This document shows positions 1-64,000 of a stretch of 64,000 nucleotides of DNA, in pieces. The DNA lies in assembly GCF_038630985.1 (NCBI RefSeq), contig NZ_CP152049.1, positions 1,259,501 through 1,323,500 on the forward strand, written 5' to 3'. Numbering within the stretch: the stretch's first letter is position 1; every line of letters begins with the position of its first letter. Origin of the DNA: Paenibacillus sp. FSL H8-0548 (GTDB lineage: Bacteria > Bacillota > Bacilli > Paenibacillales > Paenibacillaceae). A program made the translations under genes and the position numbers. The notes under the pieces are model-generated. The model saw only the letters and a program-made list of their open reading frames with translations, ran no database searches and was not told the origin of the DNA.

Positions 1-66
1 GCTTGTTGCCTTATACTGAAAATGAAATCAAACCAACAAATTTAATAAAAAGGAACGTGATAGCAA

Positions 67-1239
67 ATGGCAAACATTGATACGCTAACACAGCAATTTA
101 TACAGCAATACGGCGGAGAGGCTAGTGACATTGCAGTGTTTCATGCTCCGGGCCGTGTAAACCTGATTGGTGAGCACACCGACTACAACGGCGGCTACGT
201 TTTTCCGGCTGCTTTAACATTTGGCACTACACTTCTCATTCGTAAACGTTCTGACCATCAGCTAGGGCTTGCAACGACCAACTTCCCAGCATCGAAAAGC
301 TTTTCAGTTGATTCAATCGTATATGATGAAGCTGACGATTGGATGAACTATCCGAAGGGGATCGTATATGAGCTTCTACAGGATGGTGTACAGTTCAAGA
401 ATGGCTATGACTTGTTGTTCCACGGTGAGATTCCTAATGGTGCAGGGCTATCCTCATCGGCATCTATTGAGGTTGTAACGGCATATGCGCTTCTAACGCT
501 TGAGGGATTGCCGACAGATACAGTGAAAATTGCTCTGCTTGCGCAAAAATCCGAAAATGAGTTTAACGGAGTTAAATGCGGCATCATGGATCAATTCGCA
601 GTAGCAAACGGTAAAAAGGATCATGCCATTCTATTGATGTGCGATACGCTGGAGTATGACCTTGTACCGTTCGACTCAGGCAGCTACAAGCTGGTCATCG
701 GAAATACGAACAAGCGCCGTGGTTTAGTGGACTCAGCTTACAATGAGCGCCGTGCGCAGTGTGAGCAAGCAGTTCAAGATTTGCAGGTTGCTTTCCCTGA
801 GCTAACGCTGCTTGGACAAATCAATCTCGAGCAATTCAATTCATCTAAGCATCTTATTAAGGACGAAATCGTTCGGAAGCGGGCTCAGCATGTCGTGGAG
901 GAAATTGATCGTGTTCTGCAATCGATCAAAGCGCTCAAAGCAAACGATTTGGCGCAATTCGGTCAACTGATGAATGGCTCGCATGATTCGCTGCGCGATC
1001 TTTATGAAGTGACGGGAGTTGAACTGGACACAATGGTAGCAGCAGCTCGTCAAGTGTCAGGCGTGCTTGGCTCTCGTATGACGGGCGCAGGCTTTGGCGG
1101 TTGTACCGTTTCGCTGGTGCATGAAGACAGCGTAGCAGCATTCCAGGAAGAAGTAGGCCGCAAGTACAGTGAAGCAACAGGCTTGACAGCTGATTTTTAT
1201 GTATGCACGATTGGCAATGGCGTAGAGCGTCTAGTTTAA
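67..1239 (+). CDS. galK: Galactokinase
   Basis: Phosphorylates galactose to galactose-1-phosphate in the cytoplasm, the first committed step of the Leloir pathway. The 390-residue length is normal for the family. The galactokinase signature GRVNLIGEHTDYNGG lies at residues 29-43, the GHMP-kinase ATP-binding motif PNGAGLSSSAS at about 123-133, and a glycine-rich motif GSRMTGAGFGG near the C-terminus. The ATG is preceded by AAGGA at a slightly long distance. First gene of galK-galE-galT, with a 36-bp gap to galE. The promoter is probably left of the window, as only 66 bp of upstream sequence are visible. Confidence 0.97.
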   Translation: MANIDTLTQQFIQQYGGEASDIAVFHAPGRVNLIGEHTDYNGGYVFPAALTFGTTLLIRKRSDHQLGLATTNFPASKSFSVDSIVYDEADDWMNYPKGIVYELLQDGVQFKNGYDLLFHGEIPNGAGLSSSASIEVVTAYALLTLEGLPTDTVKIALLAQKSENEFNGVKCGIMDQFAVANGKKDHAILLMCDTLEYDLVPFDSGSYKLVIGNTNKRRGLVDSAYNERRAQCEQAVQDLQVAFPELTLLGQINLEQFNSSKHLIKDEIVRKRAQHVVEEIDRVLQSIKALKANDLAQFGQLMNGSHDSLRDLYEVTGVELDTMVAAARQVSGVLGSRMTGAGFGGCTVSLVHEDSVAAFQEEVGRKYSEATGLTADFYVCTIGNGVERLV

Positions 1240-1275
1240 CTAGCATTCAACCTATATGGAGAGGGGAAATGAACA

Positions 1276-2262
1276 ATGGCAGTATTAGTAACTGGCGGAG
1301 CAGGATATATCGGCTCGCATGCCGTAGCGGCATTGCAGGAGCGCGGCGAGGACATCGTTATCGTCGACAATTTACAGCAGGGACATCGCGAGGCTTTGCT
1401 TGGAGGAAAGCTTTATGTTGGTGATCTCCGTGATACAGCGTTCATGGATACCGTCTTTAAGGAAAACGAAATTGATGCGGTCATTCACTTTGCAGCGAAC
1501 TCGCTCGTAGGCGAGAGCATGACGGACCCAGGCAAATACTATCATAACAACGTGTTTGGCACGTTATGCTTGCTTGAGAAGATGAATGAGTACAATGTTC
1601 GCAAAATCGTATTCTCTTCTACAGCGGCTACTTACGGAGAGCCGGAAAGTGTGCCTATCGACGAATATGATCGTACGCTTCCGACCAATGCTTATGGAGA
1701 AACGAAGCTAGCGATGGAAAAAATGATGAGATGGTTCGATGTTGCTCATCAAATCAAGTTTATCTCGCTGCGTTATTTCAATGCAGCAGGCGCGCATGAG
1801 AGCGGCAAGATCGGTGAGGATCATAGTCCTGAGACGCATCTCATTCCTATCGTGCTGCAAGCAGCGCTTGGTCAGCGTCCGCATATCTCCGTATTTGGCG
1901 AAGATTACGAGACGCCTGACGGTACTTGCATCCGTGACTACATCCACGTAAGCGATCTTGCCGATGCGCATGTGCTGGCAGTGGATCGTCTTCGCAGTGG
2001 TGCGGAAAGCGCAGTGTACAACCTAGGCAACGGAACAGGCTTCTCCGTGAAGCAAGTGATTGATATTGCGCGCAGCGTTACGGGCAGAGAAATTCCTGCC
2101 GTATTTGAAGCTCGCCGTGCAGGCGACCCTGCTATTCTAGTTGCATCTTCGGATCGCGCTCGCAAGGAACTTGGCTGGAATCCGAAGCGCGATAAGCTGG
2201 AGGACATTATTAAGAGTGCTTGGAGCTGGCATGAAGCGAGTCCAAACGGCTACAACGACTAA
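1276..2262 (+). CDS. galE: UDP-glucose 4-epimerase
   Basis: NAD-dependent epimerase interconverting UDP-galactose and UDP-glucose. Visible features are the Rossmann motif GGAGYIGSH at residues 7-15, an SSTAATYGEP segment, and the catalytic YGETK (YxxxK) motif of extended short-chain dehydrogenases. At 328 residues it has the usual length. GGAGAGGGG precedes the ATG. It sits between galK and galT with short gaps, so the three genes are very likely co-transcribed and complete the Leloir pathway. Confidence 0.97.
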   Translation: MAVLVTGGAGYIGSHAVAALQERGEDIVIVDNLQQGHREALLGGKLYVGDLRDTAFMDTVFKENEIDAVIHFAANSLVGESMTDPGKYYHNNVFGTLCLLEKMNEYNVRKIVFSSTAATYGEPESVPIDEYDRTLPTNAYGETKLAMEKMMRWFDVAHQIKFISLRYFNAAGAHESGKIGEDHSPETHLIPIVLQAALGQRPHISVFGEDYETPDGTCIRDYIHVSDLADAHVLAVDRLRSGAESAVYNLGNGTGFSVKQVIDIARSVTGREIPAVFEARRAGDPAILVASSDRARKELGWNPKRDKLEDIIKSAWSWHEASPNGYND

Positions 2263-2295
2263 GGTTACTGCTAATTTTGAAAGGAGCTGCATCAC

Positions 2296-3885
2296 GTGGC
2301 AAAGGAACAACAAGCGGTATCAGCAAGCGATGCGCTTATTTTAATTGAACGACTGCTGCAATTCGCAAATCAGCGCAATTTGCTGCTCGATCAATTGGAT
2401 GTGCATGCGGCAAGAAATCAGCTGCTCGATCTATTTCGCTTCACAGAAGCCTTCGAGGGTGAAATTGCGGAAGAGAGCTTGGATAGCGCAGTCGAGCTGC
2501 TGGAGCCATTGCTTGATTATGGCTTTGAAATCGGCCTTATCCCGGACAATACGATGACCTATCGGGATTTGCTCGATGCTCGCATTATGGGACTCTTATT
2601 GCCGCGTCCGTCTGAGGCCGTCGCACGGTTTGAGCATCAGGTGAAGGAAGAGGGACTTAAGGCAGCAACGGATGCCTTCTATAACCTAAGCATTGATTCA
2701 AACTATATTCGGATGGATCGTATTCGCAAAAATCAATACTGGCTCCATGAGACTGAGTTTGGCAGCCTTGAAATTACGATCAATCTATCGAAGCCTGAGA
2801 AGGATCCGAAGGAAATTGCCTTGCTCAAAACGATGCCGCAGGCGAAATATCCTAAATGCTTGCTATGTGTAGAAAATGTTGGTTATGCCGGTCGTCCTGA
2901 TCATCCAGCTCGGCAAAATTTACGTGTGTTGCCGCTTACGCTGCAAACGGAGCAATGGTATTTTCAATATTCGCCATACGTGTATTACAACGAACACAGC
3001 ATTATTTTTAAAGGCGTCCATGAGCCTATGGTTATTTCTCATTCGTCCTTCGCAAGGCTGCTTGACTTTGTTGAGCAATTTCCACATTATTTCATCGGCT
3101 CCAATGCCGATTTGCCAATCGTGGGCGGCTCTATACTTAGCCACGATCACTTCCAAGGAGGCCGTCACGTATTTCCGATGGAGGCGGCTTCTACTGATAC
3201 GCTATTTGTTGATCCCAAGCTGCAAGGCGTACGCTTTGGCATCGTGAATTGGCCAATGTCTGTCGTTCGGATCAATGGAGCCTCCAAGGCTGATGTGCAT
3301 AGTGCTGCCTGTCGTATTCTGGACGAATGGCGCGCGTATAGTGATTCTTCAGCAGACGTGCTTGCCTTCACCGAACAAGCGGATGGCGCACTGATACCGC
3401 ACAATACGATTACACCAATTGCGCGGCTGCGTGATAATGGTGAGTATGAAGTTGATCTAGTGCTGCGCAACAACCGTACGAGCGATGAGCACCCAGATGG
3501 CATTTTTCATCCTCATCAGCATTTGCATCATGTTAAGAAAGAGAACATCGGCTTGATCGAAGTGATGGGGCTTGCTGTATTGCCAGGACGCCTGAAGGAG
3601 GAACTGGAGCTGCTTGCAGCTTATTTGTCAGGCAAATCCTCCGATGCACCAGAAGAGCTTCAAGCTGCTTCTCATCCGCTCAATAAGCATGCCGCTTGGC
3701 TTCAATCTCTTATTGAACGTTTTGGCACGAATAATAGTTCGGAGCAAGCGAAAACGATTATAGAAACCGAAACGGGCGGCAAGTTTCTAGAGGTGCTGAA
3801 GGATGCAGGCGTGTATAAGCGCACGACAGCGGGCACAGCGGCATTTGAACGTTTTCTGACGACAATCGGGCTTCAAAAGCTATAA
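2296..3885 (+). CDS. galT: UDP-glucose--hexose-1-phosphate uridylyltransferase (GalT family 2)
   Basis: Exchanges UMP between UDP-glucose and galactose-1-phosphate. At 529 residues it matches the long Bacillota-type GalT (family 2), not the roughly 350-residue enterobacterial type. The segment GGSILSHDHFQGGRH carries the histidines expected of the uridylylated active site, and HPHQHLHHVKKENIG follows downstream. The start codon is GTG with AAAGGAG upstream. Last gene of the gal operon; a clear terminator follows within 10 bp of the stop. Confidence 0.95.
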   Translation: MAKEQQAVSASDALILIERLLQFANQRNLLLDQLDVHAARNQLLDLFRFTEAFEGEIAEESLDSAVELLEPLLDYGFEIGLIPDNTMTYRDLLDARIMGLLLPRPSEAVARFEHQVKEEGLKAATDAFYNLSIDSNYIRMDRIRKNQYWLHETEFGSLEITINLSKPEKDPKEIALLKTMPQAKYPKCLLCVENVGYAGRPDHPARQNLRVLPLTLQTEQWYFQYSPYVYYNEHSIIFKGVHEPMVISHSSFARLLDFVEQFPHYFIGSNADLPIVGGSILSHDHFQGGRHVFPMEAASTDTLFVDPKLQGVRFGIVNWPMSVVRINGASKADVHSAACRILDEWRAYSDSSADVLAFTEQADGALIPHNTITPIARLRDNGEYEVDLVLRNNRTSDEHPDGIFHPHQHLHHVKKENIGLIEVMGLAVLPGRLKEELELLAAYLSGKSSDAPEELQAASHPLNKHAAWLQSLIERFGTNNSSEQAKTIIETETGGKFLEVLKDAGVYKRTTAGTAAFERFLTTIGLQKL

Positions 3886-3892
3886 ATAGATG

Positions 3893-3940
3893 AAACCTCC
3901 ATTTACGCGGCTATGCTGGCGAGTGAATGGAGGTTTTTTT
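3893..3940 (+). terminator. Rho-independent terminator of the gal operon
   Basis: An inverted repeat (AACCTCCATT ... AATGGAGGTT) closes a short loop and is followed directly by a run of seven T. It ends galK-galE-galT transcription. Confidence 0.9.
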
Positions 3941-4040
3941 GGAAATATAGGAAAGTATAAGTTTCACATTTATCCTCCGCCTATATTTTTGTGAGAAACT
4001 TCTTGTCCTTTAACTAGGACGACGTAGTCGTTTCTTCTTA
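3941..4040. repeat. Structured intergenic repeat (copy 1)
   Basis: A GAAATATAGGAAAGTATAAG box followed by TTTCACATT recurs with one mismatch at 11628-11660. This copy continues into several small palindromes: AAGTTTCACA paired with TGTGAGAAACTT, the hairpin GTCCT/AGGAC, and ACGAC-GTA-GTCGT. No reading frame is visible. It resembles a dispersed non-coding repeat, but its class is unknown to me. The remainder of the gap to 4175 is AT-rich leader sequence. Confidence 0.5.
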
Positions 4041-4175
4041 CTTGATTTATTAAATAGGTATTATGAAATTATATTTATTTGTAAACAGCCGAATTTTATG
4101 GTATTTTTTATAGGATAAACGAACTTTTTGCATTAATATTTCAAATCGTTATTACTATTTATCGGAGGGGTCAAC

Positions 4176-4625
4176 ATGCCCGAAAAAATGCTACCGCTAG
4201 ACGATTTTTTACAGCTGAACACGGATGATCAAGTAGAGAAGCTAAAGCGCTGGAAGATGGATTACACGCTCAAAGATATTCGGGAGGCTTGGAATTTCAA
4301 GCATTCCGCGCAATATTATATGCTGCTTAAGAAGCTGCGTATTTATGAAAGAGTAGTTAACAAATCAGATAAGTTCTATCCTGTACAGGAGCAGCTTGCT
4401 GCTAGGTCGCATGCAGGCGGAGATCGTTGGGCAGGACAAAGCACCTTCTCGGAACGCAAGCTGCCTTCCGATAGCTTTGACTATCATTTGAATACGACGC
4501 TGAGCGGTCCAGAGCTTGCTGACAAGCTGGAGAGAATCGCCCATTTCCTTAAAGGCGAGCACAAAAATGTCTCTATAAAGCTGTCTATTGAAGCAGCAGA
4601 AGTAGAAGCGGAAGAGCAGGAATAG
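4176..4625 (+). CDS. Conserved hypothetical protein, possible HTH
   Basis: I do not recognise this 149-residue soluble protein. The ATG is preceded by CGGAGGGG, and a strong terminator follows, so it reads as a monocistronic gene. Residues about 30-60 (TLKDIREAWNF ... YYMLLKKLRIYERV) could form a helix-turn-helix-like unit. The middle is basic and serine-rich, and the C-terminal third is predicted amphipathic with an acidic tail (EVEAEEQE). No signal peptide or membrane segment. Function is not assigned. Confidence 0.75.
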   Translation: MPEKMLPLDDFLQLNTDDQVEKLKRWKMDYTLKDIREAWNFKHSAQYYMLLKKLRIYERVVNKSDKFYPVQEQLAARSHAGGDRWAGQSTFSERKLPSDSFDYHLNTTLSGPELADKLERIAHFLKGEHKNVSIKLSIEAAEVEAEEQE

Positions 4626-4635
4626 CTGATGAGTC

Positions 4636-4690
4636 TACAATAAAAGAACCGAGCGAGGCCGGATGTGCCAAGCTCGGTTCTTTTATTGTA
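4636..4690. terminator. Bidirectional terminator
   Basis: A long stem (TACAATAAAAGAACCGAGC with its complement ending in TTCTTTTATTGTA) has A-rich and T-rich flanks on opposite sides. It can terminate the plus-strand gene before it and the convergent minus-strand gene after it. Confidence 0.85.
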
Positions 4691-4743
4691 GAAAATAGAA
4701 AAGAAATGTCTGATTATGGAATAAAATCACGAAATGTAGAACT

Positions 4744-4971
4744 TTATTTCAAACGCAGCTTGCCAAGCTCAGTAACGAGCGCTTCAACTTCACTGATGCT
4801 GAATTTTTCTTTGGAAGCGACAACCTCATAAAGATCCTTGATATCCTCATATTTGCCTAAGTCGAAGTTAGAAGCTTGCATAGCAGCTGCGGAAGCCATC
4901 TTAAGCTTCGTTTTAATAACTTCAATCATAAATTCTACATTCTCTTGGGTTTGTAATTCTAAATTAGTCAT
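4744..4971 (-). CDS. UPF0435 (DUF1128, YfkK-like) protein
   Basis: A 75-residue acidic helical protein of the UPF0435/DUF1128 family. The segments ENVEFMIEVIKTKLKMA and KYEDIKDLYEVV correspond closely to B. subtilis YfkK as I recall it. The biochemical role of the family is not known. The minus-strand ATG has AGGAGG seven bases upstream. It converges on the preceding gene and shares the bidirectional terminator. Confidence 0.88.
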   Translation of the reverse strand: MTNLELQTQENVEFMIEVIKTKLKMASAAAMQASNFDLGKYEDIKDLYEVVASKEKFSISEVEALVTELGKLRLK

Positions 4972-5070
4972 GGTTTGCCTCCTGAATTTACTTTGCTGTC
5001 ATTGTAACATGTTTCAAATATGAAAGACCATAAATTGAACAGTATCTTAAAATTGGATACAATTAAACTA

Positions 5071-5262
5071 TATAAGTTGAACTTAAAAAATGAAGTTATA
5101 GCGAAGTGAGAAGATCGTACTGGAGAAACGAAGTGTTCGCCTTTGCAGCCGGATTCTTACCTTTAAATGTCTTAGGAAATCAAAGAATCTGGCTGCAACA
5201 GCGATCGTAAGAATGATCTACTCGCGCAGCGACCAAAACGTAAATTTCTAGTTCAACTTATT
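5071..5262. repeat. Palindromic intergenic repeat element of about 190 bp
   Basis: Outer inverted repeats (ATAAGTTGAACT on the left, AGTTCAACTTAT on the right) bound a non-coding segment. An inner stem pairs GCAGCCGGATTCTT with AAGAATCTGGCTGC, and GATCGTA motifs recur on both arms. The organisation is that of a MITE-like or structured RNA-like repeat; no transposase is present. I associate similar sequence with many Paenibacillus genomes from memory, which I cannot verify here. Confidence 0.6.
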
Positions 5263-5304
5263 ATAGAAAAGAAAAGCAATTGAACACAAGGCAGGTGCAG
5301 GAAA

Positions 5305-5823
5305 ATGGAACAGCCAGCGAGAAATGAAATCGTACATTTTTTTGAGGATATTGCAAATCTGCATAGCAATAGCTGCCGTATCGTATTTGTTTGTATTGGG
5401 AGCGATCGCTCTACCGGCGACTCCTTCGGACCGTTGGTGGGCACGATGCTTCAGGAGCGAGGCTGGCCAAATGTAATCGGTACGCTTGCGAAGCCCTGCG
5501 ATGCACATGCCGTTGAACGAGAGATGCAGCGACTGGATCAGTCTGCGATTATTATTGCCATTGATGCGTGTCTTGGCAAGCCTGCTTCGGTGGGCAGATT
5601 CATCTTAACCGAGGGTCCTCTTCAGCCTGGGAAAGCAATTGGACGCAGATTGCCGGAAATTGGGCAATATAGTGTGGCAGGCGTCGTGAACATGAATGGC
5701 CCGAAAGCCTATTGGATGCTTCAGACGACCTCTCTGTATCAAGTCATAAAGATGGCCAAAGAGGCTGTCGATGCGATTGACGCCGCTTGGAGCAGGTCTG
5801 TGAACAAATCAGCGATAGGATAG
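5305..5823 (+). CDS. yyaC: Sporulation protein YyaC (GPR-like protease fold)
   Basis: A 172-residue protein of the YyaC family, distantly related to the germination protease GPR and expressed during sporulation in Bacillus. Recognisable segments are VCIGSDRSTGDSFGPLVG near residues 30-50, GTLAKPCDAHAVE, IAIDACLG and the GQYSVAGVVNMNG motif. The conserved acidic residues of the family (SDRSTGDS and AIDAC) are present. Only a weak ribosome site (AGGTGCAGG) precedes the ATG. It supports a spore-forming host. Confidence 0.9.
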   Translation: MEQPARNEIVHFFEDIANLHSNSCRIVFVCIGSDRSTGDSFGPLVGTMLQERGWPNVIGTLAKPCDAHAVEREMQRLDQSAIIIAIDACLGKPASVGRFILTEGPLQPGKAIGRRLPEIGQYSVAGVVNMNGPKAYWMLQTTSLYQVIKMAKEAVDAIDAAWSRSVNKSAIG

Positions 5824-5861
5824 CATGAAACACAAATCGCATTCATATAAGGAGCGTTTAA

Positions 5862-6710
5862 ATGATGACTGAACAAGCATACTCAATTGCGCAGCGAAAG
5901 CTGTTTTTAAATAATGGTGTCCAACTGGCTTATTATGATTCGCACCCTGATGGAGGGGCAGAGGACGGTATTAGCAAGGTGGTCGTTCTGCTTCACGGTT
6001 ATTGCGGGAGTTCAGCTTATTGGGAAAATATAGTCGAGGGCTTGGAGCCTTATGTACGCGTTATTGCGCCGGACGCGCGCGGGCATGGAAGAAGCTCCGC
6101 ACCAAGCGATGAAGTCTATGCAATGGAAATGTATGCTGATGATATTGCACAAATGCTCATCGGGCTGCAAATTCACAATGCTGTGCTGCTTGGTCATTCT
6201 CTAGGCGGATATATTACACTTGCATTTGCAGAGAAATATTCGAAGAAGCTGTCGGGGTTTGGCCTTATCCATTCTACAGCGCTTGAGGACAGCGATGCGG
6301 CGAAGGAGAATCGCGACAAAGCGGTTGCGGCTTTAGAGCAAAATGGAATCGCACCCTTCGTTGACGGCCTATTGCCGAAGCTATTTGCACCTGATAACGC
6401 GGAGGCTTTATCGCAAGAGATTGAACGCGGGAAACAAATTGGATACGGCACCTCGCTGCAAGGTGCGATCGGCACAGCGAAGGGCATGAAAGCCAGAATC
6501 AATCGCAAGCAGGTTATTGAACAGTCAGAGCTTCCTGTGCTGCTTGTTGCAGGGATAAATGACAAGGTGATTCCAGTTGCGAATGTTTTTGCTGCAACCA
6601 ATGCAGTAACGGTTAAAGTGGAGCTTGCAGATTCCGGTCACATGGGCATGATTGAGCAGCCGAAGGAAATGGCTGCAGCTATTTTGGAATTCATGAAGGC
6701 GAAAGAGTAG
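5862..6710 (+). CDS. Alpha/beta-fold hydrolase
   Basis: A 282-residue soluble alpha/beta hydrolase. The oxyanion-hole segment LLHGYCGSSAYW, the ARGHGRS segment and the nucleophile elbow GHSLGGY are clear. D in AGINDKVIP and H in ADSGHMGMIEQP complete the probable Ser-Asp-His triad. The ATG follows AAGGAGCG. The next gene starts 23 bp downstream. The substrate cannot be read from sequence; such proteins include esterases, lactonases and C-C hydrolases. Confidence 0.9.
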   Translation: MMTEQAYSIAQRKLFLNNGVQLAYYDSHPDGGAEDGISKVVVLLHGYCGSSAYWENIVEGLEPYVRVIAPDARGHGRSSAPSDEVYAMEMYADDIAQMLIGLQIHNAVLLGHSLGGYITLAFAEKYSKKLSGFGLIHSTALEDSDAAKENRDKAVAALEQNGIAPFVDGLLPKLFAPDNAEALSQEIERGKQIGYGTSLQGAIGTAKGMKARINRKQVIEQSELPVLLVAGINDKVIPVANVFAATNAVTVKVELADSGHMGMIEQPKEMAAAILEFMKAKE

Positions 6711-6733
6711 GCTGCTGGGAGGGGAGGAAGCAT

Positions 6734-7378
6734 ATGTTTCAGCGTGATTATTTCATGAGAATGATTGAGCAGATGACGGAGGCAGTCGGTCAAATTATGA
6801 ATTTGAGGCGTGAGCGCAAGCAGGAGGAGGCGCTTCTGTTCATAGATGAGCTGCTGGATAAACGGTTTCGGTTAAGCAGCAAGCTTATTCGTTCCTTATC
6901 CGACGAGGATTTAATGAAGGTTATGACAACGAACGGAATATTGGAAAGCGATCATATGCAGGCGATTGGAATATTGATGAAGCAGGAGGCTGAGCTGCAC
7001 GCAGAGCTAGGCCGTGAAGATGAAAGCTTCCATGCCTATGTGAAGGCTTTGCATTTATTTATTCGTTTATCGCTGGCAGACGCTGAACCGACAATTGTGG
7101 AGCCGCGCGAGCAAGTAAACGAGCTGCTTGAGAAGCTCCTCCCCTATGAATTGCCTATGCCTACGAAGCGGCTTCTGGTTGAATGGCATGAGATAGAGGG
7201 GCATTTCGATTTAGTGGAAAATATGATGCATGAGCTGCTTGCGGAAGGTGCGTTGGGTTCGCCTGATGCTGAGGAGATTTATAGACGGCTGCTGCTGCAA
7301 AGCGATGAACGGCTAGAGGCAGGCGATTTGCCGCGTGAGGAAGTTTTAGAAGGACTAGAGTCACTACTGAAATCATAA
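6734..7378 (+). CDS. DUF6483-type hypothetical protein
   Basis: A 214-residue, strongly helical and charged soluble protein. The N-terminus (MFQRDYFMRMIEQM) and the LRRERKQEEALLFIDELLDK region resemble the family I know as DUF6483 in Paenibacillus; I am only moderately sure of that name. The repeated helix pairs give it a TPR-like look. GGGAGGGGAGGAAG precedes the ATG. It lies 23 bp after the hydrolase and 51 bp before the methyltransferase, so it is probably co-transcribed. No function is established. Confidence 0.8.
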   Translation: MFQRDYFMRMIEQMTEAVGQIMNLRRERKQEEALLFIDELLDKRFRLSSKLIRSLSDEDLMKVMTTNGILESDHMQAIGILMKQEAELHAELGREDESFHAYVKALHLFIRLSLADAEPTIVEPREQVNELLEKLLPYELPMPTKRLLVEWHEIEGHFDLVENMMHELLAEGALGSPDAEEIYRRLLLQSDERLEAGDLPREEVLEGLESLLKS

Positions 7379-7429
7379 GCAAAAGGCAATCATGGCTTCA
7401 CAATTTTTTTTAGGAGTGAGAGATAAGGG

Positions 7430-8614
7430 ATGACGGAACAATGGCAGCAAGAAATAATCAATTGGATCGGAAAGGGTGAACTGGCGCAGGCTACGCTAAG
7501 CCAGCCTAGACGCAAGGATGGCACAGCCGCGCCAAAAACAATTATTCGTCCAATTGAGCTCAAAAACGGACTCCATTATCAGTTTGAATATCATTTTGCC
7601 AATAAGGTTACTCATGATAACATTACTGAAAATCAAGCATCTGAGCGATTAATCGAGCTTCTTCAGGAAAACTATCGCCAAGCGCTGCTGAAAACTCCAG
7701 ATGCAGACGTGCAGCTCCTCTTCAATAAGAAGGGCAAAGCGGCTGTTCTTAAGAAGCCGCCTACGGCAGGGGGACGTCCGGCAAGCTTGCTGCATAATAG
7801 GCAGAAGCAGCGTGTGCTGGCGGAGGGCAAGGCGGCTCCGTTTCTAGTGGAGCTTGGCATCATGACGCCAGAGGGACTCGTTCATGCTAAGAAACAGGAT
7901 AAATATCGGCAAATTAATCGGTTTTTAGAAATGGTCACTGACGTGCTTGCCTATTTGCCGACGGACCGCGAGCTTACAATCGTTGATTTTGGATGCGGAA
8001 AATCGTATTTGACGTTTGCTCTGTATCATTTGCTGGCGGTGGAGCAGCAGCGGAAAATTAAAATCATTGGACTTGATTTGAAAGCCGATGTCATCGCCTT
8101 TTGTTCGGAGCTTGCAGGGAAGCTTGGTTATGATAAGCTTACATTCCTTGTTGGCGATATTGCACAGTACGAGGAGCTGCAGGCAGCTGATATGGTCGTC
8201 ACGCTGCATGCATGCGATACGGCAACGGATGCGGCGCTGGCCAAAGCCGTGAATTGGGGCGCATCGGTCATTATGTCTGTGCCGTGCTGTCAGCATGAGC
8301 TGTTCAAGCAGGTCAGCAATGATGTTCTCTCTCCACTGCTTTCACAAGGCCTATTAAAGGAGCGTTTTTCGGCACTGGCTACCGATGCTGCAAGAGGCAC
8401 ATTGCTGGAGGTGCTTGGATATAAGGTTCAGATGCTGGAATTTGTTGATCCGGAGCACACACCTAAAAATTTGTTGATTAGGGCTGTGCGTACAGAGCAA
8501 CCAGTGGTTTCCACAAGTAAATGGGAGCAATATAAGCAATTCCGTCAGTTTCTGAATATCACTCCATCTTTGGAGCGCATGCTGGCCGACCGATGGCCTG
8601 CCGAGTCTGAATAA
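7430..8614 (+). CDS. Class I SAM-dependent methyltransferase (Methyltransf_32 type)
   Basis: A 394-residue protein with a Rossmann-type SAM-binding domain in its second half: VDFGCGKSYLTFALYHLL is motif I, IIGLDLKADV the acidic strand, and TLHACDTATDAALAKA follows. The pattern VPCCQHEL is typical of the Methyltransf_32 family, proposed to modify RNA or protein. The N-terminal 150 residues are poorly conserved and basic. The ATG has AGGAGTGAG upstream. Substrate unknown. Confidence 0.88.
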   Translation: MTEQWQQEIINWIGKGELAQATLSQPRRKDGTAAPKTIIRPIELKNGLHYQFEYHFANKVTHDNITENQASERLIELLQENYRQALLKTPDADVQLLFNKKGKAAVLKKPPTAGGRPASLLHNRQKQRVLAEGKAAPFLVELGIMTPEGLVHAKKQDKYRQINRFLEMVTDVLAYLPTDRELTIVDFGCGKSYLTFALYHLLAVEQQRKIKIIGLDLKADVIAFCSELAGKLGYDKLTFLVGDIAQYEELQAADMVVTLHACDTATDAALAKAVNWGASVIMSVPCCQHELFKQVSNDVLSPLLSQGLLKERFSALATDAARGTLLEVLGYKVQMLEFVDPEHTPKNLLIRAVRTEQPVVSTSKWEQYKQFRQFLNITPSLERMLADRWPAESE

Positions 8615-8720
8615 GGGCGATAAACAAGGACCAGGTTCAATAAACATTAATTAATTGTCGATGATATTAACATTTGTTACAATGGAAGAAGATGGATGAC
8701 AAATGGATGGGTGAACCCTA

Positions 8721-10406
8721 TTGGAATGGATGATATGGCTAGACTTTATTATGTTTCTAGTGCTGTGCGGCTTATTTTTTTACGTGTATACCTCAAGCAC
8801 AGTTACATTGCTGCATCGTATATATTTATTTTTACATTCTGTTTTTATGGTTTGGACACTCTTTCAATTCGTGTCGCAGACGACGGATTCTACCCTTTAT
8901 AAACTATTTTATCTTTCGATTTCGTATACTGGACTCTCGCTGCTAGGAATAGGCTGGCTCATATTTATTATATTTCTTACCGGCCAATCGTATGTGATTC
9001 GAAAGAGCAGATTATTTATGATTGCGATTCCAGCGTTAATTTCGGTTGCAGTTGTCATTATCAATCCCGAGGGGCTGTTTCTTGGGATTAACGATCGCAT
9101 GCCTTCGTTTAAGCAGCTGCAGCACGGTCCGTTATATTGGATCATGATCTCGCAATTGGTTCTTTATGTAATCGCATCTTTTATTGTTATGTTTAAAAGT
9201 CTTCGGGGAGAGAACTCGGATCGGCAGCGCATACTCATAAAAACCGCAATCAACGGCATGTTTGTACTCGTTGTGTTTGCTCTTACAGATTTAATTGTTA
9301 ATGTTATTAGCGTTTATCAATTTAATAGATTTATTCCTTTAGTTTCAGTAGGGATGGCTGTTACTGCAATATACTTAGTGCATGCGATAAAACGCAATAA
9401 AGTGCTTGATATTATTCAAATCGTTCAACGGGATGTTATGAATACGATGTCAATGGGTATTATTGTTCTTGACGAGAATGACACCATTCTTGATGTGAAC
9501 AAAATAATGAGGTCCATTGTTCGGCTTCGCATAGGTGATAAGTTTAATCCTTCGCTGTTTGTCTCCCAATTTAAGAAGGACACTGTCGATGAGTTTACTG
9601 CAATGATAGAAGCGCATCGGAAGCGGCCGCAGGATCGGCTGGAAACTGAAATTGCTGTTCAATTTGACAAGTATCAGCATATCATCGTTCAGTCTGCGCC
9701 TATATTGGACAACAAGAAAACGCTCGTCGGCAGACTGCTCACCTTTCAGGATGTGACGGAGCTTAGGCTGCTGGTTCAGGAAACGAAGGATCAGAATGAT
9801 CAGCTGCAGGATCGAAATCGCGACCTCCTCCTTATGCAGGACGAGCTGTTTCAAGCGAATAAAAAGCTTGAACAGATGGCGATTACTGATGGATTGACGG
9901 GCTGCTTCAACCGACGTTATTTGCTGCATCAGCTTGAGCAAGAGGTCGTTACCAACATTCGCTTCGGCGTTCCCTTTTCTATTTTTTTGTTCGATCTCGA
10001 TCATTTTAAATCGATCAATGACACGTATGGCCATGTAGTTGGCGACGAGGTGCTGTGCAGTACGGTTGATGCGGTAAGAAGCTCGCTTCGCTATACAGAT
10101 GTATTGGCACGTTATGGAGGAGAAGAATTTACCGTTTATTTACCACATACGAACCGAGAGCAAGCGGAGCTCATTGCCGAGCGGTTGATGACGGCGGTAG
10201 AATGCAATCGGGTAAACACAGGGCAGGGAGATCAGTCGGTGTCGGTCACGATAAGTATGGGCGTGATAACGATCGAGCATTTTGAGCCGTATGATCTCAC
10301 AGATCCAAAAGCCTTTATGCGCGAGCTGCTTGCACAAGCAGACGCTGCGTTGTATGAGGCCAAGTTTAATGGGCGAAATCGAATCGTCAAGCGTAAACTC
10401 GCCTAG
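8721..10406 (+). CDS. Membrane-bound diguanylate cyclase (7TM sensor, PAS, GGDEF)
   Basis: Makes the second messenger cyclic di-GMP. The first 230 residues hold about seven membrane segments of the histidine-kinase-type 7TM sensor. A PAS-like domain follows (about 235-350, starting MGIIVLDENDTILDVN), then a coiled linker. The C-terminal GGDEF domain has the active-site variant GGEEF near residue 466 and an intact inhibitory RxxD site (RYTD) just before it, so it is predicted active and product-inhibited. The first visible start is taken; upstream ribosome-site evidence is weak. The next gene encodes an HD-GYP protein, so the pair forms a cyclic-di-GMP module. Confidence 0.92.
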   Translation: MEWMIWLDFIMFLVLCGLFFYVYTSSTVTLLHRIYLFLHSVFMVWTLFQFVSQTTDSTLYKLFYLSISYTGLSLLGIGWLIFIIFLTGQSYVIRKSRLFMIAIPALISVAVVIINPEGLFLGINDRMPSFKQLQHGPLYWIMISQLVLYVIASFIVMFKSLRGENSDRQRILIKTAINGMFVLVVFALTDLIVNVISVYQFNRFIPLVSVGMAVTAIYLVHAIKRNKVLDIIQIVQRDVMNTMSMGIIVLDENDTILDVNKIMRSIVRLRIGDKFNPSLFVSQFKKDTVDEFTAMIEAHRKRPQDRLETEIAVQFDKYQHIIVQSAPILDNKKTLVGRLLTFQDVTELRLLVQETKDQNDQLQDRNRDLLLMQDELFQANKKLEQMAITDGLTGCFNRRYLLHQLEQEVVTNIRFGVPFSIFLFDLDHFKSINDTYGHVVGDEVLCSTVDAVRSSLRYTDVLARYGGEEFTVYLPHTNREQAELIAERLMTAVECNRVNTGQGDQSVSVTISMGVITIEHFEPYDLTDPKAFMRELLAQADAALYEAKFNGRNRIVKRKLA

Positions 10407-10428
10407 TATAGAAAGATATACTAGGCGC
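10403..10428 (+). terminator. Hairpin at the end of the GGDEF gene
   Basis: A perfect 10-bp stem (GCCTAGTATA/TATACTAGGC) includes the stop codon. The T-rich stretch comes about 10 bases later, so it is an imperfect terminator candidate. Confidence 0.45.
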
Positions 10429-10535
10429 ATTAGGTTCTTTTTAATACTCTTTGCATAGTCAGTTAGACTCTGATCTGATAAAATAGAGCTATCCCTTTAC
10501 AAGCGCTATAACTATCAAAGGCGGGAACTAATCTA

Positions 10536-11618
10536 ATGAGAAAAGTGCAAATTGGAATGGTCAAGCCAGGTGATAAGGTGGCAAAATCCATATTTCAAGA
10601 AAATGGAAGCGTGCTTTTAGGGGAAGGCGTTGAGCTAAGCGATCGATATATCGAACGGCTGCGCAACTTAGGCATTGATTTTCTATTCATTGAAGACGGA
10701 TTGACGATAGATCTAATGCCAGAGGATACCATTCGAGAAGAAACACGTAAGCAGGCTGTAGATACGATCTATAAAACAATGAACTCCTTTAAGGATCAAA
10801 CTTCATCAAAGGGACGCACAATAGCTCCAGATATGGGGCGTAATTTTCGAGCCGTATTCGGGCAAATTATGCAGGATTTATCATCAAGACCTAATATGCT
10901 CGTCAATTTAACGAGTATTCATGCGATGGATGCCTATTTATTTCAGCATTCCTTTAACGTGGCAGTGTTGGCCGGCATTATGGGAATGGCGAAGGGCTTT
11001 AATCGCAATCAACTGGAGGAGCTTGGCATTGGCGCATTGCTCTTCGATATCGGGATGACAAAGCTGCCCCCGAAGCTGCTCACTCACACAGGCAGTTTTT
11101 CAGCGGAGGAGCGTAATCTTATAAACGGTCATCCAAAGGATGGCTTTGATATATTGCGTAAATATCATGATATATCTATTGTTTCTGCTCATTGTGCGCT
11201 TCAGCATCATGAGCGGTTTAATGGATCAGGTTATCCTCGGGGACTCAAGGAAAACGAAATTCACATGTATGCCCAAATTGTTGGGCTGGCAGATACGTTT
11301 GATGCTTTAACCTCGCCAAGACCTTATCGGAAGCGTTATACATCCAGTGAGGCTATCGAGTTTTTATTTGCTGCTGGTGGTACCTTTTTCGATTTGGAGC
11401 TCATTAAGCTTTTTTGTCGACACATCTCGATATATCCTGTATCGACCTCACTTTTGCTTAGCACTGGTCAGATTGGCGTCGTATCGGAAAACAACGAGCT
11501 AGCCGTTCATCGACCTCGCGTACGCATTATTATGGAGTCTAACGGTGCTCAGCCCGAATCACCATATGAGATAGAGTTAAAGGATCAGCTGCATATAACG
11601 ATTGTTAAAGAGCTGTAG
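10536..11618 (+). CDS. HD-GYP domain protein with a degenerate HD dyad
   Basis: A 360-residue protein of the HD-GYP cyclic-di-GMP phosphodiesterase family. The N-terminal 60 residues match the usual DUF3391-like start (VKPGDKVAKSIF). The HD-GYP core begins near residue 130. HHERFNGSGYPRG (GYP motif) and the ADTFDAL segment are intact, but the position normally occupied by the HD dyad in LHDIGK reads LFDIGM: Phe170 replaces the metal-ligand His and Met replaces the Lys. It may be catalytically impaired and act as a sensor. It follows the diguanylate cyclase by 130 bp. Confidence 0.9.
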   Translation: MRKVQIGMVKPGDKVAKSIFQENGSVLLGEGVELSDRYIERLRNLGIDFLFIEDGLTIDLMPEDTIREETRKQAVDTIYKTMNSFKDQTSSKGRTIAPDMGRNFRAVFGQIMQDLSSRPNMLVNLTSIHAMDAYLFQHSFNVAVLAGIMGMAKGFNRNQLEELGIGALLFDIGMTKLPPKLLTHTGSFSAEERNLINGHPKDGFDILRKYHDISIVSAHCALQHHERFNGSGYPRGLKENEIHMYAQIVGLADTFDALTSPRPYRKRYTSSEAIEFLFAAGGTFFDLELIKLFCRHISIYPVSTSLLLSTGQIGVVSENNELAVHRPRVRIIMESNGAQPESPYEIELKDQLHITIVKEL

Positions 11619-11627
11619 GCCGTTATT

Positions 11628-11660
11628 TGAAATATAAGAAAGTATAAGTTTCACATTATA
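11628..11660. repeat. Structured intergenic repeat (copy 2, partial)
   Basis: GAAATATAAGAAAGTATAAG followed by TTTCACATTA repeats the box at 3941-3972 with one mismatch and then diverges. A possible loose stem with a run of T (about 11660-11716) follows and may terminate the HD-GYP transcript. Confidence 0.5.
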
Positions 11661-11799
11661 GGGAGCCTTTCGATTGTCGGCATATTTTGCGACACTTGGG
11701 ACGGCTTCTTTTTTTGCAATAATGACAGTCTTGCTTTATATCTAGAAGTGTTTAAGGTAAAATAATGAGAAATAGAGCTAATAGAGGATGTGTTTCCAA

Positions 11800-12669
11800 A
11801 TGGGGTCAAAACAGCACCACAAACTGTCCAAGCTCGAAATGCTGCGAAGAGCGCTTTTTATTACACTAGGTGCGGGGCTAGTATCGGTTGGTCTGGAAAT
11901 TTTCCTCGTTCCCAACCGTATTGTAGATGGTGGTATTGTCGGTATATCGATTATGGTTTCCCATTTGTCTGCCTTGCCTCTTGGTATTTTTCTATTTCTT
12001 TTTAATCTTCCATTTTTGTTTCTAGGCTATAAGCAAATTGGAAAGACCTTTGCTGTTTCAACACTGTACGGCGTTACGGTGATGTCGATTGGGACGTTGC
12101 TGCTTCATCCGGTCCCGCCACTCACGGTTGAACCGTTTTTAGCTGCTATTTTTGGCGGTGTTATTTTAGGTATAGGCGTAGGGATAGTGATCCGATTTGG
12201 GGGCTCGCTCGACGGTACCGAAATTATTGCGATTGTATTCAACAAAAGACTGCCATTATCTGTTGGCGAGACGGTGATGTTCTTTAATCTGTTTATTCTC
12301 GGCAGCGCGGGTTTCGTATTCGGTTGGGATCGTGCGATGTATTCGCTTATTGCGTATTACATTGCGTACAAATTGATTGATATTACGATAGAGGGCTTCG
12401 ACGAATCGAAGGCGGTCTGGATTATTAGCGATGAAGCGAAGGAGATCGGAGCAGCCATCATGAGCCGGCTGGGCCGAGGTGTCACTTATTTGCACGGGGA
12501 AGGCGGCTTTACCGGCGGCAGCAAACGAGTGATCTTCTGCGTAATAACGCGGCTGGAGGAAGCGAAGATGAAGTCGATCGTTCATGAGCTAGACCCTCTA
12601 GCGTTTCTTGCTGTCGGAAATATTCATGATGTGAAAGGCGGACGGTTTAAGAAAAGGGATATTCACTAA
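11800..12669 (+). CDS. YitT family membrane protein
   Basis: A 289-residue integral membrane protein: an N-terminal YitT domain with about five or six membrane helices (for example FITLGAGLVSVGLEIFLVP, AAIFGGVILGIGVGIVI) and a C-terminal cytosolic DUF2179 domain ending DPLAFLAVGNIHDVKGGRFKKR. The family has no confirmed transport substrate. The ATG at 11800 is preferred because the GAGG ribosome site lies 12 bases upstream; the ATG at 11788 would sit directly on that site. Confidence 0.9.
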   Translation: MGSKQHHKLSKLEMLRRALFITLGAGLVSVGLEIFLVPNRIVDGGIVGISIMVSHLSALPLGIFLFLFNLPFLFLGYKQIGKTFAVSTLYGVTVMSIGTLLLHPVPPLTVEPFLAAIFGGVILGIGVGIVIRFGGSLDGTEIIAIVFNKRLPLSVGETVMFFNLFILGSAGFVFGWDRAMYSLIAYYIAYKLIDITIEGFDESKAVWIISDEAKEIGAAIMSRLGRGVTYLHGEGGFTGGSKRVIFCVITRLEEAKMKSIVHELDPLAFLAVGNIHDVKGGRFKKRDIH

Positions 12670-12693
12670 TGATGATAAGAAGGAGATCAGGCT

Positions 12694-13764
12694 TTGGACG
12701 AGTTTGCGAGTATTCAGCACTGGACAGCTGGCAGACAGGCTGATGAGTGGCAGCGAAAGCGCGGGGTTGTCATCGGTATCGGTGATGACACTGCGGTGGT
12801 TGATCCTGCTTCGGCATCGGTTGGCGTAGCCGGGCCGAGTCGGCTGCTGCTGGCGGTCGACACGATGGTGGAGACCGTCCACTTCAAGGAGTCGACGATG
12901 CGGGACGAGGATGTCGGCTATAAGGCGCTTGCGGCCAACATCAGCGACATTGCCGCGATGGGGGGCGTGCCCTTGCATGCGCTCGTATCGGTCAGCGTAC
13001 CGCCCTCGTACACGCCAGAGCGGATGCGGAGGCTGTATGACGGGCTGTACGAATGCGCCGAGCGCTACGGGGTTGCTCTTGTAGGCGGCGATACGACGTC
13101 GTCGCCGCAGCACTTGGTTGTTGCCGTGACGGTGACGGGAACCGTGGAGGCGGGGCGTGAGCTGCTTCGCTCCGGGGCGAAGCCGGGCGATGCGGTGTTT
13201 GTGACCGGCGCCGTAGGCAGGTCGGCGGCCGGTCTTCATGCGCTGCTCGCCGAGGAGACGAGGGGAGGCGCGCGCGGTTTGGAAGCGGGCGAAGCCGGAC
13301 CGCTTCAGGCGGTTGCGCCGCTGGTGCAGGCGCATCAGCGGCCTGCGCCCTCTGTAAGAGCGGGCAGGCTGCTGCTTGAGCGGGGGAGCTGCCGCTCGCT
13401 CAATGATGTAAGCGATGGCCTAGCCAGCGAGGCATGGGAGCTGGCGGAAGCTTCAGGGCTTCGCCTAGTTCTTCGTGAGAAGCTTATGCCTAGAAGCGGG
13501 AGCATGGCAGCTTACGCAGCAAGTGTTGGCATAGATTCGCTGGAGTGGATGCTATATGGCGGAGAGGATTACGTCTTGCTGGGAACGATGGCTGCTGAGG
13601 ATGCCGAAGCGATGAAAGTCGTTTTTCATCAAGAGGGCATTCCTTTTTTTATTATCGGGGAAACCGAGGCTGGCGAGCCTGAAGTAGAGCTTGTTCGCAG
13701 TGATCAAAACGATGAGAAGCGAGTGAAGCTAAAGAAACGCGGATACAATCATTTTTTGTCATGA
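12694..13764 (+). CDS. thiL: Thiamine-monophosphate kinase
   Basis: Phosphorylates thiamine monophosphate to thiamine pyrophosphate using ATP. The N-terminal GIGDDTAVV, LLLAVDTMVETVHF and KALAANISDIAAMGG motifs, together with VGGDTTSSPQ and NDVSDGLASEAWELAE, are characteristic of the AIR-synthase/ThiL fold. The start is TTG with AAGGAGAT eight bases upstream. The middle of the gene is more GC-rich than its surroundings. It heads the thiL-tsaE-tsaB-rimI-tsaD cluster, the same order as ydiA-ydiE of B. subtilis. Confidence 0.95.
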   Translation: MDEFASIQHWTAGRQADEWQRKRGVVIGIGDDTAVVDPASASVGVAGPSRLLLAVDTMVETVHFKESTMRDEDVGYKALAANISDIAAMGGVPLHALVSVSVPPSYTPERMRRLYDGLYECAERYGVALVGGDTTSSPQHLVVAVTVTGTVEAGRELLRSGAKPGDAVFVTGAVGRSAAGLHALLAEETRGGARGLEAGEAGPLQAVAPLVQAHQRPAPSVRAGRLLLERGSCRSLNDVSDGLASEAWELAEASGLRLVLREKLMPRSGSMAAYAASVGIDSLEWMLYGGEDYVLLGTMAAEDAEAMKVVFHQEGIPFFIIGETEAGEPEVELVRSDQNDEKRVKLKKRGYNHFLS

Positions 13765-13768
13765 ACGG

Positions 13769-14266
13769 GTGAATCGAATGGAACAAAAGGTAAGCCATGC
13801 CATATGGCTGGCACAGACAGAACAGGATACAGTCGCTTTAGCTCAGGAGCTTGCGTTAAGGGCAAAGCCAGGAATGCTGCTTGCTTTAGACGGCGACCTG
13901 GGCGCGGGCAAAACAAGATTTTCGCAAGCCTTTGCCGCAGCAATTGGGGTAAAGGGCATTGTAAATAGTCCGACTTTTACAATTATTAAGGAATACGAAG
14001 GGGAGCAGCTCCCCTTTTATCATATGGATGTATATCGACTTTCGCTGGAGGAAGCTGACGAGCTGGGACTCGATGATTATTTTTATGGCGAGGGCGTTAC
14101 GATTGTTGAATGGGCAAGCTTGATCAAGGAGCTGCTGCCGGAAGGCCGGCTGGAGCTGTATATTGAGCATCTTGGCGATGAATCGAGGCGTATCCAGCTG
14201 ACTGGCTATGGCGAAATCTATGCGAGCTGGTGCGAAGCCGTTAATAAGATAGGAGCAGGAAAATGA
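13769..14266 (+). CDS. tsaE: tRNA t6A biosynthesis ATPase TsaE
   Basis: ATPase that works with TsaB and TsaD to place the threonylcarbamoyl group on A37 of ANN-decoding tRNAs. The Walker A motif GDLGAGKT is at residues 42-49, [10 protein letters not shown] follows, and the HMDVYRL and VEWASLI motifs are present. The first possible start is a GTG four bases after thiL; an ATG at 13778 is an alternative. It overlaps tsaB by four bases, indicating translational coupling. Confidence 0.95.
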
Positions 14267-15081
14267 GAATTGAGCAGAACTATCAATCGGTGACGATTTT
14301 GGCTTTAGATACAGCAACAGCAGCGATGGCGGCTGCCATTGTTAGCGGAGAAGATGTGCGGGCTGAAATTCAAACATGGGCAGAGAGAAACCACTCGGTT
14401 CATGTTGTGTCCCATATTAAAGAAATGCTCATCAAGAGCGGACTTGCAGAAGAAAGCATCGATGCGATTGCCGTTGGCAACGGGCCAGGCTCCTATACAG
14501 GGATGCGTATCGCGGTGTCTGTCGCGAAGACACTCGCTTGGGTGTGGAATAAGCCGCTTGTCGCAGTATCCAGTCTGGAGGCCATTGCTTATGGCGCATG
14601 GCATCATGCACTCGAAGAGCAGGCTGAGGGGGCGAAGGCTGCGGCTGGCGAGCACTGGGTGCTGCCCATTATGGATGCGAGACGCGGACAAGTGTATTCA
14701 GCTGGCTTCTCGATGTCTGCCGAAGGGCGCTGGAGTCGCTGGACACCGGATGGCGTAAGGCTCATGAAGGATTTTGTGGAACAGCTGGAGCAGCGCTTGG
14801 CGGCTGAGCCGTCAGGTGCGGTCAAGAGCATATCGCTTGTGGGAGATCTATCGCTTCATGAGCAAGGAGCAGAGCAGCTGCAGCAGATTGGAGCAGCTGC
14901 AGGCGTAATCGTGCGTCTACAGCCTTTTGTTCAAGAGGGAAAATGGATTGCAAGGCTAGGCCGTATAAAGCTCGAAGCTGGTCAGATAGAAGACCCGCAT
15001 CTATTAATTCCCAACTATACACAGCTTACCGAAGCTGAGGTGGTATGGAAGGCCAAGCAGGAGGGTGGGGCTAAGGTATGA
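14263..15081 (+). CDS. tsaB: tRNA t6A biosynthesis protein TsaB
   Basis: Non-catalytic partner of TsaD in t6A synthesis, with an ASKHA fold. ILALDTATAAMAAAI is the N-terminal strand motif, NHSVHVVSHIKEML matches the family, and VGNGPGSYTGMRIAVS is the diagnostic central motif. At 272 residues it is slightly longer than typical because of an insertion rich in Ala and Glu around residues 110-130. It overlaps both neighbours by four bases. Confidence 0.95.
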   Translation: MRIEQNYQSVTILALDTATAAMAAAIVSGEDVRAEIQTWAERNHSVHVVSHIKEMLIKSGLAEESIDAIAVGNGPGSYTGMRIAVSVAKTLAWVWNKPLVAVSSLEAIAYGAWHHALEEQAEGAKAAAGEHWVLPIMDARRGQVYSAGFSMSAEGRWSRWTPDGVRLMKDFVEQLEQRLAAEPSGAVKSISLVGDLSLHEQGAEQLQQIGAAAGVIVRLQPFVQEGKWIARLGRIKLEAGQIEDPHLLIPNYTQLTEAEVVWKAKQEGGAKV

Positions 15082-15566
15082 AAGTTGACGTAAACACGCT
15101 CGTTTATCGTTCGATGACGATGGCCGACATTCCTCATATTGTTTCCATTGAGCAGGAAGCGTTCTCGAGTCCATGGACCACGGAGGCGTTTACGAACGAG
15201 TTGACGAACAACTTATTTGCACGTTATATGATTATGGAATATGAGGGACAAGTGATCGGCTATGGCGGCATGTGGATTATTATGGACGAAGCACATGTGA
15301 CGAATATCGCAGTACAGGTCGATTACCGGGGACAGGGGCTCGGCAACTGCTTGCTGGGTGAGCTGCAGCGAACGGCGGTTTTTTTTGGTGCTGTCAAAAT
15401 GACGCTCGAGGTGCGGCCTTCCAACGAAATTGCGCAGCGGCTCTATCGGAAATACGGCTTTGAGCCGGCGGGCATTCGCCCAAGGTACTACTCCGACAAC
15501 AATGAAGATGCGCTTATTATGTGGGCGGTGCTTGAACATGAGCAGTCCAAAGCAGGGGAGCAATGA
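15078..15566 (+). CDS. rimI: Ribosomal protein S18-alanine N-acetyltransferase
   Basis: A GNAT-family acetyltransferase of 162 residues. [22 protein letters not shown] carries the acetyl-CoA-binding Q/RxxGxG/A motif, and [19 protein letters not shown] is the RimI signature. It acetylates the N-terminal alanine of S18 in E. coli; in Bacillota the substrate is assumed by homology. It overlaps tsaB and tsaD by four bases each. Confidence 0.94.
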
Positions 15567-16648
15567 ACGTGAGTCAGTCACAGAAGTCAGCAAATGCGCT
15601 GCTATCGAATGACCTTATTTTGGCTATTGAAACCAGCTGCGACGAGACATCGGCAGCTGTTATTCGCGGCGGCAAGCATATATTATCTAACGTAGTATCG
15701 AGTCAAATTGAAATTCATGAGCGCTACGGAGGCGTCGTGCCGGAGATTGCCTCGCGCAAGCATGTAGAATCCATTACGCTGATCATTGAGCAGGCCGTTC
15801 AAGAATCAGGCTATACGCTGAAGGATATGGCGGCGATTGCAGTGACGCAGGGTCCTGGTCTTGTAGGCGCGCTGCTTGTAGGCGTCGTTGCAGCCAAAAG
15901 CTTATCGATGGCGCTAGATATTCCGTTGATCGGTACCCATCATATCGCAGGACATATTTATGCCAATGAGCTTGTTCATGACATCGTATACCCATGTATG
16001 GCGCTTGTTGTATCAGGCGGACATACGGAACTTGTGCTGATGGAAAGTGAAGGTGACTTTCAAGTGGTCGGCCGTACTAGAGACGATGCTGTCGGTGAGG
16101 CTTATGATAAAGTGGCAAGGGCGCTGCATCTGCCCTACCCAGGTGGACCGCATATCGACAAGCTTGCGATAGAAGCAGAGGAATCCATCGTCTTGCCTCG
16201 CGCATGGCTGGAAGCTGATAGCTTTGACTTTAGCTTCAGCGGATTAAAATCGGCGGTGCTTGCGGTCATTAATCAGACGAAAATGAAAGGTCTGGTGCTT
16301 AATGAGGGAGCATTAGCACGCGGCTTTCAGGAATCGGTTACGGAGGTGCTCGTAACGAAAGCGCTGCGCGCGGTTCGTCAGTTCGGTGCGAAGCAGCTGC
16401 TGCTATGCGGTGGTGTTGCGGCCAATCGCGGTTTGCGCGCTGCCTTAACGGCTCGCTGTGAATCAGAACGGGTACCGCTGCTCATTCCGCCTAATTCTCT
16501 CTGTACGGATAATGCAGCTATGATTGGAGCAGCGGCGTATCTTAAGCTGAAGCGCTCGGAATTTACAGACCTCGACATGAAGGCAGATCCTGGTTTTTCA
16601 CTAGAGAGCTGGTCTGTGGGCGGATCGAATCAGAGCACGATAAAGTAA
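15563..16648 (+). CDS. tsaD: tRNA N6-threonylcarbamoyladenosine transferase TsaD
   Basis: Transfers the threonylcarbamoyl group to A37 of tRNA. Of 361 residues, the core begins [16 protein letters not shown]. The metal-binding HIAGH motif (His127, His131) and [21 protein letters not shown] and [10 protein letters not shown] are all present. This is the former gcp. It ends the tsa cluster; a new promoter for the leuA leader begins about 40 bp downstream. Confidence 0.97.
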
Positions 16649-16688
16649 CCCCGATAAAAAATATTTGGTGGAAATTGTGAAAATGGAA

Positions 16689-16717
16689 TTGACAGACTAT
16701 TTCTTAAGGCATATAAT
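16689..16717 (+). promoter_or_regulatory. Sigma-A promoter of the leuA leader
   Basis: TTGACA and TATAAT are perfect consensus hexamers separated by exactly 17 bases. Transcription would start near 16724, just upstream of the first T-box. Confidence 0.85.
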
Positions 16718-16763
16718 AAGCCACAATACTTCACACTTTAATCTCATAACTTACAAACGCAAA

Positions 16764-17129
16764 GAACAGGAACAGTAAAGCTTGTCCGGGAAAGTCATTA
16801 GCGCATATATGAATGAGCTTCATTTATACATCGCTGTGACACAGAGAGCTGCGGGATGGTGCAACGCAGTCGAAGGATGCTTGAAGCTCACCTGGGAGCG
16901 GAGCAATGGAAACGATGGCGGCATGAACAAATGCGAATAAGCCATGCAGGTACATTGTTACGGTTAACCACCGTGATCAGGTGCATGTGAGTCAACATCC
17001 GGAGTTGGCCATATGCTTAAGTTGGGCTTTCCTGCTCGTTTGTGAGTGAATGGGAGTCAACAAGGGTGGTACCGCGCGGGTCTTTTATAGCCTGTCGTCT
17101 CTTGATTCAAGAGACGACAGGCTTTTCTT
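16764..17129 (+). ncRNA. T-box riboswitch 1 (Leu specifier)
   Basis: The stem I apex (AGAGAGCTGCGGG ... GCAACGCAG) is followed by a specifier loop GAA-G-CTC-A with the Leu codon CTC at 16887-16889. The T-box core GGGTGGTACCGCG has the acceptor-pairing TGGT at 17067-17070, whose variable base U suits a tRNA with discriminator A. A 17-bp terminator stem (17089-17123, AGCCTGTCGTCTCTTGA and complement) ends in a T-run. Uncharged tRNA-Leu should favour readthrough. Confidence 0.92.
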
Positions 17130-17211
17130 GTTGTCTAGGCAGTGGAGTAGCTGACCATCAAAGCAAATATACAAACAAATTAAAGTATACAACATAGAGT
17201 AAAAACGCTAT

Positions 17212-17577
17212 GAACAGGAGTAGTAGAACATTAGGCTGGCAAAGCGAATTTCAGTCTATCTTATCGCATTGCGATAAGATGGGAACGTTGAAATCGTGCA
17301 GAGAGCTGCGGGGTGGTGCGACGCAGTCGAAGCTGAGGTTTGAATCTCGCCTGGGAGCGGAACGATGGAAAACAGCTTGTCATCTGACATGCGCCTACAT
17401 CGTTACGGTTAGCCGCCGTCATCGGGCATTTAAGCGGGCATGGAATCCCGCAGCAAGCAGTAAGGCTGTCGATTGGCAGCTGAGCAATGCTTCTGCATCA
17501 GGTTCCGGTCAATTAGAGTGGTACCACGGCAGCGTAAGCTCGTCGTCTCTTACAAGGAGACGGCGAGCTTTTTTTAT
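17212..17577 (+). ncRNA. T-box riboswitch 2 (Leu specifier)
   Basis: A second complete leader begins 80 bases after the first terminator. It has AGAGAGCTGCGGGG, specifier GAA-T-CTC-G with CTC at 17346-17348, the T-box core GAGTGGTACCACGG with TGGT at 17519-17522, and terminator stem AAGCTCGTCGTCTC/GAGACGGCGAGCTT followed by T at 17536-17577. No promoter is evident between the two leaders, so they act in series on one transcript. Confidence 0.9.
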
Positions 17578-17666
17578 GCAAATTTTTAGCAAGTACTATC
17601 GCTTCTTGTTCAATGAGGTGCCGCTAATGGCTAAGATAACTAACCAAAACTTAGGAGGAATTAACG

Positions 17667-19232
17667 ATGACAAACGAAATGAAAAAAATTCAAATTTTTG
17701 ATACAACACTGCGCGATGGCGAGCAATCCCCTGGTGCTTCTCTTGATCCCGAACGTAAAATAATTATTGCACGGCAGCTTGGCAAGCTGGGCATCGATGT
17801 CATTGAGCCGGGCTTTCCGGTCTCAAGTCCAGGCGAATTCGCAGCTGTGCAGCAAATTTCTCGTGAGCTTCAGCATGTAGAGATTGCGGGATTTGCGAGA
17901 GCGGTGAAGGTCGATATTGATGCGGCGATCAAAGCTACACAGGATGCGGCTCGCAGAAGGCTGCACATATTCATTTCCTCGTCGGACATTCATCTTAACC
18001 ATCAACTGCGGAAATCACGTGATGAGGTCGTTAAAATTGCTCGCGACATGGTCGCATACGGAAAACAACTCGTCGATGAAATCGAGTTTTCAGCGATGGA
18101 CTCTACACGCTCAGGAAGAGATTTTGTCATTCAGCTGGTAGAGGCTGTTATAGCAGAAGGAGCGACGATCATTAATCTGCCGGATACGCTGGGCTATGCT
18201 ATGCCGGAGGAAATGAGCGAGCTGTTCCGTGCGGTCAGGAAACAAGCAAGAGGCGGCGATACGGTAAGATATAGTGCGCATTGTCATAACGATCTTGGCA
18301 TGGCGGTAGCCAATAGTATTGCAGCCATTCATGGAGGCGCTACGCAAATCGAAGTTACAGTAAACGGAATTGGCGAACGGGCGGGCAACTGTTCACTGGA
18401 AGAGCTGGTTATGGCGATTGAAACGCGTAAGGATGCCATTGGGGCGGAGACTAACATTCAGATCGGCGAAATCTATGAAACATCGCGGATGGTGAGCCGC
18501 GCTATGAATTTCCCGATTGCTTACAACAAGCCGATCGTTGGACGCAATGCCTTCCAGCATGAATCAGGCATTCATCAGGATGGCCTGCTGAAAAACCGCA
18601 GCACCTATGAAATTATGGACCCGGAAGCGATGGGGATTTCACGCAATATGATTATTCTAGGCAAGCATTCTGGTCGTCATGCCATTAAACATCGTCTTTC
18701 CGAGTATGGTATAGACATGACAGAGGCTCAATTACAAAGTGTGTATGATAAATTCAAGGAGACGGCTGATGCTCAAAAGATCGTTTCCGATGATGAGCTG
18801 ATTCGTATAGCAGGCGAGCTGACACAGACACAGCCAGATCCTTATGTGCTCGTTGACCTTCAGGTTCATGCCGGTACGCAGCGCTCTCGCACGGCAACGG
18901 TTACGATTCGCGAGAACGAGTTTGGCGCAGAGAAAACTTATGTAGCGATGGGAGCTGGACCGATTGAAGCTGTAATCCATGCCATTAAGCAAGCGATTCC
19001 TGTCGCAGCCGAATTTGAAGATCTTGAGCTTCATTCCTTATCCACAGGCGAGGATGCGCACGGCGAAGCGGTTGTCAGCATTGTGCATCAGGAGCAGCGC
19101 TTCCGCGGAACCTCTATTCATAACGATATCGTTCTCGCTGCTGCTCAGGCTTACGTGGCAGCTTGCAATCAAGCGGTTATGACGACAGGCATCAGAATAG
19201 TTGAAGCTTCTCCGAATCGAGCAGTAAACTGA
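17667..19232 (+). CDS. leuA: 2-isopropylmalate synthase
   Basis: Condenses acetyl-CoA with 2-ketoisovalerate, the first committed step of leucine synthesis. The 521-residue protein begins its TIM barrel with IFDTTLRDGEQSPGASL, has the metal-binding HCHNDLG motif and NGIGERAGNCSLEEL, and a C-terminal LeuA regulatory domain (from about residue 390) for leucine feedback. TTAGGAGG precedes the ATG. It stands alone, without other leu genes, behind the two Leu T-boxes. Confidence 0.96.
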   Translation: MTNEMKKIQIFDTTLRDGEQSPGASLDPERKIIIARQLGKLGIDVIEPGFPVSSPGEFAAVQQISRELQHVEIAGFARAVKVDIDAAIKATQDAARRRLHIFISSSDIHLNHQLRKSRDEVVKIARDMVAYGKQLVDEIEFSAMDSTRSGRDFVIQLVEAVIAEGATIINLPDTLGYAMPEEMSELFRAVRKQARGGDTVRYSAHCHNDLGMAVANSIAAIHGGATQIEVTVNGIGERAGNCSLEELVMAIETRKDAIGAETNIQIGEIYETSRMVSRAMNFPIAYNKPIVGRNAFQHESGIHQDGLLKNRSTYEIMDPEAMGISRNMIILGKHSGRHAIKHRLSEYGIDMTEAQLQSVYDKFKETADAQKIVSDDELIRIAGELTQTQPDPYVLVDLQVHAGTQRSRTATVTIRENEFGAEKTYVAMGAGPIEAVIHAIKQAIPVAAEFEDLELHSLSTGEDAHGEAVVSIVHQEQRFRGTSIHNDIVLAAAQAYVAACNQAVMTTGIRIVEASPNRAVN

Positions 19233-19251
19233 CTCTGATTGTGAAATAAGC

Positions 19252-19303
19252 TTTGGTTTTTCCCCATAGTAGGGAAGTAAGCTTCTCTATTATGGGAAAG
19301 CCA
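19252..19303 (+). terminator. Hairpin after leuA
   Basis: A long imperfect stem pairs TTTCCCCATAGTAGGGAAG with CTTCTCTATTATGGGAAA around a four-base loop. No T-run follows, so it may be a weak terminator or a 3' stabiliser. Confidence 0.45.
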
Positions 19304-19343
19304 GCAGGTGCTCGTTCGAATGGTATAAGGAGGCGTGGCTGAA

Positions 19344-20162
19344 ATGAATAATAATCGAGTCATTAGCTATTATAATCAATTTGATGAGTGGGGGCGTCTG
19401 GAGAGAGAACCGCTTGAGTTTAACGTTAATTGGCATTATATCAGGAGGTTTCTTCCGAAGAACGGGCATATTTTAGATAACGGTGCAGGGCCTGGAAAAT
19501 ATGCAATGGAGCTGGCTAGCTGCGGTTATGAGGTTACATTAACGGATTTAACCCCAAGGCTTGTGCAGATTGCTAGAGAGAAAGCGCAGGAGCTTGCGCT
19601 AACAGAACGCTTTAAAGGCTTTCATATCGCAGATGCAAGGAGCTTGAACATTTTTTCGGATGATAGCTTTGATGCTTCATTAATGATGGGACCGCTATAT
19701 CATTTGCAGCTGCAGGAGGAAAGGGAACAAGCTGTTAAGGAACTATATCGAGTGACACGAAGGGATGGTTACGTATTTGTTTCATTTATGACTCGTATCA
19801 GACATGTGCTCACAGTGCTTGCTCATCCGCAAAGCTGGCGTCCTAATGATAATATGGGAGACATTCAAGCTTTTATGGAAACAGGGCTGTTTAATCATAG
19901 CGATGAGGGAAGATTTACTGGGGCGTATTATTATCATATAGACGACATCACTCCGTTTATGGAAACCCATGGCTTCGAAACGATTAAGCTCATCGGCTCC
20001 TCCAGTGCAGCTGGTTCTCTAACTAAGGAACAATTTGATTATTGGAAATCTCTTGGAGCGGAACATTACGCGAAATTCATGCAATTTATATACGATACTG
20101 CAGAAAATAATTATTTACTCGGTTCTTCCTCGCATTTACTCTATATAGGTAAAAGAAAATAA
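19344..20162 (+). CDS. Class I SAM-dependent methyltransferase
   Basis: A 272-residue methyltransferase with motif I ILDNGAGPGKYAMELA, the acidic strand VTLTDLTPRLV, and the MMGPLYHL segment often seen in Methyltransf_11/25 proteins. The ATG at 19344 is preferred: AAGGAGG lies ten bases upstream, whereas the earlier GTG at 19335 is only one base from it. Substrate not predictable; such orphan enzymes often act on small molecules. Confidence 0.88.
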   Translation: MNNNRVISYYNQFDEWGRLEREPLEFNVNWHYIRRFLPKNGHILDNGAGPGKYAMELASCGYEVTLTDLTPRLVQIAREKAQELALTERFKGFHIADARSLNIFSDDSFDASLMMGPLYHLQLQEEREQAVKELYRVTRRDGYVFVSFMTRIRHVLTVLAHPQSWRPNDNMGDIQAFMETGLFNHSDEGRFTGAYYYHIDDITPFMETHGFETIKLIGSSSAAGSLTKEQFDYWKSLGAEHYAKFMQFIYDTAENNYLLGSSSHLLYIGKRK

Positions 20163-20199
20163 TACAATAAATTTACCAAATTTAGTGTTGTGCACAAAG

Positions 20200-20469
20200 T
20201 TATCCACATTTCAACGTTAAATTGTGTATAAGATGATGAAATGCCCGAAAACACTGGATTTACGTTCGCTTAACATTGTGAACGAATAGGGGATAGTTTT
20301 TCGAGGATAAAGCTGTGGATAATGTGAATAACGTGGATAAAGTAACAGGAAAGTATGAGTTTGTGCCTAAGAATCGACGAAATCCGCGAAAATACTACTA
20401 TAATACTCATGTACTATCGACTGAATTAACTAACAATTTATACAGAGATGTTGATAACATTGTGGATAA
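20200..20469. promoter_or_regulatory. DnaA-box cluster
   Basis: Three perfect 9-mers occur: TTATCCACA at 20200-20208, and TGTGGATAA at 20314-20322 and 20461-20469. One-mismatch boxes lie at 20224-20232, 20323-20331, 20332-20340 and 20449-20457. No dnaA gene is adjacent, so this is not the origin. B. subtilis has DnaA-box clusters outside oriC, one of which I recall lies between gcp (tsaD) and ydiF. This cluster also lies between tsaD and a ydiF-type gene. Confidence 0.75.
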
Positions 20470-20563
20470 CTATAAAAGGTGGTTTTTGGATAGACTAATC
20501 AAGATCAAGGAGCAGATATTGGCTTTAATAGAGCGCTGCTGCCGCATGAATCATTATATTTGC

Positions 20564-20608
20564 AAAAACAGTCGAGCATCTTATTCTCAGATGATAGACT
20601 GTTTTTTT
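20564..20608 (+). terminator. Rho-independent terminator in a gene-free region
   Basis: The stem AACAGTC/GACTGTT, with inner pairing CATCT/AGATG, is followed by seven T. A short transcript from the DnaA-box region may end here. From 20610 to 20992 I see no convincing gene. Confidence 0.65.
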
Positions 20609-20992
20609 GTCTTTAGAGGCTCCATATGTACTTTAATACACTTGAGACTAATATGGATGCTGCTCGGTTTTACTATTTATGTTTTAGAGATTGCCTTTGG
20701 CATATAGGCCGTATTGCAATAAGTACAGCGTACGTTTCTTGACGTTAGTGATGACGATATGCGAGCAGTAATGGAGGGCTGCACGGGCGGCGTTTGTGTC
20801 ACTTTGTATTGCATTTGCATTGCGCTTGTATTGCGGGCACGCAAAAAATTTGCGTGAATTACTACTCAGATTTTCGGTGAAAAAGTCAATGGTATAGGTT
20901 ATCGTGAAACTATGACGCATACCAAAACATAAATCTCACCTTATATTGTATAGATTAAGCAATGTTGAGAGTGAATGGAGGTTAACCAAAGA

Positions 20993-21736
20993 ATGGATAA
21001 GGAAGCAATCATTCAGGTAAGCTCGGTCAGCAAGTATTATGGTGCGAATAGAGCAGTAGAGAAAGTATCCTTTAAAGTGAATGAAGGAGAAATCTTTGGT
21101 ATTATCGGCCAGCATGGTGCTGGAAAAACAACACTACTAGAAATGTTAATGGGAATTCGCATGCCTGAACAGGGGAGCATACAGATCTATGGTCAAGATG
21201 TTGTGCTTGATGCAGAACGTCTGAAGGAAGATATCGGAATTCATCTGCAAAGCACATCTCTTGTGGATAAGATGAATGTGCGCGAAGCTATGGAGCTGTT
21301 TCAAGGCTTCTACAAACGAAAAAACGACTTGGATCTAATTATTGAGCAATTCGGTCTTAGTCCATATTCGAATAAATTAGTAAAACGCTTGTCAGGCGGT
21401 TGGAGACAGCGTACGGCATTAGCAATTGCATTAGTCAATGATCCAAAAATTATATTTTTGGATGAACCAACGACGGGACTGGACTCACAGGCCAAAAGAG
21501 ACTATTGGTCGCTGCTGGCACTGCTTAAACAGCAAGGAAAAACGATTGTAGTTGCTTCCCATGATATGGAGGAAATACAGCGTTATTGCAGTCGTGTTTG
21601 CGTGATGCGTAAGGGAGAATTAATGGCCTGCGCTAACCCAACGACGCTTATTGCACAATTGCCGGGCGGCGGGATGACCATGGAAGCTGTTTATATGCAT
21701 CATGCAGTAGAGATGAAGGGGAGAGTGAGTGTATAA
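20993..21736 (+). CDS. ABC transporter ATP-binding protein (orphan)
   Basis: A 247-residue ABC ATPase of the ABC-2/drug-export type (CcmA-like). Walker A reads GQHGAGKTT, the signature LSGGWRQR, Walker B IIFLDEPTTGLD, and the H-loop ASHDMEE. The ATG at 20993 is chosen because ATGGAGGT lies ten bases upstream; the upstream in-frame ATG at 20975 overlaps that ribosome site. No permease gene is adjacent. A small basic-protein gene follows after 65 bp. Confidence 0.9.
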   Translation: MDKEAIIQVSSVSKYYGANRAVEKVSFKVNEGEIFGIIGQHGAGKTTLLEMLMGIRMPEQGSIQIYGQDVVLDAERLKEDIGIHLQSTSLVDKMNVREAMELFQGFYKRKNDLDLIIEQFGLSPYSNKLVKRLSGGWRQRTALAIALVNDPKIIFLDEPTTGLDSQAKRDYWSLLALLKQQGKTIVVASHDMEEIQRYCSRVCVMRKGELMACANPTTLIAQLPGGGMTMEAVYMHHAVEMKGRVSV

Positions 21737-21801
21737 GAAGAACCGGATAGATAGCGGTTTTTAAATCGCATACATAAACCTCAAGGAGGGCTTTTAAGTC
21801 A

Positions 21802-22032
21802 ATGGATCATCGCGATCACATCGAAAGTCCGTCAGTCGAGCGCAGAAGATTACTAGAAAAGAGAATGGAGATGGTTGCTAATTTATTAAATCAAATAAAT
21901 GAGGGGGATAGTAATAAAGAAGGTCAACAAGAAGGAAAGCGTAAACGGAAAAACGACTGTAACGGCATAATGACACTTAGATGGTTAGGACAGTTTGTAG
22001 GTGCGCTTCAGCGCATATTTTTGCATAGCTGA
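21802..22032 (+). CDS. Small hypothetical basic protein
   Basis: 76 residues, unrecognised. An excellent ribosome site (AAGGAGG, at a somewhat long distance) and a terminator right after the stop argue that it is real. The N-terminal half is helical (VERRRLLEKRMEMVANLLNQI), the middle is lysine/arginine-rich, and the C-terminal end (LRWLGQFVGALQRIF) could be an amphipathic or membrane-associated helix. Probably co-transcribed with the ABC ATPase. Confidence 0.6.
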   Translation: MDHRDHIESPSVERRRLLEKRMEMVANLLNQINEGDSNKEGQQEGKRKRKNDCNGIMTLRWLGQFVGALQRIFLHS

Positions 22033-22050
22033 CAAGAGGATTAATCTTTT

Positions 22051-22081
22051 TCTCCCCCAAATGGGGGATTTTTTTTTTTAT
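22051..22081 (+). terminator. Rho-independent terminator
   Basis: TCCCCC/GGGGGA stem around AAAT with ten T following. Confidence 0.88.
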
Positions 22082-22227
22082 AATAGTAGGTTAATCTAAA
22101 AAAATGCAAAATCGCTCGATAATTGTCAGAAATTCAGGGGAGAAGTAGGGATATTACTAGGTATTCGGGATCTCACCAGCTGCGGTTGTAACATTTTTAA
22201 AATAGGAATCAGGAGTGAGTTAATCGT

Positions 22228-25200
22228 ATGGTAAAGAGGGAAATTCTAGGCGGTAGAATAGGTAAGTTTAGTCTAATGATCATGCTTTGTTTTACAATCA
22301 TTTTCACATCAGTTGGAGCATTAATAGGTACTTCCGAGGTAGCTAATGCAGCTTTTGGGTTTGGCAAGGGAGAGGGAATTGCAGGTAATCCCTATATTAT
22401 TTCCACGCCTGAGGAGCTAAATGCAATTCGTTTTTATCCTACTGCTCATTATATGCTTGGAAATGATATTGATTTAACGGAATTCCTTGCTGAAGGCGGC
22501 GCTGGTTACAATGGGGGCTCTTTTTGGGACCCAATCTATTTATTTACTGGGAAATTAGATGGTAATGGTTATATTGTAAGCGGCTTGAAAATTAATCGTA
22601 CCGGTAACTACATCGGTTTTTTCAGTCAACCAGCTTCTGGTGCTGAGATAAAAAACATTGGTTTCGAAAATGTGGATGTATTCGGAAATGGTTTGTTTAT
22701 AGGCGGCTTAGCAGGTGCTTTAGTCAATCCTTCAACTGCAATCATGAATAGCTATACTACAGGGAAAGTTTCAGGAATTAGCTATGTAGGAGGACTAGTA
22801 GGGTATCAGCGTGACAGCTCGATTATGAATAGCTATTCTTTAGCTGAAGTTGGTGGAGCCTCTTCCATAGGAGGTTTAGTAGGATATCAAGATTGGGGCT
22901 CGATATCCAATAGCTACGCTGCAGGTCTCATTACGAACAGTATGGAGGGCGGTTTAGTAGGGGCGAGCAATCAGGGAACATACGACCATAGCTTCTATGA
23001 TAAAAAGTCCATAGCGATGGACAATGGTAAAGGAATAGCTAAAACAACGACTGAGATGCAAACAAAATCCACCTTTGAAGCCGAAGGCTGGGACTTTTTT
23101 GGGGTTTGGTATATGTCTGCTAATGAGTATCCTCAATTACGAATATTTGTTATTGCAGAGACCCCTGCTGCAAATCCGCCAGGCGGATCTATTGTAAATG
23201 GATCAACGGTGACAATTAGCAGTGGAACAGCAGGTGCAGCGATCTATTACACGACGAATGGCGATGAACCGACAACGAGCAGTACGCTGTATGAATCCAG
23301 TTCTCCTGTCATTATCGATGACGATCTGACGATTAAGGCGATTGCGATGTATACAGGAAAGATAGACAGTGAAGTTATGAGCAATAGTTATTCAATTATA
23401 CGTGGGGAAGCACCTGTAACTGGGTCTTTGGAGAAGGGGACCGTCAGTGGAACAACGACATTGAAGGGTGTCACAGCTGCAATGGAGTACAAGGTCAATA
23501 GCGGCGAATATGTAAAGATTGACAATACTGCTGTTACTGATATCAGCATCAATGCAGGAGATAAAATCTATGTCCGATTAGCAGCAACCGAGCTGGCTCT
23601 AGCATCGTATGCACAGGTGCTGACGGCTGGGCTAGTTGATATTAAACCAGCATCAGCTCCGACATCTGCAAGCTTAGCCCAAGGGACGAACAGTGGATCA
23701 GCAAAGCTCAGCGGTGTAACAAATGTAATGGAGTACTCGCTTGATGGTGAGGATTACACATCGATCACAACAGGAAACACAATCGATAATATGGCTGTAA
23801 ATGCAGGAGATTCGATTTATGTCCGAATCGCGGCAACGGTGCAACAGCCTGCATCAGATGTTCAAGTGCTGCAGGTCGGTTTAGCGGTTATTAAACCAGC
23901 AACAGCGCCGACAACTGCAAGCTTGGCTCCAGGAACGAGCAGTGGAACAACAAAGCTCAGCGGTGTTACGGATACAATGGAGTACTCGCTAGACGGTGAG
24001 GAATACACATTGATCACAACAGGAGCTTCAGTTGATAACATTAGTGTAAATGCAGAAGATTCGATTTACGTCCGGATCGTGGCAACGGTGCAACAGCCTG
24101 CGTCAGAGGCTCAAGAATTGACGGTTGCTCTGGCGAATATAAAGGCTGCATCAGCGCCGACAGCTGTAAGCTTGGCTCCAGGAACGAGCAGTGGAACAAC
24201 AAAGCTCAGCGGTGTTACGGATACAATGGAGTACTCGCTAGACGGTGAGGATTACACATTGATCACAACAGGAGCTTCAGTTGATAACATTAGTGTAAAT
24301 GCAGAAGATTCGATTTACGTCCGGATCGTGGCAACGGTGCAACAGCCTGCGTCAGAGGCTCAAGAATTGACGGTTGCTCTGGCAGATATAAAGGCTGCGT
24401 CAGCGCCGACAACTGCAAGCTTGGCTCCAGGTACGAGCAGTGGAACAACAAAGCTCAGCGGTGTTACGGATACAATGGAGTACTCGCTAGACGGTGAGGA
24501 TTACACATTGATCACAACAGGAGCTTCAGTTGATAACATTAGTGTAAATGCAGGCGATTCAATCTACGTGCGAATCGCGGCAACAATGCAACAGCCAGCG
24601 TCGGATGTTCAAGTGTTAACGGTCGTTCTGTCGGACATCAAGTCGACACCAACGACACCAACGATACCAACACCAAGCGAAACTAAAGTAACCTCATCCA
24701 ATGGTCAATTAACGATACCCAAAGGCAGTGCTGGTGAGGTTAGTTTGGAGGATTCTGCAATTGTAGTCTTCATACCAAGTGATGCTGCATCCAATGAGTT
24801 GAAATTAACAATTGAGAGAGTATCAGATACGAAGACTCTCCTTCCGAATAACGAAATATTGGTTTCTTCTGTATTCGAACTATTGAAAAATATTTCTGAT
24901 GACTTTAAAAAACCGGTAACATTGACATTTACTTTCGATTCAAAAAATGTAAATAGCAACCAAAGAGTGGCTGTATTCTATTTTGATGAAGTGAAGAAGA
25001 CTTGGGTGGAAATTGCCGGCGGAAAGATAAACGGAAACCGTATCACAGTGGAGGTTAATCATTTCACGAAATTTGCGGTGCTTTTGGTAGACCAAACTTC
25101 AAATGATGTTGATTTCAACGATATTTCCGGTTATTGGGCAGAGGACAGCATTAAACAAGCGGTAAGCAAGGGAATTGTTAAGGGGTATACGGATGGTTCA

Positions 25201-25647
25201 TTCAAGCCGCGTAATTCCGTAACGCGTGCGGAATTTACTGTGATGCTGATGAATGCGCTGAAGCCTCAGACTTCGGGAATTGAGCTGACTTTCACAGATA
25301 CAACGAAGATCGGAGCATGGGCACAGGGAGCTGTAGCACAAGCTGTACAAGCGGGTATTATTAATGGATACAGTGATGGTACTTTCCGTCCTAATGCAGA
25401 AATGACGCGCGCTGAGATGGCAGCTATGATCTCGAAGGCTATGGGCTTGTCTGTCGAAACAAATGCAGTAACTGACTTCGCGGATGACAAGGATATTCCT
25501 TCATGGGCGAAAAGTGCGGTAGCCGCAATTAAGAAGATTGGTCTGATAGAAGGTAAAGGCACTAATAAATTCGATCCAAATGCCATTACAACGCGTGCAG
25601 AGGCTGTAACGCTTCTATTAAAAATGTTGGCACAACAAAGCAACTAA
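22228..25647 (+). CDS. S-layer homology (SLH) surface protein with GLUG and 83-residue repeats
   Basis: A 1139-residue secreted protein. The Sec signal peptide ends near SEVANA (about residue 42). Residues about 110-270 contain GLUG-type motifs (VGGLVGYQ, IGGLVGYQ). About 310-390 is a chitobiase C-terminal-like domain (IYYTTNGDEPTTSS). Then come five tandem repeats with the core SGVTDTMEYSLDGEDYT, and a ZU5-like segment before three C-terminal SLH domains (about 963-1135) that bind pyruvylated cell-wall polymer. AGGAGTGAG precedes the ATG. A cell-wall-anchored adhesin-like protein is the best inference; no ligand can be named. Confidence 0.9.
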   Translation: MVKREILGGRIGKFSLMIMLCFTIIFTSVGALIGTSEVANAAFGFGKGEGIAGNPYIISTPEELNAIRFYPTAHYMLGNDIDLTEFLAEGGAGYNGGSFWDPIYLFTGKLDGNGYIVSGLKINRTGNYIGFFSQPASGAEIKNIGFENVDVFGNGLFIGGLAGALVNPSTAIMNSYTTGKVSGISYVGGLVGYQRDSSIMNSYSLAEVGGASSIGGLVGYQDWGSISNSYAAGLITNSMEGGLVGASNQGTYDHSFYDKKSIAMDNGKGIAKTTTEMQTKSTFEAEGWDFFGVWYMSANEYPQLRIFVIAETPAANPPGGSIVNGSTVTISSGTAGAAIYYTTNGDEPTTSSTLYESSSPVIIDDDLTIKAIAMYTGKIDSEVMSNSYSIIRGEAPVTGSLEKGTVSGTTTLKGVTAAMEYKVNSGEYVKIDNTAVTDISINAGDKIYVRLAATELALASYAQVLTAGLVDIKPASAPTSASLAQGTNSGSAKLSGVTNVMEYSLDGEDYTSITTGNTIDNMAVNAGDSIYVRIAATVQQPASDVQVLQVGLAVIKPATAPTTASLAPGTSSGTTKLSGVTDTMEYSLDGEEYTLITTGASVDNISVNAEDSIYVRIVATVQQPASEAQELTVALANIKAASAPTAVSLAPGTSSGTTKLSGVTDTMEYSLDGEDYTLITTGASVDNISVNAEDSIYVRIVATVQQPASEAQELTVALADIKAASAPTTASLAPGTSSGTTKLSGVTDTMEYSLDGEDYTLITTGASVDNISVNAGDSIYVRIAATMQQPASDVQVLTVVLSDIKSTPTTPTIPTPSETKVTSSNGQLTIPKGSAGEVSLEDSAIVVFIPSDAASNELKLTIERVSDTKTLLPNNEILVSSVFELLKNISDDFKKPVTLTFTFDSKNVNSNQRVAVFYFDEVKKTWVEIAGGKINGNRITVEVNHFTKFAVLLVDQTSNDVDFNDISGYWAEDSIKQAVSKGIVKGYTDGSFKPRNSVTRAEFTVMLMNALKPQTSGIELTFTDTTKIGAWAQGAVAQAVQAGIINGYSDGTFRPNAEMTRAEMAAMISKAMGLSVETNAVTDFADDKDIPSWAKSAVAAIKKIGLIEGKGTNKFDPNAITTRAEAVTLLLKMLAQQSN
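23410..24652 (+). repeat. Five tandem 83-residue coding repeats
   Basis: Units start near 23410, 23656, 23905, 24154 and 24403. The last four have an exact 249-bp period (83 codons). Units three to five are almost identical at the DNA level, indicating recent duplication or homogenisation; unit one is diverged and 82 codons long. Confidence 0.9.
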
Positions 25648-25655
25648 TCCCATTT

Positions 25656-25698
25656 GGGTTATTCTAGAGGCAGCTGCCCTTAGAGTAACCCTTTTTAT
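25656..25698 (+). terminator. Rho-independent terminator after the SLH gene
   Basis: The stem GGGTTA..CTA/TAG..TAACCC is followed by five T. Confidence 0.8.
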
Positions 25699-25777
25699 TA
25701 CAGCGATAAAGTCATTACGTGATTCGTTACAGATTCCATAGTATAATAGTGGAATATTGAATGGCGGAGGCTTGAAA

Positions 25778-26707
25778 GTGAATAATTGTATTCCACTCAT
25801 TGCTCAGCAAATGCAAAGACTAGTTCAGCGTTATTTTACAGCTGAGCCTCTTTTACGTTATGCAGAGCTGTTTATAGAAGACAAGCTAAGAGAAACGATT
25901 CGATTTGGACAATTGACAGTGATCCATTATCAAATGTTTGGCGGCAAGAGCGATGAGCCATACGAGGCAGCGGCAGCGGTTGAGCTGTTTGTTTTGGCAT
26001 CAGATATATTGGATGACCTGCAGGACCAGGATGCTCCAGATAAGCTTTGGATGCAAATACCTCAGCCTATTGCCATTCATGTCGCTACGGCGCTCCTGAC
26101 GCTGTCTCAACAAGCGATGCTAGGCAGTACAGTGAATGATGAGATACGAATCGCACTTTTGGAAATGATGAATACCCAGCTGCTGCTGGCGGCAAATGGT
26201 CAAATGCTCGATTTGGCAAATGATATAACGGACGAGCAGTCATACTTAGAAATGGTTAAACTTAAATCAGCTACAATGCTCCAGCTTGCTTGCATGACTG
26301 GTGTGCTGCTGGCAGGCCAGCCATGGAATCCAATTGTTGCCGAATATGCAATGGAGATCGGAATGGCCGCCCAAATACAAAATGATCTCCGAGATTTACT
26401 GAGATGGGACGACAAGAGCGACCTTCTTAAGAAAAAGCGTACGATGCTGACGCTCTATTTAATAGAGTCGGAGGAAGAAGAGGATCAGTGGATCAAAGCC
26501 TATTTTCAGGGCGATATTTCTATGGAAGACATTCTATTAAAGCGAGAGCTTTTTCTCGAAACCTGCGAGAGATCGGGTACGATATTGTATGGATCAGTCA
26601 TGAGTCGGATGCACTATAATCGATTTGAGGAGCTCTTGAATTCTATCCATGAGATAAGTCCCTGGAAACCGACTTTTTTATCTATAATAAATCAAGAAAT
26701 TACATAA
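25778..26707 (+). CDS. comQ: ComQ-like isoprenyl transferase
   Basis: A polyprenyl-synthetase-fold protein of 309 residues that in the ComQXPA system transfers an isoprenyl group to a tryptophan of ComX and takes part in its processing. The first aspartate-rich motif is DDLQD (79-83). The second is NDLRD (202-206), with Asn in place of the first Asp, which suits ComQ better than a chain-elongating prenyl synthase. GTG at 25778 is chosen: GGAGG lies seven bases upstream. A terminator separates it from comX, unlike the overlapping arrangement in B. subtilis. Confidence 0.85.
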   Translation: MNNCIPLIAQQMQRLVQRYFTAEPLLRYAELFIEDKLRETIRFGQLTVIHYQMFGGKSDEPYEAAAAVELFVLASDILDDLQDQDAPDKLWMQIPQPIAIHVATALLTLSQQAMLGSTVNDEIRIALLEMMNTQLLLAANGQMLDLANDITDEQSYLEMVKLKSATMLQLACMTGVLLAGQPWNPIVAEYAMEIGMAAQIQNDLRDLLRWDDKSDLLKKKRTMLTLYLIESEEEEDQWIKAYFQGDISMEDILLKRELFLETCERSGTILYGSVMSRMHYNRFEELLNSIHEISPWKPTFLSIINQEIT

Positions 26708-26715
26708 TAACAAAC

Positions 26716-26758
26716 CACGCAAAAGCCATTTCGGTAAATACGAATCACTTTTGCGTTT
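26716..26758 (+). terminator. Hairpin between comQ and comX
   Basis: ACGCAAAAG (26717-26725) pairs with CTTTTGCGT (26748-26756), and TTTTCT follows. comX may therefore depend partly on its own promoter; a -10-like TATAGT lies at 26779-26784, but no good -35 is seen. Confidence 0.6.
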
Positions 26759-26837
26759 TCTGTTGAATACATTCCTGTTATAGTAGAGAAGTACCATGAT
26801 TCCAAAAAAATAGTAGAAGAGATGCGGAGGAGTTAAT

Positions 26838-27008
26838 ATGTTAAAAGAAACGATTCGCCAATTGGTAAAAAGCACTGAGAAAATGTCAATGGCTATGGGT
26901 GGACAATTGCAAGTTGCAGGTGTTTCTGCGGCAGAACAAAAAGCTCTTCTTGGCGAACTGAAAAACAAAAACGAGAAAAACAGCGGCTACGCATACATGT
27001 GGAGCTAA
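26838..27008 (+). CDS. comX: ComX-like pheromone precursor
   Basis: A 56-codon gene with a near-perfect ribosome site (GCGGAGGAG, six bases from the ATG), placed between comQ and comP exactly where comX belongs. The product starts MLKETIRQLVKS, contains AGVSAAEQKALLGEL (comparable to the GFDVQETETII region of B. subtilis ComX), and ends SGYAYMWS. The penultimate residue Trp55 is the expected isoprenylation site; in B. subtilis ComX the Trp is third from the end. No signal peptide, as in known ComX. The mature peptide is probably the last ten or so residues. Confidence 0.85.
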   Translation: MLKETIRQLVKSTEKMSMAMGGQLQVAGVSAAEQKALLGELKNKNEKNSGYAYMWS

Positions 27009-27040
27009 GCTTTGATTAAGAGTGGAGGGAAGAGGGCAGC

Positions 27041-29437
27041 ATGAGACCAACGCTATTGAACCGCAGCATCGCAATCCTCTTCCTAGCAGTATTTTTGGCT
27101 TCTCTCTTCTATTTAACCGCGGTAATCGTGAGAGTTCCATCGATAGGTGCAGTATTAATTAAGGAATCGGATGATCGCTATATCGTTAAATCAATTGAAC
27201 CAGCCGGTCAGGCTGAAGTAAAAGGAATTCGGGTAGGTGACCAGATTCTTACGATTAACGGTGAGCCTGTCAATGAATTTAGAAATGTTATCAAATACAA
27301 TTCAATTGAGAATGCAGATAATATTCTTTTATTACATAGAAATAATGTTCAACAGGAAATAGCCTTTGCAAAAGGCTGGACCGGTGATCATTCCCTCTGG
27401 GAGCTGCTGATACAATTGTATATCCCGGGAATATCGCTAGTTATTTTTTGTGCGTTCTCAGGGTTTTTATATGTAAAGCGCAGGAATGACAAGGCAGTGA
27501 TTGTCCTCATTTTATTTTTTATTTCTATCGGGATTAGCTACTATAGCTCAGCTGCATCCTATCGAAGCGATCCAGTAGGAATTACAGTTATTTATGTTAT
27601 ACTGCCAACGATCCCCTTGCTATTCATGAGCTTCATGAATATTTACTTGCAAAGATTTGATGTCCAATTTATTAGCAAGCAAGTGCTTCAAGCACTATTT
27701 GGAGCGGTCGGGTTAGTCGGTATTGCGAGCTTGCTCTATATATGGACTGATCTATTTTCTATTAAAATGTATAGCTACGTCGAAATGGCCTTTAGCGGAA
27801 CTGTGCTCTTAGGCAATTTAGTATGTGTAATTATGCTCATTCGCAAGTTTCTAAAACATCGTAAAACTAAGTTGAGTTCATTATTTACGATTACTTTAAT
27901 TTCGCATCTAGTAGCATTTACTCCATTCACAGCCTTTAATTTGATTCCTCAAATTTTTGGGCAAAACCAGATTGTACCCGCTGCATTTACTGCTCTTTTC
28001 TTATTCGTTCTTCCGATCGTATATTTCTACTTATCAACTTCGAATCAATTATTTGATATTGATTTTATATTAACGAGATTTAAATACTATACGGCGCTTG
28101 CTTTCATTCCCGCTGTAATTGTAGCGGCACTTGTGGCGTTTGTATTGTTAGGGGAGAAAGATTCGTCATGGACGGCGTGGTTTGGCGTGTTTTTTGTCAT
28201 CTACATCGGAATGACGTTGTTTTTATATGCAAAGGAGCAAATCGATCAACGCTTTAGGCCTAAGCTGTTTAAGGCGATGTATAGTTATCAGGATAGTCTT
28301 GATCGCTTCTCACGAAAAATTGCGAAAATTATGAAGCAAGGAGATTTGGAATCGGTTCTAAGACAAGAAATAGAAAGTCTTTTGCCCGTAAGCCGAATTA
28401 CGTTCTTGCTTGTAGAGCAATCAGAGAACACTGTATATCCAATTGGAGACCATCCGGAAGAGCTCATTACTGCAGAGTTTTTGCTTGGTACAGTAAACTC
28501 TTTGCAGGTTGGGGAAATGATGGAATTGCCATATGGATTAGGACTAGTGATTGGACGCCAGCGTTCAAGATATCATATTCTGTGGATTGGACTGAAGACC
28601 AACCATACACGTTTCAACTCGGATGAATTGCGCTGGCTTAAGACAATGTCGAATTATTCAAGTATCGTATTCGAAAATCTATATCTCATTGAAGGTTTAA
28701 TTGAGGATCTGGAGTCAGAGGTTCGCAAGGAGCAAACGACCTCTCCTTGGGTGCTTCGTCTTCTCTTCTGCTTATCAGAAAACGAAAGAAGGAAGCTTGC
28801 CGCGGATCTGCATGATTCAGCGCTGCAGGATCAGCTTCTTTGGTATAGAAAGCTCGAATCGATCATGATGGACCATCCGATTTCTTCCAGCTTGGAGCAT
28901 GAGCTAGAGGAAATCAAAGAAGGGCTGCTTGATGTGATTCATCAAATTAGGGAAACCTGCAATGAGCTTCGGCCGCCGCTGCTGAAAGAAATGGGTGTGG
29001 TAGAAGCTGTGGAATCGATCATCGAGCATACTCAAATGCGAGTGAACTTTGCAGTCGAATTCCGTGCGAAATCGTTTATTAATCCGCTTAATGAAGAGCA
29101 AATTACCGCTATTTATCGAATCGTCCAGGAGCTGCTTCGTAATGCGGATAAGCATTCGCAGGCTAAATTAGTTATTCTTGAGCTTGAGCTGCGCAAAGGA
29201 ATTATATATTTCCGATATAAAGATGACGGTGTTGGTATGGACGTCAATCAAATGAATGTTTCTTTTGAGCATATGGGCTTGTCAGGTATTAAAGAGCGGG
29301 TGACGGGTCTTGAAGGAGACATTTCATTTTATTCTCAGCACGGTAATGGCCTAGAGGTTGTTATTTTGCTGCCAGAGAAGATGACAACCGGCATATCGGA
29401 GAGGGGAATACCGCGTGATTCGTATCTTATTAGTTGA
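27041..29437 (+). CDS. comP: ComP-type membrane sensor histidine kinase
   Basis: 798 residues. One N-terminal membrane helix is followed by an extracellular PDZ-like domain (about 40-105, with IRVGDQILTINGEPV), then about eight further helices. The segment FDIDFILTRFKYYTALAFIP matches the membrane core of B. subtilis ComP. The HisKA_3 phosphorylation site is DLHDS (His591), with the ATPase N-box LLRNADKHSQ and G-box DDGVGMD, then GLSGIKERV. It should sense the modified ComX outside the cell and phosphorylate ComA. AGTGGAGGGAAG precedes the ATG. Confidence 0.92.
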   Translation: MRPTLLNRSIAILFLAVFLASLFYLTAVIVRVPSIGAVLIKESDDRYIVKSIEPAGQAEVKGIRVGDQILTINGEPVNEFRNVIKYNSIENADNILLLHRNNVQQEIAFAKGWTGDHSLWELLIQLYIPGISLVIFCAFSGFLYVKRRNDKAVIVLILFFISIGISYYSSAASYRSDPVGITVIYVILPTIPLLFMSFMNIYLQRFDVQFISKQVLQALFGAVGLVGIASLLYIWTDLFSIKMYSYVEMAFSGTVLLGNLVCVIMLIRKFLKHRKTKLSSLFTITLISHLVAFTPFTAFNLIPQIFGQNQIVPAAFTALFLFVLPIVYFYLSTSNQLFDIDFILTRFKYYTALAFIPAVIVAALVAFVLLGEKDSSWTAWFGVFFVIYIGMTLFLYAKEQIDQRFRPKLFKAMYSYQDSLDRFSRKIAKIMKQGDLESVLRQEIESLLPVSRITFLLVEQSENTVYPIGDHPEELITAEFLLGTVNSLQVGEMMELPYGLGLVIGRQRSRYHILWIGLKTNHTRFNSDELRWLKTMSNYSSIVFENLYLIEGLIEDLESEVRKEQTTSPWVLRLLFCLSENERRKLAADLHDSALQDQLLWYRKLESIMMDHPISSSLEHELEEIKEGLLDVIHQIRETCNELRPPLLKEMGVVEAVESIIEHTQMRVNFAVEFRAKSFINPLNEEQITAIYRIVQELLRNADKHSQAKLVILELELRKGIIYFRYKDDGVGMDVNQMNVSFEHMGLSGIKERVTGLEGDISFYSQHGNGLEVVILLPEKMTTGISERGIPRDSYLIS

Positions 29438-30065
29438 TGATCACCCTTCTGTAGGAGAAGGGACAAAAACGATGATTGAACAAGATTCCGAGATGCTGGT
29501 ATCTGTCGTTCTGTCGGCAATCGAGGCGCTGGATATCGTGCAAATCGAGCAATTTGATCTTATTTTATGTGATTTAAATATGCCCGGCATTAGTGGTTTG
29601 GAACTGACTAAGCGTCTTATTCAGCAGGATCCGGAGCGCAAAGTTATTATTTATTCTGGTTATGAAATTGGCTCGCATTTTAATTTGCTCATTGAATCTG
29701 GAGTATCCGGGTTTATTTCGAAGACGGTATCGAGAGAGCAATTGCACAATGCGATTCGATCCGCTATGAGAGGCGATACGGTCATTCCTATTTCTCTATT
29801 AAAACAGCTTAGACGGCATGAAGTGACGATTGGACGGACTGAAGTAGCTATAGAGGATGTATCTATCAATGAAAAAGAGCAGACGATATTACATGAGGTA
29901 GCTACAGGCGTGAGTAACAAGGAGCTGGCTGCTATGCTGCATGTGAGTCAAAGAAATGTCGAATATCAGCTAACGCGTATTTTTGATAAGCTTAATGTTC
30001 GCTCCCGTTCAGAAGCGATTAAAGAGGCACAGCGCTTAGGCTTAATCAGTTTAGAGCAATATTAG
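29415..30065 (+). CDS. comA: ComA-type NarL-family response regulator
   Basis: A 216-residue transcription factor with receiver domain (DDHPSVGEGTKTM, closely like B. subtilis ComA; phospho-acceptor Asp53 in CDLNMPG) and a C-terminal LuxR-type helix-turn-helix (about 150-210, NKELAAMLHVSQRNVEYQLTR). The GTG start lies 23 bases inside comP, with GAGAGGGG upstream, so the pair is translationally linked. Its target genes are not identifiable here; I found no full TTGCGG-N4-CCGCAA ComA box in the intergenic regions I checked. Confidence 0.92.
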   Translation: MIRILLVDDHPSVGEGTKTMIEQDSEMLVSVVLSAIEALDIVQIEQFDLILCDLNMPGISGLELTKRLIQQDPERKVIIYSGYEIGSHFNLLIESGVSGFISKTVSREQLHNAIRSAMRGDTVIPISLLKQLRRHEVTIGRTEVAIEDVSINEKEQTILHEVATGVSNKELAAMLHVSQRNVEYQLTRIFDKLNVRSRSEAIKEAQRLGLISLEQY

Positions 30066-30098
30066 GCTTATAAGGGATGAATGATTCAAACGATGAAT

Positions 30099-30137
30099 AA
30101 ACGGCAGATCAAGGAGTGATCCTTAATCTGCCGTTTC
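30099..30137. terminator. Bidirectional terminator after comA
   Basis: AAACGGCAGAT..AAGGA pairs with TCCTTAATCTGCCGTTT; A/T-rich flanks serve both comA and the convergent ABC-F gene. Confidence 0.85.
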
Positions 30138-30194
30138 GTATTTGAAGCTATAATTCGTTCAAGCAAGGAGGCTGCAGGACGACAGTGCCATCTA

Positions 30195-32129
30195 TTACAT
30201 GTATTGCTCCCATTCCTCATAAGATGCTGCTAAAGCAGCTTTTAGCTTCTCAATGGCAGCTTGAATTTCTTGAATGCGAATATAGTCATTAAAAATGGCT
30301 GGGTCGGCAAGCTGCTCTTCCCATTCCGTTATTTGCTGCTCAAGAGAGGCGATTTCTTGTTCCAATTGCTCAAGCTTGCGCTGCCGGGTGCGTTCATCAC
30401 GCTTCGCTTGCTTGCTAGCCTCATAGGAGGTAACGGATGCATTGTCAGATATCGCAGCTGATTTCGAGCTGGAGGTCTGTTGTGACAGCGCTTCAAGCCG
30501 CGCTTCCTCGATTTCAGCTTTTTTCTCTATCATTTCGTCATAATTTCCTAGGAAATGATCCGTTCCTGACGGTTTCAGCTCGACAATTCGTTCTGCCATT
30601 TTGTTTAGGAAGTAACGGTCATGGGAAATGAAGAGCAAGGTTCCTTCATAATCAAGCAAGGCAGACTCAAGTACCTCTTTACTAAATAGATCGAGATGGT
30701 TGGTAGGCTCATCCAAAATAAGTACATTCGCTTGAGCAAGCATAAGCTTGGCTAAGGAAACACGGGCTTTCTCGCCGCCGCTAAGCGATGAAACACGCTT
30801 TAATACATCCTCGCCGCTGAATAAAAAGTTGCCAAGCACGGTACGGATGCGAGCTTCCTCCATATGGGAATAGCTGCCCCATACTTCTTCAAGCACCGTG
30901 TTTTGACCATTAAGCCGAGTTTGTTCTTGATCGTAGTAGCCGAGCTTAACATGCGTGCCGAATCGCACAGTACCTGAGGTAGGCTCGTTTTGACCGACAA
31001 TAACTTTAAGCAAGGTTGATTTCCCGATTCCGTTAGGTCCAATTAACGCTACGGTCTCCCCGCGAGTAAGCTGAAAGGATACATTGCGGAAGATGGGGCT
31101 ATCCTTGCCTGCAAAGGTAACGGAAACATCATTTACTGCAAGGACATCCTTACCGGTGGAGCGTTCAATTTCGAATGTGAAATGAGCTTTTTTTAGATCA
31201 CCTTGAGGCTTGTCCAAACGATCCAATTTGTCGAGCGCCTTACGCCTGCTTTGAGCACGCTTAGTTGTTGAAGCGCGGACCAAATTTCGCTGAACGAACT
31301 GCTCCATCTTTGAAATTTCGTCCTGCTGCTTCTCAAATTGCCGCATATTGATCTCGTATTCTGCAGACTTAAGCTCCATATAGCGGCTATAGTTGCCTGT
31401 GTAACGCTTGGAGGTATGACGTTCAATTTCAATAATCGTTTGCGCAAGCGCATCAAGAAAATACCGATCATGCGAAACAACAAGAATTGCACCGGAATAA
31501 CCGCGCAAATAGGATTCCAACCAGGTTAATGTCTCAATATCGAGATAGTTGGTAGGCTCATCGAGCATGAGCAATTCTGGCGCTTGCAGTAAAATACGAG
31601 CTAAAGCGAGCCGTGTTTTCTGACCTCCGCTTAAGGTTGAAATTAAGGTGTCAGGGGGGAAGCTTGCAAAGCCCATCCCATGCAGGACGCTGTTAATACG
31701 GGTATTCATTTCGAAACCGCCCTGCTCGCGAAACCAATCCGAACGCTTAGCATAACGATCGAGCGTGTCAGCATATCGTTTCTCATCTTCATGAAGGACA
31801 GGATCAGCGATCTTGATCTCAAGCTCGCGAAGCTCTTGTTCAGCTTCAATTAAATGGGCAAATACAGCGCGCATTTCAGCTTCGATCGTTCGATTAGATT
31901 GCAATCCGCTATTCTGTGCAAGATAGCCGATCTTTGTTTCTTTTGCTTTATGGATTGCGCCTGAATCAGCAGACATTTCACCTGCGATTATTTTTAGCAG
32001 TGTAGATTTACCAGCACCATTTACGCCGACTAAGCCGATTCGTTCTCGTTCTTGAACCTGCATGGAAATATTCGATAATACGACATTGACGCCGTAGCTC
32101 TTTGTTACATTGGAAACCTGAAGCAGCAT
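30195..32129 (-). CDS. ABC-F family ATPase (YdiF type)
   Basis: A cytosolic, permease-less protein of 644 residues with two ABC domains: Walker A GVNGAGKST and GPNGIGKST, signatures LSGGQKTR and LSGGEKAR. A charged interdomain linker and a C-terminal coiled-coil (about the last 100 residues) complete the ABC-F plan. Such proteins act on the ribosome, in translation rescue or antibiotic protection. The segment GYLAQNSGLQS matches B. subtilis YdiF. The ATG at 32129 has GGAGGT seven bases upstream; a longer in-frame start at 32222 has no support. Confidence 0.93.
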   Translation of the reverse strand: MLLQVSNVTKSYGVNVVLSNISMQVQERERIGLVGVNGAGKSTLLKIIAGEMSADSGAIHKAKETKIGYLAQNSGLQSNRTIEAEMRAVFAHLIEAEQELRELEIKIADPVLHEDEKRYADTLDRYAKRSDWFREQGGFEMNTRINSVLHGMGFASFPPDTLISTLSGGQKTRLALARILLQAPELLMLDEPTNYLDIETLTWLESYLRGYSGAILVVSHDRYFLDALAQTIIEIERHTSKRYTGNYSRYMELKSAEYEINMRQFEKQQDEISKMEQFVQRNLVRASTTKRAQSRRKALDKLDRLDKPQGDLKKAHFTFEIERSTGKDVLAVNDVSVTFAGKDSPIFRNVSFQLTRGETVALIGPNGIGKSTLLKVIVGQNEPTSGTVRFGTHVKLGYYDQEQTRLNGQNTVLEEVWGSYSHMEEARIRTVLGNFLFSGEDVLKRVSSLSGGEKARVSLAKLMLAQANVLILDEPTNHLDLFSKEVLESALLDYEGTLLFISHDRYFLNKMAERIVELKPSGTDHFLGNYDEMIEKKAEIEEARLEALSQQTSSSKSAAISDNASVTSYEASKQAKRDERTRQRKLEQLEQEIASLEQQITEWEEQLADPAIFNDYIRIQEIQAAIEKLKAALAASYEEWEQYM

Positions 32130-32276
32130 TTTGAAACCTCCAACAAATAATTGTAAATAACGAATGCTTTCACTACTCCATAGTGTACCATAAACGAGCG
32201 CTGGCATTGGCGAAAGTTGCATAACAGTGGTAAACTACTATTAATGAAAGAAAATGCTGAGAAGCAGAATAGGTGA

Positions 32277-32924
32277 ATGCTTTTGGTTGAAATGAATCCA
32301 ATTGAAGATAAAACATACATACGTAAACAAATGGCTATTCGTCGCAACAGCCTGCCCTCAGAGCAGCGGGAAATATGGTCTGCATCTGCGTGCGCGAAAG
32401 CGCAAATGTTGCTCGAGAGCCTGCCTTCAAATAGTTTTATGGCGTATGCTGCGTTTCGCAGCGAGCTTGATTTATCGACTCTAATAGAATGGGGATGGCG
32501 CAGCGGTCGTCATGTCATTGTGCCTAGATGCATAGCAGCCGATCGTTCCATGACGCTGCATTATTTGCGAAGCTGGGAGGAGCTAATGCCCGGTGCATAT
32601 GGCATTATGGAGCCAAATCCGGCGTTAACACCACCAATCGAGGCAGGTTATGTGCCTGAGGTTGTACTAGTTCCAGGGCTTGCCTTTGATCAGCAGGGCG
32701 GCCGACTAGGCTATGGAGGGGGCTATTATGATCGATTTGCCGAGGTTATCCATAGCATAACAATTGAATCGGTAAGACCCTTATGGCTCGGAATGTCGTT
32801 TGAAGCACAGCTTATTGCAGGAGCTCCTCGCGAGCCGCATGATATAGTAATGGATGGCATTATTACCGAGCAGGACGTTTACTTGCAAAGGAGGAGAGAT
32901 ACAGGTGGAGCTGACACATTTTAA
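32277..32924 (+). CDS. 5-formyltetrahydrofolate cyclo-ligase
   Basis: Converts 5-formyl-THF to 5,10-methenyl-THF with ATP, recycling folate. The diagnostic motif [14 protein letters not shown] is near residue 145, with [13 protein letters not shown] at the N-terminus. About 215 residues; the start is uncertain, because AGGTGA sits directly before the ATG at 32277, while a TTG at 32283 or ATG at 32292 would be better spaced. Its 3' end overlaps moaC by 20 bases. Confidence 0.93.
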
Positions 32925-33384
32925 CGAGCAGGGCCGAGCACGGATGGTAGATATTTCTGATAAGGAAATCACTTCACGCAAGGCTGTTGCTCAAACCAAG
33001 GTCATTATGAGCCCGGATACTTTAGCACAAATAAAGGCAGGAAAGGTCGGGAAAGGCGACGTGCTCGCCGTTGCTCAGGTTGCTGCAGTGATGGCGGCCA
33101 AGAAAACGGCAGATTGGATTCCAATGTGCCATCCTCTTCCGCTCACAGGCATAAATATAATTTTCAGCGATAATGGGACGGATGAGCTTTACATAGAGGG
33201 CACTGTAAAGACAACTGGGAAAACCGGCGTGGAGATGGAGGCACTTACGGCTGTATCAGCTGCTGCGCTAACGGTTTATGACATGTGCAAGGCATTGCAG
33301 AAGGATATGGTTATTGGGCCAACGCTGTTGGTTTCCAAAACGGGCGGCAAGAGCGGAGATTATCAAATTTCGTCAAGCCCATGA
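32905..33384 (+). CDS. moaC: Cyclic pyranopterin monophosphate synthase
   Basis: Second step of molybdenum-cofactor synthesis. [16 protein letters not shown] opens the protein, IPMCHPLPL is the conserved active-site segment, and [26 protein letters not shown] the family signature. GTG at 32905 is chosen because AAGGAGGAG lies about eight bases upstream, giving the family's usual 160 residues. No moaA, moaD or moaE gene is nearby. Confidence 0.95.
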
Positions 33385-33411
33385 GTGGAATTGGGATGGG
33401 AGGAATGGTCA

Positions 33412-33906
33412 ATGCGGTGGAAGGTAGCGATATTAACGGCAAGCGATAAAGGCTCTCGCGGCGAGCGTGAGGATACGAGCGCTCAGGTTATTCGCGAGCT
33501 TATTGAGGAAGAGCTCGGCGGAGAAATTGTGGATTACAGAATCGTTCCGGATGAGAAGGATGAGATTATGGCTGCGCTTATCGAAATGACGGAATATTTC
33601 CATGCGGATCTTGTATTAACAACGGGTGGAACGGGACTTGCCCTGCGGGATGTAACGCCGGAGGCAACGCTGAAGGTCATTGATCGAGCAGTTCCAGGCC
33701 TTGCAGAGGCTATGCGGATGGGGGCACTTCAGAAAACAAGACGAGCGATGCTGTCCCGTGGCGTTTGTGGCATTCGAGGGAGCTCGCTCATCGTAAACCT
33801 GCCAGGGAGCCCGAAGGGCGTACATGAGAGCTTGATGGCGATTATGGATCAATTGCCGCATGCACTGGGCATTTTATCCGGACAGCTGGGGGAGCATAAC
33901 TTATGA
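33412..33906 (+). CDS. Molybdopterin adenylyltransferase-type protein (MogA/MoaB family)
   Basis: 164 residues. ILTASDKGSRGERED at the N-terminus, LVLTTGGTGLALRDVTPEAT in the middle and NLPGSPKGVHESL near the end are the MoCF_biosynth signature; the enzyme adenylylates molybdopterin before metal insertion. ATG at 33412 is preferred, with GGGAGGA seven bases upstream. It overlaps the next gene by four bases. Confidence 0.93.
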   Translation: MRWKVAILTASDKGSRGEREDTSAQVIRELIEEELGGEIVDYRIVPDEKDEIMAALIEMTEYFHADLVLTTGGTGLALRDVTPEATLKVIDRAVPGLAEAMRMGALQKTRRAMLSRGVCGIRGSSLIVNLPGSPKGVHESLMAIMDQLPHALGILSGQLGEHNL

Positions 33907-34958
33907 GTCATAATGAACAGCATGCAGCGGACGGAATCGAGCACCACGGCACTACGGTGCTAAGAGAAGTATCCGTGTATGAAGCCATCGGACTGCGGCT
34001 GGCGCATGATTTGACGCGTATTATCCCAGGTGAGTTTAAGGGCAGATTGTTCAAAAGAGGTCATGTGGTGCAGGAAGCGGATATTCCTAATCTGCTTGAT
34101 ATTGGCAAGGAGCATATCTACGTCATGGAGCTTGGCGAGAATGAGCTTCATGAGGATGATGCTGCCATTCGTATGGCAAAAGCGTTATATGATGATGAGC
34201 TCATCTTATCTGAGCCGCATGAGGGAAAAGTGAGTATTAAATCAGGCATGCTTGGTTTAGCAGCGATCGATAAGAGCTTTGTTGATGCAATCAATGAGCT
34301 TGGGGAAATTGCACTAGCTACCATCAAGACCAATACGGTCGTTATACCAGGACAACAGCTTGCAGCAACGAGAGCCATTCCACTTGTTGTGCCAAAGGCT
34401 AAGGTCGAAGCGGTAGAACGATTCGCTGCGGAATTCCGTCAATCTCATGCCGGTGCGTCACCGCTTCACGTAAGGCCCTTCCGAAAGTTTCGGGTGGGGC
34501 TGTTAACAACTGGCGGTGAGGTTTTTAACGGAAGAATCGCGGATAAATTCGGGCCGGCTGTTAGAAGCAAGCTTGAGGCATTGGGCTCTGAGGTAGGGGA
34601 GCAGAGATTTGCACCAGACGATAGACAAACAATTGTCAAGGAAATATACTATTTGCTAGAACAACGGTATGATATGATACTAGTAACTGGCGGAATGTCG
34701 GTTGATCCCGATGATCGTACACCAGGCGCGATTAAAGATTCTGGAGCCAATATTGTAAGCTATGGTACGCCAATGCTGCCAGGCTCAATGCTGCTCATTG
34801 GATATTTGAATGGCGTGCCGATTATGGGCTTGCCGGGCTGTGTGATGCATGATCCTTACACGTCTTTCGATGTGCTATTGCCTCGTATTTTGGCAGGGGA
34901 CACGATTGTTCGTGAAGATATTGTGAGCTTAGGATACGGTGGATTGAATAGCTGTTAG
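33903..34958 (+). CDS. Molybdopterin-binding protein (MoeA/MoCF-like)
   Basis: A 351-residue protein with a C-terminal MoCF_biosynth domain (GLLTTGGEVFNGRIADKF, ILVTGGMSVDPDDRTPGAI, GLPGCVMHDPYTSFDVLLP). It is shorter than full MoeA, and its N-terminal half is different, so it may bind molybdopterin in regulation or insertion instead of catalysing it. Part of the moaC-mog cluster by overlap. Confidence 0.88.
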   Translation: MSHNEQHAADGIEHHGTTVLREVSVYEAIGLRLAHDLTRIIPGEFKGRLFKRGHVVQEADIPNLLDIGKEHIYVMELGENELHEDDAAIRMAKALYDDELILSEPHEGKVSIKSGMLGLAAIDKSFVDAINELGEIALATIKTNTVVIPGQQLAATRAIPLVVPKAKVEAVERFAAEFRQSHAGASPLHVRPFRKFRVGLLTTGGEVFNGRIADKFGPAVRSKLEALGSEVGEQRFAPDDRQTIVKEIYYLLEQRYDMILVTGGMSVDPDDRTPGAIKDSGANIVSYGTPMLPGSMLLIGYLNGVPIMGLPGCVMHDPYTSFDVLLPRILAGDTIVREDIVSLGYGGLNSC

Positions 34959-35012
34959 GATATAAAGCTTGCGAGATATCCATATTTCGTAAAGCATGGA
35001 GGAGGTAAAGAG

Positions 35013-35246
35013 ATGTCAGGAATAGGTGCAACAGGAATTATATTGCTCGTATTGGTTGCTTTGCTGCTGTTTGGACCGAACAAGCTGCCAGAGCTGGGAC
35101 GTGCTTTTGGACGGACGCTTCGTGAATTCAAAGCAGGAGCAAGAGATATGATGGACGATGACGATCGCAAGGATAAGGAAACAAGTCGTGTTGAAGTGAA
35201 TCGTGCAGAAAATAGTGATAAAGACAATAAGCGGCTTCCGGACTAA
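35013..35246 (+). CDS. tatA: Twin-arginine translocase subunit TatA
   Basis: 77 residues: one N-terminal membrane helix (ATGIILLVLVALLLFGP), the hinge FGPNKLPELGRAFGRTLREFK, and a charged cytoplasmic tail. It forms the pore component of the Tat export pathway for folded, often cofactor-containing proteins. GGAGGTAAAG precedes the ATG. tatC follows after 55 bp, giving a minimal TatA-TatC system of Gram-positive type beside molybdenum-cofactor genes. Confidence 0.95.
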   Translation: MSGIGATGIILLVLVALLLFGPNKLPELGRAFGRTLREFKAGARDMMDDDDRKDKETSRVEVNRAENSDKDNKRLPD

Positions 35247-35263
35247 TCGGGCCCGCTTTTTTC
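35228..35263 (+). terminator. Possible attenuating terminator between tatA and tatC
   Basis: GCGG/CCGC and CCG/CGG pairings around the tatA stop codon are followed by six T. It could lower tatC relative to tatA. Confidence 0.5.
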
Positions 35264-35301
35264 TTGAATAAAAGGCTTCAAATGGCAAGCGAAGGAGGTG
35301 C

Positions 35302-36129
35302 ATGCAGGTGGGAACGGAAGCAAAAAACAAATCAGAGCAGATGTCACGTAAGGGACTTCTTCGCGAAGAGGGGCTTATGCCGCTTCTTGAGCATCTTGGG
35401 GAGCTGCGAAAGCGAGTGTTCTACGTGTTAATTATATTAGTCATAGGCTTAGTGATTGGAATTATTTTCGCTCAGCCAGCTTATAATTTTTTGATGAGTC
35501 AAAAGCCAGCGAATACGATTTCTTTACATACGTTTTCACTTTGGGACGGAATTGGCATGTATATGAAATTTGCGTTCGTCATCGCCTTGATTTTAGCAAT
35601 GCCTGTTATTGCGTATCAGCTTTGGGCGTTCGTGAAGCCTGCGCTTCGCAAAAATGAGCAGCGGTCTACGCTAAAATATGTGCCGTTCGCACTTATTATG
35701 TTTTTGACGGGGCTGGCATTTTCTTATTTCGTCGTGTTTCCACTAGCCTTCAATTTTACAAGAACAGTCTCACAGCATTTGAATTTAGAGGAAACGTACG
35801 GTATTGCGCAATACTTTACGTTTATGTTCAATTTATTAATACCGATAGCTCTTCTTTTCGAGCTTCCGCTTGTTATTATGTTTTTGACTGCCATTCGGCT
35901 TGTAAATCCGAAGCGGCTTCGGAAGATGCGGCGCTTTGCTTATTTCGTTATGGTGTTTATCGGTGTTCTTATTACACCGCCAGACTTCATATCGGATATT
36001 TTAGTGGCTATCCCATTAATCATTCTTTATGAATTCAGTGTATTTCTATCCGGTGCCGTACATAAAAAACAACTCGCAGCAGATGAGAAGTGGGAAGCTG
36101 AATACGGTGAATCGTTGAATAAGGCATAG
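35302..36129 (+). CDS. tatC: Twin-arginine translocase subunit TatC
   Basis: Signal-recognition subunit of the Tat translocase. The 275-residue protein has six predicted membrane helices and the family motifs MPLLEHLGELRKRVFY near the N-terminus and FLTGLAFSYFVVFPLAFNF in the middle. GAAGGAGG is six bases upstream of the ATG. A terminator follows. Confidence 0.96.
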   Translation: MQVGTEAKNKSEQMSRKGLLREEGLMPLLEHLGELRKRVFYVLIILVIGLVIGIIFAQPAYNFLMSQKPANTISLHTFSLWDGIGMYMKFAFVIALILAMPVIAYQLWAFVKPALRKNEQRSTLKYVPFALIMFLTGLAFSYFVVFPLAFNFTRTVSQHLNLEETYGIAQYFTFMFNLLIPIALLFELPLVIMFLTAIRLVNPKRLRKMRRFAYFVMVFIGVLITPPDFISDILVAIPLIILYEFSVFLSGAVHKKQLAADEKWEAEYGESLNKA

Positions 36130-36132
36130 AAG

Positions 36133-36168
36133 GAGAAGAGGAATTCCTCTTCTTCTTTTTTTTATTGT
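36133..36168 (+). terminator. Rho-independent terminator after tatC
   Basis: A near-perfect palindrome (AGAAGAGGAA/TTCCTCTTCT) precedes a T-rich run. Confidence 0.82.
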
Positions 36169-36236
36169 TTAGGAAATTATGCGATGCTAAAAAATGTGGA
36201 TAATCGAGTCGAAAAAATAAATAGGGGGGGATCGTT

Positions 36237-37508
36237 ATGGAGAAGCGAGAAACATGGAAGAAACGAGGGATCGTGAAACAGATCTTGAAGGATCATTTTC
36301 ATGGGTTTTGGGAACTTCATGCGAATCTATTCCCGGAAGAACTGCAGAAAGCGATACCGGAAGCCGTAAACAAGGCAACGCGATGCGGCACGAAGGATAT
36401 GGGTTACGCGAGATATGAATGTATGGGTTGTACGGAGGGAAAACCGGAACCGGTCATTATCTGTTTTACTTGTAAGAGTCGGTTTTGTCATGGATGCGGA
36501 AAGAAATACACCGATGACTGGGCAGAAAAGCAACAGGAGCGAATCCTGAATGTCCCCCATCGTCATACCGTGTTTACGGTACCAAAAGAGTTGAGGAAAT
36601 ACTTCTTTGAGGATCGGAGTCGTTTGAACGAGCTTAGTAAAGAAGTGGCGAAGGTCATCCAATATTACTATCGGCGTAAAAATAAGAGCAAACAGTATGA
36701 CGTGGGCGTCATTACGGTCATTCATACGTTTGGAAGGGATCTAAAGTTTAATCCGCATATTCATGCCCTGGTTACGGAAGGTGCGTTAGATTGCCATAAG
36801 CAGTGGAAGAGTGTGGAGTATATTTCTTTTACCTACTTGAGAAAGTCATGGCAGAAGCTACTTATGGATTTAATGTTGAAGTGGCATCCTGGCGATGCGA
36901 AGGTAAAAACGTTGGTAAACCAACTGTACAGTCGGTACAAGCATGGATTTTATGTCAACGCAGAACAACGAATGAAGGATGCCCGTGGAGCGGCCAAGTA
37001 TATTGGACGTTATCTGGCTCGTCCGGCAATCGCAGAGTATCGCATTATAAAGTATGACTACCATACGGTACATTACTGGTACGAAGATCATCAGACAGGA
37101 AAGAGGATCGATGTCGTAGCCCCTGTCATGAAATTCATTTATGCCCTGGTGCAACATATCCCGCCGAAGCATTTTCGAATGGTAGGCAGGTATGGCCTGT
37201 ACAGCAGAAGTAAGAATAAGGAGTCGCAAAAGATCGTTAACTTATGGCGGTACATGGTCCATAAACAGATTGAAATGACGTTCCCGCCGAAGGAAAAGAG
37301 AAGAAAGACGTACCGTCAGCGGATGTTGGAGACTTATGAACGGGATCCGATCGCCTGTCCCTGCTGCAAACAAACCATGTTGCTTGTGGTTATTTGGCAT
37401 GCAGACTATGGGCGAATTTATTATTATGATGAGGAAAGTGAACGAGCGTATAAGAAGAAATGGGGGGTTCGGGCTAATGAACGAAAGGAAAGGCAAGAAA
37501 CAGGATAG
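36237..37508 (+). CDS. IS91-family transposase (Y2-HUH)
   Basis: 423 residues. An N-terminal zinc-binding region (CMGC ... CFTCKSRFCHGCG) is followed by the HUH metal site NPHIHALV, and the two catalytic tyrosines in YIGRYLARP (YxxxY). This is the standard rolling-circle IS91 transposase plan. GGGGGGG precedes the ATG. It appears intact. Its 3' end overlaps the small zinc-ribbon gene. Confidence 0.93.
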   Translation: MEKRETWKKRGIVKQILKDHFHGFWELHANLFPEELQKAIPEAVNKATRCGTKDMGYARYECMGCTEGKPEPVIICFTCKSRFCHGCGKKYTDDWAEKQQERILNVPHRHTVFTVPKELRKYFFEDRSRLNELSKEVAKVIQYYYRRKNKSKQYDVGVITVIHTFGRDLKFNPHIHALVTEGALDCHKQWKSVEYISFTYLRKSWQKLLMDLMLKWHPGDAKVKTLVNQLYSRYKHGFYVNAEQRMKDARGAAKYIGRYLARPAIAEYRIIKYDYHTVHYWYEDHQTGKRIDVVAPVMKFIYALVQHIPPKHFRMVGRYGLYSRSKNKESQKIVNLWRYMVHKQIEMTFPPKEKRRKTYRQRMLETYERDPIACPCCKQTMLLVVIWHADYGRIYYYDEESERAYKKKWGVRANERKERQETG

Positions 37509-37725
37509 CGAAAAGGAAGAAGCTGTTGAACTATTTTCCTTTGATGATGAGGAGGAAGAAGTCTTTATCGATTATGTTTGCGTAGATTGCGGATGTTTAG
37601 ATCCTGTGCCTGATTTCATCGTAGGAGAGTGTTCTTATGAATTAGGACCTGAGGAGAGTCCTGTGTTCGTATGCCCGGAGTGTAACGGAGACTTGGTGAG
37701 GAAGAAAGAGCCGGCGGAGAAGTAA
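37477..37725 (+). CDS. Zinc-ribbon protein carried by the IS91 element
   Basis: 82 residues; highly acidic middle (SFDDEEEEVF) with two cysteine pairs, VCVDCGC and VCPEC, suggesting one zinc ribbon. The ATG at 37477 sits behind a GGGGG ribosome-like stretch and overlaps the transposase by 32 bases, so it belongs to the same element. An earlier in-frame start lies far inside the transposase gene and is unlikely. No function known; an accessory role in transposition is only inference. Confidence 0.65.
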   Translation: MNERKGKKQDSEKEEAVELFSFDDEEEEVFIDYVCVDCGCLDPVPDFIVGECSYELGPEESPVFVCPECNGDLVRKKEPAEK

Positions 37726-37768
37726 CCGTCGGCTAGTACGTAAATTCACCGTAGGTGATTTTGTTCTA

Positions 37769-37797
37769 TTGACAAAGAATTTGGATTTAAGTATTAT
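37769..37797 (+). promoter_or_regulatory. Sigma-A promoter of the ABC-2/TetR operon
   Basis: TTGACA and TATTAT separated by 17 bases. The -35 starts three bases after the apparent IS91 end. Confidence 0.75.
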
Positions 37798-37825
37798 TTA
37801 AACAGTTGTTTAAAACAAGTGTTTA
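37797..37825. promoter_or_regulatory. Palindromic operator overlapping the start site
   Basis: TTTAAACAGTTGTTTAAA (37797-37814) is a near-perfect palindrome, and a third half-site GTTTAAA follows at about 37820. Its position at the -10/+1 region fits repression by the TetR-type protein encoded two genes downstream. Confidence 0.65.
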
Positions 37826-37848
37826 AATATAGAGTGGGAGTGATTAAT

Positions 37849-39012
37849 ATGAAACACGCATTACAAGCTTTTATGAAACGACCAAGCACTATCGTTGGTC
37901 TTATTACCGCCATTATGTTCCAGGTTATTTTCTCTGTCATTTGGATGACGAGTTATAGTGGTGTTACCGATCGGATAGATCAATTAAAGATTGCTGTAGT
38001 TAATGAAGATCAACAAATGGGGCAACAAATTGCAAGCGGGTTGATTCAAAATTTGCCTTTTGACATGCAAGAGCTAACAAGTGTAGATGAGGCTAAACAG
38101 CAGCTAAATGCACGTGAGCTGCAAATGGTCGTCGTCATTCCAGCAGATTTCACACAGAAAGCGACTGCAGCTGACGGAACAGCCTCTATCCAATATTCGA
38201 TTAATGAATCAAATCCAGCACTTATTAAAAGTATAATGAGCGGAGCGGCAGCGCAAATAACTGCAGAGATTAATAGTCAAGCGATCAAAGGAGGCATCCA
38301 AACGGTGCTCGGCAATATGAGCGTACCAGCGGAGCAGGCTGCAGCAGCAGCGCAGGGGCTATCGCAGCGCGTTACCTCTGAGATCCAATCCTCCAACGTC
38401 ATTAAGGGTATGAATAACCAAATGGTTCCGATGATGCTGGTGCTTGCTTCCTACGTCGGTGCTATGATTATGGGAATGAACTTTGAGCAAACCTCTATGG
38501 CATTAAGCGGCAGTGTCAGCAGATGGAGGAGATTTGCAGTAAGAAGCATGATCAACGTCGTTGCAGCCGTTCTTGTCTCGCTTGTTGGTTCTACTATGCT
38601 TGCCTCCATGGGGGGACAAATGGTTGAGGGCTTCCTACACATTTGGATGTATCAATTACTATTTATGCTAACCTTTATTTTTGTATCGCAAATGTTTTTA
38701 TATGTGTTTGGCCTCAGCGGCATGCTGTTTAATATTATTTTATTGTCGGCACAACTGGTTACCTCTGGAGCAATTGTGCCGCGCGAGCTGCTCTCCGACT
38801 TCTACATCAAGCTAGGAGATGTGCTGCCGGCAACCTATGCGGTAGAAGGCACGATGAATATTTTGTTCGGAGGACCGTCTGTTTCCTCTGATGCCCTTAT
38901 ACTCCTTATCATTGCCATAGTAGCAATTGCTATTAGTACACTTGCTGTAGCAATGAAAAAACAAGGCGTACCTCAGGCTCAGCCTGTTGTAGCGATAGCT
39001 AGCAAGAAATAA
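37849..39012 (+). CDS. ABC-2/YhgE-Pip-like membrane protein
   Basis: 388 residues. One N-terminal membrane helix, a large extracellular domain (about 35-190), and five to six C-terminal helices: the architecture of ABC-2 export permeases and YhgE/Pip proteins. ATG at 37849 is chosen, after GGGAGTG. No ATPase gene is adjacent. Together with the TetR regulator it resembles small drug- or lipid-export units. The palindromic operator in its promoter predicts repression by that regulator. Confidence 0.85.
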   Translation: MKHALQAFMKRPSTIVGLITAIMFQVIFSVIWMTSYSGVTDRIDQLKIAVVNEDQQMGQQIASGLIQNLPFDMQELTSVDEAKQQLNARELQMVVVIPADFTQKATAADGTASIQYSINESNPALIKSIMSGAAAQITAEINSQAIKGGIQTVLGNMSVPAEQAAAAAQGLSQRVTSEIQSSNVIKGMNNQMVPMMLVLASYVGAMIMGMNFEQTSMALSGSVSRWRRFAVRSMINVVAAVLVSLVGSTMLASMGGQMVEGFLHIWMYQLLFMLTFIFVSQMFLYVFGLSGMLFNIILLSAQLVTSGAIVPRELLSDFYIKLGDVLPATYAVEGTMNILFGGPSVSSDALILLIIAIVAIAISTLAVAMKKQGVPQAQPVVAIASKK

Positions 39013-39087
39013 TAAAGCGGTCTGGTACTTGATGAATGTCCTCTTTTGCTTCAAAATAGAAGAAATATGCTGTAATGGAGGACCGAC

Positions 39088-39678
39088 ATGACTACAGGGG
39101 ACGCAGATATTAAGAACAGAATATTGTTGGCAGCCAAAAAGCTGTTTGCCCAATACGGCTATGAAAAAACGACCGTAAGGCAAATATGCGAGGAGGCTTG
39201 CGCTAACGTCGCTCTCGTGTCGTATCATTTTGGCGGCAAAGAAAATATGTTTGGAGCGCTGTTTGAAACTTATTTTCCAAATGAACAGATTACGGGGATA
39301 GAACGCTCTTTAGATGCTGTGGAAGGTGTAAAGCTGATCATTCGTGAGGTGACGAAGTTTCGTTACAGCGACAAGCAGCTGATCTGCATCATTCAGCAGG
39401 AAATTATTATGAATACTGACCGTATTCAAAAGATACGCCATCATGTCATGCCATTGTGGAAAATGCTGCGGGAATGGCTGAAGCAGGGCAAGGAGCAGGG
39501 GCTATTTCATTATCAGTCTTTGGATACAACGCTAATGTCAATTATAGGAACCCTGCTGTTTCACAGACATACGGACTATTGGGCGGTATTGCTTGAGGAA
39601 GAGCAGCCATCACTAGAAGCTGTTATCGAGGATTTAACTACCTTTGTTATGAATGCCTTGGAATACAAGGATAAATAG
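39088..39678 (+). CDS. TetR/AcrR family transcriptional regulator
   Basis: 196 residues with an N-terminal TetR helix-turn-helix (LFAQYGYEKTTVRQICEEACANVALVSYHFGGK) and a helical ligand-binding domain. GGAGGACCGAC precedes the ATG. It follows the membrane protein by 75 bp and probably represses the shared promoter through the TTTAAAC-type operator. Ligand unknown. Confidence 0.92.
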   Translation: MTTGDADIKNRILLAAKKLFAQYGYEKTTVRQICEEACANVALVSYHFGGKENMFGALFETYFPNEQITGIERSLDAVEGVKLIIREVTKFRYSDKQLICIIQQEIIMNTDRIQKIRHHVMPLWKMLREWLKQGKEQGLFHYQSLDTTLMSIIGTLLFHRHTDYWAVLLEEEQPSLEAVIEDLTTFVMNALEYKDK

Positions 39679-39688
39679 ATCGATTAAT

Positions 39689-39722
39689 GACCGTACACGA
39701 GATAAAGGTGTACGGTTTTTTT
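39689..39722 (+). terminator. Rho-independent terminator after tetR
   Basis: ACCGTACA/TGTACGGT stem followed by seven T. Confidence 0.88.
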
Positions 39723-39826
39723 CTATTGCAATGTAAAGTTATTTGCTGAAGAATTGACTTGGATCTTTAAAAGTTTTCGGAATAACGGTACAATTTGGTA
39801 GTGACTTTCTATAACAAGCTGTACTA

Positions 39827-39841
39827 CTGAAAACGTTTCCG
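39827..39841. promoter_or_regulatory. cre-like operator before the polysaccharide cluster
   Basis: TGAAAACGTTTCCG closely resembles the CcpA/LacI-family operator consensus TGWAANCGNTNWCA, differing at the end. It lies about 75 bp before the lyase gene, so catabolite repression or a local LacI regulator is likely. Confidence 0.5.
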
Positions 39842-39916
39842 CCCGGATGAATCGTTAGGAGCTAAATCACAATTGTCGAATTTAGAATCGCGGATAGAAT
39901 AGGAGAGAGTATCCAT

Positions 39917-41749
39917 ATGAAGCGAGAGCAGATTCAAAAAATATTGCAGCAAAACAGGCTGCGAGGGCTAGAGCTGCTGTCAGATGAAGGTTCGGTAGAA
40001 GGACTGGCGGCCAGACTTCGTGGTTCAGCAGCTAATCAATCGCTCATACAGGAGATAAAGGCAGCTGCCGATGATTTGCTGCAGACGCCAAATCCTGAGC
40101 TGACCTTTGCTCTATTTCGCATTTACAGCGACACGGGAGAGAGGCTTGCCTATGAGCATATATATTTCGAGAGACGTAAGCGGCTAAACGCTTTCGTAAT
40201 CATGTCGCTGCTGGAGCCGGAGCATACCGAATATGAAGCAGCTGCATGCAATATCATTTGGTCCATTTGCAATGAATTCACTTGGTGTCTGCCTGCACAC
40301 TTTAATGAAGGCGCAGAACGGCTTGATATCGATTTGTTTGCTGCGGAGACAGGCTTTGCACTTAGTGAGATTGTTGTGCTAATGGGCGACAGGCTGCCTA
40401 GTTTGCTGCGCAGGCGCATCGAGGCTGAGCTTGAGCGGCGATTGTTTCAGCCGTTTCTGGAGCAGGGACCTTATGGCTGGGAGACGGCTGATCACAATTG
40501 GTCTGCGGTATGTGCCGGCTCGCTTGGTGCCGCCGCGCTTCATCTCATGGATGATTCGTCAAGATTGTCTGCTGTACTTGTGAGAGTGCTTACTGCGCTC
40601 GATTGTTATTTGGAAGGGTTTGGCGACGACGGTGCATGTGCGGAAGGTTATTTATACTGGCAATACGGCTTCGGCTATTATGTATATTTTGCCCAGCTCT
40701 TAAAGTCGGCAACAGCGGGAGCAATCAATTTATTTGCCTCCAGCAAGGTGAAGGAAATTGCGCTCTTCCAACAGAAATGCTTCACAAGCGGAAGTATGGT
40801 TGTCAATTTTTCGGATTCGCCTGCATCAAGCGGGATTTTTATGGGACTTAGCTGCTGCTTGCACGGTGAGTACGACGAGGTGACTGTACCTGATATTAGC
40901 CTTAGAGCGGATTATTCGGCAGATCATTGTGGACGTTGGTCACCGGCCATTCGTAATTTGCTTTGGGTGAAGGATTCATGGTTAGAGGCATCTGCAGGGA
41001 AGGCGCTCTGGCCTTCTGAATCATATTATATGTCTGATGTGCAGTGGCTTTTGTCCAGGCATGTCAACGAGGCAGGCACAAGCTATAGCTTTGCGGCTAA
41101 GGGCGGTCATAATGCGGAGCCTCATAATCATAACGACGTCGGTCAATTTATTTTGCATGCGGATGGACAAGCGTATTTAGCTGATTTGGGGAGCGGGAAG
41201 TATACGGCGCAATACTTTGGCTCAGAGCGGTATACGCTTTGGTGCAATGGCTCACAAGGACATTCAGTTCCCATTATTGACGGTCTATATGAGCAAAATG
41301 GGACTGCTTATCGCGCTGAGGTCATTGAGGCGGAGGCGACTAAGGAAAGTGATCAGCTGGTGCTTGAGCTTAGCTCGGCTTACGAGCTGTCTACACTCGA
41401 GCGGCTGGTGCGCTCCTTCCGCTGGGAGAAAGAGGAGCTTCCAAGGCTTATGCTGACGGATACGATCTGCTTCGCTGCAAATAACGAAGAGTCCGCTAAA
41501 CGGACGGTTACGGAGCGGTTTATTACATTTCTAGCTCCAGTGCTGGAAGAGGAGGGCCGAATCGTTATAGAAGGCAAGCGGAAGCTTGTTCTAACTTACG
41601 ATCACATCGTATGGAGGGCAGAAGCCACTCCTCGGAGTGACATCGATCATTTCGGCGGCGAGCGCTTCTGGTACACGCTTGATTTTCATTCCACTGCGAC
41701 AGCAGGCGTGCCTTTGATTGCGTCATTTATTTTTCAATTTGTATCCTGA
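39917..41749 (+). CDS. Heparinase II/III family polysaccharide lyase
   Basis: 610 residues without a signal peptide, so intracellular. An N-terminal (alpha/alpha) toroid is followed by the Heparinase_II_III beta domain with the motif GGHNAEPHNHNDVGQFIL (conserved His and Asn) and YLADLGSGKYTAQYF. It should eliminate uronic-acid-containing oligosaccharides; the exact substrate (glycosaminoglycan, alginate or other) is not readable. GGAGAGAG precedes the ATG. It leads a three-gene cluster with GH88 and DUF2264 proteins. Confidence 0.88.
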   Translation: MKREQIQKILQQNRLRGLELLSDEGSVEGLAARLRGSAANQSLIQEIKAAADDLLQTPNPELTFALFRIYSDTGERLAYEHIYFERRKRLNAFVIMSLLEPEHTEYEAAACNIIWSICNEFTWCLPAHFNEGAERLDIDLFAAETGFALSEIVVLMGDRLPSLLRRRIEAELERRLFQPFLEQGPYGWETADHNWSAVCAGSLGAAALHLMDDSSRLSAVLVRVLTALDCYLEGFGDDGACAEGYLYWQYGFGYYVYFAQLLKSATAGAINLFASSKVKEIALFQQKCFTSGSMVVNFSDSPASSGIFMGLSCCLHGEYDEVTVPDISLRADYSADHCGRWSPAIRNLLWVKDSWLEASAGKALWPSESYYMSDVQWLLSRHVNEAGTSYSFAAKGGHNAEPHNHNDVGQFILHADGQAYLADLGSGKYTAQYFGSERYTLWCNGSQGHSVPIIDGLYEQNGTAYRAEVIEAEATKESDQLVLELSSAYELSTLERLVRSFRWEKEELPRLMLTDTICFAANNEESAKRTVTERFITFLAPVLEEEGRIVIEGKRKLVLTYDHIVWRAEATPRSDIDHFGGERFWYTLDFHSTATAGVPLIASFIFQFVS

Positions 41750-41784
41750 AATTAATGAATAAATAGTTGGGAGATGGAAGCGCG

Positions 41785-42915
41785 ATGGAGCAGAATAAGT
41801 GGGTTAATGAGGCTTGGGAGAAGGTACATGAGAAAGTAACGAAAACGAGCAATCGCATTGGCGCAAGATTTCCACATGCGAGCGTAGATGGAAGCTACGT
41901 GCTTGAAGCTCCTCATTGGTGGACTGCTGGCTTCTGGCCAGGCTTGCTGTGGCTGCTTTACCGTGATTCAGGGTCGAAGGATGAGCGCTATAAGGAAATC
42001 GCTGAAGCGTGTGAGCAGCAATTGGATGAGGTGCTGCTTGGATTTGATCGTCTTGATCACGACATTGGCTTTATGTGGTCGCTTACGAGCGTGGCTCGTT
42101 ATAAGCTGCTAGGAGAAGCGCAATCGCGCAAACGCGGGCTGCTTGCTGCAAGTGTGCTGAGCGGTCGTTTTAACGTAAAAGGAAATTTCATCAGAGCTTG
42201 GAATCCTTGGAGCGAGGGGGAGCGCAACGAAGGCTGGGCGATTATTGATTGTATGATGAATCTGCCGCTGTTGTACTGGGCGAGCGAGACGACAGGCGAT
42301 CCAAGATTCAAGCATTTGGCGATGGAGCATGCGGATACAGTGCTGGAGCATTTCATTCGAGAGGATGGATCCGTTAATCACATCGTCATTTTCGACCCGC
42401 AGACGGGAGAATGTGAAAGTGTAAACGGTGGACAAGGCTTTGCTCCGAACTCAGCTTGGTCGCGCGGTGCATCTTGGGCGATTTATGGCATGGCGCTTTG
42501 CTACCGTTATACTGGCGAGCCTAGATATTTGGAGGCTGCGAAGCGGGTGGCACATTTCTTTCTCGCCAATTTGCCTGAGGACTCCGTGCCGCATTGGGAT
42601 TTCCGATTGCCGCCAGGCGTAGAGCGTTATCGTGATACTTCTGCAGGCGCATGTGCAGCCTGCGGACTGCTTGAAATCGCGAGATCGGTGCCAAATGAGG
42701 AGTCAGAGCTTTACCGGGCTGCCGGTGAGAGAATACTGCGCTCGATGTATGAGAACTACGGAGCTTGGGACAATGAGGCAGAAGAGGGCTTGATCTTGCA
42801 TGGAACCAGCCACTATCCAGAGCAACGAAATATTGATGTACCGCTCATCTATGGGGATTATTTCTTCGTAGAGGGCTTATCGAGACTAAGAGGAAATGAC
42901 GCTACCTTCTGGTAG
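41785..42915 (+). CDS. Glycoside hydrolase family 88 (unsaturated glucuronyl hydrolase)
   Basis: 376 residues. The HWWTAGFWPGLLWLLY N-terminal segment, LDHDIGFMW (catalytic Asp region), WAIIDCMMNLPLLYWAS and WSRGASWAIYG are typical of GH88, which hydrolyses the unsaturated uronic acid produced by polysaccharide lyases. This fits the lyase gene just upstream. ATG at 41785 is preferred over TTG at 41767, which lies on the GGGAG ribosome site. Probably cytosolic. Confidence 0.92.
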   Translation: MEQNKWVNEAWEKVHEKVTKTSNRIGARFPHASVDGSYVLEAPHWWTAGFWPGLLWLLYRDSGSKDERYKEIAEACEQQLDEVLLGFDRLDHDIGFMWSLTSVARYKLLGEAQSRKRGLLAASVLSGRFNVKGNFIRAWNPWSEGERNEGWAIIDCMMNLPLLYWASETTGDPRFKHLAMEHADTVLEHFIREDGSVNHIVIFDPQTGECESVNGGQGFAPNSAWSRGASWAIYGMALCYRYTGEPRYLEAAKRVAHFFLANLPEDSVPHWDFRLPPGVERYRDTSAGACAACGLLEIARSVPNEESELYRAAGERILRSMYENYGAWDNEAEEGLILHGTSHYPEQRNIDVPLIYGDYFFVEGLSRLRGNDATFW

Positions 42916-42930
42916 GATGGAGGGTTTACC

Positions 42931-44139
42931 TTGCAAAGTATACAACAGAGCAGCAGCCAGCTCACGGATCGTGAGTATTGGCTGGAGCAAATGCTATTCA
43001 TAAGCACTCCTGTACTTACAGCACTCTCAGAGCGACAGCTCAAAGAGCGGATGCCGATTGAAATTGCGGAGACTGCTGGAGCGAATGATGAAGAAAACGC
43101 GGTGCTGCTGGCAGATCGGGCGAAGTACACCCATCTGGAGGCGCTTGGACGCCTGTTATCGGGCATGGCACCATGGCTGGAAAATAAGCAATTAGCTGCT
43201 GAAGCTGAGGAAGAAACGCGCAGTCGTTATGCCGCGCTTGCGAGGGAAGCTATCGATGCAGGGACTGATCCGGAATCTCCGGATTATATGAATTTCAGCG
43301 ATGGCTTCCAGCCAATTGTCGATGCGGCTTTCCTAGCGCAGGCGATTTTGCGTGCACCTGTAGAGCTTGGCGAAAAGCTGGAGCAGCGCGTGCGAGCAAA
43401 CGTTGTTGCCGCGCTTAAGCAGACGCGGTCACGGAAGCCGGTGTTCTCGAACTGGCTGCTGTTTGCAGCTACGATTGAGTCAGCCTTGTTTAAGCTCGGC
43501 GAGCGCGATTGGGACCCGATGCGAATCGATTATGCGCTGAAGCAGCATGAGCAATGGTATTTAGGAGATGGAGCCTATGGTGACGGCCCCGAGTTTCACT
43601 GGGACTATTATAATAGCTTCGTCATCCAACCAATGCTCGTAGATGTGCTTGCCGCAGTAGGCGAGCAGTACGAGGATTGGAAGGCGATGCGTCCTGCCGT
43701 TGCAAGCCGCGCACAGCGGTATGCGGAGGTGCTGGAGCGTTTAATCGGACCGGATGGCACCTATCCACCGATTGGCAGGTCGCTTGCCTATCGGTTCGGC
43801 GCCTTCCAAAGCTTGGCGCAGAGCGCTTGGCTTGACGCGCTGCCAGAGGGGGTAAGCGGTGCACAGGTGCGCTGCGCCTTGACAGCAGCTATACGCCGTA
43901 CACTTGAAATACCAGGAAATTTCACAGCTGACGGCTGGCTGACGATCGGCTTTTGTGGACATCAGAAGGATATTGGCGAGCGTTATATATCGACCGGCAG
44001 TCTTTATTTATGCTCGGAGGTATTCTTGCCGCTTGGCTTGCCGCTTGAGCATCCGTTTTGGAGCGGCGCAGCGGACAATTGGACCTCGAAGAAGGCGTGG
44101 TCGGGACAAGCGTTTGGCATTGATACAGCTTTAAAATAA
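42931..44139 (+). CDS. DUF2264 protein
   Basis: 402 residues of a helical toroid-type fold. The segment DGAYGDGPEFHWDYYNSFVI with IGRSLAYRFGAFQ is characteristic of DUF2264, often found beside lyases and GH88 or GH105 enzymes. The TTG start has GGAGGG upstream and follows GH88 by 15 bp, so the three genes form one transcript. Enzymatic role unproven; uronic-acid processing is plausible from context. Confidence 0.88.
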   Translation: MQSIQQSSSQLTDREYWLEQMLFISTPVLTALSERQLKERMPIEIAETAGANDEENAVLLADRAKYTHLEALGRLLSGMAPWLENKQLAAEAEEETRSRYAALAREAIDAGTDPESPDYMNFSDGFQPIVDAAFLAQAILRAPVELGEKLEQRVRANVVAALKQTRSRKPVFSNWLLFAATIESALFKLGERDWDPMRIDYALKQHEQWYLGDGAYGDGPEFHWDYYNSFVIQPMLVDVLAAVGEQYEDWKAMRPAVASRAQRYAEVLERLIGPDGTYPPIGRSLAYRFGAFQSLAQSAWLDALPEGVSGAQVRCALTAAIRRTLEIPGNFTADGWLTIGFCGHQKDIGERYISTGSLYLCSEVFLPLGLPLEHPFWSGAADNWTSKKAWSGQAFGIDTALK

Positions 44140-44146
44140 GACAAGA

Positions 44147-44184
44147 AGAGGCAGAAGATGGGGTTCCATCGTCTGCCTCTTTTT
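44147..44184. terminator. Bidirectional terminator
   Basis: AGAGGCAGAAGATGG pairs with CCATCGTCTGCCTCT (one mismatch), with T following. It serves the convergent DUF2264 and heme-ATPase genes. Confidence 0.85.
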
Positions 44185-44198
44185 AGAAAATCTGCTGC

Positions 44199-45359
44199 TT
44201 ATTGTGCTTGTGCTTCAGCGATAGCATCCGTTTCAACGGGAGGCAGTGGATTACGTTTGATTTTAACCTCTTGGAAAATGATTTTATTAGAAATGATGTA
44301 ATCAGGTGTTTTTCGGTGGGAATGGGATTCGCGGAAAGCTTCGCTTTTTGTCCAGGCTTGGAAATCATCCTTGGAATTCCAGCGTGTAACGACGGATACC
44401 TCATCATAATCCGCTGTATTTTGCGTCAGCAGCACCTCCAGGCCTAGAAAACCCTCCATGCTGTCGACTTTGCCAATTCGGTCGAAGCGTTCAATTAGCT
44501 TCTCACCGTTACCCTTCGTAATATGGGACAGGTTCGTTACAATAATCATCGTTGCATCCTCCTCGTAATTTTTAGGTATAGGTATAATGACGGGATAATT
44601 TTCATCAAAGCTAACCTTCGCTTCAATTTCGTACACTTGCCTCAAAAAGCGAGAAGTAATAACGGCCTGCGGAGTTCCTGTTGCGATAATTTCACCGTCC
44701 TTCATCGCAATAAGATGATCGCAATAGGCAGCAGCCTGCTGCAGATCATGCAGTACCATAACCATCGTGATGCCATGCTCTTGATTAATTTTGCGCAGCA
44801 TGCCCATAACCTCAAGCTGATGGGAAATATCTAAGAAGGTCGTAGGCTCATCGAGTAAAATGATATCCGTTTTTTGAGCAAGCGCCATCGCAATCCGGGC
44901 TTTTTGCTGCTCACCTCCCGACAAAGTATGGAACATTCGATCGTCATGACGACGGATGCTCATCGTTCTCATCGCCCAATCTATGATCTTCTGATCCTCA
45001 TCAGTTAATCGCTGCTTGAACATCCGTTTATGCGGTGATCGTCCGTAAGCAACCAATTCGCGGACCGTAAGCTCGGGAAGCATTTCCTTAGCCTGCGGCA
45101 GCATCGAAATCGTTCGGGCATAGTCGGCTCTGGAGTAAGCGCCGGTTTCCTTGCCCTGAACGGATATTTTGCCTTTATCTGCATCCAGCAGCTTCGTAAT
45201 GATTTTTAACAGGGTAGACTTGCCTGAGCCATTTGGCCCGATAATCGCTGTCATTTTCCCATCGGGAATAGCAGTTGTAACGTCAAAGAGCTGAAACATA
45301 CCCATTTCTAGCTCAATTTCCTTTAAATCAATCGCTGTATGGCTAGTTGTCATCTCCAA
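44199..45359 (-). CDS. Heme ABC transporter ATPase fused to an IsdG-type heme monooxygenase
   Basis: 386 residues. Residues 1 to about 265 are a FecE/HmuV-type ABC ATPase: Walker [10 protein letters not shown], signature [12 protein letters not shown], Walker [13 protein letters not shown]. The last 116 residues are an IsdG/HmoA-like domain; counted from its own methionine it keeps Asn6, Trp66 and His76, the catalytic triad of IsdG/IsdI enzymes. The fusion links heme import to heme opening and iron release. An internal GAGGAGG eight bases before that methionine (ATG at 44549) could also allow separate translation. It overlaps the permease gene by ten bases. Confidence 0.9.
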
Positions 45360-46348
45360 TTACTCCGTTTCCTCAGTAAAATTAAAAAGAACGGCGCACC
45401 GACGCACGCGAGCAGAATGCCAACTGGAAGCTCAATCGGATCAAACCATGTTCTTGCTATCGTATCCGCGAAAACAACAAGCGCTGCACCGCCTATGATG
45501 GACACTGGGAGAAGGTAGCGGTAATCCTCTCCAATAAGCAGCCGTACAGCATGTGGGACAACAAGCCCGACAAAGCCGATCAAGCCGGCTGCGCTAACCG
45601 CGGCTCCCGCAAGAAGTGAAGAAAGCAGAATGAGCAGCAGGCGCTGCAGCTCTACTTTCTGTCCTAGCAGCTTAGCCGAATCATCTCCCAATAACATTAG
45701 ATTAGCTGGCTTGATAGCAAGTATCGTTAAACCAAGTCCAATAAGTGCATAAGGGGCCATAAAAGAAAGATGATACCAGCTTCGGCCATTTAATCCGCCG
45801 GATAGCCAAGGAAGAACCGCTTGAATCCTGTCGCTGTAAACGACCATGATTCCGTTCATGATGGCGCCAAGCAGAGCATTAATTGCAACGCCGGCGAGTA
45901 CGATTTTTACGGGAGAGGTACCTTTATCCCAGGAGATCAAGTAAATGATGATCGATGTAGCAAATGCACCGATAAATGCAGCCGCTGGCAGCAAATAGCT
46001 GAGCTGAGGCAGCAAAACCATCGTAATAACAGCGGCTAGACCGCCGCCGGCAGATACTCCGATTATGCCGGGATCGGCAAGGGGATTGCGCATAACTCCT
46101 TGCAATATGGCACCGGCGGCTGCAAGACAAGCACCGGTGAGCAAGCCCACCAATACTCGTGGAAGTCTTAAATTCATAATGATGGTGTCATGTGCAGAAT
46201 GGCCCTTTGTCGTGAAAATCGTCCATATTTCACTGAGGGATATCGATACCGAGCCATAGGATAAGCCGTAAAAAACGGTTAACAGAAGCAGGATAGGTGC
46301 AGTGATTAGAGCGATTTTTCTTCTTCTTGCTCGCAGTTGTTTATTCAT
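45350..46348 (-). CDS. FecCD-family heme/iron ABC permease
   Basis: 332 residues with about ten membrane helices. [38 protein letters not shown] and [23 protein letters not shown] are hallmark FecCD/BtuC-type motifs. Partner of the fused ATPase downstream and the lipoprotein upstream (10-bp gap). Heme is inferred as substrate from the IsdG fusion and neighbouring NEAT proteins. Confidence 0.93.
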
Positions 46349-46358
46349 GTCGATCCTC

Positions 46359-47309
46359 TCATTGCTGCAGCGCTTCTAGCTTCTCATGAAGATATTCGAG
46401 CGATTCTATAATCCGAGTTCCTGGATTTGAGCCGAATAAGTCCGCGGGCAGCACTTCAACTTTATTTTGCTGAACGGCCTCTAAGCTGCTCCATGCGGGA
46501 TTCGTCTGCATTTCCTTGAGAAAGCCCTTCTTCACTTCATCCGGATTACCGTGAGTCATAATGAGAATGAGCTGTGGATTTGCCTCTACAATTCGTTCAG
46601 AATTCAACTGCGCATATTGAGGGTAGCTTTGCAGACTGGGATAATCGGAAGCGATATTCGTACCGCCAGCCATCTCCAAAATATTGCCGCTAAGCGAGTT
46701 GGGCAGAGCAGCCATATAAGTACCGGGAGCGCCGTAAACGAGTAATGCCCGCGGCTTAACGCTGTCTGCGGCCGTTTCAAATTGCTTTAACTTTTCTTCT
46801 ATCTCTTGAACGAGCTCAGAAGCACGCTCTTCCTTTTGCAAAAGCTTGCCGAACAGCTCGATTTGCTTCTCAATCTCACTGATTGAATTTGCGCTGGTTA
46901 GGATGACCTTCGTACCGGCCCCTTCAAGTATTGGAACGTCCTTCGTGTTCATCGGGTTATTGCCGAGCACAACATCCGCACGGAGCAATGCGATTTTCTC
47001 CAAATCAACCTCATGGGCAGAGCCGATCTGCTGGACGTCCTCAGCCGCTTTGGTTGCAAGCGGGGTAGTGGAGGCTGGTCTACCGACTAACGTTCCGCCA
47101 AGTGCATAAATAATGTCGGTTTCGCCGTTGCTCAGCGCAACAATGTTTTGCGGAACCTTATCAAATGAGAGCTTGCGATCAGCAAAATCTTTAAATTGAA
47201 TCATGGCCTGCTGCTGGTTTGAACCGTTGGCTGTCTGGCCGGCTTCAATGCCGCAGGCTGTCAAAGAAAGCACAACAGCAGCACAGCAAATAAGCAAAGT
47301 TTTTTTCAT
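46359..47309 (-). CDS. Heme-binding lipoprotein (IsdE-like)
   Basis: 316 residues. The signal peptide ends in the lipobox LTAC, anchoring it outside the membrane. A periplasmic-binding-protein fold of the helical-backbone class follows (IVALSNGETDIIYALGGTLVGRP; MAGGTNIASDYP). ATG at 47309 is chosen: GGAGG lies five bases upstream. First gene of the minus-strand heme operon, preceded by a sigma-A promoter and a Fur box. Confidence 0.92.
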   Translation of the reverse strand: MKKTLLICCAAVVLSLTACGIEAGQTANGSNQQQAMIQFKDFADRKLSFDKVPQNIVALSNGETDIIYALGGTLVGRPASTTPLATKAAEDVQQIGSAHEVDLEKIALLRADVVLGNNPMNTKDVPILEGAGTKVILTSANSISEIEKQIELFGKLLQKEERASELVQEIEEKLKQFETAADSVKPRALLVYGAPGTYMAALPNSLSGNILEMAGGTNIASDYPSLQSYPQYAQLNSERIVEANPQLILIMTHGNPDEVKKGFLKEMQTNPAWSSLEAVQQNKVEVLPADLFGSNPGTRIIESLEYLHEKLEALQQ

Positions 47310-47334
47310 GTGAGCCTCCAAGCCGAGTTAAAGA

Positions 47335-47351
47335 TTGATAGTGATTATCAA
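47335..47351. promoter_or_regulatory. Fur box of the minus-strand heme operon
   Basis: TGATAGTGATTATCA differs from the 7-1-7 Fur consensus TGATAATNATTATCA at one position. It lies just downstream of the promoter, so iron-loaded Fur should block transcription. Confidence 0.85.
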
Positions 47352-47362
47352 TATCATTCATT

Positions 47363-47391
47363 ATGATAGAGATTGCAGACACATCTGTCAA
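47363..47391 (-). promoter_or_regulatory. Sigma-A promoter of the minus-strand heme operon
   Basis: Read on the minus strand: TTGACA, 17 bases, TATCAT. The transcript would run straight into the Fur box. Confidence 0.75.
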
Positions 47392-47552
47392 TAACTTTTA
47401 TGGAGATTTTTGTTATTATATTTTGCATTGAGAATAACACACTTTAGTGTGAGAAAAGGGCACTATTTAAAAATTTAATAGTGGTTGACGGGTGAGAGGG
47501 TCTTGAAGTATTATCTAAATCGAGTTTAAAGATTTAAACGTTTCCGGAAGAG

Positions 47553-47771
47553 GTGCGGGTTTATAAGACAAATAAAGCAGGTATTTGGGTGGGTTCCAGC
47601 ACGCTGAAACAGGTAGTGGAGCCAATGATTACGCCTTATTTGTACGATAAGCATTGGAATAAAGCTTTTTTTTGTCGCTATATTGAGAATGATAATCATT
47701 TCCTGAGGTGGCATATTGTATTTTTTAAAACAATCATAGAGGAGTGTCATGGAGTTGAAAATTCAGTTTAA
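47553..47771 (+). pseudogene. Possible remnant of a lantibiotic-dehydratase C-terminal-like domain
   Basis: A 72-codon frame with GTG start. The stretch VVEPMITPYLYDKHW plus FFCRYIENDNHFLRWHI is reminiscent of the C-terminal 'thiopeptide-type biosynthesis' domain of LanB-like enzymes (pattern WFFIRYxDxxxHLRLR). It is much shorter than that domain and overlaps a Fur box, so it is at best a degenerate fragment. The rest of 47400-47680 holds no visible gene. Confidence 0.25.
47684..47698. promoter_or_regulatory. Fur box of the NEAT/SLH heme operon
   Basis: TGAGAATGATAATCA matches TGATAATNATTATCA with two mismatches. It lies 51 bp before the start of the interrupted NEAT/SLH gene. Confidence 0.7.
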
Positions 47772-47814
47772 AAAAATGCTTGCGGTTTTATTAACGTTGG
47801 TCGTATTTCTTTCT
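47749..47814 (+). pseudogene. 5' fragment of the interrupted NEAT/SLH gene
   Basis: ATG behind AGAGGAG, encoding a signal-peptide start MELKIQFKKMLAVLLTLVV and FLS, 22 codons up to the IS110 core CT. Without the element the frame continues directly to ATT GCA AAT at 49386 (IANVGAVSA), completing the signal peptide with a VSA cleavage site. As it stands, translation runs into the element and stops at about 47874. Confidence 0.85.
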
Positions 47815-47920
47815 ACCCTGAAAATAACTCGTAGTAACTCTAAAAAAGGCAAACCTAAATTAAACCACCAGTAATTAATGTGGTTAAGGATTTAAATAGT
47901 CATAAGCTTGTTCCTTGCTT

Positions 47921-49135
47921 TTAGGACGCTTCTGTAATCGTCACTTGGAATCCTAAGCCTTCAATTCTCTTTATACTTTGTTTAATAATGTACTCTCGTT
48001 GTCGTAAATCAAAATAATCCGCGCCTAGCTCTTTGTAAGACTGACCGTCTTTTAACACATGGTATACAATCGTGAGAATCGTATGAGCAACCGCAATAAC
48101 CGCACGTTGATGGCCTCTGCGCCTTGCGATTCGCCGGAACTGTGCACCTAAATAATTGTCAGACCGAGCCAGGCTATTGGCTGCCTCTGCTAATGAGGAT
48201 CGTAGATACTTGTTCCCTTTCCGTGTCCGCGCAGACTTTCGTTTTCCAGCGCTTTCGTTGTGTCCTGGAACCAAACCAGCCCATGAACATAAATGTCCTG
48301 CGGTAGGAAACCTCGACATATCGGGGCCGACTTCTGCTAAAATCTGTTCAGCCGTTCTCGTTCCGACTCCCGGTATACCATCCAGACGATCCAGTTCTGA
48401 CGAAAAAGGGGCTAGCCGCCTAGAGACCTCCTCATCTAAAGCGAGGATTCGTTCTTCCAAAAAGTCAATATGGGTGAGCATGGCACGCAGCATGAGGCGC
48501 TGATGTGGCCGAATCGTTCCTTGCAAGGCTAACTCTAGCTGGCTTGTTTTCTTTTTGAGTTTGCCTCTAGCCAAGGAAGAGATGACTTTAACATCTTCTT
48601 CGCCTGCTAAGATGGAATCGAGCATATCTCGACTAGACAACCCTTTAATGTCGCTCACCACGGAAGCTAATTTAATGTTTGCGCCCTCTAACACTTTTTG
48701 GATGCGATTGTATTCACGAGCTCGTTCATCAATCATACTGCGTCGGTAACGAACTAATTCTCGTAATTCCCGCTGAGGACGATCTGGGATGTAACTAGCG
48801 GTTAACAAACCATGACGCATTAAGCTAGCGATCCATTCCGAGTCCTTCACATCCGTCTTCCGGCCAGGTACGGCTTTCATATGTTGTGCATTCACAACTA
48901 AGACGGTGATTTCTTCGGATTCCAATAAGTTTACAATGGGTTTCCAATACACGCCGGTACTCTCCATTGCCACGTGAGTACAACGCATTTCCTTGACCCA
49001 ATCAATCAAGGTTAATAATTCAGCGGTATGTGTTTGAAACGTACGAATCTCCTTTCCTTCTGAGGTAATGATGCAGGCTGTAATGTTCTTCTTGTGCACA
49101 TCGAGTCCACAGCAACGTTCGTGAAGTACATCCAT
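47921..49135 (-). CDS. IS110-family transposase (DEDD recombinase)
   Basis: 404 residues. The N-terminal RuvC-like DEDD domain shows GLDVHKKN, AMESTGVYW and KTDVKDSEW; the C-terminal Transposase_20 domain has GIPGVGTRTAEQILAEVG and LCSWAGLVPGHNESAGKRKS with the catalytic serine region. It looks intact, so the element may still be active. IS110 recombinases are guided by an RNA from the element's own non-coding end. Confidence 0.95.
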   Translation of the reverse strand: MDVLHERCCGLDVHKKNITACIITSEGKEIRTFQTHTAELLTLIDWVKEMRCTHVAMESTGVYWKPIVNLLESEEITVLVVNAQHMKAVPGRKTDVKDSEWIASLMRHGLLTASYIPDRPQRELRELVRYRRSMIDERAREYNRIQKVLEGANIKLASVVSDIKGLSSRDMLDSILAGEEDVKVISSLARGKLKKKTSQLELALQGTIRPHQRLMLRAMLTHIDFLEERILALDEEVSRRLAPFSSELDRLDGIPGVGTRTAEQILAEVGPDMSRFPTAGHLCSWAGLVPGHNESAGKRKSARTRKGNKYLRSSLAEAANSLARSDNYLGAQFRRIARRRGHQRAVIAVAHTILTIVYHVLKDGQSYKELGADYFDLRQREYIIKQSIKRIEGLGFQVTITEAS

Positions 49136-49149
49136 GATCTAAAAGATCC

Positions 49150-49340
49150 TTTCTACGACTCTATCTAAGCGAGACTGGCGCAACAACCATTAGAGGGTTA
49201 ATCTACCCTACGTACTTCCCGAAGGAGTGACATTCCGTGCTGCACCGGGTCGTTGGAATCAGTCTATTGCATGGGTTCGCGACACCATAGAAACTCGACC
49301 TTCCTCACCAGTCGTAGTCCTAGTCTTGACAAAAACCTCA
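49150..49340 (-). ncRNA. Predicted IS110 bridge RNA
   Basis: Non-coding end upstream of the recombinase, read on the minus strand. A first loop is closed by ATGG/CCAT and carries on its 3' side UGCAAUAGA (49263-49271), complementary over nine bases to the restored target TCTATTGCA. Its 5' side carries UUUCUAU (49287-49293), equal to the target's other strand. A second loop around CUUCGGGAAG carries AGGGUAG (49203-49209), complementary to the donor end CTACCCT. Ends are approximate. Confidence 0.65.
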
Positions 49341-49385
49341 CAACATTTTCATTCTTTGTGGTGCCGTACAGCGGCATGGGAGACT

Positions 49386-51800
49386 ATTGCAAATGTAGGA
49401 GCAGTGTCAGCAGACACAGCGGTCACGCTAGAGGATTCGATCACAAATGCACAAGCGCTTCACGATGATGCGGATGTCGGAAGGCTGCCAGGTGAATATG
49501 AGGAAAGCTCGAAAACGGCGCTGTTAGCAGCTATTGCTGATGCAACAGCCGTTTCTGAGGATGAGGATGCTGACGCGGATGAGATATTGGATGCAAAGAT
49601 AGCTCTTAATCTTGCGGTTGAGCAATTTGCAGCCTCGGCTGCTCGTTTAGTCTATTTCTCTGCTCTGCATGCTACGAATAACGCTTTCTCCACCATGGAG
49701 AATTACTTTGAGAGGCCGGCTACGGTTATAACGGATAATGGCGTTAACTACGCTATTTTTAAAATTACAAGAAGCGCATCCGTTGGCGCATTCAAGGTGA
49801 CTCAAGATGGCGCACTGGTTGATACAATAATCTTAAGTTCAAATACCGGTGCAAACGAAAGAATTGTGAAATTCAAGTTAGATAGCTTCGATACGCTGAT
49901 TACTGCGACGGTTCAGACATTAGCGACTGGCTATGATATGACTCATGCTATTCGTTTAACATTTAACAATGTGAATAGGGGAGAGCTTTCTGCCGCTATT
50001 ACGGCAGCAACGACTCTACATAAGAATGCTATAGTAGGCTCACTGCTAGGTGAATATTCAGAGCAGTCGAAGGCTGCCTATAAAGCAGCAATCGATGCAG
50101 CAAATCTGATTAATGCAGATACGGGAAGCACACAATTGCAAATTGATAATGGAATAAGTGTACTTCGAGCTGCGACTGCAGTCTTTCTTCCAAACGGAAA
50201 TTATTATATTGATTTTAATGTTTTCAAGAATGGTACAACAGTGATATCGACTATGGAAGGATATCTTAAAACTCCAGCATTATTGAAGATTTCAGGCAAC
50301 TCCAAGAAATTGTACATTACTGAAAAATCTAATTTTGCGATTGACAGCCTGAAATTCAACGGCTTGACTGCAAAAGTAGCAAGTCAAGACGACAGCAGCA
50401 AAACAAGAGTATATTATTTCGAGGTGTCAAACTTGTCCGAGCAGATCGCTGGCTGGGTGCGGGTCTTAGTACCCGCTCAGAACTATGTAGGTGAACATGA
50501 TGTTCAAGTGCAGCTTAATCTGAGCTCGATTGTAGCAACGACCGATAACATTGAAGAGCCAAACGAACCCGATCAGGTTGACGCTGCTGTATTAAATGAG
50601 GAGATAGCCGCTGCTGAAGCTGCATATGCTGATGCTGTTGAAGGCAGTGCGGTTGGCAACTTCAAAGCAGGCTCAAAAGTGATTTTGTCAGATGCAATTG
50701 CTGCTGCTAAAGCTGTAGCTGCTGCTCTTGCCTCACAGCAAGCTATTGATGAAGCAAAGACTATATTAGCGCAAGCATTAGTTGTGTTTAAAGCATCTAA
50801 AGTAGTTGAAAGTGGAGTTACACCGCCAAATACGGGCCTAGCAGATGGGCAATACAGTATTAACGTAACTGTTCTGAAGGATGGTACAAATGAAGAGTCG
50901 GTCATGCAGGGGTATATCGTTCCTACAGCTAAGCTGGTGGTATCCGGAAGCAGTAAACGAATCCATTTGACTTTGACGCAAGATAAAGAAATAACAGGGT
51001 TTAAGATGAATGGCATGAACGTAAGCGTTGAAAGCAGAGATACGTCTAAAAACACAAGAGTTGTTTCCTTTGCGGTGTCGGATTTGTCCAAAGTAATGAA
51101 TGGCTGGGTGAGTATTTTATGGCCTGAATTTAACTATGATCACGATTACGATATTCAAGTTAAATTTAATGAATCCAGTATCACTAAGTTAGGCTCTGAT
51201 ACGGTGTTAATACCGGATGATGTTAAGACAGATGTAGAGGAAGAGGAGCAGCCGGTAGTGACGCCAGTAGCCTTTAAAGATGTGCAGGGACACTGGGCGC
51301 AAGCTTCTATTGACAAAGCGTTATTACTTGGTGTCGTTGCAGGCTACGCTGATGGAAGCTTCCGTCCGAACGGTGAGATCACTCGTTCAGAATTTGCAGT
51401 ACTCATTAGTCGGGCGCTGAAGCTGACAGAAAGCACAACAACGCAAGCATTCAATGATGATGGCACGATTCCTGCATGGGCTCAGGCACATGTGGCAAGT
51501 GCAGTAAGCGCTGGGTTCATTGGCGGATATGAGGATCAAACTTTCCGTGGGAAAAATCAGATTACACGTGCGGAGCTTGCGGTTATTATTGCTCGTGCGG
51601 CGAAGCTGCCAATAAATGAAGAAGCAGCTCCAACCTTTGCGGATGCGAGTGATATTCCGGTATGGGCGCAGAAAGAGGTCGCTGCTGCTGTTGAGGCAGG
51701 ACTCATTGAAGGAAAAGGGAACAATACATTCGATCCAAACGGAAAAGCAACGCGTGCAGAGGCACTAACACTTATTATGAAGCTTCTTGAGGAAAATTAA
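49386..51800 (+). pseudogene. NEAT/SLH heme-binding surface protein, 3' part (disrupted by IS110)
   Basis: The restored protein would be 826 residues. After the signal peptide come alternating FIVAR-like helical repeats and three NEAT domains (about 49645-49975, 50194-50530, 50835-51190), then three SLH domains (51270-51790). NEAT3 has VMQGY and the heme-tyrosine pattern YDHDY (YxxxY); NEAT1 and NEAT2 lack the full pattern. It would be a wall-anchored hemophore like the Bacillus SLH-NEAT proteins. The frame now stays open back to an ATG inside the IS at 49227, but that product would lack a signal peptide, so surface display should be lost. Confidence 0.85.
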
Positions 51801-51828
51801 GCAATTCTACATCACAGGATGACGACAA

Positions 51829-51858
51829 ACAAGGATGCCGGAAACCCGGCGTCCTTGT
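51829..51858 (+). terminator. Hairpin between the NEAT/SLH gene and the next lipoprotein gene
   Basis: ACAAGGATGCCGG/CCGGCGTCCTTGT stem, but no T-run; possibly a processing or attenuation site. Confidence 0.45.
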
Positions 51859-51896
51859 CATGTTATTAGCGTTCGAAAGAAAGGAGAGAACTGTTT

Positions 51897-52826
51897 ATGA
51901 TTAGAAAGAATTGGTATGGATTTATACTTTTAATGGCTATTGTTGTTGTTGTTGTTGCAGGCTGTTCAAATGTGGGAAGCGCGGCTACGGATAATAGAGT
52001 TTCCACCGCAACTTCCCCCACTGCTGAGGAGTCGAAGGAGCCTGTTCCTGAACCGGAGCAGCGAGTTGTTTCTACGACAGTAGCGATTACGGAGATGTTG
52101 GCTGCGCTTGAGGTGGATTTGGTAGGAGTGCCGACAAGTTCGAAGGTGCTGCCTGCCCGCTATGATGCAGTAACGAAGATAGGGAATCCGATGAGCCCGG
52201 ATATGGAGCTTGTCAAGTCACTCAAACCAACGCAAGTATTATCGGTTACAACGCTGGAATATGATTTGAAGCCCGTATTTGAAGCGGCAGGGATGCAAGC
52301 GAGCTTTCTGAATTTAACGAGTGTTGAGAGCATGAACAATGCGCTGAAGGAACTCGGCGATACCTATAATAAGCAAGTGCAGGCGCAGGCCATCATAGGC
52401 AAGTTTGATGCGAAGGTGGCTGAAATTGAGCATACCGTCGCTAATAGGGAGAAGCCGACAGTGCTGATTTTGCTAGGAGTGCCAGGCAGTTATTTGGTAG
52501 CAACCGAGAAATCCTATATTGGCGATCTTGTTCGTCTTGCGGGTGGAGTCAATATCGCAGAAGGCGAGACGGTGGAGTACTTGGCTTCCAATACAGAATA
52601 TTTGCATCAATCAAATCCTGATGTTATTTTGCGCGCAGCTCACGGTATGCCTGAAGAGGTTGTGAAAATGTTCGACAAAGAGTTCCAAACGAACGATATA
52701 TGGAAGCATTTCAAAGCGGTTCAAAATGACCGGGTATATGATTTGGAGGAAGCTTTATTTGGAACGACGGGCAATTTGTATGCGGTTGATGCGATAGATG
52801 CATTGATGGGGATGCTGTACCCTTAA
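51897..52826 (+). CDS. Heme-binding lipoprotein (IsdE-like), second copy
   Basis: 309 residues with a lipoprotein signal (LLMAIVVVVVAGC). The helical-backbone binding-protein fold shows VAITEMLAALEVDLVGVPTS and LAGGVNIAEGETVEY, with VPGSYLVATEKSYIGDL. It precedes a FecCD permease and an ATPase, making a second heme ABC system in the same island. AAGGAGAGAA precedes the ATG. Confidence 0.92.
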   Translation: MIRKNWYGFILLMAIVVVVVAGCSNVGSAATDNRVSTATSPTAEESKEPVPEPEQRVVSTTVAITEMLAALEVDLVGVPTSSKVLPARYDAVTKIGNPMSPDMELVKSLKPTQVLSVTTLEYDLKPVFEAAGMQASFLNLTSVESMNNALKELGDTYNKQVQAQAIIGKFDAKVAEIEHTVANREKPTVLILLGVPGSYLVATEKSYIGDLVRLAGGVNIAEGETVEYLASNTEYLHQSNPDVILRAAHGMPEEVVKMFDKEFQTNDIWKHFKAVQNDRVYDLEEALFGTTGNLYAVDAIDALMGMLYP

Positions 52827-52876
52827 TTGGCTAGAGAGATGATTGACGTTGGATCAAGAGACAAAGGAAGTTGGTT

Positions 52877-53860
52877 ATGATTAAAAAGATTGGAAGTTTC
52901 ATTATCGTTGTTATTCTACTTGCTGCTGCTATTATTGTGTCTGCGATGACAGGGAGCATTAAAGTAGGTGCCATGGAGCTCATTCAGGGCTTGTTATCAG
53001 GTACAAATGATCAGGTTGAGGTCATTAAGGATTTAAGATTTCCACGAATTATCGTTTCTATGCTAACTGGTGCTGCGCTAGCTGTGTCTGGCGTTCTTTT
53101 GCAGGCGGTTATGAAAAATCCGCTCGCGGATGCTGGTGTTATCGGTATTTCTTCTGGCGCAGGCCTTGTGTCGCTGCTGGTCGTTACGATTTTTCCAGGC
53201 TTGTTTTTCTGGATGCCGTTATTTTCTTTTATTGGAGGGGCGTTTGCCTGCTATCTTGTATATGCGCTCTCATGGAAATCGGGTCTCAGCCCCTTAAGGC
53301 TGATTCTGGTCGGAATTGCAATCAACGCAACGTTTACGGGCCTTGGCCAATCGTTTAATTATCGCGGCAGCTATGCAGTAACGAGTGTCAACCAAGCGAT
53401 ATCGTCTATTTTTACGATGAAGACCTGGCAGGATGTAAACATTATTGCGATTTATGGCATTATAGGTCTGCTTCTTTCTTTACTGCTAAGCTCATGGTGC
53501 AACATGCTAAGCCTGCAGGACAAAACAGCTAAAAATCTTGGTCTCCGTGTGACAAGAGCACGCTTGCTTATTTCAGTTGTCGCGGTGCTGCTAGCGTCTG
53601 TAGCTACGGCAATTGGCGGATTAATCGCTTTTGTTGGCTTGCTGGTACCGCATATCGCACGTATTTTGGTGGGCTCTGATCATAAGGTGCTAATTCCATT
53701 CTCTGCACTCGGTGGAGCCTTGCTCATATTAACTGCGGATACATTAGGGAGAACAGTGCTTGCTCCGACTGAAATTCCTGCTTCTATTATCATGACGGTT
53801 ATCGGCGGGCCGTTCTTAATATTTATGCTTAGAAAGAGTGATCGCGTTCATGGAAATTAA
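52877..53860 (+). CDS. FecCD-family heme ABC permease, second copy
   Basis: 327 residues and about nine or ten helices. LRFPRIIVSMLTGAALAVSGVLLQAVMKNPLADAG and AIGGLIAFVGLLVPHIARILVGSDHK are clear FecCD motifs. ATG at 52877 is preferred over a TTG at 52871, given the AAAGGAAG upstream. It overlaps the ATPase gene by 11 bases. Confidence 0.93.
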   Translation: MIKKIGSFIIVVILLAAAIIVSAMTGSIKVGAMELIQGLLSGTNDQVEVIKDLRFPRIIVSMLTGAALAVSGVLLQAVMKNPLADAGVIGISSGAGLVSLLVVTIFPGLFFWMPLFSFIGGAFACYLVYALSWKSGLSPLRLILVGIAINATFTGLGQSFNYRGSYAVTSVNQAISSIFTMKTWQDVNIIAIYGIIGLLLSLLLSSWCNMLSLQDKTAKNLGLRVTRARLLISVVAVLLASVATAIGGLIAFVGLLVPHIARILVGSDHKVLIPFSALGGALLILTADTLGRTVLAPTEIPASIIMTVIGGPFLIFMLRKSDRVHGN

Positions 53861-54623
53861 AGAAATCACATTTTCCTACGATAAGAAGCAAGACCAGCTT
53901 AAAAAAATAAGCAGTACTATAGCGCCTGGAAAAGTAACTACAATTATAGGTCCCAATGGCTGTGGCAAATCAACGCTGCTTGGCGTGATGTCTCAAAACT
54001 ACAAGCCCACAGCAGGAGAGGTAATACTGGATGGCAAAGCACTTGCTCAAATCAAACCAAAGGATTTAGCCAAGCGGCTGGCGGTCGTTCATCAGCAGAA
54101 TGAAGCGCCAAGCGATTTGACGGTTGAGAAGCTGACTAGCTTTGGGAGACTGCCATATCGGAGTCTTTTCGGTCAGAACGAAGAAGAGGATGAGCAGGCG
54201 GTAGAATGGGCGTTAACCTGCACAAATTTACAGCAAAAACGAACACTTACGCTGGATCAGTTATCCGGAGGAGAGCGTCAACGCGTCTGGATTGCGATGG
54301 CATTGGCGCAAAAAACTGAAATTATATTTTTGGACGAACCTACGACGTTTCTCGACATTTATTATCAGATCGAAATTTTACAGCTCGTTCGAACGCTTAA
54401 TCAAAGCCATGGGTTAACGATCGTTATGGTGCTTCATGATATTAACCAAGCGATTCGTTACAGCGATACCATTATTGTTATGAAGGAAGGCGAGATCGTG
54501 ACGGAAGGGTCGCCGGATAGAGTTATAACAGAAGCAATCGTGAAATCCACCTATGGTGTTGATGTGCTTTTGAGACAGGACGATGAAACTGGATTATATA
54601 TGATTCCAATCAGCACGTCTTGA
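53850..54623 (+). CDS. Heme ABC transporter ATPase
   Basis: 257 residues: Walker A GPNGCGKST, signature LSGGERQRVWIA, Walker [14 protein letters not shown]-loop VLHDINQA. Same subfamily as the minus-strand ATPase but without the heme-monooxygenase extension. ATG at 53850 chosen within the overlap with the permease; the GTG at 53838 is less likely. Confidence 0.93.
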   Translation: MEIKEITFSYDKKQDQLKKISSTIAPGKVTTIIGPNGCGKSTLLGVMSQNYKPTAGEVILDGKALAQIKPKDLAKRLAVVHQQNEAPSDLTVEKLTSFGRLPYRSLFGQNEEEDEQAVEWALTCTNLQQKRTLTLDQLSGGERQRVWIAMALAQKTEIIFLDEPTTFLDIYYQIEILQLVRTLNQSHGLTIVMVLHDINQAIRYSDTIIVMKEGEIVTEGSPDRVITEAIVKSTYGVDVLLRQDDETGLYMIPISTS

Positions 54624-54658
54624 CCTATATATATGATAGAAGAAAGGCGGAGTTAACT

Positions 54659-55672
54659 ATGCGTAAGTTGTCATTATTAATAAGTTTTTGTTTTTTTATT
54701 GTTGTTGTTCTGCTTGTCCCACCTGTCGTAAATGCAGCTGAGGTTGCAGATGGTACCTATAGTGTCGATTATGTCATTAAGAAGGCTGAGGATGAATCTG
54801 CCTCTATGGCGAACGATTATTGGGAGAAGCCTGCTAAAGTCATCGTTGAAAATGGGAAAATGACCGTTCAGGTCGTTATTAATCACAGCAAGTGGGTCAC
54901 TGAGTTTAAAACGCCAGACGGAAGCGGCGGTTATTCAGCAGCAAAAGTGATAAGCAGTAATAAAGATGAAGATAGCCGTATCTCACAATTCAGCGTAGCT
55001 GATCTCACTTCAACTATGCTCTCCAAAATTCATGTGACGGTACCAGAAATCGATTACAACCATGATTACACGATTCGGTTTGATTTTGATGAAAAGAGCA
55101 TGAAGCTTATAAGCAAGCCGAAGACGCCAGAAGTCAAGGAAGAGCAGCCTGTGGCAACGGTTCAGCCAACGGTGGCACCAAAAGCGACTGCTGCGCCAAA
55201 AGCAACCCAGACGCCTGCAGCGGGAGCCAAGCAAGATACAGCGGCCGCAGCGGCGACGGATAAACCAGCTAAAGAGAGCAATGTATCATCAGTGCTTGAA
55301 GCAGGTAAAACAACAGCTAAGCCTGCTGTAACGGCGGAGATTACTGCAAAGCCAGAAGCTTCAGCACAAGCGATAGCTCCAGCTCAGGCATCTCCTGAAG
55401 TGACGGTAGAATCGGAAGTACAAGCAGAAGCAGAAGTTTCCACCGCCCCAGCGGATGAGCCTGCTGCAGAAACTGCTGAAACCACTCAGCAAGTCGAGTC
55501 TGATTCTGAAGATGGTGAAGTACAGCTCGCTAGCGCACCTTTAATCGGTGAATCCCAGCCTTTGAAGGAAAGATCGAGCGGCTGGATAACCTCGTCTGTA
55601 CTATCAGTCATTATTATTTTGGCAGGAGTCTCATTCATACTCATTCGCAATCGTAAACTAAAACGAAAATAA
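54659..55672 (+). CDS. Membrane-anchored NEAT-domain heme protein
   Basis: 338 residues. Signal peptide (cleavage near VVNAAEVA), one NEAT domain (about 30-150) with the SMANDYWEKPAKV lip helix and the heme-tyrosine motif YNHDY (YxxxY), then a long Ala/Pro/Thr/Lys/Glu-rich spacer, and a C-terminal membrane helix with basic tail (NRKLKRK). No LPXTG-type motif is evident, so it is probably held by the helix itself. It should relay heme from the wall to the IsdE-like lipoprotein. AGGCGGAG precedes the ATG at 54659. Confidence 0.9.
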   Translation: MRKLSLLISFCFFIVVVLLVPPVVNAAEVADGTYSVDYVIKKAEDESASMANDYWEKPAKVIVENGKMTVQVVINHSKWVTEFKTPDGSGGYSAAKVISSNKDEDSRISQFSVADLTSTMLSKIHVTVPEIDYNHDYTIRFDFDEKSMKLISKPKTPEVKEEQPVATVQPTVAPKATAAPKATQTPAAGAKQDTAAAAATDKPAKESNVSSVLEAGKTTAKPAVTAEITAKPEASAQAIAPAQASPEVTVESEVQAEAEVSTAPADEPAAETAETTQQVESDSEDGEVQLASAPLIGESQPLKERSSGWITSSVLSVIIILAGVSFILIRNRKLKRK

Positions 55673-55703
55673 CAGCGTTAGCGTAGAAGCTTAACGATAA
55701 AGG

Positions 55704-55743
55704 CAGGAGGGTGCGGAAAATGAGCATCCTCTTATATTTTTTT
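55704..55743 (+). terminator. Rho-independent terminator of the heme operon
   Basis: GGAGGGTGC/GCATCCTC stem with one wobble pair, then a T-rich run. Confidence 0.7.
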
Positions 55744-55805
55744 CTTAGCTGGGAGCTTGAACCTGACGCTATAGTGTAAATAAACGGAAAATTGAATCCA
55801 AGCAC

Positions 55806-55834
55806 TTGAAATTAATTGCGAAAATGAGTATGAT
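55806..55834 (+). promoter_or_regulatory. Sigma-A promoter of groESL
   Basis: TTGAAA, 17 bases, TATGAT, placed immediately before the CIRCE element. Confidence 0.8.
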
Positions 55835-55845
55835 AAAAATAGTTG

Positions 55846-55872
55846 TTAGCACTTGAAGGTTACGAGTGCTAA
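55846..55872. promoter_or_regulatory. CIRCE operator (HrcA-binding site)
   Basis: TTAGCACTT-N9-GAGTGCTAA, one mismatch from the CIRCE consensus TTAGCACTC-N9-GAGTGCTAA. It indicates heat-inducible control of groESL by HrcA. Confidence 0.95.
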
Positions 55873-55915
55873 CGAGAATAAAAGAAGCGACAAATTTTGA
55901 AGGAGGCTATTTTCA

Positions 55916-56197
55916 ATGATCAGACCTTTGGGTGAACGAGTATTGATCGAAGCAATCGCGAAAGAAGAAACAACCGCTAGTGGTATCGTATTGCCGGACT
56001 CGGCAAAAGAAAAGCCACAAGAAGGCAAAGTGGTAGCAGTTGGCAGCGGTACGCTGAAAGATGGCGTTCGTGTTGCTTTGGAAGTTAAAGAAGGCGACCG
56101 CGTTCTTTTCTCCAAATATGCTGGTACTGAAATCAAATACGAAGGTAAAGAGTATTTGATTATGAAAGAAAGCGAAATTCACGCGATTTTTGAATAG
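55916..56197 (+). CDS. groES: Co-chaperonin GroES
   Basis: 93 residues, the usual size. [14 protein letters not shown] at the start, the mobile-loop region [19 protein letters not shown], and [22 protein letters not shown] near the end. It caps GroEL during protein folding. AAGGAGGC precedes the ATG; groEL follows after 76 bp. Confidence 0.98.
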
Positions 56198-56219
56198 CAG
56201 CCCGTTATGGGTCACATAG

Positions 56220-57908
<1,689 letters not shown>

Positions 57909-58071
57909 TGAATTCTTCTTCGATGTAAATCGAGGAGGAGCGACCGCGATTCAGCGGTAGAATTCATCGCCAATGGAGCACAAAATGCTCCATGCGGTAA
58001 TCTAGGCTGTGAAGTCATATGGGGCAAGGCTTTCTCTTCGGAGAAACTCGACTTGATCATATCGAATTTAA

Positions 58072-58122
58072 AATAGGCTTCTCACGAGTTCAATTCGAAC
58101 TTTGTGAGAAGCCTATTTATTA
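58072..58122 (+). terminator. Strong hairpin downstream of groEL
   Basis: AATAGGCTTCTCAC pairs with GTGAGAAGCCTATT, and a T-rich tail follows. Two smaller hairpins (GATGAATTCT/AGAATTCATC at 57907-57969, and TGGAGCA/TGCTCCA just after) precede it. Between 58123 and 58632 I see no convincing gene. Confidence 0.75.
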
Positions 58123-58632
58123 TGCATTGCGCAGACCATCATCTATGTTGCGCACATTTTCCTTGGATTGGTGTGTATTATCTGCTGTTGTTAGTGCTGC
58201 GACGCAAAGAAAGGACTCCATTGTATTTTGGTCTGTTCACCCCGTTATTCGGTATCTGATCCTTGCTAGTCGGCGAGCTTATGATCACACAATTGTGGTT
58301 AACGATTACATGGTGTCGCTGCTGCCTCCGCTAGTTCCGCCGTTGTCGATGTAAATGTCGTGTTGCTGTACGTCACAATATGATCGATCTCACTCTGATC
58401 ATCTATCGCGACTCTAATATCGCCACACGCTAATAACAAACTTAACATGCGTACTTTTATAAATCCCTCCTTACACGGGTAAGGATTCCAAAACAAAATG
58501 TAATGAAAACTCTAAGTTTGCGCATGAAGCAAAATCTTAAAGGTTCCTTTACATTTCATAACTAGTCCGATCTTCCATGCTAAAATAGGTATTAAATTAC
58601 AATAGCCTGTCGATTTGAGAAGAAGGAAGGTG

Positions 58633-59337
58633 ATGGTTACATACAAAATTATGATCGTCGATGATGATTTTCATATCTGTGAAATTGTTCAGGCGTATTG
58701 TGAGCGGGAGGGCTTCATATCCGCATGCAGTCATAACGGGGAAGCTGCTATGAAGCTGCTTACATCGTTCGAGCCTGATTTGATTGTGCTGGATGTGATG
58801 CTGGCTAATGATAACGGGATAGATTGGTGCAGGAACGCACGCACCTATACGAATACGCCGATCGTATTTCTGAGCAGTCATGAGGAGGATGAGGTCAAAA
58901 TCAGCGCTTTATCCTATGGCGGGGACGATTATGTGACCAAGCCATTCAGTCCAGGTGTGCTGATGGCCAAGATCAAGGCTCACCTTCGCAGAGTGTCGAC
59001 GGGCAGAAGGGAACAACTGCTGGAGTTACCGGGTTTGACGCTGGATTTCTACGCACAGTCCGTCATTATGGGTAGTGAAACCATCTTTTTATCTAAAAAA
59101 GAATTCGGTCTACTGTCCTATATGGCACAAAACGCCAATCGTGTCGTCAGTATCGATGCGTTGTTTCAGCTCATCTGGGGAATGGAAAGTCTGGAGGATA
59201 CGAGAACGGTCGCTGTACACATCAGTAATTTACGTAAAAAAATCGAGTCTGACCCTGCCAATCCTGAGAGAATCATTACGATTCGGGGGGCAGGATATAT
59301 GCTGATTGCCAGAAGTGCTTTACAAGCGCGTGCATAG
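58633..59337 (+). CDS. OmpR-family response regulator (orphan)
   Basis: 234 residues. Receiver domain IMIVDDDFHICEIV with phospho-Asp in LIVLDVMLANDNG and Lys in DDYVTKPF; C-terminal winged helix (LSKKEFGLLSYMAQNANRVVS ... VAVHISNLRKKIE, IRGAGYML). ATG at 58633 chosen, following GAAGGAAGG. No histidine kinase gene is adjacent, so its partner is elsewhere. A terminator follows at 59434. Confidence 0.93.
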   Translation: MVTYKIMIVDDDFHICEIVQAYCEREGFISACSHNGEAAMKLLTSFEPDLIVLDVMLANDNGIDWCRNARTYTNTPIVFLSSHEEDEVKISALSYGGDDYVTKPFSPGVLMAKIKAHLRRVSTGRREQLLELPGLTLDFYAQSVIMGSETIFLSKKEFGLLSYMAQNANRVVSIDALFQLIWGMESLEDTRTVAVHISNLRKKIESDPANPERIITIRGAGYMLIARSALQARA

Positions 59338-59433
59338 CGTTAAGGTTGGTAGTGTGACCACGATTGTCGCTTTACAGCTAACACACTACAGTTGCAGTAA
59401 CCCAAATTAAACTTAAAGATTGAATTCATTAAT

Positions 59434-59474
59434 AAATAGCGGCGTAGGGATCATCTCCCTTACGCCGCTATTTT
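59434..59474. terminator. Bidirectional terminator
   Basis: AAATAGCGGCGTAGGGA pairs with TCCCTTACGCCGCTATTT around a five-base loop (one bulge). It can serve the response-regulator gene and the minus-strand SLH fragment. Confidence 0.8.
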
Positions 59475-59515
59475 TCCAAAGGATATTATTTTCTCGCTCG
59501 GGAGATGCCCTCAAC

Positions 59516-59647
59516 TCAAGGTTGAATAAGCAGACCCTTGGCTTCCTCGTTCATGCCGAGTACGCGGACAAGGAACGTCGCGAGCTGCTCCTTCGTCACC
59601 TTATCGGCAAAGTAGATGGCAGAATTTAAGCATAGCAGTACCGACAT
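59516..59647 (-). pseudogene. Remnant of an SLH-domain gene
   Basis: A 43-codon minus-strand frame whose product includes IYFADKVTKEQLATFLVRVLGM, resembling the last half of an SLH domain (pattern TREQLAxFLVRALG). It ends 42 bp before a terminator, as an authentic gene 3' end would. The upstream part of the gene is missing. It lies 262 bp from the divergent SLH gene, so it may be the leftover of a rearrangement. Confidence 0.45.
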
Positions 59648-59909
59648 CAATAATCTGACAAATTTCTCCTCCTCGTTTGTCCCCTCGAAGTATGATAGAT
59701 GATATCGATTTCCCCAATTTTATCATAGTAGATTAGTCTAATTATGAAACTTAAAGTTTTCTTTATAATTCACCAGTTGGTCCCTCTACTATGATAACAT
59801 CGGAGGAGAAAAATCGACATAAATCTCCCTATATCAGTGACAGTATTCGACATGGAACTGAGAGAGTCAGTAGGGTAAGAAAAGAGAATCATAGCAGCTA
59901 CTAGAGAGG

Positions 59910-62900
59910 ATGAATGAATTGAAGAAGGCAATAAAACGTGGATGGAAGTTAAAATCACGGATTCTGGCGTTGATGCTCGTTATCAGCATGGTGGTGAGCT
60001 TGCTGCCAGTGAACTTACTGTCGGTGCAGCAGGCGACAGCGGCCGAATCAAGTGGGTTTCAAAATATTAATCTAACGGACGGGTTTCAAGATGTTAGTCC
60101 AATGGACTGGTTCTACGATGCAGCCGTCTATGTCCAGAAGAATGGAATATTCAACGGAACGGGCGTTGACACCTTCTCGCCCCAGGGAACGATGACGCGT
60201 GCCATGTATGTGACGGCGCTTGGACGAATGGCAGGTGTGGATGTAAGTGATTACCCAATTTCGACCTTTGCCGATGTGCAGACGGGGATTTGGTATGCGC
60301 CGTATGTAGAGTGGGCGGTTAAGAAAGGGATTACCGTTGGCACAGGCAACGGGAACTTCTCTCCAGATGCAACCGTATCCCGGGAGCAGATGGTGACGAT
60401 GACTTTGCGGTATTTTGAAAGCCATCAGATTTCCTATCAAACAAGCAATCATGTAACTACAAAGCCGAGTGATCTCGCCAATGTGTCTTCTTGGGCAGTT
60501 GACGCGGTCATCAAGCTGTGGCAAGCAGGCTTGTTCGTTGGAGATGCCACTGGCAATTTCAACCCGCATGACCAAGCAACCCGTGCGCAAGCTGCCGTTA
60601 CCTTCATGCGCAGCAATGCGGTTGTGGAGGCGTGGCAAGGGCAGAATCAAGCGACGCCTAAGCCAACACCAACACCAGCACCAACTCCAACACCTGAACC
60701 CAGCAGCAACACCGGCGGCAACAGCGGTGGCGGAGGCATTAGCATTACTGAGTATGCGCTCACGTTCGAGAGCAACGGAGGTACAGCAGTAACTGGCCAG
60801 ACGGTGAAATATGGTTCCAAGGCAGCGGTACCTGAAGTGCCGACAAAGGAAGGTTACACGTTCGGCGGCTGGTTCAGCGACAGCAGCTTGGCAATTCCCT
60901 ATGGCTTCACGGAAGCGGTGACGGGTAAGCTTACGTTGTACGCGAAGTGGACGATTAAGAGCTTTACGGTGAGCTTTGACAGTAACGGCGGACCGATATT
61001 TAATAGTCAGCCAGTGAATTATGGCGGCACGGTTACGGAACCTGACGCACCGACGCGGGAAGGTTATACGTTCGGCGGTTGGTACAGCGACAGCAGCTTG
61101 ACGATCGGCTACAGCTTCACGACACCGGTAACGGATAACATGACATTGTACGCGAAATGGACGGCTAGATACACAGTGAGCTTCAACAGTAACGGCGGGT
61201 CGGCGATGGCTGACCAGACGGTGAACGAAGGCGCTAACGCTGCGGCACCTAGTGCACCGACGAAGAACGGTTATGTGTTCAGCGGATGGTATAGCGATAG
61301 AGACTTGACGATCGCATACGACTTCACAACAGCTGTGGTGAAGGGGAATATCACGTTGTATGCGAAATGGACGATTGACAAAAAAAATAGCTATACGGTG
61401 AGCTTTAACAGCAACGGTGGAACGGAAGTGGCTGGGCAAACGGTGGAAGAAGGCGCAGTGGCTTCTGCACCTGGCGCACCAATAAAGGAAGGACACACGT
61501 TCGGCGGTTGGTACAGCGATAGCAAGCTGGCGAATGCCTACGGCTTCACGGCAGCGGTGACTGGCAATATCACGTTGTATGCCAAGTGGACGATTAATAG
61601 CTACATAGTGAGCTTTAACAGCAACAGCGGCTCGTCGGTGAACAGTCAGTCCGTGAATTATGGCGGATCAGCGGCGACACCTGACGCCCCAACGCGGACA
61701 GGCCATACGTTCGAGGGTTGGTATAGCGATAGCAAGCTGGCGAATGCCTATGGCTTCACGGCAGCGGTGACTGGTAATATCACGTTGTATGCGAAGTGGA
61801 CGATTAATAGCTACACAGTGAGCTTCAACAGCAACAGCGGCTCGTCGGTGAATAGTCAGTCCGTGAATTATGGCGGATCAGCGGCGACACCTGACGCCCC
61901 AACCCGGGCAGGCTATACGTTCGACGGCTGGTACAGCGATAGCGACTTGCGGAGCCCTTACGGATTCACGGCAGCGGTGACTGGCGATATCATGTTGCAT
62001 GCGAAGTGGATTGCTAACAACTACACGGTGAGCTTCGACAGTAACGGCGGAACGGCAGTAGCTGCCCAAACGATGTCAGCGGGGGAAGCGCTGAGTAAGC
62101 TGCCTGCTCCGACAAAAGTAGGGTATATTTTCCAGGGGTGGTTTAGGGACAGCGATTTTTCGCTAATCTTCGCAGAAGGCAGTACCATTAGCGAGGATAC
62201 GAAGTTGTATGCGAAGTATTTGGATAGCGTGGATAATGCCGTACAGACTACGCCTAGCCACTCGGTGCTGGATGTCTCGCCGAACTTCACGATTGCTGTT
62301 ATAGATGCATCGGGCAATCTGACGGCATCCGAGGTTAAAGCGGGCATGACGTTTAAGGATACAGCGAATCCCGACTTCGCGGGGATTACCGTCACCGAAG
62401 GGAACGGTCACTTCGCGGTAGATTCGGCAGCCGAAGACGGCAAGTTCGTCGAGGGCAACACGTATCAACTTACGTTGAAGGACGACAACCTGAGTTTCCG
62501 AGGACAAGATGCGTCGACGCGTATCTATGTGTTTAGCGTTGCCAAGCAAGAAGTCATGAATATTCCGCTCAATCCGAACATGATCTATCTGGCCTTTGCC
62601 GAGGTCTCGGATATGATGCTGGATGGCGCGAATGTGGATTCGCCAGCCATACCTGTCGTCACGACGACGGTGGGCAGCAGCGGAAATACGCTGGCTGAGG
62701 CGAATGCCAGCAGTGGAACGTTCGTATATAGCGGAAGCGCCGCGATTAAAGTTGGCGATACCGTTGCCATCTATCAAGGGGCATCCCCCGATCTTCGCAC
62801 GGTAGAAACAACCGGTGAAGACGATGGTGATGTTGCCTATGTCCAGATTACAGCGGTGAACGGTACGACCTACACCTATGGTCGGGCGGACGCGAATCAA

Positions 62901-64000
62901 GTGTTGTTCAAACCGGACGTGCTGCCGGTGAGCATAGAGGCAGATACGGATGGAGATCCCGATAACAACTCCATCACGGTTGAGCACTCCGTGATGAACT
63001 ACAGCGACAGTATGTATGAGCCGCTCGGCTTGGATGAGCTGACTACGCTGGATGTGGGCGATTTTATCGGGTTTTATGAAGGCGAGTTCGCCATTAATGG
63101 TGAATTCGCTGATGAAGATTTGAGGGTCGTCAGTTACGGGCGTATCACCTCAGTTACGCGTGCGGCAGAGATGGACATAATTACGTATACCGATGCTACG
63201 GTAGAAGATATCTCGAATTCGTTCAACCTCTATCAGGAGCAAGCGATTAACGGTGACGTGCTGTTGTCGGAAGGGCAGATCGCGCAGCTCGAATCGCAAA
63301 TCGAGCAGCAAGCGATAGACAGCGGATTCGTCGATCAAGCAGCGAACTATCTGAGCGCCATTGCTATGGAGACGAATGACTTCAAGGCACAGTCGAAGGT
63401 AGGTATACTATCGGGAGACACGGTAACGGTGGAGAATCTGACCGTCGTTGCTTCGCTCGGCACGAAGCTGAAGAACATTAACGGCCGAACCTCCGGCGTG
63501 AGCGCTACCTTGCAAGTAGGAGCCGATATTGTCGTCAATGGCGAAGAGGGCGCCCTTGTCATCCATATGACGGGTACCTTCGTTCAGGAGATGAGCTTGG
63601 ATCTCGGCGTTAATTCGGAGACGAAATGGCATTGGTATACCATAAATACTTTTTTTGGAAGGGTCCCTCTTTTCCCCGTCATTGATGATTATGTGATCAC
63701 GGCGAATCTGGATGCCTATAGCTATACGGGGCTCAACATCAAAGCGGAGATGGCTCTTGTCGAACACGACAAGTTGGGAGCTGCACTGGATGACTGGCTG
63801 GATGCGAAGACCTCAGGTCTCTTTAGTCAAGTGCGGGACATCGCGACAGAGATCGAAGCGATCATGGCGGGTGTGCAAGATACCGCCGTGGATGTGGAGA
63901 CTCTGAAGGAACAGTATAAAGAGATGTTGGAGCAAGACACGGAATGGGTTCCGTTAATCGAGCAGGAGATCTTTGAGGCGAGCATGCGCGTAGCTTTAGG
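59910..64000 (+). CDS. Large SLH/InlB-repeat surface protein (cut by window end)
   Basis: 1363 codons are visible and the frame remains open at the edge. Signal peptide to about residue 47 (QQATAA), three N-terminal SLH domains (about 55-235, starting FQDVSPMDWFYDAAVYV), a Thr/Pro linker (PTPTPAPTPTPEP), then seven InlB B-type (Listeria-Bacteroides, Flg_new) repeats of about 70 residues with the core FxGWYSDSxL...LYAKW (about 60754-62225). The final part is unrecognised, with an acidic beta-rich stretch and a helical stretch at the end. TAGAGAGG precedes the ATG. Likely a wall-anchored adhesin or enzyme; the function may lie beyond the window. Confidence 0.85.
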   Translation, partial: MNELKKAIKRGWKLKSRILALMLVISMVVSLLPVNLLSVQQATAAESSGFQNINLTDGFQDVSPMDWFYDAAVYVQKNGIFNGTGVDTFSPQGTMTRAMYVTALGRMAGVDVSDYPISTFADVQTGIWYAPYVEWAVKKGITVGTGNGNFSPDATVSREQMVTMTLRYFESHQISYQTSNHVTTKPSDLANVSSWAVDAVIKLWQAGLFVGDATGNFNPHDQATRAQAAVTFMRSNAVVEAWQGQNQATPKPTPTPAPTPTPEPSSNTGGNSGGGGISITEYALTFESNGGTAVTGQTVKYGSKAAVPEVPTKEGYTFGGWFSDSSLAIPYGFTEAVTGKLTLYAKWTIKSFTVSFDSNGGPIFNSQPVNYGGTVTEPDAPTREGYTFGGWYSDSSLTIGYSFTTPVTDNMTLYAKWTARYTVSFNSNGGSAMADQTVNEGANAAAPSAPTKNGYVFSGWYSDRDLTIAYDFTTAVVKGNITLYAKWTIDKKNSYTVSFNSNGGTEVAGQTVEEGAVASAPGAPIKEGHTFGGWYSDSKLANAYGFTAAVTGNITLYAKWTINSYIVSFNSNSGSSVNSQSVNYGGSAATPDAPTRTGHTFEGWYSDSKLANAYGFTAAVTGNITLYAKWTINSYTVSFNSNSGSSVNSQSVNYGGSAATPDAPTRAGYTFDGWYSDSDLRSPYGFTAAVTGDIMLHAKWIANNYTVSFDSNGGTAVAAQTMSAGEALSKLPAPTKVGYIFQGWFRDSDFSLIFAEGSTISEDTKLYAKYLDSVDNAVQTTPSHSVLDVSPNFTIAVIDASGNLTASEVKAGMTFKDTANPDFAGITVTEGNGHFAVDSAAEDGKFVEGNTYQLTLKDDNLSFRGQDASTRIYVFSVAKQEVMNIPLNPNMIYLAFAEVSDMMLDGANVDSPAIPVVTTTVGSSGNTLAEANASSGTFVYSGSAAIKVGDTVAIYQGASPDLRTVETTGEDDGDVAYVQITAVNGTTYTYGRADANQVLFKPDVLPVSIEADTDGDPDNNSITVEHSVMNYSDSMYEPLGLDELTTLDVGDFIGFYEGEFAINGEFADEDLRVVSYGRITSVTRAAEMDIITYTDATVEDISNSFNLYQEQAINGDVLLSEGQIAQLESQIEQQAIDSGFVDQAANYLSAIAMETNDFKAQSKVGILSGDTVTVENLTVVASLGTKLKNINGRTSGVSATLQVGADIVVNGEEGALVIHMTGTFVQEMSLDLGVNSETKWHWYTINTFFGRVPLFPVIDDYVITANLDAYSYTGLNIKAEMALVEHDKLGAALDDWLDAKTSGLFSQVRDIATEIEAIMAGVQDTAVDVETLKEQYKEMLEQDTEWVPLIEQEIFEASMRVAL
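60754..62225 (+). repeat. Seven InlB-type coding repeats
   Basis: About 210-bp period. Units five and six (61600-62020) share long identical stretches, indicating recent duplication; units one and seven are the most diverged. Confidence 0.8.

Follow-up and report, generated by a model that had tools for sequence, protein, structure and literature searches.

Covariation with target flanks points to an end-swapped bridge RNA in an IS110-family element of Paenibacillus

The window (the whole stretch of 64,000 nucleotides analysed here) carries an IS110-family element whose upstream non-coding end most probably encodes, on the transposase strand, a bridge RNA for RNA-guided insertion, in a layout flipped relative to that of IS621; we put the probability of this reading at about 0.88. 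It builds on the boundaries of the element, its guides, their covariation in relatives with both flanks and with the far end, and the predicted structure and strand of the RNA, all read from sequence. More broadly, we think it likely that a large IS110 clade with ~400-aa transposases, present in Bacillota and probably in Actinomycetota, uses such an end-swapped bridge RNA, the RNA gene being upstream, like that of IS621, yet adjoining the 'left donor' rather than the 'right donor', and the element integrating the other way round relative to the RNA's target frame.

The element and its insertion site

The element interrupts a NEAT/SLH gene close to its start codon, and the parts of the locus are the following:

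47813..49383, minus strand: IS110-family element, 1571 bp with the CT core (AG on the transposase strand) counted once
49384-49385: second copy of the CT core (junctions from the joined flanks, core placed via relatives)
47921..49135, minus strand: DEDD transposase, 404 aa (open reading frame, Pfam, NCBIfam, alignment to IS621 8wt6)
49136..49383, minus strand: upstream non-coding end (LE), 248 nt, nt 1 being 49383
47749..47814, plus strand: 5' part of the interrupted NEAT/SLH gene, with its start codon, 22 codons
49386..51800, plus strand: 3' part of the interrupted NEAT/SLH gene

The product of the intact transposase frame matches PF01548 (E 1.6e-39), PF02371 (E 6.7e-23) and NCBIfam NF033542 (299 bits against a cut-off of 140), with the N-terminal DEDD/RuvC and C-terminal Transposase_20 domains of the IS110 family. 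Upon alignment to IS621 (8wt6), D12, E58, D95, D98 and S295 occupy the catalytic positions of the DEDD and Ser motifs, and we take them to have the corresponding catalytic roles. The non-coding DNA amounts to 248 nt upstream of the transposase gene versus 108 bp downstream (stop to end), the long upstream region being a feature of the IS110 group as opposed to IS1111, in which the non-coding region is downstream. A protein tree with long branches and without any IS1111 or ISEc21 protein was not used for group membership.

Read from the joined flanks, the junctions are TTT[CT]ACCCT (core 47813-47814) and GAGA[CT]ATTGC (core 49384-49385), and the empty site reconstructed from both is TTTCTATTGCA. 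Because an A follows the core at both junctions, the window element alone would also allow CTA as the repeat; relatives with a different next base, such as L028 (...GGGAG/CTTAAT), fix the core as AG on the transposase strand and CT on the other. CT or CTA is common to both junctions and no long terminal repeat was seen by eye, so that the element is a short-core insertion without long terminal inverted repeats, as are members of its family. When the 11-13 bp subterminal inverted repeats of the IS1111 type were sought by eye, just the short shared ATGAAAAT/ATTTTC motif was found. Its two forms, ATGAAAAT in LE (49345-49352) and ATTTTC near the far end (47813-47825), are inverted copies that are conserved across the clade, even at 42-46% identity, and possibly form a short, asymmetrically placed subterminal inverted repeat.

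A genome search found the element as the only copy in the 7.35-Mb genome, and 18 exact TGCAATAGAAA sites elsewhere in it are unoccupied (6 for the backwards pattern), one of them at 39720-39730 in the window. With the flanks joined, one continuous open frame of 826 residues results; its start resembles a signal peptide, and the NEAT and SLH domains are in the part downstream of the element. The element is inserted within the signal-peptide region of a gene for a surface protein with NEAT (iron/haem) and SLH domains. A search of plasmids with the interrupted-gene DNA gave no match, and when NEAT/SLH orthologues were sought for an empty site, none of the four stretches compared corresponded at the gene start. 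A GTG-started frame of 857 aa (49227-51800) begins within LE and continues into the interrupted gene's 3' part, so that a product without signal peptide could be read from the element. The neighbouring genes at 45350-47321 look by eye like a siderophore ABC permease and a binding protein.

Guides in the window element

An earlier note, made from the DNA letters alone, had proposed bridge-RNA guides in the minus-strand RNA of this end, and we found them at the places it claimed (TTTCTAT at 49293-49287, TGCAATAGA at 49271-49263 and AGGGTAG at 49209-49203). The four candidate guides are:

49287..49293, minus strand: 5' target guide UUUCUAU, complementary to the core and to the flank outside the far end (47810-47814)
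49263..49271, minus strand: 3' target guide UGCAAUAGA, fits the flank next to LE (49384-49391)
49226..49232, minus strand: 5' donor guide UGUCACU, weak LE match (core AG and T), by eye
49203..49209, minus strand: 3' donor guide AGGGUAG, counterpart of CTACCCT at the far end (47813-47819, plus strand)

The proposed nine-base complementarity across the CT core is exact, with UGCAAUAGA pairing 9/9 with TCTATTGCA; UUUCUAU is identical to the other target strand at 7/7 bases, and AGGGUAG pairs 7/7 with the terminal CTACCCT of the element's own end. The donor match that had been described as weak is indeed so, amounting in the 5' donor guide to the core and about one base.

By itself, the window element offers modest evidence for a guide-site match. 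With seven flank bases plus the core compared against the whole LE, the left flank scored 8/9 (P about 0.02 from shuffled queries) and the right flank gave no match beyond shuffles (P about 1.0); in a blind cross-element test, the window's own right flank was equalled or outscored by those of 16 of 17 other elements. What backs the claim that guides in the IS110 end fit the real insertion site is the covariation in relatives.

Covariation of guides and flanks in relatives

We collected the best 80 of 190 loci from a species-genome scan (61-71% protein identity) and two more from a scan of viral contigs, and genus- and family-level searches provided multicopy sets and a group at 42-46% identity. 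The relatives share ancestry and the locus counts overstate independent events.

The left flank was counted in 61 of 83 rows (82 loci and the window), the others being without a readable flank or guide. Agreement between the 3' target guide and the left flank is complete (5/5 non-core bases) in 59 of these 61 loci, and the exceptions, L068 (one mismatch) and L070 (guide shortened), were kept in the count. There are nine guide classes: CCGTTAG (39 loci), CCTTTAG (6), CCTATAG (5), CATTTAG, CAGTTAG and GCGTTAG (2 each), and CCGATAG, AGGTTAG and the window's GCAATAG (1 each). With one row for each of the 14 distinct 9-base guides, the mean match was 4.86/5 versus 3.25 when permuted, and 0 of 20000 permutations reached it. 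The 5' guide was compared with the right flank in 66 loci (L043, L044, L045, L071, with its anchor misplaced, and L094 were skipped by the pattern) and matched at 3.56/4 on average with G-U pairs admitted, the permutations having a mean of 3.01 and a maximum of 3.27 (5000); the right-flank match is thus looser than the left-flank match across relatives. Guides were not assigned in the distant relatives L165-L170 and L099. These results indicated that the putative guides match the flanks across relatives far beyond chance.

We then compared each variable loop column with each variable flank base in both senses, keeping 87 rows, 73 with a left flank and 81 with a right flank. For the 3' guide, ranks 1-4 of 2802 fell on a same-sense diagonal (flank -5 to -2 with nt 114-117; 71 loci), and for the 5' guide ranks 1, 3 and 6 of 3110 fell on a complementary one (+1, +2 and +3 with nt 93, 92 and 91; 78 loci). 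In the scan of the far end, the donor 3' guide accounted for the first and third of 718 tests (RE -3 and -6 with nt 179 and 176; 69 loci). Off-diagonal pairs with high z are also in these lists and, since shared ancestry inflates z, the evidence of the scan lies in the diagonals. The scan for LE produced no donor-guide diagonal, its top rows being LE columns matched with themselves. Most relatives, as read from the left and right flanks of many of L020-L100, are inserted in a recurring hairpin-like repeat, TTGAACTAAnGC..CCCGTTAGTTCAA, often followed by TTCACAATCTTT.

Predicted structure and strand of the RNA

A consensus structure was derived from 28 sequences (26 of 37 non-redundant rows, hand-picked, plus L143 and L147) and placed on the window:

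49173..49313, minus strand: predicted bridge-RNA core between the arms of the closing stem (GACU/AGUC)
49248..49300, minus strand: target loop with its stem GGUCG (49296-49300) / CGACC (49248-49252)
49272..49287, minus strand: hairpin between the target guides
49177..49246, minus strand: donor loop with its stem (49241-49246 / 49177-49182)
49215..49224, minus strand: donor-loop hairpin CUUCGGGAAG
49345..49352, minus strand: ATGAAAAT box, invariant in the 28 aligned relatives except for its last base

The consensus comprises a closing stem, then a target stem whose hairpin is flanked by two guides, and then a donor stem on the same plan. Paired bases fill 98.5% of 1063 cells, a figure that drops to 32-49% when the partners are slid. 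Two-sided changes were found at 8 pairs in 35 cells (4.2 and 8.4 in shuffled alignments), and further pair types did not exceed the shuffles (23 versus 21.3, reached in 87/500). G-U cells outnumber A-C cells 62 to 4, an excess that supports an RNA on the transposase strand; an antisense RNA was set aside on this count and on the guide positions on the transposase strand. Folded as a single sequence, the window RNA was not unusually stable (z +0.68), and neither strand did better than its shuffles. Rfam gave 0 matches in the window at the gathering score, and a search of phages with the non-coding-end DNA gave no match.

Upstream of the closing stem, the LE of 67 of 73 relatives contains a putative promoter made up of an ATGAAA box and a -10-like box with a spacing of 15-19 bases; about 8 of 73 would be expected to have the pair in shuffled sequence, the rows being related. 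The window copy is without a good -10 box in its LE, and its ATGAAAAT box is possibly a -35 element or an end-binding motif.

Order of the guides relative to IS621

The earlier note had taken the two loops to follow the target-loop/donor-loop plan of IS621. This holds for the RNA itself, in which the target loop comes first and the donor loop second, each with a guide on either side of a hairpin and the core 3' in the guides; as in the IS621 type, the predicted two-loop RNA has target and donor guides that covary with target and donor. It does not hold for the mapping onto the element. In the IS621 type the left flank and the far end pair with the 5' guides, the right flank and the near end with the 3' guides; the arrangement is reversed in the window element, where the right (far) flank is read by the 5' guide and the left one, next to the end that bears the RNA, by the 3' guide. 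Since the 3' donor guide reads the far end, both loops would be flipped together, so that the rule joining left target to right donor would be kept and only the cargo inverted.

Our sole sequence control for the opposite order is one real IS621 copy, in which the 5' guide ATCGGGCCT agrees with the left flank ATCAGGCCT at 8/9 and the 3' guide GCGTAG fits the right flank (CT then ACGC), the core being CT on the transposase strand; in the further IS621-like controls L176-L181 the guides were not assignable by eye. The control copy has a partial duplication inside its own LE/bridge-RNA region (L101:1987-2262). Called blind from the best matches, the order was right-first in 15 of 17 clade elements and left-first in IS621, with G252 and L184 as exceptions; the right-flank match of G252 is equalled by 14 of 17 foreign flanks and the left-flank match of L184 by 10 of 17. 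The right-flank match falls inside the 5' guide in 13 of the 15 right-first elements; those of the window and of L183 are chance matches outside the guide, so their order calls carry no weight. The firm evidence for the predicted guide order is the column scan. By eye, we observed the same order in the 42-46% group (G313, G050, G203, G052, G252) and in Streptomyces-type elements and ISArsp3, a set in which the blind test singled out just ISArsp3, on both sides, and L183, on the left. In the 42-46% group the core, placed by eye, reads AA on the transposase strand and TT in the frame of the RNA, which fits the remark in the available text of PMC11208158 that the core's second T hardly varies, the first base being less constant.

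Alternative explanations and proposed mechanism

It seems unlikely to us that the bridge RNA is exactly IS621-like and the flip an artefact of a wrong RNA strand or of misplaced ends. The strand was indeed inferred, the ends were placed by comparison rather than from a sequenced circle junction, and 2 of 17 elements (G252 and L184) look IS621-like in the blind order test; yet the G-U to A-C ratio of 62 to 4, the core at the 3' side of the guides on this strand, as in IS621, the distinct and ordered columns that track the left and right flanks, and the intact site copy alongside L150 all argue against it, and the two exceptions are matched by foreign flanks (14/17 for the right side of G252, 10/17 for the left side of L184). 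A site chosen by the protein and not by the RNA, with the likeness of loop and flank due to chance or shared ancestry, is very unlikely: although the right-hand match is weak in many elements and one target class covers most relatives (39/61), nine guide classes fit their own flanks, 0 of 20000 permutations reached the fit of the 14 distinct guides, the signal sits on diagonals at loop positions, and the solved relatives IS621 and ISCro4 are bridge-RNA or RNA-guided-family enzymes (available text of PMC11208160 and PMC11208158). Targeting by protein only was set aside on the covariation of guides with flanks in relatives.

Extremely unlikely, in our judgement, is a coincidental match in a dead or passively carried copy of a family that is still RNA-guided. 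For the window alone the left P is about 0.02 and the right side is not significant, the copy is single with 18 free sites, and it lacks a good -10 box, all of which would suit a coincidence; against it, the bases that match in the window fall in exactly those columns whose changes follow the flanks across relatives, and the transposase has an unbroken frame that retains DEDD and Ser. The flipped bridge RNA that we prefer has points against it too: the fold z of +0.68, the weak match of the 5' donor guide, the modest evidence of the window alone (left P about 0.02, right-flank P about 1.0), the missing -10-like box of the window copy, the 18 unoccupied TGCAATAGAAA sites and the shared ancestry of the relatives.

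According to the flipped bridge-RNA reading, the upstream end would encode on the transposase strand an RNA with a target loop and a donor loop, two guides around each hairpin. The target loop would pair with both strands of the chromosomal site across the CT core and, by analogy with the IS621 and seekRNA work, the donor loop may pair with the joined ends of an excised circle, and the recombinase may bind the RNA and exchange strands at the core. Relative to the RNA's frame the clade element would be flipped, with the 'left' target half beyond the far end and the 'left' donor being the RNA-bearing end.

Comparison with known systems

With IS621 the window element shares a related DEDD transposase, an RNA upstream on the transposase strand, the target loop before the donor loop, and the core at the 3' end of the guides, CT in the RNA's frame (available text of PMC11208160 and PMC11208158). 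It differs in that the guides map to opposite ends, in the clade core, which is AG on the transposase strand as against CT in IS621, and in a transposase of 404 aa versus 326 aa. The promoter-like boxes of the 67/73 relatives are inside LE, whereas IS621 reportedly uses a junction promoter. In the covariation reported in the available text of PMC11208160 the 5' side corresponds to the bottom strand and the 3' side to the top strand.

The available text of PMC11187229 describes the opposite for IS1111-type elements (ISEc11, ISPa11, ISKpn4), with the top-strand match 5' of the bottom-strand match, and the window element has this same order if the paper's 'top strand' is taken as the transposase strand, an equation confirmed for IS621. 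In the IS1111 type the RNA is downstream and there are 11-13 bp subterminal inverted repeats, whereas the RNA is upstream here. ISEc21, the one IS110 member tested in that paper, resembles the window element in its RNA upstream of the gene and two short target matches but has the guide order reversed relative to the window clade, and its transposase cluster spans 345-385 aa; the subgroup that includes IS110 has transposases of 395-455 aa (same text). ISArsp3 and the Streptomyces IS110 elements (L185, L151, L182-L184) have the upstream non-coding end, 407-414 aa transposases, the core AG, a 3' guide that matches the left flank and, by eye, the same order, and differ in having other guides and distant proteins. 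The putative combination of upstream RNA and IS1111 order recurs in relatives at 42-71% identity, and is probably present in actinobacteria too. In the available text of PMC11187229, PMC11208160, PMC11208158 and PMC12045711 we did not find an RNA encoded upstream whose top-strand match precedes the bottom-strand one; such a case may be drawn in Extended Data Fig. 10c of PMC11208160, which covers ISAar29 and ISPpu10.

Two layouts are known from the available text of PMC11187229 and PMC11208160, the upstream RNA with the bottom-strand guide first (IS621, ISEc21) and the downstream RNA with the top-strand guide first (IS1111). The window clade would add a third, with an upstream RNA and the top-strand guide first, in which the pairing code and the core are constant while the cargo is inverted between the ends. 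If so, guide order would neither mark the IS110/IS1111 split nor be tied to the position of the RNA gene, and the RNA code would be separable from the element layout. The third layout would bear on the origin of the two known groups and on the orientation of programmed insertion, and searches or designs that assume the IS621 order would swap left and right in this clade.

Natural retargeting and multicopy elements

The nearest relatives of the window element (about 70% identity) have CCGTTAG guides and are seated beside CCGTTAG, so the aim would have changed naturally between them and the window copy. Natural retargeting is a known kind of event, reported for ISXne4 and ISMch6, in which target and guide likewise change together and which belong to other subgroups (available text of PMC11187229). 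The clade would be a natural retargeting set from which guide rules can be read, with nine classes in 61 loci and more in G213 and the 42-46% group.

Multicopy elements bear on two expectations of the earlier note, that other copies should sit at matching targets and that identical loops at unrelated targets would speak against the guides. G213 and G313, with four copies each, keep both guide-matched flanks, and their copies are less independent since they lie in dispersed repeats. G213, with guides ATATAAG and TACTTTCTT, is seated four times at ATATAAG/AAAGTA, and in L150 an intact copy of the ATATAAG/AAAGTA site adjoins the element. The four copies of G340 bear out the first expectation on one side only: their guide CCGTT fits the left flanks (TCCCCGTT, TTCTCGTT, TCCCCGTT and TGCCCGTT) at 5/5 in three and 4/5 in one, but the right flanks share little past the first base that follows the core. 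Finally, L043-L045 of Bacillus suaedaesalsae have another 5' guide, TTTGTG, with a core read as TT, and the downstream flank CACAAT of L044 fits this guide as another natural switch.
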